From Apiotrichum sp. Y4204 (lineage: Eukaryota > Basidiomycota > Tremellomycetes > Trichosporonales > Trichosporonaceae): a stretch of 64,000 nt of DNA. Positions 1 through 64,000 of the stretch are shown here, piece by piece. How positions within the stretch are numbered: position 1 is the first letter of the stretch; every line of letters begins with the position of its first letter. A program made the translations under genes and the position numbers. The notes beneath the pieces are model-generated. The model had not been told where the DNA came from. It saw only the letters and a program-made list of their open reading frames with translations, and searched no databases. The stretch lies in assembly GCA_025531455.1 (NCBI GenBank), contig JAMYHL010000013.1, forward strand, positions 62,001 through 126,000, written 5' to 3'.

Positions 1-1584
1 TAACTCATCTCAAAGCCGGCAGAGCCTGCCGAACGTCAGCCAAGACGCGACGTTGTTGGCCAAGCATCGCGAGTGTCGCTGGGCGTCACACATGTCACAT
101 TTGGCGCCGAGCGTGATGACAGGGTGATACACGACTGCGTAACAGGGTTGGACAGGGGTCTCGATACGGCATAAAACAAGCACTCGCGTCTGGGGCACTG
201 AGCAAATCAGGGGATCAGGGGCCGCCGCGCCGCCACCACGCCGCCACCACACCACCACACGACCTGTACAGTTCGATCGCCATACACAAGTCCGTCATCA
301 ACGGCTGCGCAGCCTTATCCGACAAACGATTGACGACAGTTGTGCGCACGCTTCTCACTCCGAGTCGTCATGGGAACGACCGGAATGGCTGACTCTACAC
401 AACGCGATGGACGTTGTTGGAGGACAGATTAGCTCAAGATGGCTGTCAACCCGACCAGCTTCCGGCGTTATCGGGTGCTATCAACGCCGGGATCCGCTTG
501 TCAGCACCCTCTCATCAACTTGTTAACCTGGGTATGTGATTCGCATGTGCACCCCCATTGCGCGTGCGCCCGGGCACGTTCCAGCGGTGACAACGCGTGG
601 TCTATCATGTATCACACATCGATGATCGACGCACAGGTCTTATACATATACTGTCCAGCACAGGCCAGCATGATAGATATCGACAATACGAAGGTCTGAG
701 GCGACCAACATTCTCGAACCTCGCACGCCCCTATCGTACTGTTACGTCATGTCGAGACCCGTGAGGCAGGTGTGTGCGCATGTAGAAGACGACCTATGGT
801 GGCCTAGCGCTACATTGCTGAACACCATGAATGGGTAGAACAGTGCTCGATTGTGCGTATCGTGTACGTGTAGACAATGCGCAATGTGCGACTTGGCTAC
901 TTACGAGATACTAGGTTTTCATCTCGTTTCTGGCCTTCCGGGATCTCCACATTGTTCGTTCCACGAGTTAATTTGAGCCCTCTCAGATCCTTGCACCTCT
1001 GTAACATGCAACAGACTGTGGCAGCCATATCCACGATCCATGAGCGCCGTTCACGTCCGCCATCGTTGGGACACCGGGGATGCTGCCACACAGGGGAAGG
1101 CCCTTTTCCCCAGTTCGATGGCAGTCAATTTCCCTTAAATCCAGTTAGAGGGTGGGAGGGGGCGGGTCACCCGTATAGGGGGAGTCCGGGAGTTGATCAA
1201 CACCTCGTAATGCCAAGTGCCAAGCGCATGCAATTGTGGCAGTTGCGCGAGCCTGTCCTCTCTTCTCAGTCTGCAGGAATCCATACAACTGCCGATAGGA
1301 ATCCCCCGCCCCCACCAAAGGCAAATAGGTCTCAAGTTCCGGGGGTCTTGGGCGGCCTCTGGCGCCTCTGGCCATCGGCCGGAAGCCATGACACCCGGGA
1401 CCATTCCTTAAACTACCAGGCACCGCGCCAACGCTTTCTGGCTTCAGCGATGTACGGCACAGCCAGCAAGGCCACACAATGAGGATAACGGCAAAGCAGC
1501 CGCAACAGCCGCACGGCGCACGGATTGAGGACGGCTTCGGCCAAGAGATCACAAGAGAGGCCCTCTGACTGATGGGGTAAGACA

Positions 1585-1586
<2 letters not shown>

Positions 1587-1618
<32 letters not shown>
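1587..1618. repeat. Poly-T tract, 32 T
   Basis: An uninterrupted run of 32 T on the + strand, about 2.1 kb before the FKS1 start codon. A second tract of 28 T lies 527 bp downstream in the same orientation. Runs this long are usually unstable in length and exclude nucleosomes in promoters; both statements are general knowledge, not read from the sequence. Confidence 0.95.
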
Positions 1619-1836
1619 CGTGTTGTTTGTTTTAGGCGTTTAAGAGAGGCAGTGCTGCTCTGTGCCTGGCATGTCTGGTGCTTGTGGGCAGCTTGGCTCC
1701 TGTGCCATTCTACAAGCCGCAAGGGCCGCGCTCCCTGAAGGTTGTTAGCTGCTACGCAATGCGCAGAACCGGGTGCCCTTCCCTGTCCCATCCCGAGAAA
1801 AAAAACAATTACGGGCGTAGTATGATGATAGAAGAA

Positions 1837-1864
1837 GTAGAGCACAGCAAGTAGAGCACAGCAA
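1837..1864 (+). repeat. 14-bp direct tandem duplication
   Basis: Two perfect adjacent copies of GTAGAGCACAGCAA, at 1837-1850 and 1851-1864. The duplication lies between the two long T tracts. No gene overlaps it. Confidence 0.9.
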
Positions 1865-2145
1865 ACGCAGCCGCGCAGTCCCCCCGGTTCGTGAGTTCAA
1901 GCGTGGCATACCCACGTACTCACGAAGGCCACGAAGTGCACGAGCGTCACGTCCTCTGTCGAGCTTCGTGTTTGGTGCTGGCCACGCGCCCCCTTGGCGG
2001 CCCTCAACGGTCCTGGGATCCCTGTACCCCTGTATAATTTGCCACAAGATCTACAGGCGTTCACGCAGCAGGGCAGGCGACCAGAGGGGACTGCTGCGGA
2101 AACCGTACTGCACGCCATCACCAATATGCTCATCTCCACTTTTAA

Positions 2146-2173
2146 TTTTTTTTTTTTTTTTTTTTTTTTTTTT
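2146..2173. repeat. Poly-T tract, 28 T
   Basis: Second long uninterrupted T run upstream of FKS1, 28 T. It sits in the same orientation as the tract at 1587-1618, with unremarkable mixed sequence between them. Confidence 0.95.
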
Positions 2174-2744
2174 CCCGCTTATGCAGTTGTTCTGCCTTCC
2201 CTTTTTGCGCCATCAGCCCTCTCACCAGCACGGCAGTCGTGGTCTGGCCGCTATGCAGATATGCAGAACCTGAAGTCACAGAAGGGTGCCGTGCGTGCGC
2301 AAGCCAAGGTCGGCCGCCAAGGGGCTGTTTCTACCGCTTGTCAGAGTCCAGAGTGCAAAAAGTGTGTGTGCGCCCTTGCCACAGGAGCTGTAGTAACAAT
2401 TGGTAATTGTGATTACAGTATCTGCTCTAATTGGCCCCTCAGGATTTGTAGTTGCCTGTTGAAGTGCTGTAATCCAGTGAACAAGGTGGCACTGGCGCAC
2501 ACCAGTGCAGCTCGGCCTGCAGCCCTTGCACCCCGCCCTGTGTCCCCTCTGCCGAGGAAGCTTTCGAGTTCTCTTCCTCTGCGCCGACCGCGCCCTTCTT
2601 CCCCCCTCTCACTGTCCTGCGCGTGCCTACGCGCCATACAACAAACCCACAAACCCAACCACCTTTTTGTGTTGGTGTCCCCCCAGATCCCAGAGCTGCA
2701 GAGCTGCATTTGCTGTTGCTGCTGCGTGGACGACGAAATCAACA

Positions 2745-2790
2745 CACCACACCACGTACACCACACCACACCACCCACCCACTTGGCACC
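2745..2790 (+). repeat. CACAC/ACCAC-rich simple sequence
   Basis: Irregular short tandem repeats of the type CACAC and CCACA, followed by a C- and T-rich region to about 3030. This low-complexity DNA creates long open frames on both strands that have no protein-like composition. Confidence 0.75.
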
Positions 2791-3454
2791 AACCACCGAG
2801 CACCCCACCCAACCACCCTCGGCCAGCCATCTTTTGCATCCAACACACTACCATCACACTTTACCACCTCTCTCCTCACCTTCCTCCACACCCTCCCCCA
2901 TCCTCCACTCTTACCCTTCAACCTCCCTTCCAACCCCCTCCCTCCCTCTTTCGTCCTTTCTCCTTTGGCCCGACGCCGTTCCCCTCTCCTCCCATTTCCT
3001 CCCCCTTCCTCCCTTTCCCGCCGCCCCCTCCAACGTCACGGCTGCAACTTGTTTGTCGCCATCACTCATATTCCTATCGCTGTCTGGCACACAACGACGC
3101 CCCTCTGTCTTGTTTCTGGACATTACGCCCAGCGTTCACATCCTCTTCCTTGACGTCTCTTTTGTGGACGTTTTCGGCCGACCTCCCAGCTACCGTATTT
3201 CAGTTATCAAGCGCTGCGGTTGTTAGGGCACGTCTCGACCCATCACGCCACTCTCACTGTAAAACGGCATCACAGTGTGCAGCTCCTCGCACCCATTGGG
3301 CTTCTCATCCCTTGTTAATCCTTCACCGACTATAACCCCGATACACCTCTCGACGTCTGCCCCAGTGATTATCCCAAGAAGTATCTAGATCACACTCTAA
3401 GGTGCATCAGATCTAACTCACTGTGTAAAGTGGAACTGGGGACACCTAGTGAAG

Positions 3455-3708
3455 GTGAGTGTAAGGTTTCCTGTCTGCTGCGCGCTGGGTGCTGTGTGTT
3501 TGCTGTGTTTGCGGCTTCGAAGAGCTATGCTCATTGGGCGGTGCTCTGCTGCCGTCGATTGTCGCCAACATCGCTCTCTACCCGGACGGAGCTCTTTTAA
3601 CGGCCAAACCACGGCCAAACACGCCAAATCCTTCTATCGCTGTCGTTAGCACGCGCCACTCGGATATCGACTTCAAACATCATCGTATCATTCTTGCTGA
3701 CTAGACAG
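3455..3708 (+). other. Probable 5' leader intron of FKS1
   Basis: A consensus donor (GAAG then GTGAGT) at 3455 and a strong acceptor at 3708 (TTGCTGAC branch sequence, then TAGACAG) lie immediately upstream of the FKS1 ATG at 3719. The acceptor is only 10 nt before the ATG, so the coding region would begin right after splicing. At 254 nt this intron is far longer than the 33-60 nt coding introns of the window, as is common for leader introns. The short open frames inside 3449-3704 are then intronic. Inference from splice-site quality only. Confidence 0.6.
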
Positions 3709-3718
3709 TACAACCATC

Positions 3719-6700
3719 ATGTCCGGCTATCCCAATGAGGGGCCGCGGCCGTCCAACTATTCGGCCAATTCAGGCTCGACAACGGACCCGTTCAACCCTC
3801 CACAGCTGCCTTACGATGGCGCTCCGCCTGGTGGCATGCCTGCCGGTACTGGTCAGCCATACCAGTATTACGACAATGACTCGGATCTTGGCGCCCGTTA
3901 CGAAGGTGGTGGCATGGCCCGCGAGACCTGGGGCAGTGAAAGTGGATGGTCTGGGAATGGTGAGCCTTTGTGTCAATGGGTCTAGAAACAACGCTGATTC
4001 CCGGTAGAGCACGCCGCGTACCCTTCGTCGGAACAGTCCCACCAGCAGGGGTATCCGTCGCGCGCTTCGTCCCCTACTTATGAAGGGAGCAAGGACGGCC
4101 ACCGCGGTCGTGAGCCATACGTGAGTGATCTCCGTTAATGAAGACGCATCTAACGATGAACAGCCGGCGTGGACGCAGGAGGCAAACATTCCTCTCTCGA
4201 AGGAGGAGATTGAGGATGTTCTGATTGATCTGGCCAATAAGTTTGGTTTCCAGAAGGACTCTTGTCGGAACATTTACGACTTCCTTATGATCCAGCTGGA
4301 CTCGCGTGCTTCTCGCATGACCCCGAACCAGGCACTCCTCACGCTTCACGCCGATTACATTGGTGGAGAGGCAGCGAACTATCGCAAGTGGTACTTCGCC
4401 GCCCAGCTCGATCTCGACGACGCCATCGGTGCATCAAACAACCCGGGTCTTGCGCGTGTCCGTTCAGTTGCTCGCCGCGGTGGCAAAAACGCCCCGCCCG
4501 TGACTGCTCGTGAGAAGTCGCTCGATTCGGCGACCCAGCGCTGGCGCACGGCTATGAACAACATGAGCCAATACGACCGTCTTCGCCAGGTCGCACTCTA
4601 CCTTCTCTGCTGGGGTGAGGCTGCCCAAATCCGTTTCATGCCTGAATGCTTGTGTTTCATCTTCAAGTGTGCCGATGACTACTACCGCTCCCCCGAGTGC
4701 CAGAACCGCATGGATGCCGTACCCGAGGGTCTGTATCTACGTGCAGTTGTCAAGCCCATCTATAACTTCCTCCGTGACCAGGGTTATGAGGTCGTTGACG
4801 GCAAATTCCTCCGTCGTGAGCGCGACCACGACAAGATTATTGGATATGACGACGTCAACCAGCTCTTCTGGTACCCCGAAGGTATTGCAAAGATTATCCT
4901 CCAGGACAAGAAGCGCCTCGTCGACTTCGCTCCCGCTCAGCGCTTTATGATGTTCGACCGCGTCGACTGGCAGAGCGTTTTCTTCAAGACTTATCTTGAG
5001 AAGCGTTCCTTCGTTCACCTGCTCGTCAACTTTAACCGTATCTGGGTACTCCACATTTCCGTCTTTTGGTTCTACACCGCCTACAACGCTCCTAAGATTT
5101 ACGCGCCGAAGAACAAGATTGACCCGACCAAACCCATGCAGATCTCAATGTCGGCCCTTGGTGGTGCCGTTGCAACTATTATCATGATCCTCGCCACTCT
5201 TGCCGAGTTCAGCTACATTCCGACCTCGTGGAACAACACATCGCACCTCACCGGTCGCCTGCTATTCCTTGCGGTTATCCTGTTCCTGACCCTGGCCCCC
5301 TCCATATACATCGCCTTCTTCAACCAGGACAGCACGCTCTCCATGATCTTTGCCATCATCCAGATCTGCGTTGGTATTGTGGCCACGATCGTATTCAGTG
5401 TCATACCGTCTGGAAGGATGTTTGGCGACCGTGTTGCTGGCAAGGCCCGCAAGTATCTCGCCAACCAAACGTTTACGGCCTCATACCCAAGCCTGTCTAT
5501 GGGTGCACGTGGCGCCTCGATCCTTCTTTGGGTTCTCATTTTCGGCTGCAAGTTTGCGGAATCCTACTTCTTCCTCACTCTGTCGTTCCGTGATCCCATC
5601 AAGGTCATGACGGGAATGAAGATTCAGGTCTGCGAGGACAAGGTCTTCGGCCGCGCACTGTGCGAGAACCAGGCGGCGTTCACTTTGGCGGTCATGTTCG
5701 TTATGGACCTTACACTGTTCTTCCTTGACACGTTCCTCTGGTACGTCATCTGGAACACCATCTTCTCGATTGCCCGCTCCTTTGCTATTGGCATGAGCAT
5801 CTGGACACCCTGGAGGGACATTTTCTCGCGCCTTCCCAAGCGTGTCTACGCCAAGATTCTCGCCACCAGCGAAATGGAAGTCAAGTACAAGCCCAAGGTT
5901 CTTGTTTCTCAGGTTTGGAACGCCATCATCATCTCGATGTACCGTGAGCACCTGCTCTCGATCGACCACGTGCAGCGCCTTCTCTACCACCAGGTTGCCT
6001 CTGACCAGCCTGGCAAGCGTACGCTCCGCGCCCCCGCGTTTTTCATCTCCCAGGGAACTAAGACCACTGGTCACAAAATGGAGTTCTTCCCCAAGGGCTC
6101 GGAGGCTGAGCGCCGCATTTCGTTCTTTGCTCAGTCGCTCACCACCACGCTGCCCCAGCCTGTTCCCGTCGAGTCCATGCCCACCTTCACCGTCCTTGTT
6201 CCGCACTACTCTGAGAAGATTCTGCTTTCCCTGCGTGAGATCATTCGTGAGGAGGACCAGAACACGCGTGTCACTCTTCTTGAGTATCTCAAGCAGCTGC
6301 ACCCGGTCGAGTGGGACAACTTCGTGAAGGACACCAAGATTCTCGCCGAGGAGTCGCAGATGTTCAACCCGAACAACCCCTTCGCCAGCGACGAAAAGGA
6401 GAGCAAGCGCGCCGATGATATTCCATTCTACACTGTCGGTTTCAAGTCGGCTGCGCCCGAGTACACCCTTCGTACACGTATCTGGGCTTCGCTCCGTGCT
6501 CAGACGCTGTACCGCACTGTCTCCGGCTTCATGAACTACTCGAAGGCCATCAAGCTCCTCTACCGTGTCGAGAACCCCGAAGTTGTTCAGCTCTTTGGCG
6601 GCAACACCGATCACCTTGAGCGGGAACTTGAGAGCATGGCCCGCCGCAAATTCAAGTTTGTCGTTTCCATGCAGCGCTACTCCAAGTTCAACAAGGAGGA

Positions 6701-9205
6701 GCACGAGAACGCTGAGTTCCTTCTGCGTGCCTACCCCGACCTCCAAATCGCCTACCTCGATGAAGAGCCTGCGACGAAGGAGGGCGGCGAGACTCGCATT
6801 TTCTCGGCTCTCATCGATGGTCACTCGGAGATTATGCTCAACGGTCGTCGTCGTCCCAAGTTCCGCATCGAGCTCCCTGGCAACCCGATTCTTGGAGACG
6901 GCAAGTCCGACAACCAGAACCACGCTATCGTTTTCTACCGTGGAGAGTACCTGCAGCTGGTCGACGCCAACCAGGACAACTACCTCGAGGAGTGCCTCAA
7001 AATCCGTAACGTCCTCGGCGAGTTTGAGGAGTTCCAGGTTTCGGCTCAGTCTCCGTATGCTGCCAACGGCCACCGCGACTTCAAGAAGTACCCCGTTGCC
7101 ATTGTCGGTGCCCGCGAGTACATTTTCTCTGAGAACATTGGTATTCTTGGTGACATTGCCGCTGGCAAGGAGCAGACATTCGGTACTCTTACAGCTCGTT
7201 CGCTTTCGTTCATCGGTGGCAAGCTTCACTATGGTCACCCCGATTTCCTCAACGCCATCTTCATGACCACTCGTGGTGGTGTCTCCAAGGCTCAAAAGGG
7301 TCTACACCTCAACGAGGATATCTACGCGGGTATGAACGCCTTTGGCCGCGGTGGTCGTATCAAGCACTCCGAGTACTACCAGTGTGGTAAAGGTCGTGAT
7401 CTCGGCTTTGGCACGATTCTCAACTTCCAGACTAAGATTGGTACCGGTATGGGTGAACAGATGCTCTCGCGCGAGTACTACTACCTCGGAACTCAGCTCC
7501 CGATGGACCGCTTCCTTACCTTCTACTACGGCCACCCTGGTTTCCACATCAACAACATTCTCGTCATGATGTCGGTGCAGGTGTTCATGATCACCCTCAT
7601 CTTTTTGGGCACTCTCAACTCGTCGGTTCGCGTCTGCAAGTACAACTCGCAGGGTGAAATCATGCCAGGTTACTCGGGCTGCTACAACCTCCAGCCTGTG
7701 TTCAAGTGGATCAAGCGCTGTATCATCTCGATCTTCATCGTGTTCTGGATTGCTTTCGTCCCGCTATTCGTCCAGGAACTCACGGAGCGTGGCACTGGGC
7801 GTGCGATCATACGTCTGGCCAAGCACTTCCTTTCGCTCTCGCCCATTTTCGAGGTGTTCTCGACTCAGATCTACATGCACTCGATCATCAACAACCTGAC
7901 GTTTGGTGGTGCCCGCTACATCGCTACTGGTCGTGGTTTTGCCACCACTCGCATCTCGTTCAGCATCCTCTATTCGCGTTTCGCCGGTCCCTCCATCTAC
8001 CTCGGTATCCGCACGCTTGTTATCCTACTCTACGTCACGCTCTCGCTCTGGGTCCCTCATCTGATCTACTTCTGGATCACCGTTGTTGGTCTTTGCATTG
8101 CGCCCTTCCTCTTCAACCCTCACCAGTTCTCGTTCAGCGACTTCATCATCGACTACCGCGAGTTCCTCCGCTGGATGTCGCGTGGTAACTCGCGCACTCA
8201 CGCCAACTCGTGGGTCGGTTACTGCCGTCTCTCCCGTACGCGTATCACTGGTTTCAAGCGCAAGCGTCTTGGCCTTCCCTCGGAGAAGCTCTCCAGCGAC
8301 ATGCCCCGCGCTCCTTGGCGTGCTATCATCGTGTCCGAGATCCTTGGCCCGATCTGTCTTGCGATCGTGATGGTCATTTGCTACCTGTTCGTCAAGTCGT
8401 TCCCCGACCACGGTACCACCGTTCCGGCACTCCTCCGCATTGCCGTCATCGCTCTGGGTCCCATCGTTTGGAACATGGCTCTCCTGCTTGTTCTATTCCT
8501 GGTTTCTTTGTTCCTCGGTCCTTGTCTCAACGGGTGCACCAGCCAGTTCGGTGCCACAATGGCCGCCATGGCCCACTTCGGAGCTGTTCTTGGCATGGTC
8601 GCCTTCTTTGAGTTCCTCTGGTACCTGGAGCTCTGGAACGCTTCGCATACCGTTCTCGGTATTATTGCGGTTGTTGCCGTTCAGCGTGCCATCTTCAAGG
8701 TGCTCATTGCGCTGTTCCTCTCGCGTGAATTCAAGCACGATGAAACGAACCGCGCATGGTGGACTGGTGTCTGGTTCAACCGCGGACTGGGTTCTCACGT
8801 CCTCTCCCAGCCGGCTCGAGAATTCATCGTCAAGACGATCGAGATGGGTCTCTACTCGGCCGATTTCATTGCCTGCCACCTGCTCCTGTTCCTCCTCTCC
8901 TTCCCCATGCTCATCCCCTTCTTCGACCGCCTCCACGCAACCATGCTCTTCTGGCTCTCGCCAAGCCAGCAGATCCGCCCGCCAATCTACTCGCTTCGTC
9001 AGCGCAAGCAGCGCCGAAAGATTGTTTTCAAGTGTGAGTACACATGCGTTCAACCCCTCATCCGGCCAAATCAACTGACTTTCCAGACTCGCTCATCTAC
9101 ATCATCATCCAGGGATGCTTCATTGCGCTCATCGTCGTCCCCATCATCTTCAAGGTGGCGCTTAAGTGGACACCCAACGGCCCGCCTTTCAACGGTGCCA
9201 TTTAA
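3719..9205 (+). CDS. FKS1: 1,3-beta-glucan synthase catalytic subunit (GT48)
   Basis: Plasma-membrane glycosyltransferase that polymerises beta-1,3-glucan from UDP-glucose for the cell wall; partner of Rho1 GTPase. Exons 3719-3959, 4008-4120, 4164-9033 and 9087-9205 join in frame to 1780 residues, the usual FKS length. The N-terminus is a Gly/Pro/Tyr-rich disordered tail. Then follow an FKS1 domain-1 block (for example LYLLCWGEAAQIRFMPECLC), a first cluster of membrane segments, the large cytosolic GT48 catalytic region with the NEDIYAGMNA and YYLGTQLPMDRFLTFYYGHP stretches, and a second membrane cluster. The final intron splits the last transmembrane helix, and the protein ends in FNGAI. Echinocandin hot-spot 1 reads FLTLSFRDP (about residues 588-596). 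The hot-spot 2 region contains FKWIKRC. A long antisense open frame over 5481-7295 is a codon-bias shadow. Identity very secure. Confidence 0.97.
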
Positions 9206-10397
9206 GTGGGACCATAGCTTGGATTGGGCTCCGAGGTCGTTGGCTGGCCTTTGGGCTCATTTTCTCATTGCCACCTTGTTACGACATACTGTACATGACG
9301 CAAAACCGCATACCTTTTACACAAGACGATCTTCTCCATGTCCCACGACTTCCCTTCAACCCTTTCCTCACCTTACCGCCTCCCCCCATCCCTGCACGAG
9401 AAACTAGAAAGGTTTGCCAACGAACATTGCGTTGCCATCAGCGCCCACATACCCCTGGAGCCGTGCTCGTAGATATCCGCGATGCCTCGACTCTGTAGAG
9501 TTTTGATGCATTTTGTTCTCTCATGAGCGTTAGCGTGCGTAGCTTGGGCTATTTCAGATTAGAGTCGCAATGTCATGTCCTTGCAGTTGACTAAGAGAGG
9601 ACTGGGCGTTCATGGAAGATCCCAGCACACACGAGAGGATGCGTACGTACTACACGCCAGGTCATTCACCTATTTGTTAGAAATGTTTAATGTTTGGGCT
9701 GATTCAGGCGTCACATATGTGATTAAAGGTAGGTCAACGCTTCGTTATAATCGTCGACAGTGTTGACAGCGGGTTGGTGCTCGGGTACAGGTTGTAGGTA
9801 GAGATGAACGGTTCCGATAATCCTGCTTATTCCCGTGATCCGGTGGCTGCCATCGGTGGTTCCGATTCCCGATTCGGACGTTGCGGAGGGGGTGGACGGG
9901 GCTGTGGTGTGCATGTGGTGGATGCTGGTTGGTGGCCGCGTGGCCGCGGTGGACGGGACGATAGAGTAAGCACTCTCAGGTCTGATGAAAGCACAGACAT
10001 GCGGGCATGCGGACGTCATGCAAACAGCACGGGTGGCACAGGTAGCACATACCGCTGGGCACCAGAGCAGAGGACGCACAGTGGGGGGGTTTGTAACCCA
10101 CCCAATTGGGAAAGGGCCATGACCTAACATGCTCATCTAAGATCTAAGTCCTGAGTATCATGACACATGCATGCACGCGCCGACGCCGTGTACCGTGTGT
10201 GCGGTCGTGCATGCGTGCAGAGATGATGCACATTCAGTGCCGCATTTGTGCAACATCAATCGTTCGCTACGCGCTACCGCTGCTCGCTACAGCGAGCAAG
10301 CTAAGGAGCTACTAGCAACTAGTAGATGGATCTGCCTCAGATGCATCAACCGCGCACTCTCGCCATCTCACATCCACGTCTGAAGCAACGCAAACGG
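9206..10397. other. Intergenic, FKS1 3' region and pirin promoter
   Basis: About 1.2 kb without a recognisable gene. It holds the FKS1 3' untranslated region and, at its right end, the promoter of the pirin gene. Short open frames in both strands have no family resemblance and biased composition (Thr/Pro- or Gly-rich) typical of GC-rich non-coding DNA. Confidence 0.6.
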
Positions 10398-10405
10398 TAT
10401 AAATA
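10398..10405 (+). promoter_or_regulatory. TATA box of the pirin gene
   Basis: TATAAATA, 302 nt before the pirin ATG. Transcription would be expected to start about 25-40 nt downstream, inside the pyrimidine-rich stretch near 10430. No other good TATA box is visible just upstream of the gene. Confidence 0.6.
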
Positions 10406-10699
10406 CGACACGGATCAAAGGTCTTCACTTTCATTCCCATTCCAACAGCCATCAACAAGAACATCCAACGGCTTCGCACCGTTATAGCTATCGCCACCAT
10501 TCCGACCCTTCGCTCCATTCTCATCTCGCTCACAGTAGCGCTCTTTGCCATCATTCTCTCTACTCAGCTCCACTCCGGCCTGCGTGAACGGGCCCTCAAC
10601 CTCTTCAGCGTCCTCTCCAAGTCCACCCCCACCGCCGTACCCCGCGCAACCTACCGATCGACCTCTACCGTCGCTTCTCCCACCTCCAACCCTAACACC

Positions 10700-11601
10700 A
10701 TGACTCCCAAGTTCCTCTTCCGCCCCAGCGAGCAGCGCGGCGCCGCTGTCCACCCGGGCTTTCTCCGCACCTTCCACACCTTCTCGTGAGTACTTTGCTT
10801 TCGTTTCCAGGATCGCTGTACTAATTGTCCAGGTTTGCCGACTACTACGACCCGCGATTTGAGCAGTTTGGGGCGCTCCGCGTTATCAACGAGGACCGCG
10901 TGACTGCCAGCACTGGCTTCCCTACCCACCCTCACCGTGAGGCCGAGATCTTCTCGTATGTTGTCTCGGGCGAGCTTGCGCACAAGGACAGCATGGGCAA
11001 CGTCGAGACGATGAAGCGCGGCGACATTCAGATGACCTCGGGCGGAAGCGGTATCCGCCACAGCGAGTACAACGACAACAAGGACACCGACGTGCATTTC
11101 CTCCAGATCTGGGCCCTCCCCGAGGCCAAGTACCGCGGAAAGAAGCCCGAGTACTTCACACGCCACTTTACCGACGCGCAGAAGCAGGACAAGTGGGCCC
11201 ACATTGTTGCGCCCATCGCACAGGAGAAGGAGTTTGGCGTCGTACCCAAGCGCGAGGCTGAGGGTCCCACGCCCATCCACTCGAGTGTCAACGTCTTTGC
11301 CTCGCTCATCTCCTCCGGCAACAAGCTCGAGCACGCGCTCGTGCCCCGCCTGAACGCGACCGCCGACAACGGCAAGCTCGTCTATGTCCAGCTCGTCCAG
11401 ACCACCGGCTACAACCCCCGCGCCGCGCCCAAGGACGGCTCGTCGGCGGCTCTCATCAAGGTCACGATGGGCGACCAGGAGGCCACTCTCGGCGAGGGCG
11501 ACGGTGTCTTCATCACCAGCGTCAAGGTTGGCGACAACATCACCGTCGACAATGTCGGCAGCAAGGTCGCCGAGGTTCTTCTCTTTGAGATGGACGCGTA
11601 A
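10700..11601 (+). CDS. Pirin family protein
   Basis: Cupin-fold iron-binding protein; relatives act as nuclear cofactors or as quercetin 2,3-dioxygenases. Exons 10700-10785 and 10833-11601 (46-nt intron context, CTAAT branch) give 284 residues, typical of the family. The N-terminus matches bacterial pirins closely: HPGFLRTFHTFSFADYYDPR, then ALRVINEDRV. Predicted metal ligands are present: HPH at residues 61-63 and RHSE with H105 and E107. The ATG at 10700 gives a family-length start. Upstream, however, the same frame stays open for about 90 codons with no ATG, back to a stop near the TATA box, and its last third is rich in Arg, Ser, Thr and Leu with almost no acidic residues. A non-AUG-initiated targeting extension is possible; see findings. 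Specific substrate unknown. Confidence 0.93.
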
Positions 11602-13510
11602 GCTGCCAGCTCATGTACTATAGACTGCAAGCCATTCATTTCATCATCCACCCGACGCCTTACATACCATTCCGCCCATTCCCATAGAATCGGTGACTGA
11701 TTTACGCCCTTGTCCGTAGCCTGTACTATGAAGATATGTCTTTACCGAATCGTTGTTGCATGTGTTCGTTCAACAGTCTGATATTGGCCTGCCTGTGGTT
11801 GCGTACAGTACTCATGACCTCATGCCCCCCCTTGCTTCCTCGCGTTGGGTAAAGAACGTGGTAAGTATTTCCGAGCCGGGTGGATTGCGCCTCCACAGCG
11901 ACCTGATTCCACCAAGGGCCGCCACAACAACAAGGCGCTGAGAGAAACGATGCAAACTCCTTGATGTACTGTAGCTTCCACCTTTTTGTTTTTTCCTCTT
12001 GACCGTCATTGACCGCAACCGGGTACTCGGTTCCTGCAGGTGGCACTCCGGATGGCGGTGGGTCGTCCTGAAGGCTTTGTTCAGTTTCCTGTCATTCATA
12101 GTTGTGCAGAATTTTCACTGACCGGAGATTGACCAGCACACAGGTCACTCACTGGTTTGCAACTCGCAGCTTATCAAAGTGGTCAGGCGGTCAATCTAGC
12201 CACAGCCTGAGTGATGCACCAAGCCTTCTGTCCCAGTTGTTGCACCCTGAGACTTGTCCTGTTCAACGCCACACTGTGGCCGTCAACCCTCACTGGCTCT
12301 TGGGCTTGCACATGACATGTGGATTCAGTCAGCGTAGTGTACTTCTGTTGTGTTGAATATCTTCCATTCGCTGCTTCTGACATCTCCGTCTCGTCTCCGT
12401 CGAAATACGGAGTCATTAGCCATCGCGGCTGGAATCGTTGTCCGCTCGAAATCTAGAGACCTGAGCACTTGGAGGCAGCTAGCTGTTTATTTTTACTAAT
12501 CCAGCTAATCCGTTGTTGTTGATGATCGGAGATGCTGATCACTTTCCAAATGCAATAAATAGCTTTTTCGTTTGCTTTTGGCTAGTGCCATTGATGATCA
12601 ATAGAGCCATTCAGGGGCAGGGCGACTGATAAAGGAACTGGTGGCCTTGTGGCTTCCTCTGCGCCTCCCTTCCTTTCATTTTCAGGTGCGCGCGATCGTT
12701 GAAAGTATTTTTCTTGTTTGTCGCCGTCCGCGCTCTCCATCCCTTCTCCCAAGCCGCTCATGCGCTCGATGCCCATCGACCTTTGCTTCTCCGCCCCTAG
12801 CCCCCTCCGTCGCTAGCTCGCTGATCATGCTACAGAATGTATACGCCCCCAGAGGACAGAGGACGAAGGCATGCCCCGAGAGTACGAGAGGACGAGAGAG
12901 GCCAAGGAGAGGTGCGGCTAGTGCGCTGCTACTGAGACCTACATTCAGACAACACTGGCACTAAGAAGCACCGAGGTACGACATGAGACGCAGCTTTACG
13001 CTCCTCACAAGCACTTCAGTACCCACCAAACGTGGTCGCGTCGCGTCCGTCTCTATTTACCATTCTCTTACATCTCAGCACCGCCGCACGCGTTCTCCTC
13101 GACGCGACGTGTGTCGTTTCCTCTCTCTGGTTTATTGCACACCTCCTTGTGCGGATTGTCTTGCGATCCTGCGCATTCATCCGGCCGACCTCGGGTCCTC
13201 CAGTCGTCTGTCTATCGTCTATAATCGGCAGCGAACCGTGCGCGATCTGCACCCGGGGGTCATCGCCTCTGTCGATCATTGATCGGCCAACACACCCAAC
13301 TACCCACCCACCCATCGACGCCCGCTCCGCCACATATTCTGATCTCTGGGTCTTTGGAGCTCTGGAAGAGTTTGTCACGGCCACACCGCATCTGTTGGTT
13401 TGTTGATTACCCAGCGCAGTGACAGCTTTAGTCCCCACCTCCGTCAACCTATTCCTTCCTCACTCCACTCTGCGCTCGCTTCATCGCCACCCATAGTGCT
13501 ACCGCCCGCA
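11602..13510. other. Intergenic, no gene recognised
   Basis: 1.9 kb between pirin and the Munc13-like gene. Open frames are short and lack family features. AT-rich patches occur near 12480-12580, with an AATAAATAG at about 12554. The stretch from about 13010 to 13510 is pyrimidine-rich and probably includes the leader of the downstream gene. Confidence 0.5.
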
Positions 13511-16500
13511 ATGGCCTTCCACCCAGGCTTGTCGCGCACGACGACGACGTCGACCACCTCGACGACCTATTCGCCCGGCTTTGGCTCGACCGTGACCTCG
13601 TTCTCGAGTGTGCCTCTCTCGAGCCCCAGTTCGTTCAAGCCCCCCTCTCCCGGATCGGCAGGGCAGTCGGCTTCGACGCTAAAAAGCAGCACAGATCGTG
13701 ATGCTGCTTCATTTACTGGCATGGGACCTCAGGTCGGGGATCTCGACAAGTGGGGATATCTATACTCTCTCCGTGTAGCGTGCGTGTGGATATGCCTCCA
13801 GCGACTGAAAGTACTGACTCGTCCAGAGCGCTCCAACAGCGCCTCAAGTCATCAGCCGGCACGCCGGGGCAACCTAACGCACCCTTCCTTCCGCCGCAGT
13901 CTCCTCCCACTTCGCCGATTGCTTCTCGTTTCAGCGTCTCGTCTGCGAGCTCACGCATGACCGCAGTGCCCGCCGATCAACTCCACAACGAAGCAGACAA
14001 GACCATCAAGCGCAAAAAATCTGGACTTCGCATTTCGATATCGGGTGGCAAGGGCGATGTCAAGTTTCCTAAGGACTTTCTGCTGGAGTTCTGGGGACGG
14101 CTCTCCGTCGAAGAGGGCGACAGCAACGGTGCGTGGCGCCAGGCCGTCCACAACTTCCTGCTGCTCGTTCAGAAGCGGGGGACCAAGACGGCTCAGGCCA
14201 ACATGCGCGAGATTCCCGCCTTACTCCAAAGTACGTGCTGTGCTGTTTGCTGAAAAGGTTCCTAACGATTGTAGCATTTGGAACCTGCCTTCCGCCTGTC
14301 GGCCCAACATCTGTTTCTCACGAGGAGCACCGCGCGCATCTCATCCGGGTGCTGTACGAGTTTCTTCCTGGGTCGACCTACTTTACAACCTCAAAGAGTG
14401 ACAAAGACAAGAACCTTCTTCTCCGCCTGCGGTCCGAGCTCCAGGGACTTATGCTCCAGTCCCCTACAAGCCGCGAAGCCGAGTTCTCCCCGATCCTCCA
14501 AATGAACGGTGTCGCTGCTAAGGCGGCGACTGGCAATCGGTCATCTCAATCCGGGCTCAGTCCCCTCAACGGCCGCAGCTCCTTCAGTGCCCACAGCCCC
14601 AGCAGCCCTCACAACCCTCACAGCTTTGGATCTCCCAGTAGCCCTCGTCCTGTGCGCCCCTCGTCCTCCCAGGTTCACCAGGTGCAGCGCAAGCCGAGTC
14701 CACAATGGGAGGGGGTGGAGACGGAGACCCCCAACTCCGATCTCTTCGATGTAGTGGGTATGCTCTGGGGCGTGTCACGTTACGCCCTGGAGGGCGATCT
14801 CGAAACCTTTCAACAGTCGGGATCCCTCGAGAAGCTTTACCTGCACGACTTGAAGACTCGCCTTACAGTTCTCGCCCGTTCAAACGAGCCGTCCGCTAAA
14901 GTACGCCAGGCAGCTCTGTCGGGCACTCTGGCCTCGTTGCTCGCATCATTCCCGGACCTCATCCGCCCCGGCTCACCTGGCACAGGCTTTGCGCAAGCGG
15001 CTGAGACCCCATCGCAAACGTTCTTCACTCCTCCTCGCAAGTCGGCTGTGTTCGCCCATATGGTGCGGCGTGCGGCCGAAGGCGGAAACACCATCCGTGC
15101 CGCTGCTCTTCTCGAACATTGCCAAAGCATCTGGGATGTGGAGAGCCAGGCGGAGAAAGAACGCCAAGTGGAGACGCTATATCGTCGCTGGGCAGCCACT
15201 GCGGGTACCCCTGAGGAGGCAGTCTGGGTCGATCAGCTGGCCGAGGCCGTCGGCGACCTGGCTTTGATTCTGTCTCCCTCAGAGCCTCCGACGCGGATTT
15301 TGGAGCATATTCGCGCCCAGTTTATCTCGGACCTCGCCAACTCTCTGCGTTCCATTTTCCCAACGACCAGCTTGCCGCCGCCGCCTGTACCTTTGGCGCT
15401 GATCCCTGTCCTCAATGCTGCTCCATCGGTGTTCTTGCACTCGAAGCAGTCCACTAGCACTTTCAACGGCCTTGCAGATGATCTCCGCGCTGCAGCAGTA
15501 GGCGAATATGTCATGGCGGCGAGCGAGATGGGTATTCACCAGTATCGGCTCGGCACGCGGACCGGTGAGAGCGGGAAGGACGCTGTTGTGGAAGGGTTCG
15601 AGAAGCTTGCCGGGTGGATTGACAGTGAGGTGTCCAACATTCGCAAGGTTTGGGGTCAAGGGTTGGGACCAGCTTTGGATCCAGCTGCAATTGTCATCCA
15701 GAAACAACTGCCGCTTTTCCTCGCGGAGATACAAGTCCTCGAGACCGCCACTGGTTCGTCGTCTTCGGAAGTATTCGTCCTGTACGAGGTCACCTCCCGC
15801 CTCCTTGCGCTTTGGGACCAGCTGTGCCCTGGCGTCGATCACGCCTTTGATCTGGATGGTTTCTTCGAACCGCACGTTGTGACGTGGTTGCGTGAAACCG
15901 AGGTTAATGAGACCCACCAGTGGGTGGCACGTACAATCGGCATGGACCAGTGGATTCCTGAGGGCGATGGACGTTACTCCCAGAGCGTCACCGACCTGTT
16001 CGAGTTCATTCGCAGCTCAACTCAACTGGTTCGCGACCTGCCCTTAAGCGAATACAAGCGTGCTGTATTCCTGATCGACATGGCCAAGGTGAGTGCAAAG
16101 ACAAGCCCGGTACTGACAACAGACTGCGTCCATCGCTGTGACCGAGTACTCCAAATCGGTACACATGCTTTTCCAAGCAGAATTGGCACCGCCAAAGACG
16201 ACAACCAAGGAAAGCGCAATGCCTAGCATATCAATGGGAGGCAAGGCTGGGGCCTGGCTTGCCAAAGGCCGTCATGCGGTGCAGAAGGTGGAACAGAAAC
16301 TCGTGACCAACAAGGCTGATGGGTTCCTCATTCCGACTGCCGCACTTGTGAAGCTCACCAACATGGGAGCTGCCAAGGCGTCGCTAGAGGATGTCGGCTA
16401 CTTTATGGAGGCCGACCAGTGTGCCGGTGTCATTCGCGAGCGGAGATTGAGCCGCACCTTTGAGAAGCCGGATACTCAGCGCTTCACCGTCACGATCATG

Positions 16501-17667
16501 CGGGGACAGAACCTTCTGACGCGGTCTGGAAAGCCCGCCGACGCTTTGGTCACTGTCGTTGACAAGGAGAGTGGTGAGCGATTGTTCAAGTCACGCACGG
16601 TTCTGGAATCGGAGGACCCTAAGTGGGAACAAACTTTTGAGCTCCAGGTCGGTGCCCAGAAGATCCTCACCCTGGATGCGCTCGACCGCCAGTTAGTCGG
16701 TAAACACGAACCTATTGGGTCTCGCACTTTCAAGCTCGACCCCAGCATGTTTGTGGATATGCCTGTTCGTGACATAGTTCTTCCGCTGTCGCCACGCGGC
16801 CTGGTTCACCTGCGCGTTAGCCTCGATACGAGCTCGGTATATGATGTCGCATACCACCTTGCTTCGGCATCGCGGCATCTGGAAAACACAGCCACCGATA
16901 TGGTTCTCGAGATTGTGGACCGCATGGCAGAGTTTGTTAGTGCACAACTCTCGCGCAACAAACTCTACCTTGTCACCAAACCACTTCGCGATCGGAAACG
17001 TGGGCACGTCGCACTCACCGACGTTGAGATTGACAACTCGCTCGCCCCTCTCTTTGACTACCTCGACGCAAATGTAAGCAACATTCTCTTGTCCGAATGC
17101 TAACTTCAGTTTGCCCTGTTCCACTCGACCCTGACCGATGAAACTCGTCTTACTGTTATGCTTGCTTTGTGGCGCCGCACTGTCGACATTCTAATCTCTC
17201 TCCTTATCCCACCACTGTCCGACCGTCCGGCATCGAACGTGATGCTTGCTTCTCCGGAGGTGGACCTTGTGTTCAAATGGCTGCAGCAGCTCAAAGCCTT
17301 TTTCAATGCTGCCGAGAACGGCGTTGAACATGGAGTCCCCACTTCCCAGCTCCAAGTCGGCGGGTACAAGGACATGCTCCTGATCGGACAATACCTTGAC
17401 CTTCCAACTCCGGCGCTGCGCGAACGGGCCACAGCGGCTGTCCACGCTGCAAGCTCTGTTGTCTCCTCCCCTGTGGACCGCATGCGCACACTCAATATTA
17501 ACGGTGGTGGTGGAAGTGCCCGGGGCCGCGTAGACGAAGACAACGAGCGTATGGCCGAGGTCATGCTTCGCATCCTTCGCATGCGCCCGGACACGAGCGA
17601 CTTCCTGCAAGCTCAGCTCGCCACCCTGCTCAAAAGCAAAGTTGACCGCCAGCGCGGTATTCTATAA
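13511..17667 (+). CDS. Munc13-homology C2/MUN protein (Ync13/Unc13-like)
   Basis: Likely tether or priming factor for exocytosis and membrane traffic, as for S. pombe Ync13. Five exons (13511-13779, 13827-14230, 14275-16088, 16123-17073, 17110-17667) give 1331 residues. Order: Ser/Thr/Pro-rich disordered N-terminus; helical region from about residue 200; a second Ser/Pro-rich linker around 300-340; a long MUN-type helical region; an MHD1-like part; a C2 domain at about 945-1040 (RFTVTIMRGQNLL to GSRTFKLDPSMF); then an MHD2-like helical C-terminus (VYDVAYHLASASRHLENTA onward). The usual aspartates of the Ca-binding loops are mostly absent (KPADALVTV replaces an SDPYV-type loop), so the C2 domain probably does not bind calcium. 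The exon-1 donor is GTGCGT at 13780, chosen because only it restores the frame. Start is the first ATG in a good context. Family assignment strong, exact role inferred. Confidence 0.88.
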
Positions 17668-17867
17668 TACCTCTACTCTGATAAAGGAACACACGAGAAC
17701 CAGTGACCACAGCAGCACTGCTGTTCATTACCATCACGCACCGAGATATACCTTTGTACCAAATACCATATGCAGTGACATCGTATCATACGGGACGTAA
17801 GGGAACTATTTATAGAAATCCTTATAATCATAAACTACTAATGTCCCTATGCAGCACTCGTAACACT

Positions 17868-19706
17868 TCAGTTGCCCCCATTGACGCCGACGCGGACTGA
17901 AGGCTTCGCATGACCGGGGTCGCCGCCGTTGACGCCGACACGGATGTTGTCAGGCTTCTTGTGACCAGGGTCGCCGCCGTTGACACCCACGCGGTTGTTG
18001 TCGGGTTTCTTCTGACCAGGGTCACCGCCGTTGACGCCAACACGGATGTCTTCAGGCTTCTTGTGTCCGGGGTCACCGCCATTGACGCCAACGCGATACG
18101 AAGGCTTCGGAAAGTTCTTACCCCCGTCGACGCCGACACGGTCATTGGTCTTGCCGTTGTTCGCCGCTTTGTCCGGGTCGTTCGCGACCTTTGTCGGGCC
18201 GTTGGTATTGGTCGTATCGTCGCCCTTGTTCTTTCCCTTGCCCGCGCCTGCCTTGTTCGGGTCGGCGGCCACTTTAACCCCGTTATCGGTCGGACGCTTC
18301 CCCTTCGACGGATCACTGGCAACCTTGATGCCGTTGTTGGTGTCTACAGCCTTCTCGTCAGGCTTTTTGGCACCTTTGTTGGGATCGGCGGCGACCTTCA
18401 CGCCGGGGCCGCCTTTAGTCGGGTCATTTGCCACCTTCACACCAGCGCCGACGTCGACAGCCTTATCGTTGGGCTTCTTGTTAGGTCCGACTTTGTTCGG
18501 ATCGGCCGCAACTTTGACCCCGGCGTCGTCAGGACGCGGCCCCTTCTGCTTTCCATTGTTGTCGACGGGTTTCTTTCCGGTGATCTTGTTGGGGTCCGCA
18601 GCGACCTTGACGCCGTTATCGACATCCACGGCCTTATCGTTGGGCTTCTTGACACCGCCCTTATTCGGATCGGAGGCGACCTTGACGCCCGCGTCGTCTG
18701 GGCGCGGCCCCTTCTGATTGCCGTTGTTCTCAACCGGTTTCTTGCCCGAGGTCTTATTGGGGTCCGCAGCGACCTTGACGCCGTTATCGACATCCACAGC
18801 CTTGTCGTTGGGCTTCTTCGCACCGCCCTTGTTCGGATCGGCGGCGACCTTGACGCCGGTGTCGTCTGGACGTGGCCCCTTCTGGTTGCCGTTGTTGTCG
18901 ACCGGCTTCTTGCCCGATACCTTATTCGGATCGTTGGCGACGTTGACTTTGGTCCCATTATCGATATTTACAGCCTTGTCGTTGGGCTTCTTCGTACCGC
19001 CCTTGTTGGGGTCCGTGGCGACTTTGACGTTGTTGTCGTCTGGACGCGGTCCCTTCTCGTTGCCGTTGTTGTCGACAGGCTTCTTTCCGGTGATCTTATT
19101 GGGATCGTTTGCGACGTGAACAGAATCGTCATCATGAAGAGGCCCCTTCTGATTGCCGTTTGGACCATCGACTGGCTTTTTGGCACCAGCCTTGTTGGGA
19201 TCGTTGGCGACTCGGGAGCCATCGTCCGGACGCGGGCCTTTCTCCATCCCATTAGGCCCATCGGCGGGCTTCTTGTTGGCGCCCTTACCCGGGTCGTTGG
19301 CGACTTTGGCGTCGACGTGGGGATTCGCCATCTGATCACTGGGCTTCTTCCCGGCCGTCTTGCCCGGATCCTGAGCGACCTTGACCTTGGGATCGGCCGT
19401 GTCTGCCGCAAAGCTGCTAGCGGTGTTCAGCTTCTGCCTCGCGTGATACTTGTCCAGTGCGGCCTGGAGGTTCGGGTCGACGTAGCCTTCAAGGTAGCCG
19501 CAGAACCCGCCGGGTACAGGTGCGCAAACGTTGCGCCGGCGGAGGTCTGGATCTGCCTCGGCATCGGCGTCGCGGCTGTGAACGACGGTGGGTGGGTGGC
19601 GAGGGAGTGTTGCATCGACCCAGCTATGCTCGAGTGCGCGGTCGTTGACAGCGTCGATGGGGAGGGCAGTGGCGAGTGGCACGAGTGCCAGGAGCACGAG
19701 GCGCAT
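17868..19706 (-). CDS. Secreted repeat protein with alternating KKP repeats and VGVNGG tail
   Basis: Intronless gene for 612 residues. Residues 1-15 are a clean signal peptide (MRLVLLALVPLATALP). A pro-region ends at LRRR (55-58), a plausible Kex2-type site, followed by a short segment with two cysteines (C61, C69). From about residue 109 to 522 the chain is 16 units starting VAxDPxK. In the middle these alternate in two types: A carries KKPVDNNGNQKGPRPDD, B carries KKPNDKAVDVDNG. The last 90 residues are six units of (R)VGVxGG, mostly spaced by DPGHKKP. The protein is highly hydrophilic and expected to be disordered, with no GPI signal or transmembrane segment. Each repeat has a dibasic KK, so proteolytic release of peptides is conceivable, although Lys-Lys before Pro is a poor Kex2 site. 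Wall-associated, adhesive or matrix protein are alternatives. Function unknown; family not recognised. Confidence 0.8.
   Translation of the reverse strand: MRLVLLALVPLATALPIDAVNDRALEHSWVDATLPRHPPTVVHSRDADAEADPDLRRRNVCAPVPGGFCGYLEGYVDPNLQAALDKYHARQKLNTASSFAADTADPKVKVAQDPGKTAGKKPSDQMANPHVDAKVANDPGKGANKKPADGPNGMEKGPRPDDGSRVANDPNKAGAKKPVDGPNGNQKGPLHDDDSVHVANDPNKITGKKPVDNNGNEKGPRPDDNNVKVATDPNKGGTKKPNDKAVNIDNGTKVNVANDPNKVSGKKPVDNNGNQKGPRPDDTGVKVAADPNKGGAKKPNDKAVDVDNGVKVAADPNKTSGKKPVENNGNQKGPRPDDAGVKVASDPNKGGVKKPNDKAVDVDNGVKVAADPNKITGKKPVDNNGKQKGPRPDDAGVKVAADPNKVGPNKKPNDKAVDVGAGVKVANDPTKGGPGVKVAADPNKGAKKPDEKAVDTNNGIKVASDPSKGKRPTDNGVKVAADPNKAGAGKGKNKGDDTTNTNGPTKVANDPDKAANNGKTNDRVGVDGGKNFPKPSYRVGVNGGDPGHKKPEDIRVGVNGGDPGQKKPDNNRVGVNGGDPGHKKPDNIRVGVNGGDPGHAKPSVRVGVNGGN
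17871..18140 (-). repeat. VGVNGG tandem coding repeats (C-terminal)
   Basis: Six in-frame units of RVGVNGG or RVGVDGG; the four central units are 16-17 residues long and follow the pattern RVGVNGGDPGHKKPDNI. The DNA copies are nearly identical, so the block arose by recent tandem duplication. Confidence 0.9.
18141..19382 (-). repeat. Alternating A/B coding repeats (VAxDPxK units)
   Basis: Sixteen units, 13-33 residues each, all beginning V-A-x-D-P-x-K. In the central part type A (ending GPRPDD) and type B (ending DNGV) alternate strictly, making a higher-order A+B repeat of about 55 residues. Units at either edge are diverged. This points to duplication of an A+B dimer. Confidence 0.85.
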
Positions 19707-20828
19707 CGTGAACGCTGACGGGGAGGGCAGACAGCAAGCAGTGATACGGAGGACAAGTGACTGTGCGACAGATGATGAGAGGATATGATGAGTGGGGTCG
19801 TCAGTGTTACCTGCTGCGCAGCTTATCTACAACCTGTGGCCAGCTTGTCCATCCAGTACACGCTGAGGCGCGCACAGACTCATACAAAACACAGAACCGC
19901 TCGTAAGTTCGCGATTGATACGCCACGCACTAGCTAGCCTTTGTGTCTTGTGTGGTGAACACGGTGCGGGCACGAAGGATGAGAAGGGCAGAAACTAGAG
20001 ACAGGACCAGATGGGCGCGCCAAGAATTGGTGATCACTGCGCGGATGCGGAGCATTCTGTGACCACAACAACTACCGTAACCGCCAAAGGAAGTGACCAG
20101 TAGCGGACCGTGCATTTATTCAAGCCAGCACAGCCCGTCGAGGACCGCCCCAGCAGCCCCACATTCCCTCGAGGATGGCCTCGCACCTCGCACAGATTTA
20201 CAGATGAGCAAAGAGCCATACATTCCGCCCCACAGCGGAAACACCGCCCTGGACACACTTGTTAAGATGCTCGAGAGCTCGAGATTGTCTCAAACTGTCG
20301 ACAGTGTCCGGATTGTCTCGGTCTCGCTCCACTGATGCACACAACTGTCCTCATGTCCTTATCCTGGGCCCAAGCGCGGGCTTGGCGGTCGATCGAAAAA
20401 GAACAATTGTGTCACGAAGAATGGGTTAATGGGCGAAGGTGGCGGTGCGAAAGAGCGGAATGCCAAACAACGCCAATCAAAGTCTGGCCTGGGGCCCAGA
20501 AGCTAGAAGCCGCATTCCCCTGATCGTCACCTGATCGCCACACTAACCCAGTCACGTTGCACTCCGACCCCCCCAGGCCCCAGGTGCATTTGTGTCGGGG
20601 TTTTTTTGGTCGTTCTCATTTCCATTCTGCGGACATGTCCGCCGCGCGCTGGGAGCGAGCCAAGCGATAACGTGATCGCGACTCGACAATGCGAACACAT
20701 GAGCACTAACTACTTGAACGATCGCGAACACTCTAAGGCTTGGGCAACAACGACGAGAACTCGAGGTATCGTCATCAGCAGATAGATACATACATCTCTT
20801 CACACTTCCCGCCACCTATCTGCCCGCC
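19707..20828. other. Divergent intergenic region
   Basis: 1.1 kb shared promoter region between the secreted repeat protein (-) and the mitochondrial carrier (+). No gene-like frame was seen. It contains an 8-T run near 20600. Confidence 0.5.
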
Positions 20829-22264
20829 ATGGACGACTTTCCCCTTCCCGAGCCGCCCAGCAAGGACCGCAACATCCTCGCGATCGAGCTTATCAGCGGG
20901 TCCTTTGGTGGTGCCGCGCAGGTCATCGTGGGACAGGTGAGTACCTATGATGCAGATCAGATAAGCGGAGAGATTACGCTGGGGTAATGTACAATCCAGC
21001 TACCTTTGCTCCGGGTGACTGAATGAGGGAGCGGAGCGCCTCGATAATCTTATCAATCTTTGATGCACTCCTATGCTAACACCTCTAGCCTCTCGACACG
21101 CTGAAAACGGTATGCCTCGAGCTACTAACCAATTGCTCATTATTCGCAGCGGGCGCAGACGGCTCCGCCGGGCATGTTCAAAAATACATTTGACATCCTC
21201 AAGACGACGATCAGGAAAGAGGGCGTGCTGGCGCTGTACAAGGGTGGGTCTACAGTGTGAGGGTCCGACAGCAGAAGCGCCGGAGTGGGCCGGCTAGCAG
21301 ATTATCTTGTTCAGACGCGGCTACCAGCACCTTCATTGATTTCTATTGCTGACAGGCAGGCATGGTACGCATCATTGATATTCTCTGGTGTCGCGATTAC
21401 TGACCTTTGTTCTCTCATCTGGCCTGACCTCGACAACTCGGCTCCTGATTTTCCATCCAGGCCTCACCACTCATGGGTGTCGCGGCAGTGAACTCCCTCC
21501 TGTTCACAGCGTACGGCGTCTCGCGTCGCATCGTCTCGCCGTACCCCGACCTCTCGATCCCGCAAACGATGCTGGCTGGAGGTATGGCGGGTGCCGCGAA
21601 CGCCATCCTCGCCTCTCCTGTGAGTCATCATCCTCATCATGTTCTAACATCAGGTGGAAATGTTCAAGATCCGTATGCAAGGGCAGTATGGCGGGGCGGG
21701 GGACAAGAAGCTGTCGCAGGCCGTCGCGGACATGTGGCGCGAGTACGGCTTCCGCAACGGCATCATGCGGGGGTACATTGTGGGTCGAACATGAACAAAG
21801 GGTCGTCGGTGGCAAAGGCTCACAAGTTAGATCACGTTCATCAAGGAGATTCCGGCGTACGCAGGCTTCTACGGATGCTACGAGACGTCTAAGCGCTTCT
21901 GGCTGCGCAAGTACAACGGCGACATCCCAATCTGGGCGCTCCTCTTCTCCGGCGGTTGCGGCGGCATGGGATACTGGCTCACCTCGTACCCCCTCGACAT
22001 TGCCAAGAGCCGTATCCAGCTCGCGGCTGGCCCGCCGATGCGCGGCCATTGGCTTCGCGGAGGTTACATTGTCAAGGAGCTCAAGTCCATCGTGGCCGAA
22101 GGTGGCTTCAAGGCCCTCTTCCGCGGCCTTGGACCAAGTCTCGTCCGTGCGGTCCCTGCAGCTGCGTCCACGTTCGTCGCATTCGAGCTCACGAAAGGTA
22201 GGCGCTCATTATTGATACGTCTCCGCTAACTGTAGATTACATTATGGAGCACAACCTGCTTTAG
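20829..22264 (+). CDS. Mitochondrial carrier (SLC25), YMC1/carnitine-ornithine-like subgroup
   Basis: Inner-membrane solute carrier with three repeats. Eight exons close to 302 residues, the standard length: 20829-20936, 21089-21109, 21150-21243, 21360-21364, 21461-21619, 21654-21779, 21831-22197, 22236-22264. The three signature motifs are PLDTLKT (residues 37-43), PVEMFKIR in repeat 2 and PLDIAKSR in repeat 3. EIPAYAGFYGCYE and YWLTSYPLD resemble fungal YMC1-type and carnitine/ornithine carriers; the substrate cannot be fixed from sequence. Exon 2 is only 21 nt and exactly encodes the first signature. Exon 4 is 5 nt (GCATG): it is needed to keep frame and it supplies Gly-Met of the conserved YKGMASPL segment. 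The intron at 21620-21653 is 34 nt. Convergent with the next gene, 115 bp apart. Carrier identity secure; subfamily tentative. Confidence 0.92.
21089..21109 (+). other. 21-nt microexon encoding the first carrier signature
   Basis: Flanked by an acceptor with branch sequence (GCTAAC then ACCTCTAG) and a donor GTATGC. It encodes Pro-Leu-Asp-Thr-Leu-Lys-Thr, the start of the first mitochondrial carrier signature. Skipping it would keep the frame but delete the signature. Confidence 0.85.
21360..21364 (+). other. 5-nt microexon (GCATG) in the carrier gene
   Basis: The upstream exon ends with one nucleotide of a codon (AAG, then G at 21243) and the downstream exon must start in phase 0 at 21461 (GCC TCA CCA). 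Only the five bases GCATG between an acceptor (GACAGGCAG) and a donor (GTACGC) close the frame, giving Lys-Gly-Met-Ala-Ser-Pro-Leu. The same Gly-Met-Ala-x-Pro stretch is typical at this place in carnitine-type carriers. Flanking introns are 116 and 96 nt. Confidence 0.75.
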
Positions 22265-22379
22265 ACTCCCTAGACAATGCACCTCTCATATATACCCTTC
22301 AACTACTCAATGCTGGTCCGAGAATGCTAACAAGAAGTCAAGTGTACCTCACGACAGGTAACACGGCTTCTACTTCGCC

Positions 22380-24906
22380 TCAATTGCCTTTGGTGGCTTC
22401 GACCATGTAGCTCATTAGCGCGGCATATATCGCCGCCTGGTCTGTAGGCCCGCCATTTGGAGCTTGCGGAGGAAACCCTCCCTGCCAGTCTGGAGGAGGA
22501 AGTGAGAACTGATCAGGCTGCGTTTGGTCGGCATGGAGATGGGGCTCATTCGGTCCGTTGTTGTTCGGTGTCCAAGCCCGTGCGAGAGGCGTTTCGTTGC
22601 TCGCGTTGGGCGTAACGTCCCATTCCAGGACCGGCGCATCGACCATAGGTTCCATGGCCGTTGTCTCACCTCCACCAAGACTAGTGAGGTTGTTCCAGTA
22701 GAACTGGGGCAGTTGGAAGAGGTTGGGTCCCGATCCCCCAGGTGTGTTTGACATTATGACCTCAGGGTACGGCGCCGCTGAAGCCATTGGAGTGGCAGAG
22801 GATAGATGACGGCCCATTTGGCGAAGACCCTCCGGCATGGAGGGGCTTTGTACGGCCGGAGAGACAGCTGAAGCTGGAGATATACCCTCACCGCGCGGCT
22901 CCAAGTCACCGGACGAGAGCTTAAGACCTCCCTGGATTAATGCCTCGAAGAAGACCTTGTGGGCCGAGGACGCCGGCCACGAGGAGGAGATATCGCGCAG
23001 CCAGATGCAACACTGAGCGAAATTCAACTTGGCTCGGTGGGCCAGTGCAGGATCGGGATCCGAGGCGTCGTATGCTGAGTGATTAGCAATCGCATCGTCG
23101 CCCCAATGGGCGTGTAATACTCACCTTCAAACAAGGTAACCAGGCCCAGCATGTGGATCAGATCCACGCTCACCTGGCCGAGCAACTTGTGCCGGTCCAA
23201 GTGCGCGAGCAACTCAACAAACGCCTCGGAAGACTCGGAGCATTCTTGATGAGCGCGTAATGTGAACTCGGGCATCGTGCCGCGGTGACGGCGCTTGATG
23301 AATCGTGAGTACAGCAGGATTTTAGCTGTGTGATACCACTGAGGGCGTCAGCTGAGTGCCCCTCATTTTCCACAGGCTCTGACCAACTCACAGCTAGGCC
23401 AATGACATGATGGGGAAGTGGCGAGCAGTTTGGAGACGTGTCGACCTCGAGCTGTGGTGGCATATTCTTCCTCCATACCTCGAGCTGCGCAGCAATGTCC
23501 TCTGCCCGTTGCATGGGATGGTGTCGAGACCTGAAATGGTCGGAAAACTCTTGGTCCCACTGGCTGCCAATGGGCGGGCCGGTCACGTCAATGTCGAGGA
23601 TGTTCTCCACGATCATGGCTAGTCGCAACGTCCAAACAAAGAAGGTCATCACGTAACTCCGGCGAGGGATAATATTGGCAACACTGCGCGGCAGTGGGGC
23701 TGAGCTGGCGATCTGTGGTGGCCAGGTTTCGAACTCATCCGCTTCAGATACGGAAGGGAATGGCGTGGAGGAACGACGGTAGGGGAGCAGGAATGGACGC
23801 CCAGTCTCCTCGGCCAGAATCTTGTCGAGAATGTAGGCGTTCCAGTACACGCGCGAACGGAGCTCCATCTCGTCTGGTTCTGTTGGTGTGGTAGGAGCGG
23901 CATGAAGACCTAGATTAAGCGCCATACAGCTTGCGCGACCTGCGTACGCGAATGCAGAGCGCTTGTCTCCACAACCTGTTTGGCGGAGTGAGAGGACCAA
24001 AAGCGCTTGTAGAATGTCAATCCTGGATTCGTCCCGGCAGTGATGTAGTGCCGTCTCAGCCATGCTGAAGAGCTTGTCGGCGTCATATCCATCCTTCCCC
24101 CCGGGGTTCGCCATGCACGCCGCCATGGCCATCATCGACAGAAGGAGGGGCGGAGATGTCGTATGCGGATTGAACATGGGCTTGTAGATCAGGGGCCAGA
24201 CGTTCTGTGAGTTGCAACAGCAAGAAATAGAATGTGTGAAAAGGATCGCATCAGCAGATGTCCTTTGCTTTGTCGTCTTGTCAACTCACATGCACATGCG
24301 TGAAGTAAACTGCGAGGAGCTCATCGACAAGCACGGGCGGAAGTCCAAGGAGTGGTGGTGGTCGACGCCGCCGCACCGGCATCGGTTGTTTCGGACCTGG
24401 GTGGGTGTGGTCACCATTATGTGGTCCGCGTCCATTGACCGCCGGGCGCTCGGGGGCAATGGATCGCCGCTCGGGTTTCTCATCCTCGCCTGTATCGCTG
24501 CCGTAGCCTGGCGATCTGCTACCCAGTGCCCCGCGCCGCCTGAAGCCGGGTGCCGGCCCACTTTCCATCAGCCTCGGAAGCGACACGCCGAGTTACTCAC
24601 CGCTTTCGCACTGGCGTCTCGAAGGTGCAGTCTTGTCGCGCTTCGCGACACAGTTTACAGGTCGGTTCGCCGGTGGTTGGAGATGGTAGGATGTCTTCGC
24701 ATTTCATGCGACGTCTGTGCGTTAGAAATGAGCGCCCGCTTTCCATAGTGGGTGGACATGGAGCTTAGCACACTACGCACTGTTTACATCCCTGGGACTC
24801 TGTCAGTGAAGGCTCAAGACGCAGCTGGTGCAACGCATAGACTTACATCGCACGCTCGCGAGGAGCGCTTTCGCGCAGTTGATGTCGATGGCGCGGATGT
24901 CGACAT
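22380..24906 (-). CDS. Zn2Cys6 fungal-type transcription factor with fungal_trans domain
   Basis: DNA-binding regulator of unknown targets. Seven exons on the - strand (24847-24906, 24781-24791, 24601-24714, 24290-24539, 23392-24204, 23125-23338, 22380-23074) give 718 residues. The zinc cluster is complete only when the 11-nt second exon is used: C19-x2-C22-x6-C29-x13-C43-x2-C46-x6-C53, reading CDGCKQRRMKC at its start. A Pro/Arg-rich linker follows, then the fungal-specific factor domain: LLAVYFTHVHNVWPLIYKP, YAGRASCMALNLGLH, RSRVYWNAYILDK, WYHTAKILLYSRF. The C-terminus is Pro/Asn/Gln-rich, probably an activation region. The acceptor of intron 3 is ambiguous: the 61-nt version (CAG) was chosen, but a 40-nt version (AAG) also keeps frame and adds 7 residues. 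Convergent with the carrier. Family certain. Confidence 0.9.
24781..24791 (-). other. 11-nt microexon encoding the second zinc-cluster cysteine
   Basis: Exon 1 ends Ala-Cys-Asp in phase 0. Exon 3 starts with the last base of a codon followed by Arg-Arg-Met-Lys-Cys. The gap needs 11 nt containing a Cys codon as the second codon. GGATGTAAACA (- strand), flanked by CTGACAGAGTCCCAG and GTGCGT, fits exactly and gives Cys-Asp-Gly-Cys-Lys-Gln-Arg-Arg-Met-Lys-Cys, a textbook Zn2Cys6 N-terminal half. Flanking introns are 55 and 66 nt. Confidence 0.85.
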
Positions 24907-26425
24907 GGGGTCGAGATGGTTGAAAAAGGAAGATGCGCACAATAATGTTGTAGTTCAAGTCGGACAGCTGTGATTCAGGAATGCAGTGCGCGGAAAAGCG
25001 TCGAACCAGAGTTGTGGCTGCCGTGTACTGTCGTAGCGGATCGTAGCTGGTAGAGCTGAAATATCCGTCTTCTGTTGATCTAACAAACGCCGGGTGGACC
25101 GGGTGGACCGGGTGGACAGAGTCAAGGTGGGGAAGGGATGGTGGACGGGACGCAAGTTTGAATTGGTGGTGTGAGGGTCTTGGTCTTGAAGCGGCTGTCT
25201 CACAGTGTGAACGGTGTGGTGTGTGCAGTGGTGTGGTGTGTCGTTTTGTGTGTATTGAGGATAAGGATATCAGGATGGATGACGAAGTGCCAGACCGGGA
25301 AGGAATGAATGGGTAATATTGTAATATCAGTAAATGGTAATGGATGATATTGCCGAAGTTCACAATCGAAAATCAGAATTGAACGAGGGAGGACGGGGTG
25401 TGCTTGCGCACAAAGCGCCGTGCTGTTGGCGGATGGCCTGGACCGCAATCACCTGAAGGCGCTCGAGCGATCAAGCGCCTCTCGCGCCCCCACTGCGCAC
25501 CCTGCCATCAGCTGCCATCCTACATCGTGCTAGGTCTAGGAAAGGTCTAGGAAATATTAAGATATCTAGGACACAAAATGTCAGGCTGTCGCTCGAGTAC
25601 CACCGTGGCTCATGCCAACAGTAGCGCAACTGGCCATCTGGTCAAGTGGAGCCTGGGATGGCGATCGCCAAAGCCAGACATCCTTTCGAACCCCGAGTTC
25701 CTTGCTGAGGGCACTGCCATCAGACCTCTTCAACGCCAAGCCAACGGCAGTGCAAGTCTTTGGAAGGCAGGAAGTCGGAATGCACCTCAGTGGCTTCCTG
25801 TAGGTGCGCCGGTGGAGCCTCGCTGCGGGGGCTGCAGAGGGCGCAGAGATGCGGTACATTTGCGCCTGGCCATTCCTCAGAGCCATCGAACGGCACCGCG
25901 GCAGCACAACGTCCTCTGCATGATTCGCACTCGACATGTTCAGCAAAAGGCACAAACATGCAGACACATGACGTCGAGGAATGCGATTTTCAGTTCAGAG
26001 ACAAAATACATGTTGTACAGAGACCTGAAGGCACAGAGGCGAGAGATCGAGAGAATTTCAGCGAGGTGCGCATAGTCAAATCTTGTGTCACATGCTGCCG
26101 GTCGGTCGAACTCGGCGGCGCTTAACTGATAACTGAGCAACAGCCATCCAGCGAGCTTTGAGCTTCATTGCGAGCTTGAGCGAGCCTTCAAGCTCATGCA
26201 GAGCTGCACCTTGCGGAGGTGCTTGTGACTCCCAGCGCTTTCTCGTCCAGAGACGACTTGCTCAGTGTCCGCTGTTGGCAGGGCTCAATCTGTAGGGAAT
26301 CTCCGATCTCCGGACCTGAATGCCTCCACCCCAGCCGACTGGTGTGGAGACCCCACAAAGGTGGTGTCCTGCAAGAATCGCCTGGTTGGTTGGCGGGATG
26401 TTGATGCTCTCCACTCGCCCTCAAC
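24907..26425. other. Divergent intergenic region, TF / ALDH
   Basis: 1.5 kb between the zinc-cluster factor (-) and aldehyde dehydrogenase (+). No convincing gene. It contains a 27-bp perfect tandem triplet at 25091-25117, duplicated GGTCTAGGAAA motifs near 25530-25555 and several GAGCTT-type short repeats around 26150-26195. It could hold elements for both genes. Confidence 0.5.
25091..25117 (+). repeat. 9-bp tandem repeat, three copies
   Basis: CGGGTGGAC repeated three times without mismatch, about 190 bp upstream of the start codon of the zinc-cluster factor on the opposite strand. It could be a short minisatellite or a cluster of binding sites. Confidence 0.9.
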
Positions 26426-28344
26426 ATGCTTCGCACAGCCCTAAAACGCGTCCTCCGAGCCCCATTCAGCAGGAATCTCTCCTCTGCCTCGGCGTATGCA
26501 TCTCTCAACGTGCCTCGCATCGGAGAGCTGTCGGTTCCTACTGCGCTGTTCATGTTGGTAACATAATAATGGGGAGATGGCTCACCCACAGCAACAACGA
26601 ATGGGTGCCGCCTAGCTCAGGCGAGACATTCCCCACGATCAATCCGGCGACCGGGGTGCATCTCGTCGACGTTGCGCACGCCAGCACCGATGACGTGAAC
26701 CGCGCAGTAAACGCGGCCCGCCAGGCGTTCCGGACTTCATGGGGTCTGCACGTTCCTGGTAGCGAGCGGGGTAAAGGTGAGCCCCGCAGCGTTCATCAAC
26801 TCACAGCTTGTACTCTTCCGTCTGGCGGATCTCATGGAGCGCGATGCCGACAAGATCGCCGCCGTTGAAAGGTAACCCAACGCTTCCTTCTGAGCTCATC
26901 CATTTCAGCCTAAACTCGGGGAAGGGTATTCGCATCGCCCGGTAGGTAGTTGTTCCCCGCGACAGAGTTCGCTTCGCACATTATCCTGTGGGATGTTGTC
27001 TTATCTTTTATCACTAATCTCGGCTACTAACCGATAGGGAGAGCGATGTTGTCGACGCCATCGCCTGCCTACGCTACTATGCCGGCATGGCCGACAAGAT
27101 TGTCGGACAGACGATCGATGCTTTTGGCGGCGACAAGTTGGTGTACACTCTCCACCAGCCGATTGGTGTCTGTGGACAGATGTGAGTTGGAAGTCTGTTT
27201 TCAATAGCATCTGAGACCGACCACTAACAACAGCATCCCATGGAACTACCCCCTCGGGATGTGGGCTTGGAAGGTCGCCCCCGCCATTGCTGCTGGCTGC
27301 ACCATCGTGATGAAGCCCAGTGAGCTCACACCGCTTACGGCTCTCATGATGTGTGATCTGGCAAAGGAGGCAGGATTCCCAGCCGGTGTGCTCAACACAG
27401 TCCCGGGCTTAGGAAGGACGACCGGTGATGCCATTGCGAGCCACATGGATATTGACAAGGTGAGCGCTGCCTCAACCAGAACGGATATGCGAGGCATTAA
27501 AGGCGGAGATAGTCTACTAATCGTAGGTGGCATTCACAGGTTCTGTAGCAACCGGCCGTGCTATTTCAATTGCCGCTGCCTCCTCTAATCTGAAAAAGGT
27601 GACTTTGGAGCTGGGCGGCAAGTCGCCTTTGCTGGTTTTCGAGTCGGCGGACGTAGAGGAGGCGGCGAACTGGACTGCCACTGGAATTTGGTACAACTCA
27701 GGTCAAGATTGTTGCGCGTCCAGCAGGGTGAGTTGGAGGTATGTTATTTGGCAAACTCACTGTAGGTGTACGTCCACGAGTCAAAGTACGATGTCTTTCT
27801 TGACGCGCTGGCCGCCCGTGCCAGCATGGCAGCCATTGGTGATCCCACCGCTGAGGAGACCTCATTCGGGCCCCTCATTTCTGCGGCTCAACGTGACAAA
27901 GTGCTCGCCTATATCGACTCTGGTGTATCGGAAGGTGCACGTCTCGTGGCCGGTGGTGCGACGTGGGGATCGGCTGGCTTCTACGTTAAGCCCACAGTGC
28001 TGGCCGACACCGACGCAACAATGAAGGTAGTGCGTGAGGAGATCTTCGGTCCTGTTGTTTGCGTCTCCAAATTCAGCTCCGAGGCTGAAGCACTCGAACT
28101 TGCCAACAATACCGAGTTCGGCCTCGCTGCAGCGGTGTTCACTACGGACGGTTCACAGGCGACCCGAGTGGCGCGCGCCCTCGATGCGGGGACCGTATGG
28201 GTCAATCAGTACGGCAATGTGCCGCCAAATGTGCCGTTTGGTGGGTTTAAGCAGAGTGGAATCGGCCGGGAGCTGGGGAGCTATGGGATCGAAGCCTATC
28301 AGCAGATCAAGTGTGTGAACCAGAACATTGGTGGGAAGGGGTGA
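26426..28344 (+). CDS. Mitochondrial NAD(P)-dependent aldehyde dehydrogenase, frame break at one junction
   Basis: Oxidises aldehydes to acids; the presequence [20 protein letters not shown] predicts import into mitochondria. Exons 26426-26553, 26592-26775/6, 26807-26871, 26909-26941, 27038-27181, 27234-27459, 27527-27727, 27766-28344 would give about 519 residues. Seen: [13 protein letters not shown]-like [16 protein letters not shown], catalytic-loop ELGGKSP, catalytic Cys in [11 protein letters not shown] (first Cys of the pair, about residue 322), EEIFGPV and the C-terminal [15 protein letters not shown]. Oddities: intron 1 uses donor GTTGGT (38 nt). After SERGK the canonical 30-nt intron 26777-26806 leaves the next exon ([13 protein letters not shown]) one base out of frame. 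Either the acceptor is non-canonical (ending TTG at 26810, which restores [13 protein letters not shown]), or there is a one-base lesion or sequence error in the GGGG run at 26768-26771. Otherwise intact, so probably functional. Confidence 0.85.
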
Positions 28345-28521
28345 GTACTGCATTCGGTTGCTTGATATCTGACAGCAGATCGTGGCCGGTTTAAACGATG
28401 TACATAGGTACAGCATATATGACATGACCTTCGCATGAACGTGATCATCCCTTGCAAAAACCGTGGCTACCCGAAAAGGTAGCTGGCTGTCAGCATCCGC
28501 GTCCGTGCTCACCAGGAGTAC

Positions 28522-29684
28522 TCACAATTCACACCAGAGCCATTCGATGTCCTCGTCCTTGTCAACAAGACCGTACTGGGCAAGACACGGGGTAAGGGTT
28601 CCGAACTTGACTTCCGGCTTCTCTCCCTGGTCATTGTTGTCCCACCCCGCATACCCGCCCCACAAACGGACATCCGATGCGCCGACTTTGGCGACAGCCG
28701 CACGGACAGCTTCCCAAGGGATCTCATCCGGCTTAAAAACAAAGTCAATGACCAGTCGGCGAGGCGAATGGGTGTAGTCGTAGACGGTGAATGTGAAGAA
28801 GGGCGCATTGTCCTCTGGTCCGAGTTTGACCCCCAACACCCGCGGTGCGGGGACGATATCTGCCGCCTCGGAGAAGAGGCGCTCTCGGGTCCAGTGGAAA
28901 CGGAACCGTCCCCTGGAGTCAGCCCTGCCAACAAAACACACAACACGTACTCTTCCGGGGGACAGAACACACGTGTGCGGTACGCATCCCCGACGTTGGC
29001 CACCTCGCGGCGCATCCAGGCCGACGCCATTCCCTCGAGGGGTATTACACTCTTGTCATCGAGCCATTCCCACCCATCCTTCAGCTCCTCCTTGACATCC
29101 TTGAGCAACCACTTGCGCGCGGGTGCGCGATCCCAACCCGCGACCCATCCGGGCTGCGTGAGCCCCTTGGTCGCGTTAGCGTAGAATGTGTCCCCGATCT
29201 CGGAGAAGAGCATGCTGAACGCCGCATCGCCAAGGCGCTTCGGTGGTGGCGCGCCCCATTCCGTGGGAAAGGAAGGGAGTGTACCGTCAGGTGCGAGGAC
29301 GTAGTGTAGTAAGCGGAGCATGTGTTTGCCATACCCCTTCCCCCGGTGCTCCTTGGGGGTGAACACCGCGGACACGAGGTAGGTGGTGACTTCGCGTTGC
29401 TCGCCGCTGGGGGTGCGAACGACGCCGGTGCGCGCGTACGTGTCGCAGCTCGCGAGAATATCCGTTGTCGTCGGGTTGTCGCGGGGTACGAGAACCCACA
29501 CGGCCGCGCCCGCGCTCCATGGCTGTTGCGGGCCGTGGAAGACTGAGTAGATCTGCTCGACGCCCTCGAGCGAGTTGACGCCGCGCGGAAGGAACCATTG
29601 CGGGAGGACGTTAATGGCCGACTGGATGTCCTGCGCCTCGACGGACGGCACGAGGGTCAGAGTGGAGAGGTCAATGTCTGTCAT
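28522..29684 (-). CDS. LYC1-like N-acetyltransferase (GNAT fold)
   Basis: Related to Yarrowia lysine N6-acetyltransferase LYC1. The acetyl-CoA loop VFTPKEHRGKGYGKHMLRLL (QxxGxG/A-type RGKGYG) is at about residues 115-135. The C-terminal half has the fungal LYC1-like segments EGMASAWMRREV and FFTFTVYDYTHSPRRLVIDF. Exon 1 runs from the ATG at 29684 to about 28942 and the last exon is 28522-28912, giving about 377 residues. The acceptor (GGCTGACTCCAG) has the standard branch spacing, so the second exon is fixed and needs two leftover bases from exon 1. The donors that satisfy this near the acceptor give introns of 29 nt (GTGTGT, used here) or 32 nt (GTTGTG), below the 33-nt minimum seen elsewhere. 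A cryptic longer intron would delete the TRVFCPPEEY segment. Convergent with ALDH, 177 bp apart. Family moderately secure, junction uncertain. Confidence 0.75.
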
Positions 29685-30535
29685 GATGGAACGTGAGGAG
29701 GTGAGGAGGACTGGAGTGTCTGGACGGTGTTTTATATGCGCACGAGTTGGCTGCACGGTAACCGTTGCTGGAATGTGTGGGGGACCGGCCAACTTTATTT
29801 GAATGACGTCTGCTCGGGAAGGCGGCGTTAGGCTCGGGTTCCGGTTCCGACCTTTATGGCACGATGTGATCAAGATGCAGATGTCAAGATGTCAAGTCGC
29901 AAGTCGGTTTGGATTTTGCTCATCCCGTAGGTTTCATAATGGCAACGGTCAGCGCCTAGGCGCCGCGGTCCAACTGGACGGGCACAGTGGCGATAAAAGC
30001 ACTACGTCATACAACGAGCTCTGTGGTAGGCAGCTGCGAGAAGCGGCCCGACACCAAAGTGTGTCTGGTTTCCATTGATTTGTTCTTCACAGATAAGAAA
30101 CTATCTACAGGAGTTGCACACTGCCAATCCAACACACGACTGACCCGAGTCGAGACTGCACAGTAAGCGCTGCTGCTCCGAGTTTTATGAGTCGGTCGCG
30201 CAGTCACCTCGTTCATGCCGCGGGCATTTAAGGCCTCACTCACCCGAGCATGCCGAGCATCGAGTATCACCTTTGCTTCCTGCACTGGTCCTTACGGCCT
30301 CGAAGCTGAGGCGTCGAAAAGAGGCCGCCTTAGGGAATGCCCGCTGTATAGACAACCGTTGATCGAATCGCGATTGCGTGCACGGCCCATTATCGTTACC
30401 CCGCCTCTCATTCTGGCGTACGTGTGAAAGCTGTAAGCCACTACTATCTATGCCAAAAGGTGAGGCCTGTACATATCACAGCAGATATCTCTCGAGCGTC
30501 TTCTCTTGCCGTTGCCCCAGCCGTGGCGAGCCAAA
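29685..30535. other. Intergenic, no gene recognised
   Basis: About 850 bp. It contains the LYC1 promoter on its left. Small open frames have no recognisable similarity. Confidence 0.5.
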
Positions 30536-31043
30536 TCATAACCGAATGGGCCCTAACAGCTGATGCCAGCCGTCAATGGCTTGGCCATCTCCCGGCTCCC
30601 GCAGCAGTGCCGTTCGTATGAGGGCCAGACCGGAGGCTCCAAAGAGGCCGAGGGTTCCAAGAACCATTGCCTTGCCATGTCTCCTGTTAGCTTCCACCGC
30701 TTCCCTCTTCTGTAGCTTACTCTTTCCACACCGTGGGGAGGTATATTACAAAAAGCACTGCCACAACGACAATGAGAGTGATTCCAATCTCGACAGGATC
30801 TATGTAAGCGTCGCATTTGGCTGACTCACAGTCCTTGTACCACGTTCGCGTGCGGGACAAGCCGCGAGTAAGAGGACCGCGTCTGTCACGAGCGCGAGGT
30901 TCTGCTCCACTGGGCTCCTGGTCGGCGGATTCAACGTAGTGGGACGAGCATCCTTGATCTAGGTGATCATTAAGTCGTCGGAGCTCGTTTGTAAGTAGCT
31001 CGAGGGCGCGAGAGACCGCTGGGCAGTCAACATCGGTGGACAT
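30536..31043 (-). CDS. Small putative two-TM membrane protein
   Basis: Tentative gene of 156 residues from exons 30721-31043 and 30536-30683, joined by a 37-nt intron (donor GTAAGC, branch and acceptor GCTAACAG) that closes the frame. The N-terminus (MSTDVDCPAVSRALELLTNE) is helical and polar, followed by an Arg/Ser/Pro-rich middle. Then come two hydrophobic segments: VEIGITLIVVVAVLFVIYLP, and after the junction MVLGTLGLFGASGLALIR. A 30-nt in-frame GTGAGT...ATAG stretch inside exon 1 (about 30798-30827) could be a further mini-intron. No family recognised. The ATG at 31043 has a poor context (pyrimidine at -3), so the start is uncertain. Divergent from the SAP30BP gene by 500 bp. Confidence 0.45.
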
Positions 31044-31543
31044 AAGTGCGTGAGGGAGAGTGGGTTGATGAGCAACATTGTCACGACGGCAACGACGACA
31101 ACGAAAAATGGAATCACACTCGCAGACGCAAGCTCTCGAAAATTATGGGTGCTGGGAAATGTGAGCGATCACCAGCAAGTTCACTCCACGACACGGACGC
31201 GTATGCTATGCATTGCATGCAATGCACATGCTCACAGCTTATCACGGTTATCATGATCGAACCTCGCTGTTGGGAGAAGATTGATGTGTGACGTCACTTG
31301 CTCTATGAGGGATGGATATACGGAGTTTGGAGTAAGGAGTACAATGTACATCGTGAAATGTGCTACTCACGTGACATCTGCGTGGTCTGACCTGTGCGTA
31401 CTCCGTACTCCCTGCCTCCCTGCGCGTACCTGCACAACTTGGCAAAGGTTCCCAGGTTCCAAGATTCATTTGATCTCGAGCAAGTAGCAACACCTCATCC
31501 TCTCACTCTTCCTTCCATCTCGCCATTGCCATAAACAGCACTG
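31044..31543. other. Divergent promoter region
   Basis: 500 bp between the small membrane protein (-) and the SAP30BP homologue (+). It holds GGAGTTTGGAGTAAGGAGTA-type short repeats near 31320-31345. No gene seen. Confidence 0.5.
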
Positions 31544-32711
31544 ATGCAGGGTGAGTCACAAAGACGCTGAAGGTTTGATCTAACAACCAGGTCTTGCGCA
31601 CTATGCTGACTCGCCGTCGCCCCCTGGCCCGTCTGTGAGTTCTAAGAAGGCGCGGTAGAGCAACACTGGATCACCCTTTCCTCCTTATCGACTACGGCAA
31701 CTCGATACTCGCAACATCGCAATAGCGCTCGAGAGAAATAAGAAGAAGAGATTCAGGTTGGTGTTTATCTGGAGTGAAAGCTCATTTGAAACAGGATCGC
31801 AGCCGAATCGGCCGGTTGCGTCCCCGAGATTCACACCGGACTCGTGTGAGCAGCATGTGAAGGAGCGGGATACGCCATCGCGTCCGCGGGCGCCTTCGGG
31901 CCCATCGACAGAATCATCGCGACGCCCATCACCGGATCCTGCTTCCGATCGGGAGAGGAAACGGCGCCGCTCTACATCCCCCATCTCCCGAGATCCACAG
32001 CAACAACCGCACCAGTCCGATGACAGGTTCGCAGACATGTCTGAGCTGGAGATCTTTCGTACGATAACATCTCCCAAGGAGATTCCGGGAGTAGCAGAAT
32101 GGGGGATTCCTCCAGAAGTAGATGCGTCGAAGGCGGATCTCCGACTTCGCGTACGTCATGACTCCATGGGTCGTGCTGACATTCAGGCAAAGGTGTCGCA
32201 ATACCTCCGCATCAAACGACAAGGGCAACACATCAACACTTCTCTCCTTCAGTCATCGTCATTTGCGAACCCGCATATCTATTCGAAACTGGTGAGCTAC
32301 TAGATGCGATCTGGAGCTGATTGTCTGGTCGAGTTTGTCGATCTTGACGAGCGGGCCACCGCCTTTCCAGGTGGCGGCTGGCTGACAAGACGAAATCTGG
32401 AGTCCGAGATCTCTCAGTACGGGCCCAAGGCCCTCACGGCCCAGCAGACAGCCATGGCTGATGCTGTGCGCCGCTCGCAGGAGGGGAGTAAGCGGCGGGA
32501 GATCTCGTTCACCGGTGCGCGAACCAGCGACAGACGGGAGAGAGATGACCGTGATCACGAGCGCCCACGAGAGCGCGATAGGAGAGATGACCGGCACGAT
32601 AGGAGCGGGCGTGACAGACGGGATGACCGACGGGATCGCAGAGACAGGCGAGACAGGGACGAACGAGATGGGGCGAGTCGGCCGAAGAATGGATGGGATC
32701 GGAGGAGATAG
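31544..32711 (+). CDS. SAP30BP/HCNGP-like protein
   Basis: Nuclear protein; human SAP30BP is a transcription regulator that also works with SPF45/RBM17 in splicing of short introns. Six exons (31544-31550, 31591-31634, 31726-31756, 31795-32150, 32187-32291, 32334-32711) give 306 residues. Exon 1 has only 7 nt (ATG CAG G). The HCNGP core is clear: IPGVAEWGIPPEVD, then KVSQYLRIKRQGQHINTSL and FANPHIYSKL. The tail from about residue 245 is an Arg/Asp dipeptide-rich low-complexity region (RDRRDD type), common in splicing factors. Exon 3 (31 nt) is supported by phase on both sides. Its donor is GTTGGT with a 38-nt intron, the same unusual donor as in ALDH intron 1. The 36-nt intron 32151-32186 and the 42-nt intron 32292-32333 preserve frame, so the unspliced reading can mislead. 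Convergent with the CDF gene. Confidence 0.88.
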
Positions 32712-32943
32712 TAGCTGGCCGCTCGACCATGCCGTCAACCGTCATGTTCGAAGTGTCCGGATTGTGGGTCTTCCTCACTGTGTCGCGATACAAATGATCT
32801 TCTCATCCACACACTATGTTTTCAGTTATCATCGCATGCATTGCACCTCTAAACGTGGCCCTTGAACCAGCCTCATTGCGATCCATATCTATATCAAACC
32901 CTTTCACGACTCTATGTGGTACCATGATGACCGGCCGGCAATG

Positions 32944-34506
32944 TCAATCCTTCTTCCGGTGCTCAGGCTTGTGATCCACTTCGTGATCAACGTGCACGAA
33001 ACAGCGGTCGACGTCAGGCAACGCCTCAATTTGATCCTGGAGGTCCTGCGAGATATCGTGCGCTTTCCACAGCGGCATCTCAGGATCACTGATGTGAGTC
33101 GTTTTCTTCGTCCTTCGGCAATCGTCAACTCACAGCACAATGTCCACCTCCACGACATATTTGGGGCCGGAATGATACACACGAACGGTGTCGACAAGCT
33201 TGATGTCGTCCGAGAAAGTCATGGCCTTGTACGTCACCAAAGAGACATACTCTGACGGGGCAGTAATTCCCGCCAGGAAGGTAAACTGTTCTGCTTGTTA
33301 GCAACAAAGAGATGGAGAGCATATTGTTCCCAAAAGCCGTCGGTCCACCCACCATAAACAGTGCGGCACCATAGGAGGATGATAACGCAAGCCAGAACCG
33401 TGGCACCCGTGGGGTCAATCCACCAGCGCAACTTGGCACCTCCAGCGTTGGTGAGGATACTGAATGCGTTCCTGGAGATCAGATGCTGGTCAATCGTAAG
33501 ATAACGTACGTGAAGAGATCGTTACGGTGATCCTCCCACAGCACCTGAACCTGCGAAGAGGCGCTGCGAATGGCCATGCAGTAGAGGAAGAGTATAAACT
33601 TCACCGCCCATGCCGCGCACACGGATGCAAGAGGGATGACGTGCAACTCCTTGGTCTCACCTCCCTTGTGAGTGACAATTTCCTGGATGGCAAAGACCTA
33701 TTGTCAGCAGAGCGATGAGGACGGAACACGAACAATGAGAATAAAGTTGACGCCACCCATGATGAAGCCGTAGACGATGTTGCCACTGTTGTCAGTCTGC
33801 TCGTTCCTGTGACAGGCACTAACACTGGCGTTAGTTTCGCTGGAGAATTGACTGCGCTCACTAGTCTCAAAACGGCTACCGCGGACTGGCCATTTGCGCT
33901 CCTCGGCATTCTTCGACGCACGATGAGCCAACCACAAGATCAGGTTTGCGAGAGGGTCGACTCTCTGTTAGCACTGCCGAAAAGACCACGACTCACAAAC
34001 TGTAGGGGAAAAAAAGAAGGTCACAGGTAAGTAGCCATTTACAGACACCATGCCAGGAGAGAAAACTTGCCTGCATCAACACAGCTGGCAAAGAGCGCCA
34101 GCGACATCGAACTGATCGCCGCGTACAGTTGCAGCGCAGCCAGCGCCGTGTTGCAGACAAATGAGATATTGACCGCGAGCTTGACCTTGAGCGCCATGTC
34201 CCGCTCCTCCTGTTTCCCCTCCGCGGTGTGGACCGCAAACGGCTTGAGCAGGTTGCCGATGTGATCGTTCTGTCCCTCGTAGAAGGAAGCCAGCTTGCCG
34301 TGGGAACGTCCCCGAGAACGTATCTTGGAGATTTCAATGCTGCACTTGATCCTGTCGCGGAGAAGAAGAGGGTCGTGCTCGCCAGCCTCACGGCTCACCA
34401 CTGACTGGATGCCGACCAGCTCGATGTCATCGTCGTGGCCGCGCTCAGACACCTCGGTAGCGTGTGGTTGAAGCTCAACGGCCGTTGTCACTGCTGTCGA
34501 CGACAT
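32944..34506 (-). CDS. Cation diffusion facilitator (CDF) metal transporter with nano-exons
   Basis: Proton-coupled exporter of divalent metal, most like the Mn-type CDF/MTP group. Nine exons on the - strand: 34071-34506, 33997-33999, 33862-33960, 33824, 33734-33785, 33510-33697, 33353-33471, 33134-33290, 32944-33088, giving 399 residues with every phase closing. A cytosolic N-terminus of about 105 residues precedes TM1. TM2 carries D144-x3-D148 (VDAVFD). Then follow KWPVRGSRFETIGNIVYGF, TM5 with D253-HRN-D257, RWWIDPTGA and a cytosolic C-terminal domain with LVTYKAMTFSDD and HDISQDLQDQIE. DxxxD pairs, rather than HxxxD, point to manganese. Intron 1 is GC-AG (GCAAGT donor). The 3-nt and 1-nt exons are described separately; without splicing at 33786-33861 the frame also stays open and would insert 25 polar residues. 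Family certain; nano-exons need transcript proof. Confidence 0.9.
33824..33824 (-). other. Candidate single-nucleotide exon (T) in the CDF gene
   Basis: Between GluThr+A (ending at 33862) and T+GGC AAC ATC (starting at 33785) lie 76 nt. They read as two back-to-back canonical introns: 37 nt (GTGAGC ... ACTAACGCCAG, 33825-33861) and 38 nt (GTTAGT ... ACTGACAACAG, 33786-33823), separated by one T. Joining A+T+T gives Ile and the segment FETIGNIVYGF, as expected for the family. One 76-nt intron would break the frame; no splicing leaves a 25-residue insertion. Confidence 0.6.
33997..33999 (-). other. Candidate 3-nt exon (TTT) in the CDF gene
   Basis: Bounded by TTTCCCCTACAG and GTGAGT. Upstream is a 71-nt GC-AG intron (34000-34070); downstream is a 36-nt intron with GCTAAC branch (33961-33996). 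Including TTT gives Val-Phe and the spacing Asp-Ala-Val-Phe-Asp, the CDF TM2 DxxxD motif. Skipping it keeps frame but yields DxxD, which would break the metal site. Confidence 0.7.
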
Positions 34507-35367
34507 CTAGGAGACGGGACGAAAAGGGGATTGTGTGAAAGAGATGTCGATTTGGAAGGTTTTTATGCTGCTTGCGTCTGCATTCCTGGCAGTATAATGG
34601 TGCGATCTCTCGAATTCTCGAACTTCGAGCTATGACGTTTGGCGCAATTGTTGAGCCACCATGCACCATACTAGGCAGACCATGCGGGGAATGTGCCATG
34701 CGGGCCACGCGGGCATGCAGCATGTTGTCCGGCTGTACGCGGCTGTCCGAGCTGCCCGCGTGCGCGCGTGCACTGCGTGCACTGCCGCCGGCCCGCAATT
34801 GTGCATCTGTTTGCACGTTCGTAGATCGCAAAAGCATCGAAGTGTCGTCAAAACAAGCTCATTGCAGATCGCGCAGATACGCGCAGATCGCCGAACGGAT
34901 GCACATGATCTTCATGCGCACAGCACGCGGGAACCATCTGTAAAAAAGGGGCCGGTGTAGCCCAGGGTAGTCACTTCATTAGAAACATTAGGAACTCTAC
35001 TGACGCTCTGGGTAAATGTCTGGTTCTAATACCAGAGACGGGTAGATACGTAATACTCGTTTCCCTGTTATCACACCCAACCGGGGAGCGCGTCGCAGCG
35101 AGCGACAGTGAGCGCGGTGAGACGCGTCCACCACACGCAAAACATTACCTTTTCTTTCGCAATGTTCCAGATCCCAAAGTTACCACAACCACCACAAGCA
35201 CCACAAGCACCACTACACCACACACGTATAATCACTACAATAACAATACTCGCACCGCGATACACTCATTGACGTGTGTCCGTCAGATCGTTACATTATT
35301 GTTCCAGCGAACCTCTCCCCTGGAACGATTCAATCTGAAATACACGCCCCGTTATACATCGCACCTC
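34507..35367. other. Divergent promoter region, CDF / RCC1-PHD
   Basis: 860 bp with no gene seen. The stretch 35180-35230 contains CACAACCACCACAAGCACCA-type low-complexity repeats. A short inverted element TCTGGT...ACCAGA at about 35020-35037 resembles a T arm, but no tRNA can be folded around it. Confidence 0.5.
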
Positions 35368-37544
35368 ATGCCGCCGAAAGCTTCAAAGCCTGTGCAGCCG
35401 CGTCCGACATGGGGTCGTGGTGAGTAACCATATAACGTTACAGGTATTATGCTTGATAAAAGATCGCTGACGCGACAGTCCTCATTGCGGGTGGAACCAA
35501 CTGGTTAGCACGCGCCAGCCCATGTAACAGCTTAAATTAACCCCAGGGCTTCTAATGGCAAGGGCAATGTAAAGCGAAACGAGTATGTTTTGGTGTGGTC
35601 GCGCGACCATCCAGCCTCAGGATTCGAGAGCGACGCGCTAAACAACTTAGAGCATGGGATCTTTCGACCCCACACATTCTCCGGTCGCTGTCGCATTTCA
35701 AGATTACAAAGATCGTGACGGCAGCCAATGCCAACTATGCGATCGCAATCGATAGTACGCCCCTGCTCAATATTCTGCCACTCATACTACAGCTCAAGGC
35801 ATTGCACACATGATTGGGAAACTTCCGGCAATGTCGGGTGACCCAAAGGGTGTTGTGCCCATTTTCGAAGCGGTCCACGTTTCGCCCCGCGTTGTTGGTT
35901 CCGCGAAGGATGTGAAGTGGGTGGATGGAGCGGTTGCTCGTGGACACTTTCTCCTCCTCGACAGCGAGGGTGGCGTTTATGGAGCCGGACAAAACATGAT
36001 GGGACAAATCGGACTGGTGAGTTCGAGGAGATTGAACTGTGGCTCACTGTAGCCTGCGGGCAAAGATGTGCATTTCCTGAAAAAGGTCTCTGGCCCCTGG
36101 GGAGGTGATAAGATTATCCAGGTTACGGCTGGCAATGGTTTCTCCCTATACCTGTCCGAGAAGGGGAATGTTTACGCTGCTGGATCAACCGAAAACGGCC
36201 AACTTGGAAACGGCACCACCGGCGAGCACATCACCATGGGCAACAAACTCGTTTTTGAAAACCATAAACCAAGTGAGTGTGGGAGCCGGGATATAGGTTG
36301 ACACCAGTGCATGTCGTCTTCCCAGAAGAGGCTGGAAAGATTGTCAAAATCTCCTCGGGTCCCCAGCATTCACTTGCTCTTGATGATCAGGGCTTTGTCT
36401 ACGGATGGGGATTCGATGGGTATTGCCGACTTGGCCTCGGAGACCAGAAGAATAAGTGGGTCATCACTTGTCATTATTTATCTAACGACAGACTTGTACC
36501 CACTGTCATCCCTCAGGTGAGATTCCCTGTCCCACACCGTTTAACCACAGTTTGCCGACACAAACCCGTTGAAACGTGCCTCCGACATTCGTTGCGGACC
36601 ACACTGTTAGTCTAGTGGGCGGCAGCCGCTGACCTTACAGCCTCTGTCATTATCGACCGCCAAGGACTGTTCCAAATTGCTGGCAGATGGAAGACTACAG
36701 GCGATGGTAAGACATGTATATGTCTCCCTGCTAACTTGAACAGGGGGTGGAGGGGCGCCCTACACCAGTTTCAAATATGTGGACGAAAGTGAGTGATGGT
36801 TCGCATCGCAATGCTAACCGCAGTCTCTGGATGTAAAGTAGCATCGGTCGCTGTCGGTGGCTGCACGCACTTTATCACAACCTTCCTCGACGCTGCCCAG
36901 ACAAAGGTGCAGACCATTGGTTGGGGCCAGGGCGCTGCGTATGGCGGTGGGTTGCTCCTTTATTATCGAGTCTGACCACAGAACTTGGCCTGGGAGATGG
37001 CCCAAAGAGCTCGACGAAACCAGTAGAGATCACGACCTTGTCGGGGGCAGACATTATAGAGTAAGTGGAAGAGAACCAGGGCGATCATTTCTAACCTCAG
37101 CATCGCTGCTGGCATGTGCTTCACGTTGTTCCTGGCCCACCCCAACAAGGCGATAGCAGAGCTTGAGCGCATCCCTCTGGAAATCGAATCAGAGCCGGTG
37201 TGTCTTGTCTGCCACGTTGACAGGCCGGACAGCGATGATCTCCTGGAATGCGAGAGAGTAAGTCTGTTTGCGATAATATTTCTGACTCTTAGTGTGACGC
37301 GCCCTACCACCCCGACTGTCTTACTCCTCCTCTGAAGGAAGTGCCCGAGGGCGCCTGGTTCTGCCCTGAGTGCACAGAGGACAGTCTCAGAACCTTCGAC
37401 GACGTTGTCTTCGAGCGCACCCCGTCTGCTCCACCCACAAGCGGCACTATGCCGAAGCGCGGCGCCGAATCGCAGGGAGGCAACGGTGAGTGTGGTTGAG
37501 TTACCTCGCTGACGACAGGCGGCAAACGTACGCGTACGGAATAA
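35368..37544 (+). CDS. RCC1-repeat (RCC2-like) propeller protein fused to a C-terminal PHD finger
   Basis: Sixteen exons join in frame to 525 residues: 35368-35419, 35479-35503, 35547-35582, 35651-35754, 35793-36016, 36053-36272, 36308-36455, 36492-36516, 36551-36605, 36641-36706, 36744-36788, 36824-36946, 36982-37060, 37101-37257, 37293-37485, 37519-37544. The start VLIAGGTNW matches the RCC2/TD-60 opening. RCC1 blades follow (VYGAGQNMMGQIG, VYAAGSTENGQLGNG, VYGWGFDGYCRLGLGD, IGWGQGAAYGELGLGDG). From about residue 430 comes a C4HC3 PHD finger: CLVC, CERC, HPDC, CPEC. The tail is short and basic (GGKRTRTE). RCC1 propellers bind chromatin or GTPases; PHD fingers read histone H3. A chromatin reader or mitotic role is inferred. 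Most introns are 33-39 nt. Divergent from the CDF gene. Confidence 0.9.
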
Positions 37545-39217
37545 AGTGGATACCCCGGATTGATGTCCGTGATACTCATATTCTTGAAGCATGGATGTTA
37601 GTAGTTTCATACCATGGTATAGTTTGTCTGGTTGACCTGGTCTTCGTGATCATAGTACGGATGCAGTCTTGTCTTGATAACCACAGAAAGGGACACAGGC
37701 AGTTTTGTTTGGTTCCTGCTATCATATTTGCTGTTCTTCCAATTAAGAGCCCCCTGAGCGAGCTATTTGTTTTGATTTGCAAAAGTGCGGGAATTATGAT
37801 TCGTTCAATTGTGAGGAGAGAGATCTGCGGCATCTGGGGTACAGTACCATCTGCGACAACTTGGCCAAGTGCTGTGCTGTTTTTAAAGCTGCTTTTTAAA
37901 TACTTTATATCCCTCAACTGCCTCAAGTTTGCGATACGCGATGCGTGCAGATAGGCGATACGTGCGATGGGCCCCTCCCTCCCATCTCTGGCCCATAGGT
38001 GGCGGTACAATTGGGTGACAACAGGGCGCAGAGGCAGTTCCCGGAACTGGGGCCTGTGACAGTTTCTCTCGATATGGACTGTCCCGCTGCCCGCTGAAAC
38101 CCAGAAGGGCGGAATGTTGAATGTCGGACCAGTTTGCAGTTGCTGCCTGCTCGCCTGGAGTCTGGGGGCTACTGTGCTGCATGGCCGCAAACACAAAAAT
38201 ACCTCATTGTACAAACGCGCAAGTCGGACCGCAGACTGACGACGGCAATCACGCAGACCGCCAGCCTTCACCCAGATCAACACAACACAAAGGAAGGGGT
38301 TGAAGGGGGACGAAGGGGGTCAACCAGAGATCTCTGGATCTCTGGACGAGAAGCACCTTGGGTACGTATGAGCGAACCTTGTACCTACCACAAGTTCTCC
38401 AGGTAAGTACTCCAGCGATCCCCCCGGCAGAGCTGCAGCGCCACGATGCAACGAGGCTTCGCCCAACCGACACTCCATGCACTCCATCTGCTCCTTTCTA
38501 GGTTCCAGAAATGTGTGCAGTTCTCGCCGGTAGTAATATGGGACCTCTCCACCCAAGAAAAGTTCTCCAGCGGCACCTTGGCTTTGAGCGCTCCTCGTCC
38601 GCAAATAGATCACCGGCATCGGTGACCTTTTTCCTCCATCCATGCCGGACATGCCATCCATGTGCAATGCACCACCGACTAGCATAGCAATTCGACAATG
38701 CAACAAATGCACGCAACGCGTAACGAGAAGCCGACAGCGGCGACCAGCGATTTTGATGTGATTGGAGGGATGCAGATGGAACGCAAGTTTAAACCACTCA
38801 CCCCCCTGTTCCAATAGCCTGAGCTATGCGCCTTATCTCGGAGCTCGAGCTCAGAAGATCAGAGGACAAGGAACGAGATGGGCATCCGATGCAGTGACCG
38901 CATGCCGCAGATGAAGGACGCATCCGCTTCACGACGATGCACAAGCCCGACCAAGCGTGATTGATGAGGGTGTTTAGACGCTCTCGGCCAGATTGGTGCG
39001 AGACAGTTACGGACACCAGCGCTCGCAGTTGGTTCTGTTTCTGGTCGCCGGATCTGCACACTGACACACACCTCGATCTGCACATCTGCAAAATGGCAGC
39101 CAGCCCTCAATGCTGTTGGGTACATAAACCAGCAGGAGCAAGAGATGTTGAGTGTGCATCCGTCCGATTCCTCCTCTCTCATCGCCATCTCAGCAGCTCA
39201 CCAGTTGAAGGCTCATA
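37545..39217. other. Intergenic, no gene recognised
   Basis: 1.7 kb. The left part (37600-37950) is AT-rich for this genome. A 235-codon open frame on the - strand (37576-38283) has no protein-family features and was not accepted. The right part includes the promoter of the P-type ATPase. Confidence 0.5.
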
Positions 39218-42200
39218 ATGCCCGCAGATAAGGAAGACATGTCCCGCGAGGTCTCCTGCGAGGGGACAACCGTTGGCGACCTCGACTACGAGAAGTACAT
39301 AGGCAGTCCCATGTCGAGGAAGACTACCAAGATGGGCGACATCCCCCGCGCTATCACAATCCAGGATGACGAGAACATAGCGCGCGAGAACCGCCTTCGC
39401 CGCATGAACTCTGCTGGTCTCAGCGCTGCGCAGGTTGATGGTCCCAGCCGCGTCATTGGTGAATTCCGGTGAGTACTGTGCTCGTAACAGTCTAGTTGGA
39501 AGGTGGACGGTGGCGATTTGGCTACTTTTCGCCACATTAAATCATTGCTGCCCTCTGTCCTCTGGCTTACACTCTCAGCACCCTCTCGATCCATGTCACC
39601 GACTCGCTCGCCCACCCCGAGCAGATCGCCAAGCGTCATGCTGCTCGCGAGCTTTCCGAGCTGGACTGGCACAAGCTTGACGCCGAGGACGTTTTCCAGC
39701 GCCTCAACGTTTCGCCCAAAGTCGGTCTTGACAAGGACCAGGTCAAACGCCGCGTTGGCCAATATGGCGCAAATAAGATGTCCCCTCCTCCAAACCATCT
39801 GTTCCGGAAGTGGTTCGGGTACGTCTTTGGTGGCTTTGGCAGCATCCTCTTCATTGGCTCGGTTCTGTGCTTCATTGCGTGGAAACCCCTCGGCGAGCCG
39901 AATCCCCAGGCGAGTAACCTCGCCCTCGCTATCGTTCTTCTTGTCGTCATTGTTATTCAGACCGCCTTTGTGAGTTGCATCACGGTAGGAAAACAGCTCA
40001 CCCCAGAATGCCTACCAGGATTGGTCCACGTCGCGGGTCATGGCAAGCATTGCCAACATGCTTCCCGCAGATGTGGTTGTGCTTCGCAATGGGGCGCAGT
40101 GCACCGTTGAGGCCCAAGAGCTGGTACCCGGTGATATCGTGCAGATCGCTTTGGGAGATAAGCTTCCCGCCGACGTGCGATTTGTTACCACCTCTTCGGA
40201 CTTCAAGCTAGATCGTGCAGTGCTCACCGGCGAGTCTGAGCCGATCACCGGCACTGTCTCGTTTACGGACGACAATTTCCTGGAGACGAAGAATATCGGC
40301 CTGCAGGGGACCATGTGCGTGTCCGGCTCTGGTATGGGCGTCATCGTGCAGACCGGCGACAGCACGGTCTTTGGTCGCATCGCCAAGCTTTCGACCGTCG
40401 GAGCGCCGTCGTCCACCACCCTGCAGAGGGAGATCATGATCTTTGTGATGATTATCATTGGCTTGGCCATCACGATTGCCATCATCATCATCATCTGCTG
40501 GGCGGCCTGGCTCAACAAGGACCACAAGGGTTTCCTCACCCCTTCCAATTTGGTCATTTCCGTTGTCTCGGTAAGTTCATTGGCTGCTAATAGAAAGCAC
40601 AGCTGACATTGTTTTTCTCGATCTACAACAAAACAACATCAACAAAACCAAATAAAACAACATCAATCGACTCTAACAGGTTTGTGTGGCGTTCATCCCC
40701 GAAGGCCTGCCGGTCTCCGTCACTCTGTCGCTTGCGGTGATCGCGAATCGCCTTGCCAAGAACAAAGTGCTCGCCAAGACGCTCCTCACTGTGGAGACGC
40801 TCGGATCGGTCTCGGTCTTGTGTTCCGATAAGACAGGCACCCTCACGTCCAACCAGATGACCGTCACGAATGGAGCGATTCTCGACGACGAGTTTACCTC
40901 TCTCGAGGGCCACGACCGGATGGTATCGGGCAAGAACGACGAGTACGTTCGTCAACTTGCTGCCGTGGCGGGTGTGTGCAACGGTGCCGAGTTCGACCCC
41001 ACAACTATGGACCAGCCTATAACGCTTCGCAAGGTTCATGGTGATGCGACCGATTCCGCAATTCTTCGCTTTGCGGAGCTACTCCGTCCTGTTAAGGAAA
41101 CGCAAGCCGAATGGACCGAGGTGTTTAAGCAGAACTTCAACTCCAAGACCAAGTTCATGCTCAAGCTTGTCCGCCCGACTGTCGGCCTCCCGGCACCGGT
41201 CAGCTCTACCGACTCCTTTGAGAAGGGTGACCTTGTTCTCATGTCGAAGGGTGCTCCTGATGTCCTCCTGAAACGCTGTACTATGGTCAACACGCCTGAA
41301 GGTTCTGTTCCCCTCGCCCCCGAGGTGCTCGCTCGTCTCATTCGCGTTCAGGAGTCATGGGCGGCGCGTGGTCAGCGTGTGCTGCTTATGGCGAAGCGCA
41401 TCGTCGCCTCGACAGAAATGCCCAGCTGCTCTCCGGACTCGGACGCCTTCTCCGATTATGTCAACATTCATCTCCACAAGAATCTGACAGTCGTGGGTCT
41501 CGTTGGCCTCGTTGACCCTCCCCGCCCCGACATCCCCGAGACAGTGCGCGTTATGCGTGGCGCTGGTATCCGTTTCTTTATGGTCACTGGTGACTTTGCT
41601 TTAACTGCTGTGGCTATCGCCGAACAGTGCGGTATTGTCACCAACGCAGCAACCATCCACAAGCTCGCCAACCTTGACCGCAACCGCGAGATGAGCTCGG
41701 TCATTCCCTACGATGTGGACAACCAGAGCACGCAAGCACTCGTCCTGAGCGGTACGGACCTGATGGAGATGAACGAAAGCCAGTGGGAACAGGCCTGCCA
41801 GTACACCGAGATCGTCTTTGCCCGTACCACCCCCGAGCAGAAGCTGCGCATCGTCAAGGAGTTCCAAAGCCGTGGCAGCGTCGTCGGCATGACTGGCGAT
41901 GGTGTGAACGATGCGCCCAGTCTTAAAGCTGCCGACGTCGGAATTGCGATGGGTGGCGGAAGCGACGTCGCCACAGAGGCTGCTGACCTTGTTCTTCTCG
42001 ATTCGTTCTCCGCCATTGTTACTGCCGTGATGTACGGTCGCCTTGTGTTCGACAACCTCAAGAAGACGATCATCTATCTTCTTCCGGCCGGCTCCTTTTC
42101 CGAGCTCATGCCTACGCTCGTGTCCGTGTTCCTCGGCCTCCCGCAAATGCTCTCAAACGTCCAGATGGTGTTGATCTGTTGCTGCACGTGAGTAATGGCC

Positions 42201-42834
42201 ATCATTTGGCTTCAAAGCTAATTTCAGCGACATCATCCCTGCGGTCTCCATGTGCTTTGAGAAGCCCGAAGAAGGTCTTCTCACGCGCAAGCCCCGCGAC
42301 ACGAAAAAGGACAAGCTCGTCGATTGGAAGCTCTTCCTCCATGCGTACGGCTTCCTGGGTGTCATCGAGTCGCTCTGCTCTCTCGCCATGGCCTTCTGGT
42401 ACCTCCAGCGCAAAGGATTCCCCTTCAAGGACATTGTGTTCGCCTACGGCAACCTTCCGGACCAACTCGACGCTGCCAGGTTTGCTGAGGAGGTCAACCA
42501 CGGCCAGAGCGTCGCCTTCTTCACACTCGTCTTCATGCAGTGGTTCAACCTCCTCGCTACGCGCACGCGCCGCAAGAGCCTGTTCCAGCAGAACCCCTTC
42601 TTCGGTCCCACGCGCAACCTCTGGGTTGTGGGCGGCATGCTCGGCAGCATGGGCCTCCTTTTCTTCTTCTCCTACCCTCCCTTCTTCCAGAAAGCTTTCC
42701 TCACCCGCGGCGTCCCTGTCGAGTACGCGTTCATCCCCTTCGCCCTTGGTGCGTTCATCCTCCTCGTCGACGAGGCCAGGAAGTGGACCGTCCGCAAGTG
42801 GCCCAAGGGTATCATCGCCAAGATTAGCTGGTAA
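39218..42834 (+). CDS. P-type ATPase, subfamily IIC (Na+/K+-ATPase-like)
   Basis: ATP-driven monovalent cation pump, homologous to the animal Na,K/H,K-ATPase alpha subunit and to fungal P2C pumps. Exons 39218-39468, 39579-39969, 40007-40570, 40680-42187 and 42228-42834 give 1106 residues. Seen in order: polar N-terminus, actuator domain with VLTGESEP, membrane segment 4 with IPEGLPVSVTLSLAVIANRL, phosphorylation site CSDKTGTLT, nucleotide-binding domain with MSKGAPDVLLKRC, hinge GDGVNDAPSLKAADVGIAMG, and M5-M10 with CTDIIPAVSMCFEKPE. Ten membrane segments are expected. No beta-subunit gene is visible nearby; fungal members are not known to need one. The role is probably K+/Na+ homeostasis at plasma or internal membranes. 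Intron 40571-40679 contains a near-repeat AAAACAACATCAA twice. Convergent with the MDR gene, 200 bp apart. Confidence 0.92.
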
Positions 42835-43034
42835 TGACTCCTGTGAGGCAGTTAAGTCTCGAGAGCCCCTTTATGATAATACGGCATAACATCATGTCCC
42901 TTTTGGTCCAGTCATAAAACGTGAATAGATGAGGTGGTAATGTTTGTTTGTGTGTATGAACCTGCCCTGTGGTTTGTTCCAATTGTGCACTTTATCTATT
43001 ACATTGCGAATGCTACATGTCAGATACTAACGGC

Positions 43035-44283
43035 TTAGAGGGAAGCCTTGGAGTCAATGGCGGTGAGAAGCTTTCCACGGCTCTGGCCAGAGAAGAGAAG
43101 CTGGTACTTCTCGGGAACGACATCGACCGGGCCAGACACGATAGTCTCAGAGTCGGCAACAGAGAGCTTGCCCTCCTTGATGGCAGCAGCCATCTTGGTA
43201 ACAGCCTCCTGCCACCTGGGAAGGAAGTCGATGACGATGAAGCCTGGGGGTTAGCTCATTCACAGTCAGGCAACGCCTGATACTCACCCTGAATGGTGAT
43301 GCGGTTGGTGATGACTTCGCCGAAGTGGGGGAACTTGGGCGGCTCGCCGAGGTAGTTTGCGATCATGCCGCAGAGCGCAATCTTGCCGTGGCGCGCAATG
43401 TTGGGGAAGGCAGCGTCCATAATGTCACCACCGACATTCTCAAAGTAGCGGTCGGCGTAGCCCTGCAGCGCCTTGGAGAGGTTGGCCTTGAAGTTGGGGT
43501 CCTTGTAGTCGACGCACTCGTCGGCGCCGAGCGACTTGACCCAGTCGCACTTCTCCTTGCCGCCGGCAATACCGACCACACGCTTGGCACCAATGACGTT
43601 CTTGGCGAGCTGGATCGCGGTAGAGCCAACAGTTCTGGGAGTTAGTCACTGATCTCGGGCGCGGATTTGAGGGACAAGACAGGAGGATTGCGAAAGATAG
43701 CTCCTCACAGCCCCCGCCGTTTCCTCCACTTATCACTCACCCAGCAGCGCCAGAGACGAGAACGGTGTGCTCAGGCTTAACGTCAAGAATGTCGTAAATA
43801 CCCTGGTAGGCAGTGACGGCGGGCATTCCAAGGACGGAGAGGCCAGCGTAAGGCTTTCCGGGGAGCTCACTGATGGTATTAGCTTATCGAACACTGTGCG
43901 TTCCACAGGGCTACTCACATGGCCTTGCTGGTGACAGCGTCCTCGTTGAGGACAAGGTAGTCGGCCCAGATCATGGACGAAGAAAGGACGTTGTCGCCAT
44001 CAGCGAACTTGGAGCTCTTGGAGGCAACAACGGTGCCCTGGCCGATGGAGCGGACGGGGTCGCCCTTAAGGATGGGCGGGACGTAGGAGCGCTTCGAGTC
44101 CTGGTCCTTCTGCATCCATCCACGCTGGGCCGGGTCGTTGGAAAGGTAGGTGAGCTTGACGAGGAGCTGGCCGTCCTTGAGCTCGGGGAGGGGGCGGGTC
44201 TCGAGCTTGAACGTGTCCTTCTCGAACGGGCCAACGGGCGGGTTCGCGAGGATCCAGACCTTCTGCTGAGTGGGGACGGACAT
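43035..44283 (-). CDS. Zinc-independent MDR-family NAD(P)H-dependent oxidoreductase
   Basis: Medium-chain reductase of the prostaglandin/leukotriene-B4 reductase (PtgR, CurA) group, which reduces alkenal or enone double bonds with NADPH. Exons 43919-44283, 43741-43869, 43288-43634 and 43035-43243 (- strand) give 349 residues. Markers: SNDPAQRGWM, the motif VSGAAGTVGSTAIQLAKN for cofactor binding, VVGIAGGKEKCDWVKSLGADE, YFENVGGDIMDAAFPNIARHGKIALCG. There are no zinc-ligand cysteines as in alcohol dehydrogenases. High bias for C-ending codons suggests good expression. Probable role in detoxifying reactive aldehydes; substrate unknown. Confidence 0.9.
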
Positions 44284-45710
44284 TGTATATGTGGTTGTGT
44301 GTGGTTGGGGGGCGTTGGGAGTGGGAAAGCGATGGGAACACTGATGAGCGGGATGATGTGAAGTCGATGGCAGGACTATTTATACCATGACATCAATGAT
44401 GGCGGCCATGAGGTCGCGGTCCACAGTCTACTAGCAAGCAACAAGACGCTGGTCCTGGTCATTGCTGGTAACTTCACACTGCGCATGATGCCACGGGACG
44501 CCTGAGGATACGCGGCCACTGCAAGTCCTCGCCTGCATCGCTGGCAGACCGCTAGTGTTCGCCCCGCTCGCAGTGGAGGTAGATGGATGTGGCTGAGCCC
44601 GACGGCCACCAAGTTTGCTCAGCACCGAGCTCCGGAGCTCTCGGAGCGCAAAGGGGCAACGCAACGGTGCTCGGTGGAGTAACTTTTTGTTCGAGGTGAC
44701 ATCACCGGCAACCTGCGAGCCTGCGCGCTGTGATTGACATAACACGCGGTCATAACCTCAAAAGTCAGGTCGTCGCGTGGTGGCTCCTGGCGGCCTGACA
44801 GTCAGCAAGAGCTCAGCGATGTGGAGTTGATGGAGTATGGCTCGCGCCGACGCCACAACGCCGACGGCCAGGTACACGAGGGGTGAGCGGTCCTGATGTT
44901 GCGTCTCGCAGCGATGGCCGTCTCGACACTACAATGACCGTCCCCGCTCCTCAACTCTCCATGGGAATGAATCAGCCGTCCAAATTATCAGCGACAACTC
45001 GGCCCTTAACCGGTAATGAAGAGATGCTTCCGGCCGATCCGGCCGTCCCGGCTCCGTGCCTGTGGATGATTCTGGAGCATGCTGATCGAAGATCACCCAC
45101 GCTAAAGTAGCGCGACGATCACGCGTGTGTGGTCATGCGAGATCTGCGTGTAATCTCCGTGATCCTCATGTGGCTGATTATACTTCCGCAGATCCCTCCC
45201 TCTGTGTGGAGGTACAAGCTTTACGAAAAACGTCATTGTGTCATCACACATCTGGCCTGGGAGCAGAGGACGGGCCACAGGGCTCTGGAGGGTGCTCTGG
45301 ATTTCTTGGCACTCACGGGGGTTCAGAGCGCCCTGACAAGGGACCTTCAAGCTTCAAGCATGCCACCAGCATCATGACGACCATGACTGCGATGAGCCAA
45401 GAGGACCCAGACAGAACCAAGCTGCTGCGGGGCACACTGGAGTACAGGATGTGCTGCGGCTGGCAGCGCCCTCTGCGCGCAGGGTGCAACATGAGGAGCA
45501 CGCTGGGCGGGGCGCAGACAGCCACTCGGGCCAAGGCCGGACAAGACGTCAGCCGGCATGAACCCCCTACCCCACAGCCATCATGACACCAGCCGTTTTA
45601 ATCGCAAGTCCTCAGCCCCAGTCAGGTGAAAGCACTTTCTACTCAAAACACGTCGCATTTTCACTCTTTTTTCTTTTTCCTCCTCTTTCCACATTCGCCA
45701 TCCACCCCAC
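44284..45710. other. Divergent intergenic region
   Basis: 1.4 kb between the MDR reductase (-) and the small membrane protein (+). No gene-like frame seen. The right end (45640-45705) is a pyrimidine-rich leader. Confidence 0.5.
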
Positions 45711-46715
45711 ATGTCACTCACCCGCATTCCTGTTCTCGCGCTCACCGCGCTCCTCGCCGCCAGCGAGGCCCACGCCTACACCTGGTGCTACGACCGTTAT
45801 TCTCGCCGTGAGTATTGGACATATGAGAAAAGTAGAATCGCGTTGCCGAGATCCAGCGTGTTCTCGCCACCCATATCAAGGAAACATCTGCAGCATCGCG
45901 TCTTGGATGCATTGCATCCACAGCGGTGGGTGAGGAAGTGCAAAAGATTAGCCTTCCTTTCGCCACCTGCTGCGGCCGACCGATACATATGTCAACAACT
46001 TATACTGTGGTCAGGTGGGCTTCCGCCTGGCATCACAGCTTCACATGACGCAAGTTACTGACCGCAGAACGTTACCGCTGTCTCTCGACTGGCGAGCGCA
46101 TCGCCATTGGCGTGTGCGTCGGCGTCGGTGTCTTCCTCCTCTTTGCGCTCTGTGGTATGGCGCGCCGCCGGTGAGTCTGCAGTCTTGGTAATTGCGGGGT
46201 GTATTCATGGCCGTTTTCTTGGCCGCCCAGCGCTTGCATCCCACCCAAATCGCCCCCTTTTGACACAGCGCTAACATGTCAGACGGGTACGGAACCACAA
46301 CAAGCAGTTCCGCCCCCCGCCTCCCGTGGGCATGGGCGGTGGCGGCAACCCGTACGCGAACAACCCGCCTCCTCCGGTTGGCACGTACGGCAACTACTCG
46401 GGGTACAACGGCGGATCCGATGGTCCCGGCGGCGGCTACGGCGGCCCGAACAACCTCTCAAACCTCCCGCCCCCGCCGAACAGCTACCAGCCCGGCGGCG
46501 GCCTTTCGGGGCAGTACTACAACAACGAGCGGACGGCTGCCACCGACTTCAAGGACAGCCCGATGAGCAGGAACGACAACGAGCTCGCCGACCACTCGTA
46601 CGAGTACCGCCAGGCGCAGGAGAATGCTGCGTCCAGCGAGCCTGCGCCTCCGGGCTACAATGTGCCGTCCGGCGGCTACGCCGCGCCCGCTGGCCCGCCC
46701 CCAGGCAAGAACTGA
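45711..46715 (+). CDS. Signal-peptide, single-TM protein with Gly/Pro/Tyr-rich tail (RCR-like)
   Basis: Three exons (45711-45807, 46068-46170, 46283-46715) give 210 residues. Residues 1-22 are a signal peptide (MSLTRIPVLALTALLAASEA). A very short lumenal part follows (YTWCYDRYSRQRYRC, two cysteines). Then comes one transmembrane helix (IAIGVCVGVGVFLLFALCGM), an Arg-rich stop-transfer stretch (ARRRRVRNHNKQ), and a cytosolic tail rich in Gly, Pro, Asn and Tyr (GGGNPYANNPPPPVGTYGN; PPGYNVPSGGY). This layout resembles RCR-domain proteins, which regulate chitin deposition and plasma-membrane protein turnover through PY motifs; a PPGY motif is present. The link to RCR is by architecture, not clear sequence identity. 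The 260-nt first intron is unusually long for the window. Confidence 0.7.
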
Positions 46716-47237
46716 GCTAGGATGCAAGCTGGCTCTGGGTCCCGAGCTTCCGATCGAGCCATGCGCGCGGCCCAAAACGCAGGCCGCTGATCGACTTGGT
46801 AGGATCTGGCCTGCAAGGTTGTACACGCCGGGACGTACGTTTTACATGTCTTGCGTTGTTTTCTCTACACCGTATCTATCGTATCGTTATATATCTCCGG
46901 GGCCTTAGACCCCACCGCCGAATAATGCGCGGCACAACACATGACGCCGCGAGAGATTTATGCATTCACGTTGAACGATTCAAGGGGTGAGCTTAGGAGC
47001 GCGACGGGCAATGACATCACTGCACCAGCGTCATAACTGGGAAATAACTGTTCATGCTTTGGCCTCACCTGCTGCTGTACGGAGTGAAATGTAACTGCAG
47101 TGTGGATCGTGACGGTCATGAGAAGGGGAGCGTGAGAAAGAACGTGAGGGCATGTAGGTGACTCAGAGCCGGAAGAATTAAATGGTTTGCACAGGGCGAA
47201 AAAGGGATTTTAGTATACGAGCCGGAGTGCTGCGCCG
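46716..47237. other. Convergent 3' region
   Basis: 520 bp between the 3' ends of the RCR-like gene (+) and the TRP channel (-). No gene seen. Confidence 0.5.
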
Positions 47238-49810
47238 TTAAATGCCGGACACGGCCGCGACCTTGGCGAGGAGCTCCTCGAGGCGCTTCTGCGACTCGCG
47301 AACCTCGTTCCATTCCTCGGCGGTGACGGTAACCGTAGACGCTTGCGACTTGAAAAGCTTGCCCAGACCGCCAGTCCTCTCCCTGCGTGGCTGGGGCTTC
47401 TTCGACGCAGCAGCATCCGCAGCGGCCGCCTCAGGGTCCTCAATGAGCTGCGAGGGCGAGGGCGTCTCGATGGTGGGAGGAGAGATCTCGAAGGCGGCGT
47501 GGATGAGGACCTCAGAATTAGATCCAAGGAACGAGCTGGGGTCAGTTAGGTATCAGTTGCGAGGACGTACTCCAGAATTCCACCACCGCGCTTCTCGTGG
47601 GATTGGCCGCGCTCGGCGAGGCGGATGCGGCGACGCGTGGTGCGGTAGCGCCAGCGCTCGAAGGCAGAGATGGCAAAGAGGATCGGAAAGTTGCAAACAC
47701 GGATGAGGAAGACGTTGACACGGTGAAGCTGCTCATGCGATGTGACATGGCTGAGGGGAACAAGAATGGCAAGCGCAATGAGGTTGAATCCTGGAAAGTA
47801 CGAGAACACAGAGTCGGACTTGACACCGTCAAGAGTGGCGACGACGTGCTGGAAGAGGTACTCGTTCTGGGCGTTTGAGTAGACACGACCATACTTCTGA
47901 GAAATCATGGACATCATCATGGTGATGAGGAAGGTCTTGCAGAGCGCGTTGTAGACGAAGAGAATGGGAGGTCCAAACTCGGGGTGGTACAGTTCGCCCT
48001 CGCTCATGCTGCCAGTACCGAACTGTTGTCAGCAAAGATATGACAGGTCATGCTCACCCAGATCTTGAACAAGAGCTTGGCCGTGTGGCCCATGGTGAAG
48101 CCCTGGGGACGTCCCAGCTCCCAAAGACAGAAGCAGATACCACTGAAGGCAACGGCTACACGGTTAGTAGACACAATATAGTCAACCCACCTGTCAGGAG
48201 CATGAAGTTTATGTAGGTGGCAATCATTTCACGAAGCTGGAGTCAATGGGATTCTCGTGCGTTCACTTACAGCAATGAGGACCACCGACGAGTTAATGAG
48301 GAAGAAGACCATGCGGGGGAAGAGGATGCAGGCCGCGAGCGCGAGAATGTCGAATGCATAATCGGCCGTCCTGGAGGAGTGCCTCACGAGGCCAATTATA
48401 CGGATCGTGAGATACGTGATAAAAATGGCGAGCTGATGTGAGAAGACGCGTAGGGAGTAGACTCACGAAGGAGAGATCAAACATGTTCCACGCATTGGCG
48501 ACATAGACTGCGCTGTTAGCATGTAATGGACAGTGTTCAGTCCAGAACCTACCAAGCCAACCATTCTCGCGAGCCGAAGCAAACTCATCGAGGAGAACGC
48601 CAAAGGTGTATATGACAAAGAGGACCTCCACTCCAGTGACGGCCTTGAGATCGCGAGCTGAGGATGAGCAAACAATTAAGACTGGTACGCACTGGAAAGA
48701 GTAGCGACAAAGAGACCAAGCAGAATGGCAAACGAGACAAACTCAATCCAGCCACGCCAGCGGGGAACGCGGAGACGGGTATAGTCGAGCCACCCGGCGC
48801 GGTAGGGGTTGTAGAGGTAGACAGTCGCGGACTCGGGGTCATACTCGTCAAGGAGAGGGGTGGTCTCACGAGCGGGGCCGCGCTGCGCCAGCTGGCGACG
48901 ACGTGTTTTGGCCGAGATGAAGTTGTCCGCAATGAGTGAGTGGCTAGTCTGCGGTTGCCAAACAAGCTCGCCGGTGTAAATGTTGTCAATGAGGTGCTGG
49001 ATAAGTGGCTGCGCCAGGACGCGCTTGGCATCGGACACAATCGCCAGCTCCATGGCACTGTCGCGGGCTTGCTCCAGGTCATCGTCTTGGACTGCCGCGC
49101 GCACGTCCTCTGGCGCGCCGTCCAGGGCACCCCAGACACGGACCAGCTCCTCGGTAAGCGCGACCTCGTTGGCCGCCTCGGGCCACGAGCGCAATATTTT
49201 GACTGCCTGTCAGAATTTTGCCACATATGAAGCCTCGCCCAGGTTGGTGCGAAGCCGTGCAGTTGCCACTCAAGTCACTCACTCGCGAGCAGCTCGCAGA
49301 ACTCGGCGCGAGTGCCCATGACGGCCGCCTGCGACAAGTCCGCTTCGACAAGGCGGAGGAATTGGATACTGCTTGTCAGCAAGGGAAGGAAGGCAGGTGA
49401 CAGTGGCCTGAGGCGCAAGAACCGTGACAGCCTTGATTGCAGCTACCACGGGCGTCCTCATCGCCTACCTGTGCGCATATACGAAGTTTCTCCGTGCGAC
49501 TCATGACTCACCGGCAGGCCATGATAGCATAGATCACCGCGCCGAGGGAATTGGAGGCATCCTCGGCCACATCCTCCTTGGGGGGCTTGGGGGTGAAGCG
49601 CTTAACGATGGGCCTAACTATCGTGTAGTTGATGGACGGGGCGATGAGGGCGTCCCAGGCAAGCGGCTGGTCGACCGCGTCGTTGACAGCCGCGAAGATG
49701 GCGTGGATGAGGCCGTACACTGTCGACGGCACGTCCTTTCCTGCGTCTTCTGCGGGCGGAGCCCCCGGGGGAGGGGACGCGACGCGCTGCGGCGACTCGT
49801 TTGTCGACAT
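47238..49810 (-). CDS. TRP-type vacuolar cation channel (Yvc1-like)
   Basis: Ca2+-permeable channel that releases calcium from the vacuole in budding yeast. Ten exons on the - strand: 49512-49810, 49283-49368, 48693-49202, 48553-48657, 48467-48507, 48271-48432, 48191-48236, 48058-48155, 47571-48022, 47238-47535, giving 698 residues with all phases closing. The N-terminal cytosolic domain includes FLRLVEADLSQAAVMGTRAEFCELLAIKILRSWPE. Six membrane segments begin at about WRGWIEFVSFAILLGLFVAT. A VYVANAWNMFDLSF segment precedes TM3, the pore region reads FGTGSMSEGE, and the following helix has FLITMMMSMISQKYGRVY. The C-terminus is acidic and ends in a Glu/Lys-rich helix. Six introns are 34-35 nt. 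Target membrane inferred from homology. Confidence 0.9.
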
Positions 49811-52455
49811 TCTGTTGGTGTGTGTCTGTGTGCTTGTGCGTTATGCCAAAGGTATGGCAAAAGCCTGCGCTTGGCACGGTGCGTTTGCAAGACGTGGAGA
49901 GGAATGCATCGAGGGAGATGTCAAGCGAGAAGGCGGCGGCGGCGGCCAACGGCCATGCTACCATGGTTGCATGCTGGCAGCTGTGCCATGGTGCCATGGT
50001 CTCACTGTACGACGACCCACAGTGTGACTTTTGTGGATCGACAGGCAACAGAGGATCGATCGCTTAAAGTCCTGTGCCTGACGGGGCAAAAAGTGACCGA
50101 CCTGCCGCCACACGCGCGTGACGGACGCGCCGCGCGCGCCGCGGTCGCTTGGAGCACCAGGGTCGGTGGGCAGTATGGGCAGTGCGGTAGTGCCAACCGA
50201 TGGACAGGGTGGGACACCAGATACGATACAAAGTCAATCGACTTGAACCACGTAGAGGATAGAGGACAAAGGATAGTTAGGATATCTAGTATAAGTAGGA
50301 CACTTTCTTCCCTTGTCCAAGTAGGGCCTGGTCTCAGGTCTCGGACCTCGCAACATTCCGGTTCCGAGCGGCTACACAGGATACTGCATCAAGCGCAGAT
50401 CGCAGTGTACTGTAGATCTCACAGCTCTGCAGGCTTCCCAGCGATTCAGAGATTCACCAGACCGGGCGTTGGGCCTCGCACGTAGGTCCTTTGAGGCTCA
50501 GGTGTTGCGAGATCGGGTCTCCTCCGGCCGCCCACTACGTTTAGCGGCGGCGCGCTCCGTATCGGCCCCCTTTATACCTCGGTACCTCTACATACACCTT
50601 TAGCTTGAGAATTTGAAGCCGTGTGTGCCTCTAACTGTCCGTCGGGATGGCGTCGGGAGACGGCGTCGGGACAGGAGGTTAAATAGCTGTACAGCTCAAA
50701 GAGGTATTCAAGAAGACAGAAAGAGTCGAGAGTGGAAGATGACCGTTATGACGTCTCATCGATCTCACAAATCACAGATCACCCATCTGTGGATCTGTGG
50801 CCGGATCTGTCGGACCTGTAGGCATGTTGGCGTGGTGCACTGGTGTGCTGGTGCACCTAGTGCAAAGATGCGGGGCGAGGAGCATGGAGCTGGCGAGACG
50901 AAGCGCAGCTAGCGCAGAAGCGTTGCTCGCCAGAGTAGATGCTGGCCATATGCTGTAATCATGAAAGTCACCAGCCTGAGGAGCTGAGCTGTTTGGCCGT
51001 AGCAACAAATGTGCCCCGCCTGAGATGCTCAACAGCTCAGGCTCTAGACGGGGATGGTAAGCCAGTTGATCAGCGGGCTGTGATCAATACGGCCTCTTGC
51101 CATCTTCGAGCTTCGAACAGTTGATTCCCGGCGATGGAAAGGATGGCACCTGTTCCTTTGAGACAACTCCTTGGAAACATCCGAGGCGGGCGGTTCTATT
51201 CTGAACATGCTCTCCTCTCTGAGCACAAGGCGATGTGATGGACACGGGCCACATGTGCGTCTTGCAGCGTTGAGATCTGGACCCTCATTTCAGGAAGCGC
51301 GACGGTCTGAGCCAATCTTTCATGCTCCAAAGATCTCCGTCGATTTCGAATCACAGCTACATCACAGGTTGTCTCAGTCTTGAGAAGAACGGATGGGAAA
51401 GCTAGGCAGGCGCTATGACATTGGGACGGGGAGCTGACGCGCGGTGCAGACCGTGCGGGAGCGCCTTTGCGTTGAGCGTTGAACTAGGTCGATGATGCCG
51501 ATGACGGAGAACGGTAGGACTGCCAGACGGCCGGGACGTACCTTTGCCCCCCCCCCACCCCACACTCCGTTCAAGTGCTACTCATTTTGGACCGTTGACG
51601 GCAGGTGGACGCAATGGGGACGGTATCGCACCTCTGATCCTCTGAGGTTCTTTTGCAGGGCGAATGCCCAAGAATGGGCTAAGCTGTGTTGGTGCCTGTG
51701 TGATTCCCGATGCGGCGCCCAGAGGACATGGCAACCTCTGCTGTTGTGCACTGATCGCATTTGACTGAATGATGTCTCTCCACTTTTGTGGTATCGATCG
51801 CGGACCGCGGAACAGCCCTCCGGGCCTCCGGGAACAGATCGAGGCCATCTAATAACAACCCAAAAAAGGAACCTCGCGGAATGTGCGTTTCGCTTCTGAT
51901 GATCTGCTGCTGATCACGATCAGTCTAGTCATCGCGCTCGGGCTGCCGGTCCCGCTCAGTGGCTCCCGTCCGGCGCCACATAGGGTTTCTGATAGCGATA
52001 GTGTATGTTAGTGGAAAGTTGGGTAGTGGCACAGCACAGAGGAGAAAATGAATGGGAATCTCTGATGGATCTCGCGATCTGGAGTGGGAGTTCTCCTTTC
52101 ATTCACAGCTTTACAGTGTGGTGGATGTGGAGAGGTATAATACAGGACATGGATGCTCTTCTCGATCGGTGGATCCTCTCTGCTTCACGATCTTGTATCT
52201 TTTACTTCGTTGTCCGTTGTCTAGCTGACTGTACTCTGGGTGTGTGGTCCCAAAGATCTGCAACGACTGCCACACTCGCCACATTCCAACAGTCGCGACT
52301 CTTTCTGATCTTCATCTCCCTGTCCCCGCCAACCGCGGTCGCGACCGTGCCCGTCGACGTGCTGGTCACGTCGCTATAAGTCGTGTTAAAAGCCGCCTCA
52401 TCAGAACTGTCTCTTTGCTTTGCCACTCCCCATCATCGCAGTACCACAGCACACA
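49811..52455. other. Divergent intergenic region, no gene recognised
   Basis: 2.6 kb between the TRP channel (-) and MTD1 (+). Highly CG-rich near 50090-50160 with CGCGCG runs. GGATATCTAGTA-type motif at about 50278. Short open frames lack family signatures. It could hide a non-coding RNA, but nothing in the primary sequence supports one. Confidence 0.45.
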
Positions 52456-53656
52456 ATGCTCAACATCTCTTCCCCTCCCGCAATGTCGCGCTCCTCGAGC
52501 TGCTCAACATTAACTCTGGTACCGACGACACCGCCCCCCGGCCCAAAGTCGCTCTTTGACTCCCCCGCCACATTGCCCCTGCACTTCCTTGACGGCCTGG
52601 ATAACCTCCACCTCTCCGTCCCCAAGAAATGCGTCGATCTCACGGGCCCGAAGGTCGTCAAACCCATCAAAACACTTCTCACCGCGGCGCTCGCGGCGTT
52701 GGACCGCCCACTCCGTATTGTCGGTCTCCTCGCGACCTCTGACTCGGGATGCCACATGTACGCAGATATGACTGCGCGGGCGTGCAAGGCCGCCGATGTC
52801 GTGTTTGACAAGCTCGACCTCAGCTCCCAGCGGGCAGAGTTCGGCGACGACGAGGACGCCGCGTTCTCCCTGGTCAGCGCTGAGATCGAAAAACTCAATA
52901 TCGACGGAGAGGTTGACGGTCTTATCATCTATTTCCCTCTATTCTCGCCCGAGCGCGACGCTGCGCTCCGCAGACTCATCCACCCCCGCATCGACGTCGA
53001 GGGTGTGCACCCCACCTCCCTCGAGCGGTCGTACGCCGAGGCGCCTCAGTCCGTAGAAGACCTTACTGCCAATCCCGCAGAAGGCACAGTGTATCCCTGT
53101 ACTGCTCTCGCTGTGTTCCGCGCACTACAGGCGCCGGAGGCCTCCCTTGTTGACTCAGAAACAACCAGCCCGGAACGCTTCCGCGGCAGGACAGTCACAG
53201 TCATCAACCGGTAAGTGGCAGTTGCGCCGCCACACCAGGTCTGTCTCTGACAGTTATAGGTCCGAGACCGTCGGCCGCCCACTGGCAGGCATGCTCGCGA
53301 ATGCGGGCGCTCGCGTCTTCTCCGTCGACATCGACTCGACGCATCTCTATCAGCGCACGAGCGACGAACCGTACGCGACAACGGACCTTGGACGACAGGA
53401 TCTGGCGCTTCTGCTGGCGCAGAGTGACGCTGTGGTCTCCGCCGTTCCGGGCGAGAACTTCAAAATCACAACAGCCTCTCTGCGACCTGGGGCGGTTTGT
53501 GTTGACCTCTCCGAGCACGGCAACTTTGACGCGGACGTGCGCACCATCGCCGGGGTGTTCGCCCCGCGCCTTGGGTCCGTCACAATTCTTATGCTCAAGA
53601 TGAACGCGCTCGTCCTCCACTCGCGTGCCCGACGCGGTAATGGTAACGCAAAATAG
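52456..53656 (+). CDS. MTD1: Methylenetetrahydrofolate dehydrogenase (NAD+), MTD1-like
   Basis: Cytosolic one-carbon enzyme converting 5,10-methylene-THF to methenyl-THF with NAD+. Exons 52456-53210 and 53260-53656 give 383 residues. Markers: TSDSGCHMYADMTARACKA at the substrate site, DGLIIYFPLF, the segment TVTVINRSETVGRPLAGML for the dinucleotide fold, and DAVVSAVPGENFKI. In bifunctional dehydrogenase/cyclohydrolases a Lys follows the catalytic Tyr by four residues; here that place is Thr (Y-A-D-M-T), as expected for a mono-functional enzyme. An N-terminal Ser/Thr/Pro-rich extension of about 35 residues (MLNISSPPAMSRSSSCSTL) precedes the domain and could be a targeting or regulatory tail; a second in-frame ATG at 52483 is a possible alternative start. 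Identity strong. Confidence 0.9.
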
Positions 53657-55019
53657 GATCGGAGAGTCGCCCCGTTTTGGGTTTGTCAATCCGAGCGCCG
53701 CCGATCCAAGGATGATTCGCACATCTACATTCCTGGGCCGCGATCGATCGAGGAGAGCTGAATGGCTCTGGAGCCATTCCTCCGCATATAATGGCAACAA
53801 TTGTAGAATCAGTCGGCACATAATCGGATTCTAGACCTGTGAATTAGATCCCAAGCCCACTTCACCTTTCAATCTCCTCATCACCGCTCTCATCTTCATT
53901 CCGCTTGATTCGCTCTTGATACACTAGTGATGATATATCGGATGCACTCTTACCGCCGGCGAATGCCAGTGTTGAGCTGAAATTGCATGCGGCGTGACGC
54001 GATCGGTTGTCGAAGGTGGGGCGGAATGCCAGATGGGATTCGCACCCGCACATCTGTTGAACCCACGGGCAACGGAATGCGCATCAGCTCGTCAGCTCGC
54101 CCTCTGGCTGCTCCCCCCTCAGCAGGGCTGTCAAAACACCGGATCAACAGTACGTCACGGCGATCCACACAGACGTCCACGGGCCACGCTCGTAGAATAC
54201 CAAACTCGGGCTCGGCCCGCCCAGACCCCCGCAGTTGCAGTAATCGGTGACTGAGAGCGAAGCTGAATCTATACTACCTAACGCGAATGGCATCATTCGT
54301 GCTTGTTATTCACGCCACGCATTGATCCGACTGAAGTAAGGTCGGTTCCGAGTTGTCGCACGAGTAAAGCAAGAAGGAGCGATTGAACACAGTACACATG
54401 GGACCATGCGCAAAGCGGCGAGAACAGACACCATCATTGGCATCGGAGGTCACGCAAGATTCTAACCTGTGGCGATGAGATCTGCTCCATTGGAGTGAAC
54501 GAGGAATGTGGGGATCCGACGCGCCTGTTCGGAAACGAGCTCCAGAGTTCTAGAACAAGTCCAGAATGTGGACGCTGATAAGCACCATGCCCCAGCCTTT
54601 CCATGAGCTTGTGATCACAGGTGCCCAACCCCATCTCGAGTCGAGCTTGCTGTCAGCTGCTGAGAGGCTATTGGAAGCGTTATAGCTGAGCTATCTGCAT
54701 TTGCGAGCCAGTTTCCGGAACCACGGTGAGGTTCTCAAGGAGATAGTGCGCCCCACCACACACCACGTACAGGGGTGAGTGTGGTTGTCCCACGGCAGTT
54801 AGTTCGTGTCATTGATCCCGTCTCCGCTTACGCAACGCGTGTCACCCCTGCGGCTATGCAAGTTGTGTGTGCATCTACGCGCCAGCCGGCGCGTTCTCCC
54901 AGTTCCCAGTAGCCAAACCTAAGAGTATAGACTCTCCACCATCAATATGGATGGCTCCGGGCGACTCGGCATCAGACAGATCAGCCCCCGCACTGCCCTC
55001 ATGTGCCGTCTTTTCCAGC
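53657..55019. other. Convergent 3' region, no gene recognised
   Basis: 1.4 kb between the 3' ends of MTD1 (+) and mS35 (-), unusually long for a convergent pair here. No acceptable frame found on either strand. Confidence 0.45.
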
Positions 55020-56067
55020 TCAGTTCTTGGCCTTCTTGGCCTCGACCTTGGCCTGCGCCTCGGGAGTAAGCCACTCTTTCGGGAACCCGCGGACGCCGCC
55101 GACAACCTCCGGGCGGCGCTTGAGCGCCTCGGCGCGAGCGTGGTTCTGCAGTCCCCAGCGCTGGCGCTTCTTGGCCATGCGCGCGAGCAGGTGACGTGTG
55201 TCAACGGGCGTGTCGGCGGAAAGCGGCGAGTTGGTGTCCTGCGGGTCAGATTGAGAATGTGAACACAACCCACGTTGGCAGCGGCGACGAGGCGCTCAAG
55301 GGTATCGCTGACGGCCTTGCGGTTCATCCGTCCGGTGGGATACCTGTCCTCTGCCATCTTGATGTAGCCGTGCGCGTTCTCGCCCTCGGCCTGCACCTCG
55401 AGCGAGAACTCGTTGCGGCCCGGGAAGCCGGGCGTCCAGCGCGGGCCAGCAAGGAGCTTGAAGCGCTTGATCGCCTCGGGCGTCTTGAGCGGCAGCGAAG
55501 AAATCGGGGCAACGAGGACGCGCTTCCGGTCGTACGAAGAGTTCGGGTTCGCGAGATCCATCGTCGACGTCACGCGGAGTGCGCCCTCCGGAGGGGGAGT
55601 AAACGGACGCGCCTGGGCTGTGGGTGTGAGCAAAATGTAGCGGGCTTGAGAGTGACTTGCTGCCATCAAATTAAGCAAGCAGTGTCAAAAAACAAGCAAT
55701 GTGACGGCCAACAGCGTTCTACGCGCGCGCAAGGCAAAGCAACGCGAGACCTCGAGAGCAGCCGCATGCGTCGACTTCTCCTCCCCATTCCACACTCACC
55801 GGCCAGTGCGGGCTGGTCGGCCGTCATCTTGCTCACGAGGCTCCGCACCGCGTCGATCCGCAACAACCGGAGGTGACCAAAGCTCGTCGCGTCGTCGTAC
55901 TTGTACGTGGGCATGTCCTCGAGCTCCCACCACTGGTTGGTCTTCTTCGTGCTGGCGCGGGGCGCGCTCGCGGCCGCGGAGGTCGAGAGCGCGCGAGCCG
56001 GGAGCTGCGCGGGCGAGGCGCGCAGTGCGCGTGAGGAGGACGCCGCGGCGGTGCGCAGGACGGACAT
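55020..56067 (-). CDS. Mitochondrial small-subunit ribosomal protein mS35 (Rsm24 family)
   Basis: Component of the mitochondrial ribosome small subunit. Exons 55800-56067, 55274-55617 and 55020-55238 (- strand) give 276 residues. The first about 35 residues are an Arg/Ser/Ala-rich presequence ([18 protein letters not shown]). The family core is [20 protein letters not shown] followed by [20 protein letters not shown] and LERLVAAAN. The C-terminal extension ends in a Lys/Ala-rich tail ([13 protein letters not shown]). Intron 1 is 182 nt, intron 2 is 35 nt. The acceptor at 55618 is set by frame, because the nearby alternative CAG is out of phase. Confidence 0.9.
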
Positions 56068-56477
56068 TGTGGGTTGGAGTGTGTGTGCAGAATGTCTTTG
56101 TATCTCGATCCGAGATGGAAAAGTCCGGGATCGACAGTGGACGGGTCGTCGCCGAAATGTTCAAGGGAGGGAGATTTAAATAATATCTAGATGTCTTGGT
56201 GCACATAGATAGGCTTGTCAACAAGGGAGTTTTTCATGACCTCGCCAGAGTTGAGGCAGCACGCGCCTATCTCTAACCTTCAATGGCAATACCGGATATC
56301 CGGATATGATGTTGTTTGTTGATCCTGGAGGGTTAAGTACTGCGACCGTTAAGTACTGCGACCAAGACAGAAGAGAGCACATTGTGTCGAGAACAGATTG
56401 TCGCAACTTGACATGCACCCCCGTACCATAATCTGTATTACTATACTACAATGTATACTCTCGAACGTCTACGCTGC
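56068..56477. other. Intergenic, tail-to-head
   Basis: 410 bp upstream of mS35 and downstream of the coiled-coil gene, both on the - strand. It contains a direct repeat TTAAGTACTGCGACC (56333-56347 and 56349-56363, near-perfect tandem copies). No gene. Confidence 0.6.
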
Positions 56478-58417
56478 TCACATGGCCTGCACAACGGCGC
56501 GGAGACACGCAATCGTGCCCCGGAGCGCGTTCTCCTCCTCAATCGCCTCGTCGAGGCTCTGCACAAGAGCATCCCATATCGCGCCGTCACGGCGCGCCTC
56601 AGCCTCCTCCTGCGCTGCACGAGCGTCTTCACGGTCCCGCATTGCGCGGTCCGCCAGCGACTTCAGGCGCGACTCCTCCGCCGTCAGCGAGGCCACACGT
56701 GCCTCGAGGTCACCCCTCTCGTCCTGCAAGCGAGCGAGCGCAGCCTGCAGCTCGGTATTCGACGCGTGCGGGTATTCAAACGTCTTGGGCTTCTCCCGCT
56801 CAACGCCGAAGCGGTTGGCGGCTGGGCTTGACTGAGGCGCAGGTTGAGCCGCGCTCTGCATGAGACGCGAGGCAGGCGGGGTCAGCGTCCCGAATGAGGC
56901 ATTAGACGCAAGACTGATGTCCATGTCCATCTCTAAGATACCGCTCATGTCGGTCACGCGACTTAGCTCGCGCTCACGCGCAATCAGCTGACGTATCGCC
57001 GGTGTGTTGGGTATAGAGAGACGGCCAAACGAGGGTCTCTTGACATTAGACGTTGCTTCGGCGCGGGTCGGGGATGTTGGAGCCGAGCCTAAGCGAGACG
57101 TGATTGGGGAATCGTTCTGGATGGGCTGAGCTGGTAGCTCTGAAATGGGAGTAGCGGTAATTGCCTTGGTCGGTGCACGGAACTGCGGTGGCGGTATAAA
57201 TCCGTCATGGTTTGGTCGTGGGCTTGCAATCACAGCGATGTCCGCAGTGTCGCGAGTTATTGTCGCTGCCGCGGCTGCGCCAGTGGCCCGCGAGAAGGAT
57301 GAATTGGGTGTACTCGAGATCGATGAAGGAGTGTTTGGTGCTGATTTCTTTCCATTCTTCGACGCCGCCAGCGACCCAGGTAACGGACTGGGGCTGTCAA
57401 GATCAAACTCCACTTCGGCATCTTGAACAAACTTCATGCGGGCTGTTGCCAATTAGTACATACAGACTGCTGTGACTCACGAGGCACCCGCATCAAACTG
57501 GGAAGGTTGTTCTTGGACACACTTGCGAAGAGACTGGCAGTGTCGCTAACGCTCTGCGGCCGACGCCTGAGTGCGCGATGTGTAGACGGCTTCGGTGGGG
57601 ACATCAGACCAGGCGAGGCCTGTGCGTCAGCGATGCCGACCGAGGTGTGACTCACGGGAACAGCTTTCTTCAGACGGTCCGATAGCGGAACCCGCCCAGT
57701 AGCGAGCTTATCCTGCTCCGACTTTGCAGCCTTGTCCTTGCCCTTGGCCGTCTTCCCTTTCTCAAGGGGATCGACGGCTGAATCCTTGCTCGCCTCGGGT
57801 GAAGCCATAGAGCCGCTCGACGACGCGTTCTCCGTTCCGCTCTTAGTGCTTGTTGTGCGCTGGCGCTGAGTTGATGTGAAGGATCGGGTGCTACGAAGGG
57901 CGCGCGCCTCAGGCGTGTTATCGATACAGGAGCCGGTGGTCAACCCGACAGTCGACTCGGCAGAAGTTACAGCTTTACCGTTCTCCTCGACGAATTTGGC
58001 CTTATCCGCCTTGTCTGCTTTTCCCGGCTGGTCTGAATCCCGGAGAAGCGATGCGATCGAAGACATGGTCACGGGGCGCGGTATGGCAGACCGCTGAGGA
58101 ATCTGGGAGACCTGAGGAGGGGCTGCGGCGGCCGCATGCTGCATCCTCGCCGGGGCGGGCGCCATGCTCGTCGGCAGTGCGTCCTCCTTCTCCTGAGCCA
58201 GATTCCCCCGCGATCGCGGCCTGGACAGCACCGAGATGCGGGGGCGCGCGATCCCCGACTGCCGGCGTAGATGTCCCTTGACGGTCTTGTCGGGGGGCGC
58301 GGGGATGCCGGACAGGTGCTGTGGGTGGGGCTGGACATGCTGGACATGTTGAGAATGCTGTGCAGCTGCCAACGCCGTCGCCGATCGGGTGCGGGGAAGA
58401 CGGGTCTCGGGTACCAT
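56478..58417 (-). CDS. Disordered protein with C-terminal coiled coil, unrecognised
   Basis: Three exons (57656-58417, 57481-57619, 56478-57442, - strand) give 621 residues; introns are 36 and 38 nt with consensus branch sites, and phases close. The N-terminal 300 residues are low-complexity, rich in Ser, Thr, Ala, Pro and Arg, with a His/Gln patch (HSQHVQHVQPHPQHL) and a Lys/Asp run (KADKADKAK). The middle is Ser/Pro-rich with many SP and TP dipeptides (PNTPSSISSTPNSS, SIPNTPAI), as in CDK substrates. The last about 110 residues form a heptad-rich coiled coil (TELQAALARLQDERGDLEAR onward). It could be a cytoskeletal, kinetochore or spindle-pole protein, but nothing fixes that. Start is the first in-frame ATG; the frame is open further upstream without ATG. 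Confidence 0.7.
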
Positions 58418-61400
58418 GCTGGGCTGGATATACTGCAAGTGGATCGATCTTGGTGTGGCCGAGAAGTTGCGGAGTGCAATGACGCTTGGCGCGTGCACGG
58501 GGGCTTCGATCCGATGACGCCGAAAAAACCGTGCGCCGCGCTGCTCGGTGTCCGGAACGGAGTGTTGGTAATGGAGAGGTGTTGAGTGAGTGTGTTCTGG
58601 AGAGTTGGTTGGTAGATTGAAAGTGTGGAAAAATCCGAGTGTTGTGTTGTTTGGTCTTACCTCTCCGCCAGTGAGCACGGGCCTAGTGCCGCACACCGGC
58701 AAGTCGCGTCGTCACACATCATCCTGAGACGACTAGCAGAGTCGCGTCAACGTCACACAAAGTCACTAGTTGTCGAGTTGATGTGGACAGTTTCCAGTGC
58801 ACGACCGTCACGACGTCACCAGACACCTCTGTTCAGACTTTCCAGAATCCTAGACCGTGCAACACTCTTGACTCGCCTACCAATGATTGCAGGTAGGATT
58901 CCGACACGGACCGGATCCGCCGCACAGCGTCCAACAGGTTCATCTGGTGTTGTGTTACCTGCCCGATCACTCTCAACAAGGAACAGAGTTGGCCACGGTA
59001 TGTAATATGCATGCATATCAGCTGCCATGATGGTGTTGTTATATCGTAGTGAATGTGGTGTCTGTCATGGCGTGGGCCACAGTTGGGAGCCAGAGGTTTG
59101 TTTACACTTTTTGTCTACAACGTCATTCCGCAAACCTCGGAGCTCGGCGTCACCGGCATCCCGCCTGCTCCGAATCATCGAGCCTCACATCCCCGGGCAA
59201 GGCGGCAAACGGCCATGATGCATGACTACATGGCTGATTGTTTTCCGTAATCCCGTTGCCCGATGGCCTGCTGGCTGCTGCTCGTTGCCATCTGATTACT
59301 CGCTCCGCCTTCGCAGGATCGGCGTAGCGGAACCCCGTAGCACAACAGCCAAGGTACGAACCGAGCTTAACGGTTCGTACTTTCGTTCCCCTCGCCTGTG
59401 GCGTCCAGAATATGGTACAACGCTAGCGATGCCGGCGTGTTCCTTGCGGCTTGTGGAAGCTCGAAAGTTGTCGTGCTGGCGGCAAGTGATGCGGGCTGGT
59501 GCGGGACGATCTGACCTTGCGATCGCATGGACGTCAAGAAATGGAGGAAAACGTACTGCATGAGCATGTCCGGAGCATCACTGTGGCGAGCTGCGAATAT
59601 GCTGAGGCATGCGGCAGTGTGCCAATTGGTACCATAAAGGTGGGGGACATGCAGCATGGCACCAGGGATTGTGACAGGAGCACAATAGAAGTGAGGCTAT
59701 CAAGGATGATGATGATATGATGCGCTCTCACGTCCACATCTTCTGATCGCGATCGAATGTGGATATGTGCATATGTGACTATGTGGGCATGTGGACTGTG
59801 CGCACTGTGCTGCATGCTGGGCACGTTCTGGTCACGCTGAGTCGCGAGACACAAATCGCGGCGAGGACGCGCCGAGGGCCGAAGGCGCAAGGTCGGTATC
59901 GTGGCTACGCGCCACGGCGCATGAGATATGAGATCGAAGTGGATCGGCATTACCCTGCCAGCTGCTCGGACATGAGGCCCATGGAACAAAAAGGCCACGA
60001 TCGGTACATGGTACAAGGCTTGTCGCACCTCACTAGCGGTTCCTCGTTTCATTTCGCAGCGGACTGCAGCGCCGCAGCTATTCTCCGTGCTGTGCGCAGC
60101 ACAGTCCGGAGACCAAAAGTTTAAATCCTGAGTTCTGGAACACGCTGCGCACTGCGCTGCTGCGCGGCTGTGGCGCTGTGGAAGCATTCCGGGGCACATG
60201 GCAAGAGAGGCACGAGTCCGGGTTCTGGCTCTTCACGCCCTGAATCGCGGCCAAGGACGGTCAGGAGCAGTCGTGGGCCCCGTCGACGTCGGCGCCGGGC
60301 CGTTGGCATTGACGCCGCCGACTGCGGACTGTGCAGCACGTTGTGCATCGAGCGCATCGAAGCGATCATGTCGCGGCATGTTGAATGATCGCGCCCCGTC
60401 AACCATTCACACCCTGTCGGTCCCTTCCAGATGTGCGCCATGGCGCTGTTCGCGAAGCATGTGGGTCACTCGTCCATTGCGCCAATTCCGGCGCGCTCGG
60501 CGACAAAAACACAGGATCACACAATGTGCCATGCGCTGCAGGATGCAGCGGGCCATCGGGAACCCGGACCTGGTTTCGACTTGGAAATCCTTACGCAACG
60601 GAGGAAAGATCAGGTCCCCGGACCACAAGGTCCGCAAGTCGCAGGCGGCGGAGTGTCCCACGGGTCCGCTCGCCACTGGTCCCTGTCGTGAACGACAGGC
60701 CGGACCGAGACAAACTGATAGCCGTGTGCGAAGACAACTAGCGACAAGCGGCAGTGGCTTCCACAAGCTCAGTGGAGACCGCGTAGGTTTGGTGCCCAGA
60801 GATGCATTTCGGAGCATAAGGAAGCCGAGGCTTAGGCTGTTTCCGATACCCCTCGTCAACCCTCGTCAGTCACAAGCTCAGTGCGCTCGGAGTCTCAAGA
60901 TCTAGAGCTTGTCGGCGTCCAACGGATTGAACCCAGTCATCCAGTCAGCTGCCGCTCCGGTCACAACGCGAACGCTTCATTCGGCATTGCAGCCCGCGCG
61001 CCCCCAGGGCCCCAGTAGGCGACGGACTGCGCGCCACCGCCTCTCTAGGCCCTAGGGACCCCCCGTGTACATTATTCGCCCTCTGCCGGTCGGCGCTAAC
61101 AGATCATAGCGGTGTGCAAGGGTGCGGAGATCACTACTAGTTCAAGATCGTCAATACACCTAGTGCACGGCGAGGATCAATCCGTTGCGCCCCTTCTTTG
61201 ATCATCCCAGGACACCCAGGACATGGGACAGGGGGGGAATATCCAGATCCACTTCTCTCTGGCTCTGCGCCTCCACCTCTCTCCCTGCAAGCTGTATCTC
61301 CATCCCCTTCTCCCCGCGTACATTTCCTCCAGATCACCAGTGACGTGATTTTCAAGGGGAGGGAGATTCTGTCCTGATCCCCTCGTTCCATCCCTCTCTC

Positions 61401-62431
61401 CTTTTGGTCCTCTCTCTTAAAGTCCAGAGTCCACCAGAGATTCAGAGAGGCGATCACCGCCCGATCTGCATGCGCCCCTTTGGCCGCTCATCCCGTTCGG
61501 CTGCGTCTCACCCTCCTTCCCTTGTTTCCTTCCTGCGGTTCCCTTTCTCCCCCCATCAAACCCTAAATCCTTAACTTGAACCATAGAGCGGGCAGAGCGG
61601 GTCTTGTCTCAAGTGTCATTATGCTCGTACATTGGATATCGGTAGCATACCTTTGTGTTGCCTAGCGTCCAGTCTACAGCTACTACTGTACAACCAGCTT
61701 GCGGCCAGCGTTCTAGCGTGTCTCGGGATCTCGGGTCGCCACAAGCAGTAGAATCCATATCCCACACCCACACTACTTCCACCCACACTACTCCTAACGC
61801 ACTCGACACTCCACTTCATCGCCCTCCCACCACCACCGCACCGGTTTCGGCGACCTGGTGACCCCCCACACACTACCTAAAACATCATCTACACTGTTCG
61901 GATCGCTTGCTTGCACACATACACACAGGCATTTTTCACACACTCGCACAACCCACATTGTTACCCAGCACTAGGCGACTGCACCAACTGCCTTACTCGC
62001 GTGTGCACATCCCACTCACGCCGGCTACCATCGACGCTTGACCGACAACCCCTTGCACACGTCCGAAACGCAAGGATCGCAGAATTACTCGTAGCATAAA
62101 GCGACGCGAGGCAGGCATTGTGCGCTGGCCGCCATCATTGTTCGCCATCTGCTGTATAAGCGACATCTGTGGCCGGTGTCTTGAACAATAAGCACGCTTC
62201 CGTTACTACCTCACACGCATCATCGCATTTCCGCCATCGCATCCCACGCTAGCTCCCATCGGTCGCAAACCTCTACGAATCCTAGCCGTCTCGGTTGTCC
62301 AAGTCGGTTACAATTCTTCACCTCGGTCTAGCTTCACCATCAATTCCACTTGCGCACGATCTGTCGACTCATTCAGTCATACTGCTTCTGAACCAAGTCC
62401 GTACTGACCGCCATCAGTGTCGGCAACCACC
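58418..62431. other. Long intergenic region, no gene recognised
   Basis: 4.0 kb, the longest gap in the window. Many short open frames exist on both strands, none with family features. It contains a strong hairpin at 59354-59380, another at 60090-60105, and from about 61740 to 62430 a C/A/T-rich, G-poor strand consistent with a promoter and leader of the gene at 62432. Confidence 0.45.
59354..59380. repeat. Perfect 10-bp inverted repeat, hairpin
   Basis: GTACGAACCG, a 7-nt spacer, then CGGTTCGTAC: a perfect 10-bp stem. It lies in an intergenic stretch 0.9 kb from the nearest predicted gene. It could be a protein-binding palindrome or an RNA hairpin. Confidence 0.85.
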
Positions 62432-64000
62432 ATGTCCCCAGCCCCTATCCCACGCGACCTGCTGGCTGCGATCGCGTCAGCTGGGAACGACCTCGAACGC
62501 GCAGCGGATTTTATCGAGGAGTACATCTGCTTTCGCCGCTCCAAGGGCGACACACTGTATGGCGTCTCCAACTCTTTGGTTGAGCTGGAGAAGAAGGTAC
62601 GGACGGGTCTTGAACAGGTGGAAACTAACAGACAGCTGCCAGCACGTTCAGCGCCAGCTATCCGTCAGGCGCAGTACGCCACCAACGTCCCCCCACCGTC
62701 CGACCTCACACCGCCCTCTGACCCGTCACATCAACTGGCCAGCTCTCCTCAGACTGTGCTTAATTACCTCACGTCTGAGCCAACACCGAACGTTCAGCAC
62801 GCACGCCAGGTCATTCTGGAGTATGTGCTCTCTCGTGAGACGCGCATAAGAGATAAGAAGCCTGGCCGAGGAGGAAAGGGAACGCTTGGTCGCGACGGAT
62901 TTGAGGACATTGCTGCTCGGCTAGGGGAGATTGAAGATGGACTGCGAGGCAAGGGGCCGCTCGTCGCAACTCGGCGCGGCCCACAGGCCCCAGCACCCTC
63001 GAACATCCCCGATGATGAGCTTCCACAATCACGACAACTCGGCCTGGCGCTGGTGCTCTCCTTACGCATGCTTCTTTCCTACTTCACCCTGGTCGATCTT
63101 GGACGGCAGCTCCTCAGCCAGACACCTCAAGACGCGGTTCGCACACTGGTTCAACACATTCGCCGGCGCGTGCCAGGCGAGGGGCGGTTCACCGTCGGAC
63201 GCGAGCTGGAGTATGTGGAGAGCTTGGTATGTTAATCTCTCATGAGCACGCCATCCCACAGGCGACTGACCTTGCAGACCCTGCCCCGTCGGCCGGCTCT
63301 GCGGCCCGCGTTCCGTTCGGCCCTTGAACGCACACACCTCCCCCCACGTGCCATCTATCCCATTACACTCCCTGCCCCCTCGAAATCAGCCTGTCTGAAG
63401 CTCCTGAGTGCCTTCATTCGCGATGTCGATCAAGGCGGACCTGCAGCTGCGACGGCGTACATGCAAGCCGGAAACCAGCCGCCGACGAAGGGCAAGAAAA
63501 CTAGCCCATTGATGGGATCGGGCATGCTGGGGTCGCCAATCACGCCGGTCAGTTCAAGCTCCTCACCTACCAGCACCAAGCAGCATCCCCCGTTGCCAAC
63601 GGATCCGACACCAATCGAGAACTACACAGTTGAGCTACTGTCCGAGTGGCTTACTCGCGAAAAGCGCGAGTATATGGCGAAGAACAAATGGGCGAAGATG
63701 GGTCGTGAGCAACTGAGCAAGGACCTTTGCGATATTGAGGCTGCGATTTGTGTCGTGGGCAAGGACACACCCTCTGCTCACTGCGGTTCCTTAATGCCTG
63801 TGTTTCTCCTCCTGCGGCGAACATTCTCTCTCACGCATACACACCTTCCCAACTCCGTCATTGGGTCGGCATATGAGATGCTGCCAATGCCGCCAGTGCC
63901 CGACGGTGTACCCCTTGCTGAGCCCACGGTCAGCAGCACGACAGCCGCGCTCTACGTCAACCCCCGTCTATCTGATGCCGCTGCTCTGGACGCAATCGAG
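62432..64000 (+). CDS. Unrecognised protein, 5' part only (runs off the window)
   Basis: Start ATG at 62432 in an ideal context (CCACC before ATG). Exons: 62432-62596, 62636-63226 and 63278 to beyond the end. The first intron (62597-62635, 39 nt, GTACGG ... ACTAACAGACAG) preserves frame, so it is easily missed; without it 13 residues (VRTGLEQVETNRQ) are added. The second intron is 51 nt. The N-terminus is helical (RDLLAAIASAGNDLERAADF), followed by a Pro/Ser-rich stretch, a helical part (VQHARQVILEYVLSRETRIR) and a second helical domain (SLRMLLSYFTLVDLGRQLL). After a Ser/Thr/Pro linker near 63520-63600 comes YTVELLSEWLTREKREYM. No known family recognised from the visible half (about 500 residues). 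Confidence 0.7.

Follow-up and report, generated by a model that had tools for sequence, protein, structure and literature searches.

A single T at position 33824, inside a cation diffusion facilitator (CDF) metal transporter gene of a yeast-like fungus, is very probably a real, constitutive one-nucleotide exon whose two flanking introns would be removed consecutively by intron definition (we put the probability at roughly 0.93). The gene lies in the window, that is, the whole 64,000-nucleotide stretch of DNA that was analyzed, and its exon-intron model is given in Table 1. The spliced protein exceeds the Pfam cut-offs for both Cation_efflux (PF01545, 66.9 bits, cut-off 26.6 bits) and ZT_dimer (PF16916, 41 bits, cut-off 26.7 bits), which places it in the CDF family. 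Its closest relative among the matches listed is a protein of Apiotrichum porosum (75% identity, 100% of the query covered). From residue 108 through the sites of both microexons (the one-nucleotide exon and a three-nucleotide exon upstream of it), it aligns without gaps to the solved YiiP/FieF transporters (3j1z, 5vrf). It shares with them the family, the DxxxD motif and the dimerisation domain, and only the exon structure is unusual here.

Table 1. Predicted features of the CDF transporter gene, in window coordinates and in the order of transcription
Feature	Position	Strand	Basis
CDF transporter gene, 9 coding exons, 399 aa	32944..34506	-	gene model, Pfam, Apiotrichum porosum match
Exon 1, 436 nt	34071..34506	-	gene model
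Intron 1, 71 nt, GC-AG (GCAAGT...CTACAG)	34000..34070	-	gene model
Exon 2, 3 nt (TTT), needed for the Phe of DAVFD	33997..33999	-	best parse; kept in the homeologous copy
Intron 2, 36 nt, GTGAGT...CTAACAGAGAG	33961..33996	-	gene model
Exon 3, 99 nt, 3' end ...GAG ACT A	33862..33960	-	gene model
Intron 3, 37 nt, GTGAGC...CTAACGCCAG	33825..33861	-	gene model, parse enumeration
Putative exon 4, 1 nt (coding-strand T), second base of the A-T-T codon for Ile in FETIGN	33824..33824	-	best parse in both copies
Intron 4, 38 nt, GTTAGT...CTGACAACAG	33786..33823	-	gene model, parse enumeration; branch site CTTAC in the homeologous copy
Exon 5, 52 nt, 5' start TGGCAAC	33734..33785	-	gene model
Intron 5, 36 nt	33698..33733	-	gene model
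Exon 6, 188 nt	33510..33697	-	gene model
Intron 6, 38 nt	33472..33509	-	gene model
Exon 7, 119 nt	33353..33471	-	gene model
Intron 7, 62 nt	33291..33352	-	gene model
Exon 8, 157 nt	33134..33290	-	gene model
Intron 8, 45 nt	33089..33133	-	gene model
Exon 9 with stop, 145 nt	32944..33088	-	gene model

At the level of motifs, the 76 nt from 33861 to 33786 hold two complete U2-type introns around exactly one base. An earlier note on this DNA had described this layout, with the lengths of both introns, their splice and branch motifs and the single T, and all of it was borne out on the sequence. We enumerated the readings of 225 nt around the junction that contain zero to two introns (GT or GC donor, AG acceptor, at least 28 nt each), which gave 3,330 parses and 735 distinct in-frame, stop-free products, and scored these against six relatives. 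The product of the one-nucleotide exon, containing FETIGN, had the highest mean score (195.7). The next two products both scored 182.7; in one of them T 33824 again serves as an exon, behind a first intron of 28 nt. Other middle exons, for instance one of 7 nt with a GC donor, scored at most 182.7 and were rejected. Lower scores were obtained for a single 72-nt GC-AG intron (178.7) and for full retention of the 76 nt (154.7). A poorer pair of introns (43 nt and a 32-nt GC-AG intron, with the middle T at 33818) leads to the same protein as the best parse. Judged by its motifs, the one-nucleotide exon is the sole well-formed parse that would supply the residue conserved in relatives, which agrees with the earlier claim that this T, used as an exon, yields a conserved Ile.

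Because the 76 nt both start and end with G, any contiguous excision that leaves one base produces AGT (Ser), and the Ile of FETIGN thus needs a middle exon. Contiguous excisions of 75 nt (GT-CA or TG-AG) were rejected, being non-canonical and giving Ser. We also rejected a single 76-nt intron, which, as the earlier note had said, shifts the frame; with the T skipped, a stop follows 146 nt past the junction. Among six mRNA forms that were compared, those lacking the T or retaining one intron run into early stops, which leaves three that remain in frame: the T form, full retention and the 72-nt GC-AG form. The base is needed for the frame, and the residue that it completes is conserved outside the named Tremellomycetes (Ile, otherwise Val). 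In an alignment of 120 proteins, this column holds Ile in 72 of 76 other proteins (Val in the remaining four), in 7 out of 7 short-contig relatives and in only 3 of the 37 named Tremellomycetes.

Under the reading that we prefer, the spliceosome would take each short intron as a unit, and introns 3 and 4 would leave in succession, whichever went first. Both carry a donor, a branch site and an acceptor of their own and have a size usual for the genome, so each should be definable alone. Since a single base separates the acceptor of intron 3 from the donor of intron 4, consecutive removal is the most likely course. Joining ACTA, T and TGGC would give ACT-ATT-GGC (Thr-Ile-Gly), and because skipping the T brings a frame shift and a stop, it is the T-containing mRNA that would encode the conserved transporter. 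We infer the splicing itself and the order of removal from the sequence, the second copy and the relatives rather than from observation. The earlier note had placed such an exon at the physical limit of exon definition. This appears to be the wrong frame of reference, because for introns of 36-38 nt the natural mechanism would be intron definition.

To assess how readily such an arrangement arises by chance, we made dinucleotide shuffles of the 76 nt with the GT start and AG end fixed, counting as a success any middle exon that preserved the frame (1, 4 or 7 nt). Two introns with a CTRAY branch site were found in 1 out of 100,000 shuffles, and with the looser CTNAY in 13 out of 100,000. A scan of both strands of 260,904 bases (the window and a further 196,904 bases from contigs C33 and C106) looked for pairs of complete motif-defined introns spaced 0-30 nt apart. 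A spacing of one base occurred only at the 33824 locus, in two rows that share the acceptor and the second intron and have two different first donors. No pair with a spacing of 0 or 2-11 nt between motif-defined introns was present in these 260,904 bases on either strand, and 12 rows had a spacing of 12-30 nt. A second copy of the gene lies inside the scanned DNA and was missed by the scan because its second branch site, CTTAC, falls outside CTRAC. No size class of intron is more enriched in the window than that of 35-40 nt, with 22 motif-defined introns against 3.6 expected from shuffles.

This second copy (L010, G000:C33:48088-49604) is 93% identical and sits on contig C33 of the same 48.9-Mb assembly. 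It encodes 399 aa, has introns of 37 and 38 nt at the junction with the same T between them, and retains the TTT exon. In its own parse enumeration the one-nucleotide product was again the best, scoring 198.8 with the next at 185.8. The coding sequences of the two copies differ at 47 of 1,200 sites, 36 of them third codon positions, and 34 of the 47 substitutions lie in synonymous codons. Because each copy codes for 399 aa and most of their differences fall at third codon positions, we rejected a pseudogene. In the second copy, intron 1 has 87 nt rather than 71 nt, and the alignment there reveals ~22 nt duplicated in tandem almost perfectly. Several matches of the CDF family are paired on different contigs; together with the 93%-identical copy, this pairing suggests a diploid or hybrid genome.

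The three-nucleotide exon, on which the earlier note is silent, falls inside the DAVFD motif, between a GC-AG intron and a short intron of the usual kind. Its bases are needed for Phe 147 and preserve the distance between the two aspartates: with TTT, the DxxxD spacing in transmembrane helix 2 is present (D144-AVF-D148), and without it the protein reads DAVD. DxxxD is the metal site of CDF transporters, and DAVFD aligns with DSFAD of YiiP. The parse with the TTT exon was the best of 957 (score 102.2, next 91.2), and that without TTT scored 85.2. Without the Phe, the PF01545 score of the protein is 58.9 bits.

For the relatives, we ran two protein searches and kept the best 120 of more matches in each, and all 149 distinct proteins so obtained were examined. 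By organism name, 39 of them were set as named Tremellomycete models; the other 110 comprise 8 proteins from short contigs and 102 more. Taxonomy records confirmed the class of Naganishia, Apiotrichum and Kwoniella, and the remaining named models presumably belong to the same class. Among the 149 proteins listed, the one-nucleotide junction is anomalous in 36 out of 39 named Tremellomycete models: ten read FETSDGN, and the others show FETSGN, FETIYG, FETMYG or other insertions or deletions. Three proteins are normal there, namely P0002 from Vanrija humicola, P0003 from Cutaneotrichosporon cavernicola and P0005 from Cryptococcus deuterogattii R265; their genes may or may not use a one-nucleotide exon. 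Only 5 of the 110 other listed proteins were flagged at the junction, four of them for a plain GN-to-GD change. The fifth, P0128 of the Exobasidiomycete Ceraceosorus guamensis, reads GSRITNAGN and is the only clear anomaly outside the Tremellomycetes among the proteins listed; it may be an independent annotation error. The Phe of the three-nucleotide exon is missing from 28 of 39 named Tremellomycetes versus 1 of 110 others in the same list, the latter a real F-to-S change. It is present in the remaining 11, including all four Filobasidiales models, where the three-nucleotide exon may therefore be absent or correctly annotated.

Two models of the same species illustrate the pattern. Only the two microexon sites distinguish the protein P0005 of C. 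deuterogattii R265 from P0010 of 99/473: R265 has DAVFD and FETIGN there, and 99/473 has DAVD and FETSDGN. P0005 presumably derives from the published re-annotation of R265, which was RNA-seq-guided and partly hand-curated and also used H99 and JEC21 proteins (PMC8022950), so the R265 model is not pure RNA evidence. Eight relatives on short contigs (951-4,495 nt), chosen as Tremellomycete-like by rank, read DxVFD and [TS]IGN (P0007, P0031, P0036, P0037, P0038, P0041, P0042 and P0123). One of them, P0036, shares 96.8% identity with P0005 across 310 aa. In P0007, P0031, P0037 and P0041 the frame runs uninterrupted on a contig of ~1.4-1.6 kb, which suggests that these are transcripts. P0042 and P0123 carry insertions elsewhere that resemble retained introns. 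The model of Vanrija pseudolonga has a 21-aa insertion at the junction, which reads like a single retained 63-nt intron (GTGA...CTAAC, ACAG) followed by TTGGC. There the T would already belong to the following exon, as expected for a gene that lacks intron 4.

Orthologue comparison combines DNA of the homeologous copy, which keeps the arrangement, with protein models of other species. That the models fail at the same spot suggests an oddity that is old and widely missed. Both microexons appear widespread in Tremellomycetes and, going by these protein models and by R265 versus 99/473, the one-nucleotide arrangement probably spans the class. Its age we infer in the same way. We consider it likely, though with less confidence than the exon itself, that the one-nucleotide exon, and perhaps the three-nucleotide exon too, is ancestral to Tremellomycetes (Tremellales, Trichosporonales and Filobasidiales), kept in Cryptococcus, systematically misannotated, and that intron 4 was lost in Vanrija. 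The parse, the homeologous copy and the relatives' anomalous models all support the earlier note's proposal of a one-nucleotide exon.

Other readings of the junction deserve consideration. T-containing and fully retained mRNAs might both be made and both be functional, a situation compatible with a one-nucleotide exon. Both forms are in frame, as is, among the six forms, only the 72-nt GC-AG product besides, yet no insertion matching full retention occurs in the relatives' listed models, and we regard this possibility as unlikely. A single 72-nt GC-AG intron (33857-33786), a rival absent from the earlier note, would give FETSDGN, one residue longer and with Ser-Asp in place of Ile; its cDNA would carry ACTAGTGATGGC, reading ACT-AGT-GAT-GGC. 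Although this form is free of stops and exactly FETSDGN stands in ten Tremellomycete models (149 proteins listed), its donor, GA/GCGCAG (exon/intron), is a poor GC donor by the consensus, its product scores below that of the one-nucleotide exon, and it does not account for the complete acceptor and the complete donor that lie inside it. Moreover, R265 and the 96.8%-identical P0036 have FETIGN, not FETSDGN, which makes the 72-nt intron very unlikely.

The earlier note offered the absence of splicing as its alternative, in which the 76 nt would be translated and add 25 polar residues before transmembrane helix 3. Its observation that the 76 nt are open in frame was confirmed by translation and holds for the homeologous copy too (read off the alignment), and a run of 25 stop-free codons is not rare (~0.3 by codon arithmetic). 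Retention, however, lowers the PF01545 score from 66.9 to 48.7 bits and splits the match in two, and the 25-residue insert is unlike every insertion at this site in the relatives' listed models, that of V. pseudolonga being itself intron-like. The two copies differ by two substitutions within the 76 nt, both amino-acid-changing if coding (read off the alignment), as against the largely synonymous substitutions in the coding sequence; this weakly points to a non-coding stretch. Translation of the 76 nt is accordingly highly improbable. A stwintron, in which one intron is nested in a splice element of another and two-step removal leaves no exon base, is scarcely credible, even though two tightly packed, consecutively removed fungal introns look similar in a genome and [D1,2] stwintrons have been reported from Hypoxylaceae and Xylariaceae (PMC12403724). 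Like introns 3 and 4, these are two closely packed U2 introns with consecutive removal; unlike them, they have a split donor and zero exonic bases in between. Introns 3 and 4 are each complete alone, with no internal intron in a splice element and with a base between them, and the base before intron 3 is A, which makes the [D1,2] form impossible. As no contiguous excision, simple or nested, gives Ile, a stwintron is excluded as the source of FETIGN.

One-nucleotide exons on record are few. The earlier note expected such an exon to be very rare in any organism, but plant and fungal examples were already known. The nuclear cases that we found in the literature are APC11 (PMC4674806) and VPS55 (PMC8831610) in plants and CYP621A in Fusarium (PMC12940212), which its own authors call the first in a fungal gene; mitochondrial cases have also been published. 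For APC11, Guo and Liu argued that the introns are removed consecutively, and the single-nucleotide exon was lost through intron loss in some lineages (PMC4674806). Like the CDF exon, those of APC11 and VPS55 are one base between two complete introns, overlooked by annotation and conserved over a large clade. They differ in gene, kingdom and intron sizes, the CDF introns both belonging to the short class usual for the genome. The CYP621A exon also resembles the CDF exon: it is fungal, was found by a phase mismatch in a conserved motif, supplies a middle codon base and has orthologue support. It belongs, however, to an ascomycete P450 of one genus, with G as the exon base (AG-G-GT) and an interval that measures 139 nt in F. 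graminearum, whereas the CDF exon is a T in a 76-nt interval and affects models across a class; RNA reads exist for CYP621A, and the CDF exon is read from sequence. Among the open-licence PubMed Central matches listed, which for two of the lists were 20 of 60 and 20 of 327, titles and abstract starts mentioned neither a basidiomycete one-nucleotide exon nor the CDF exon itself, which is weak evidence of absence. Within those matches, the CDF exon is apparently the first in a basidiomycete.

The CDF case would therefore add a known kind of exon in a new gene and phylum, with added interest from its apparent spread over a whole class and from the companion three-nucleotide exon. With exons of one and three nucleotides in one gene, among introns of 36-38 nt, the order and mechanism of adjacent-intron removal become testable. 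The relatives' models also indicate a systematic annotation error, Cryptococcus included: among the 149 proteins listed, the Phe that separates the metal-binding aspartates is missing from 28 of 39 named Tremellomycete transporters, and the start of transmembrane helix 3 is distorted in 36 of 39. If the ancestral reading is true, sequential intron definition would have maintained a one-base exon throughout a fungal class, in organisms with good genetics.
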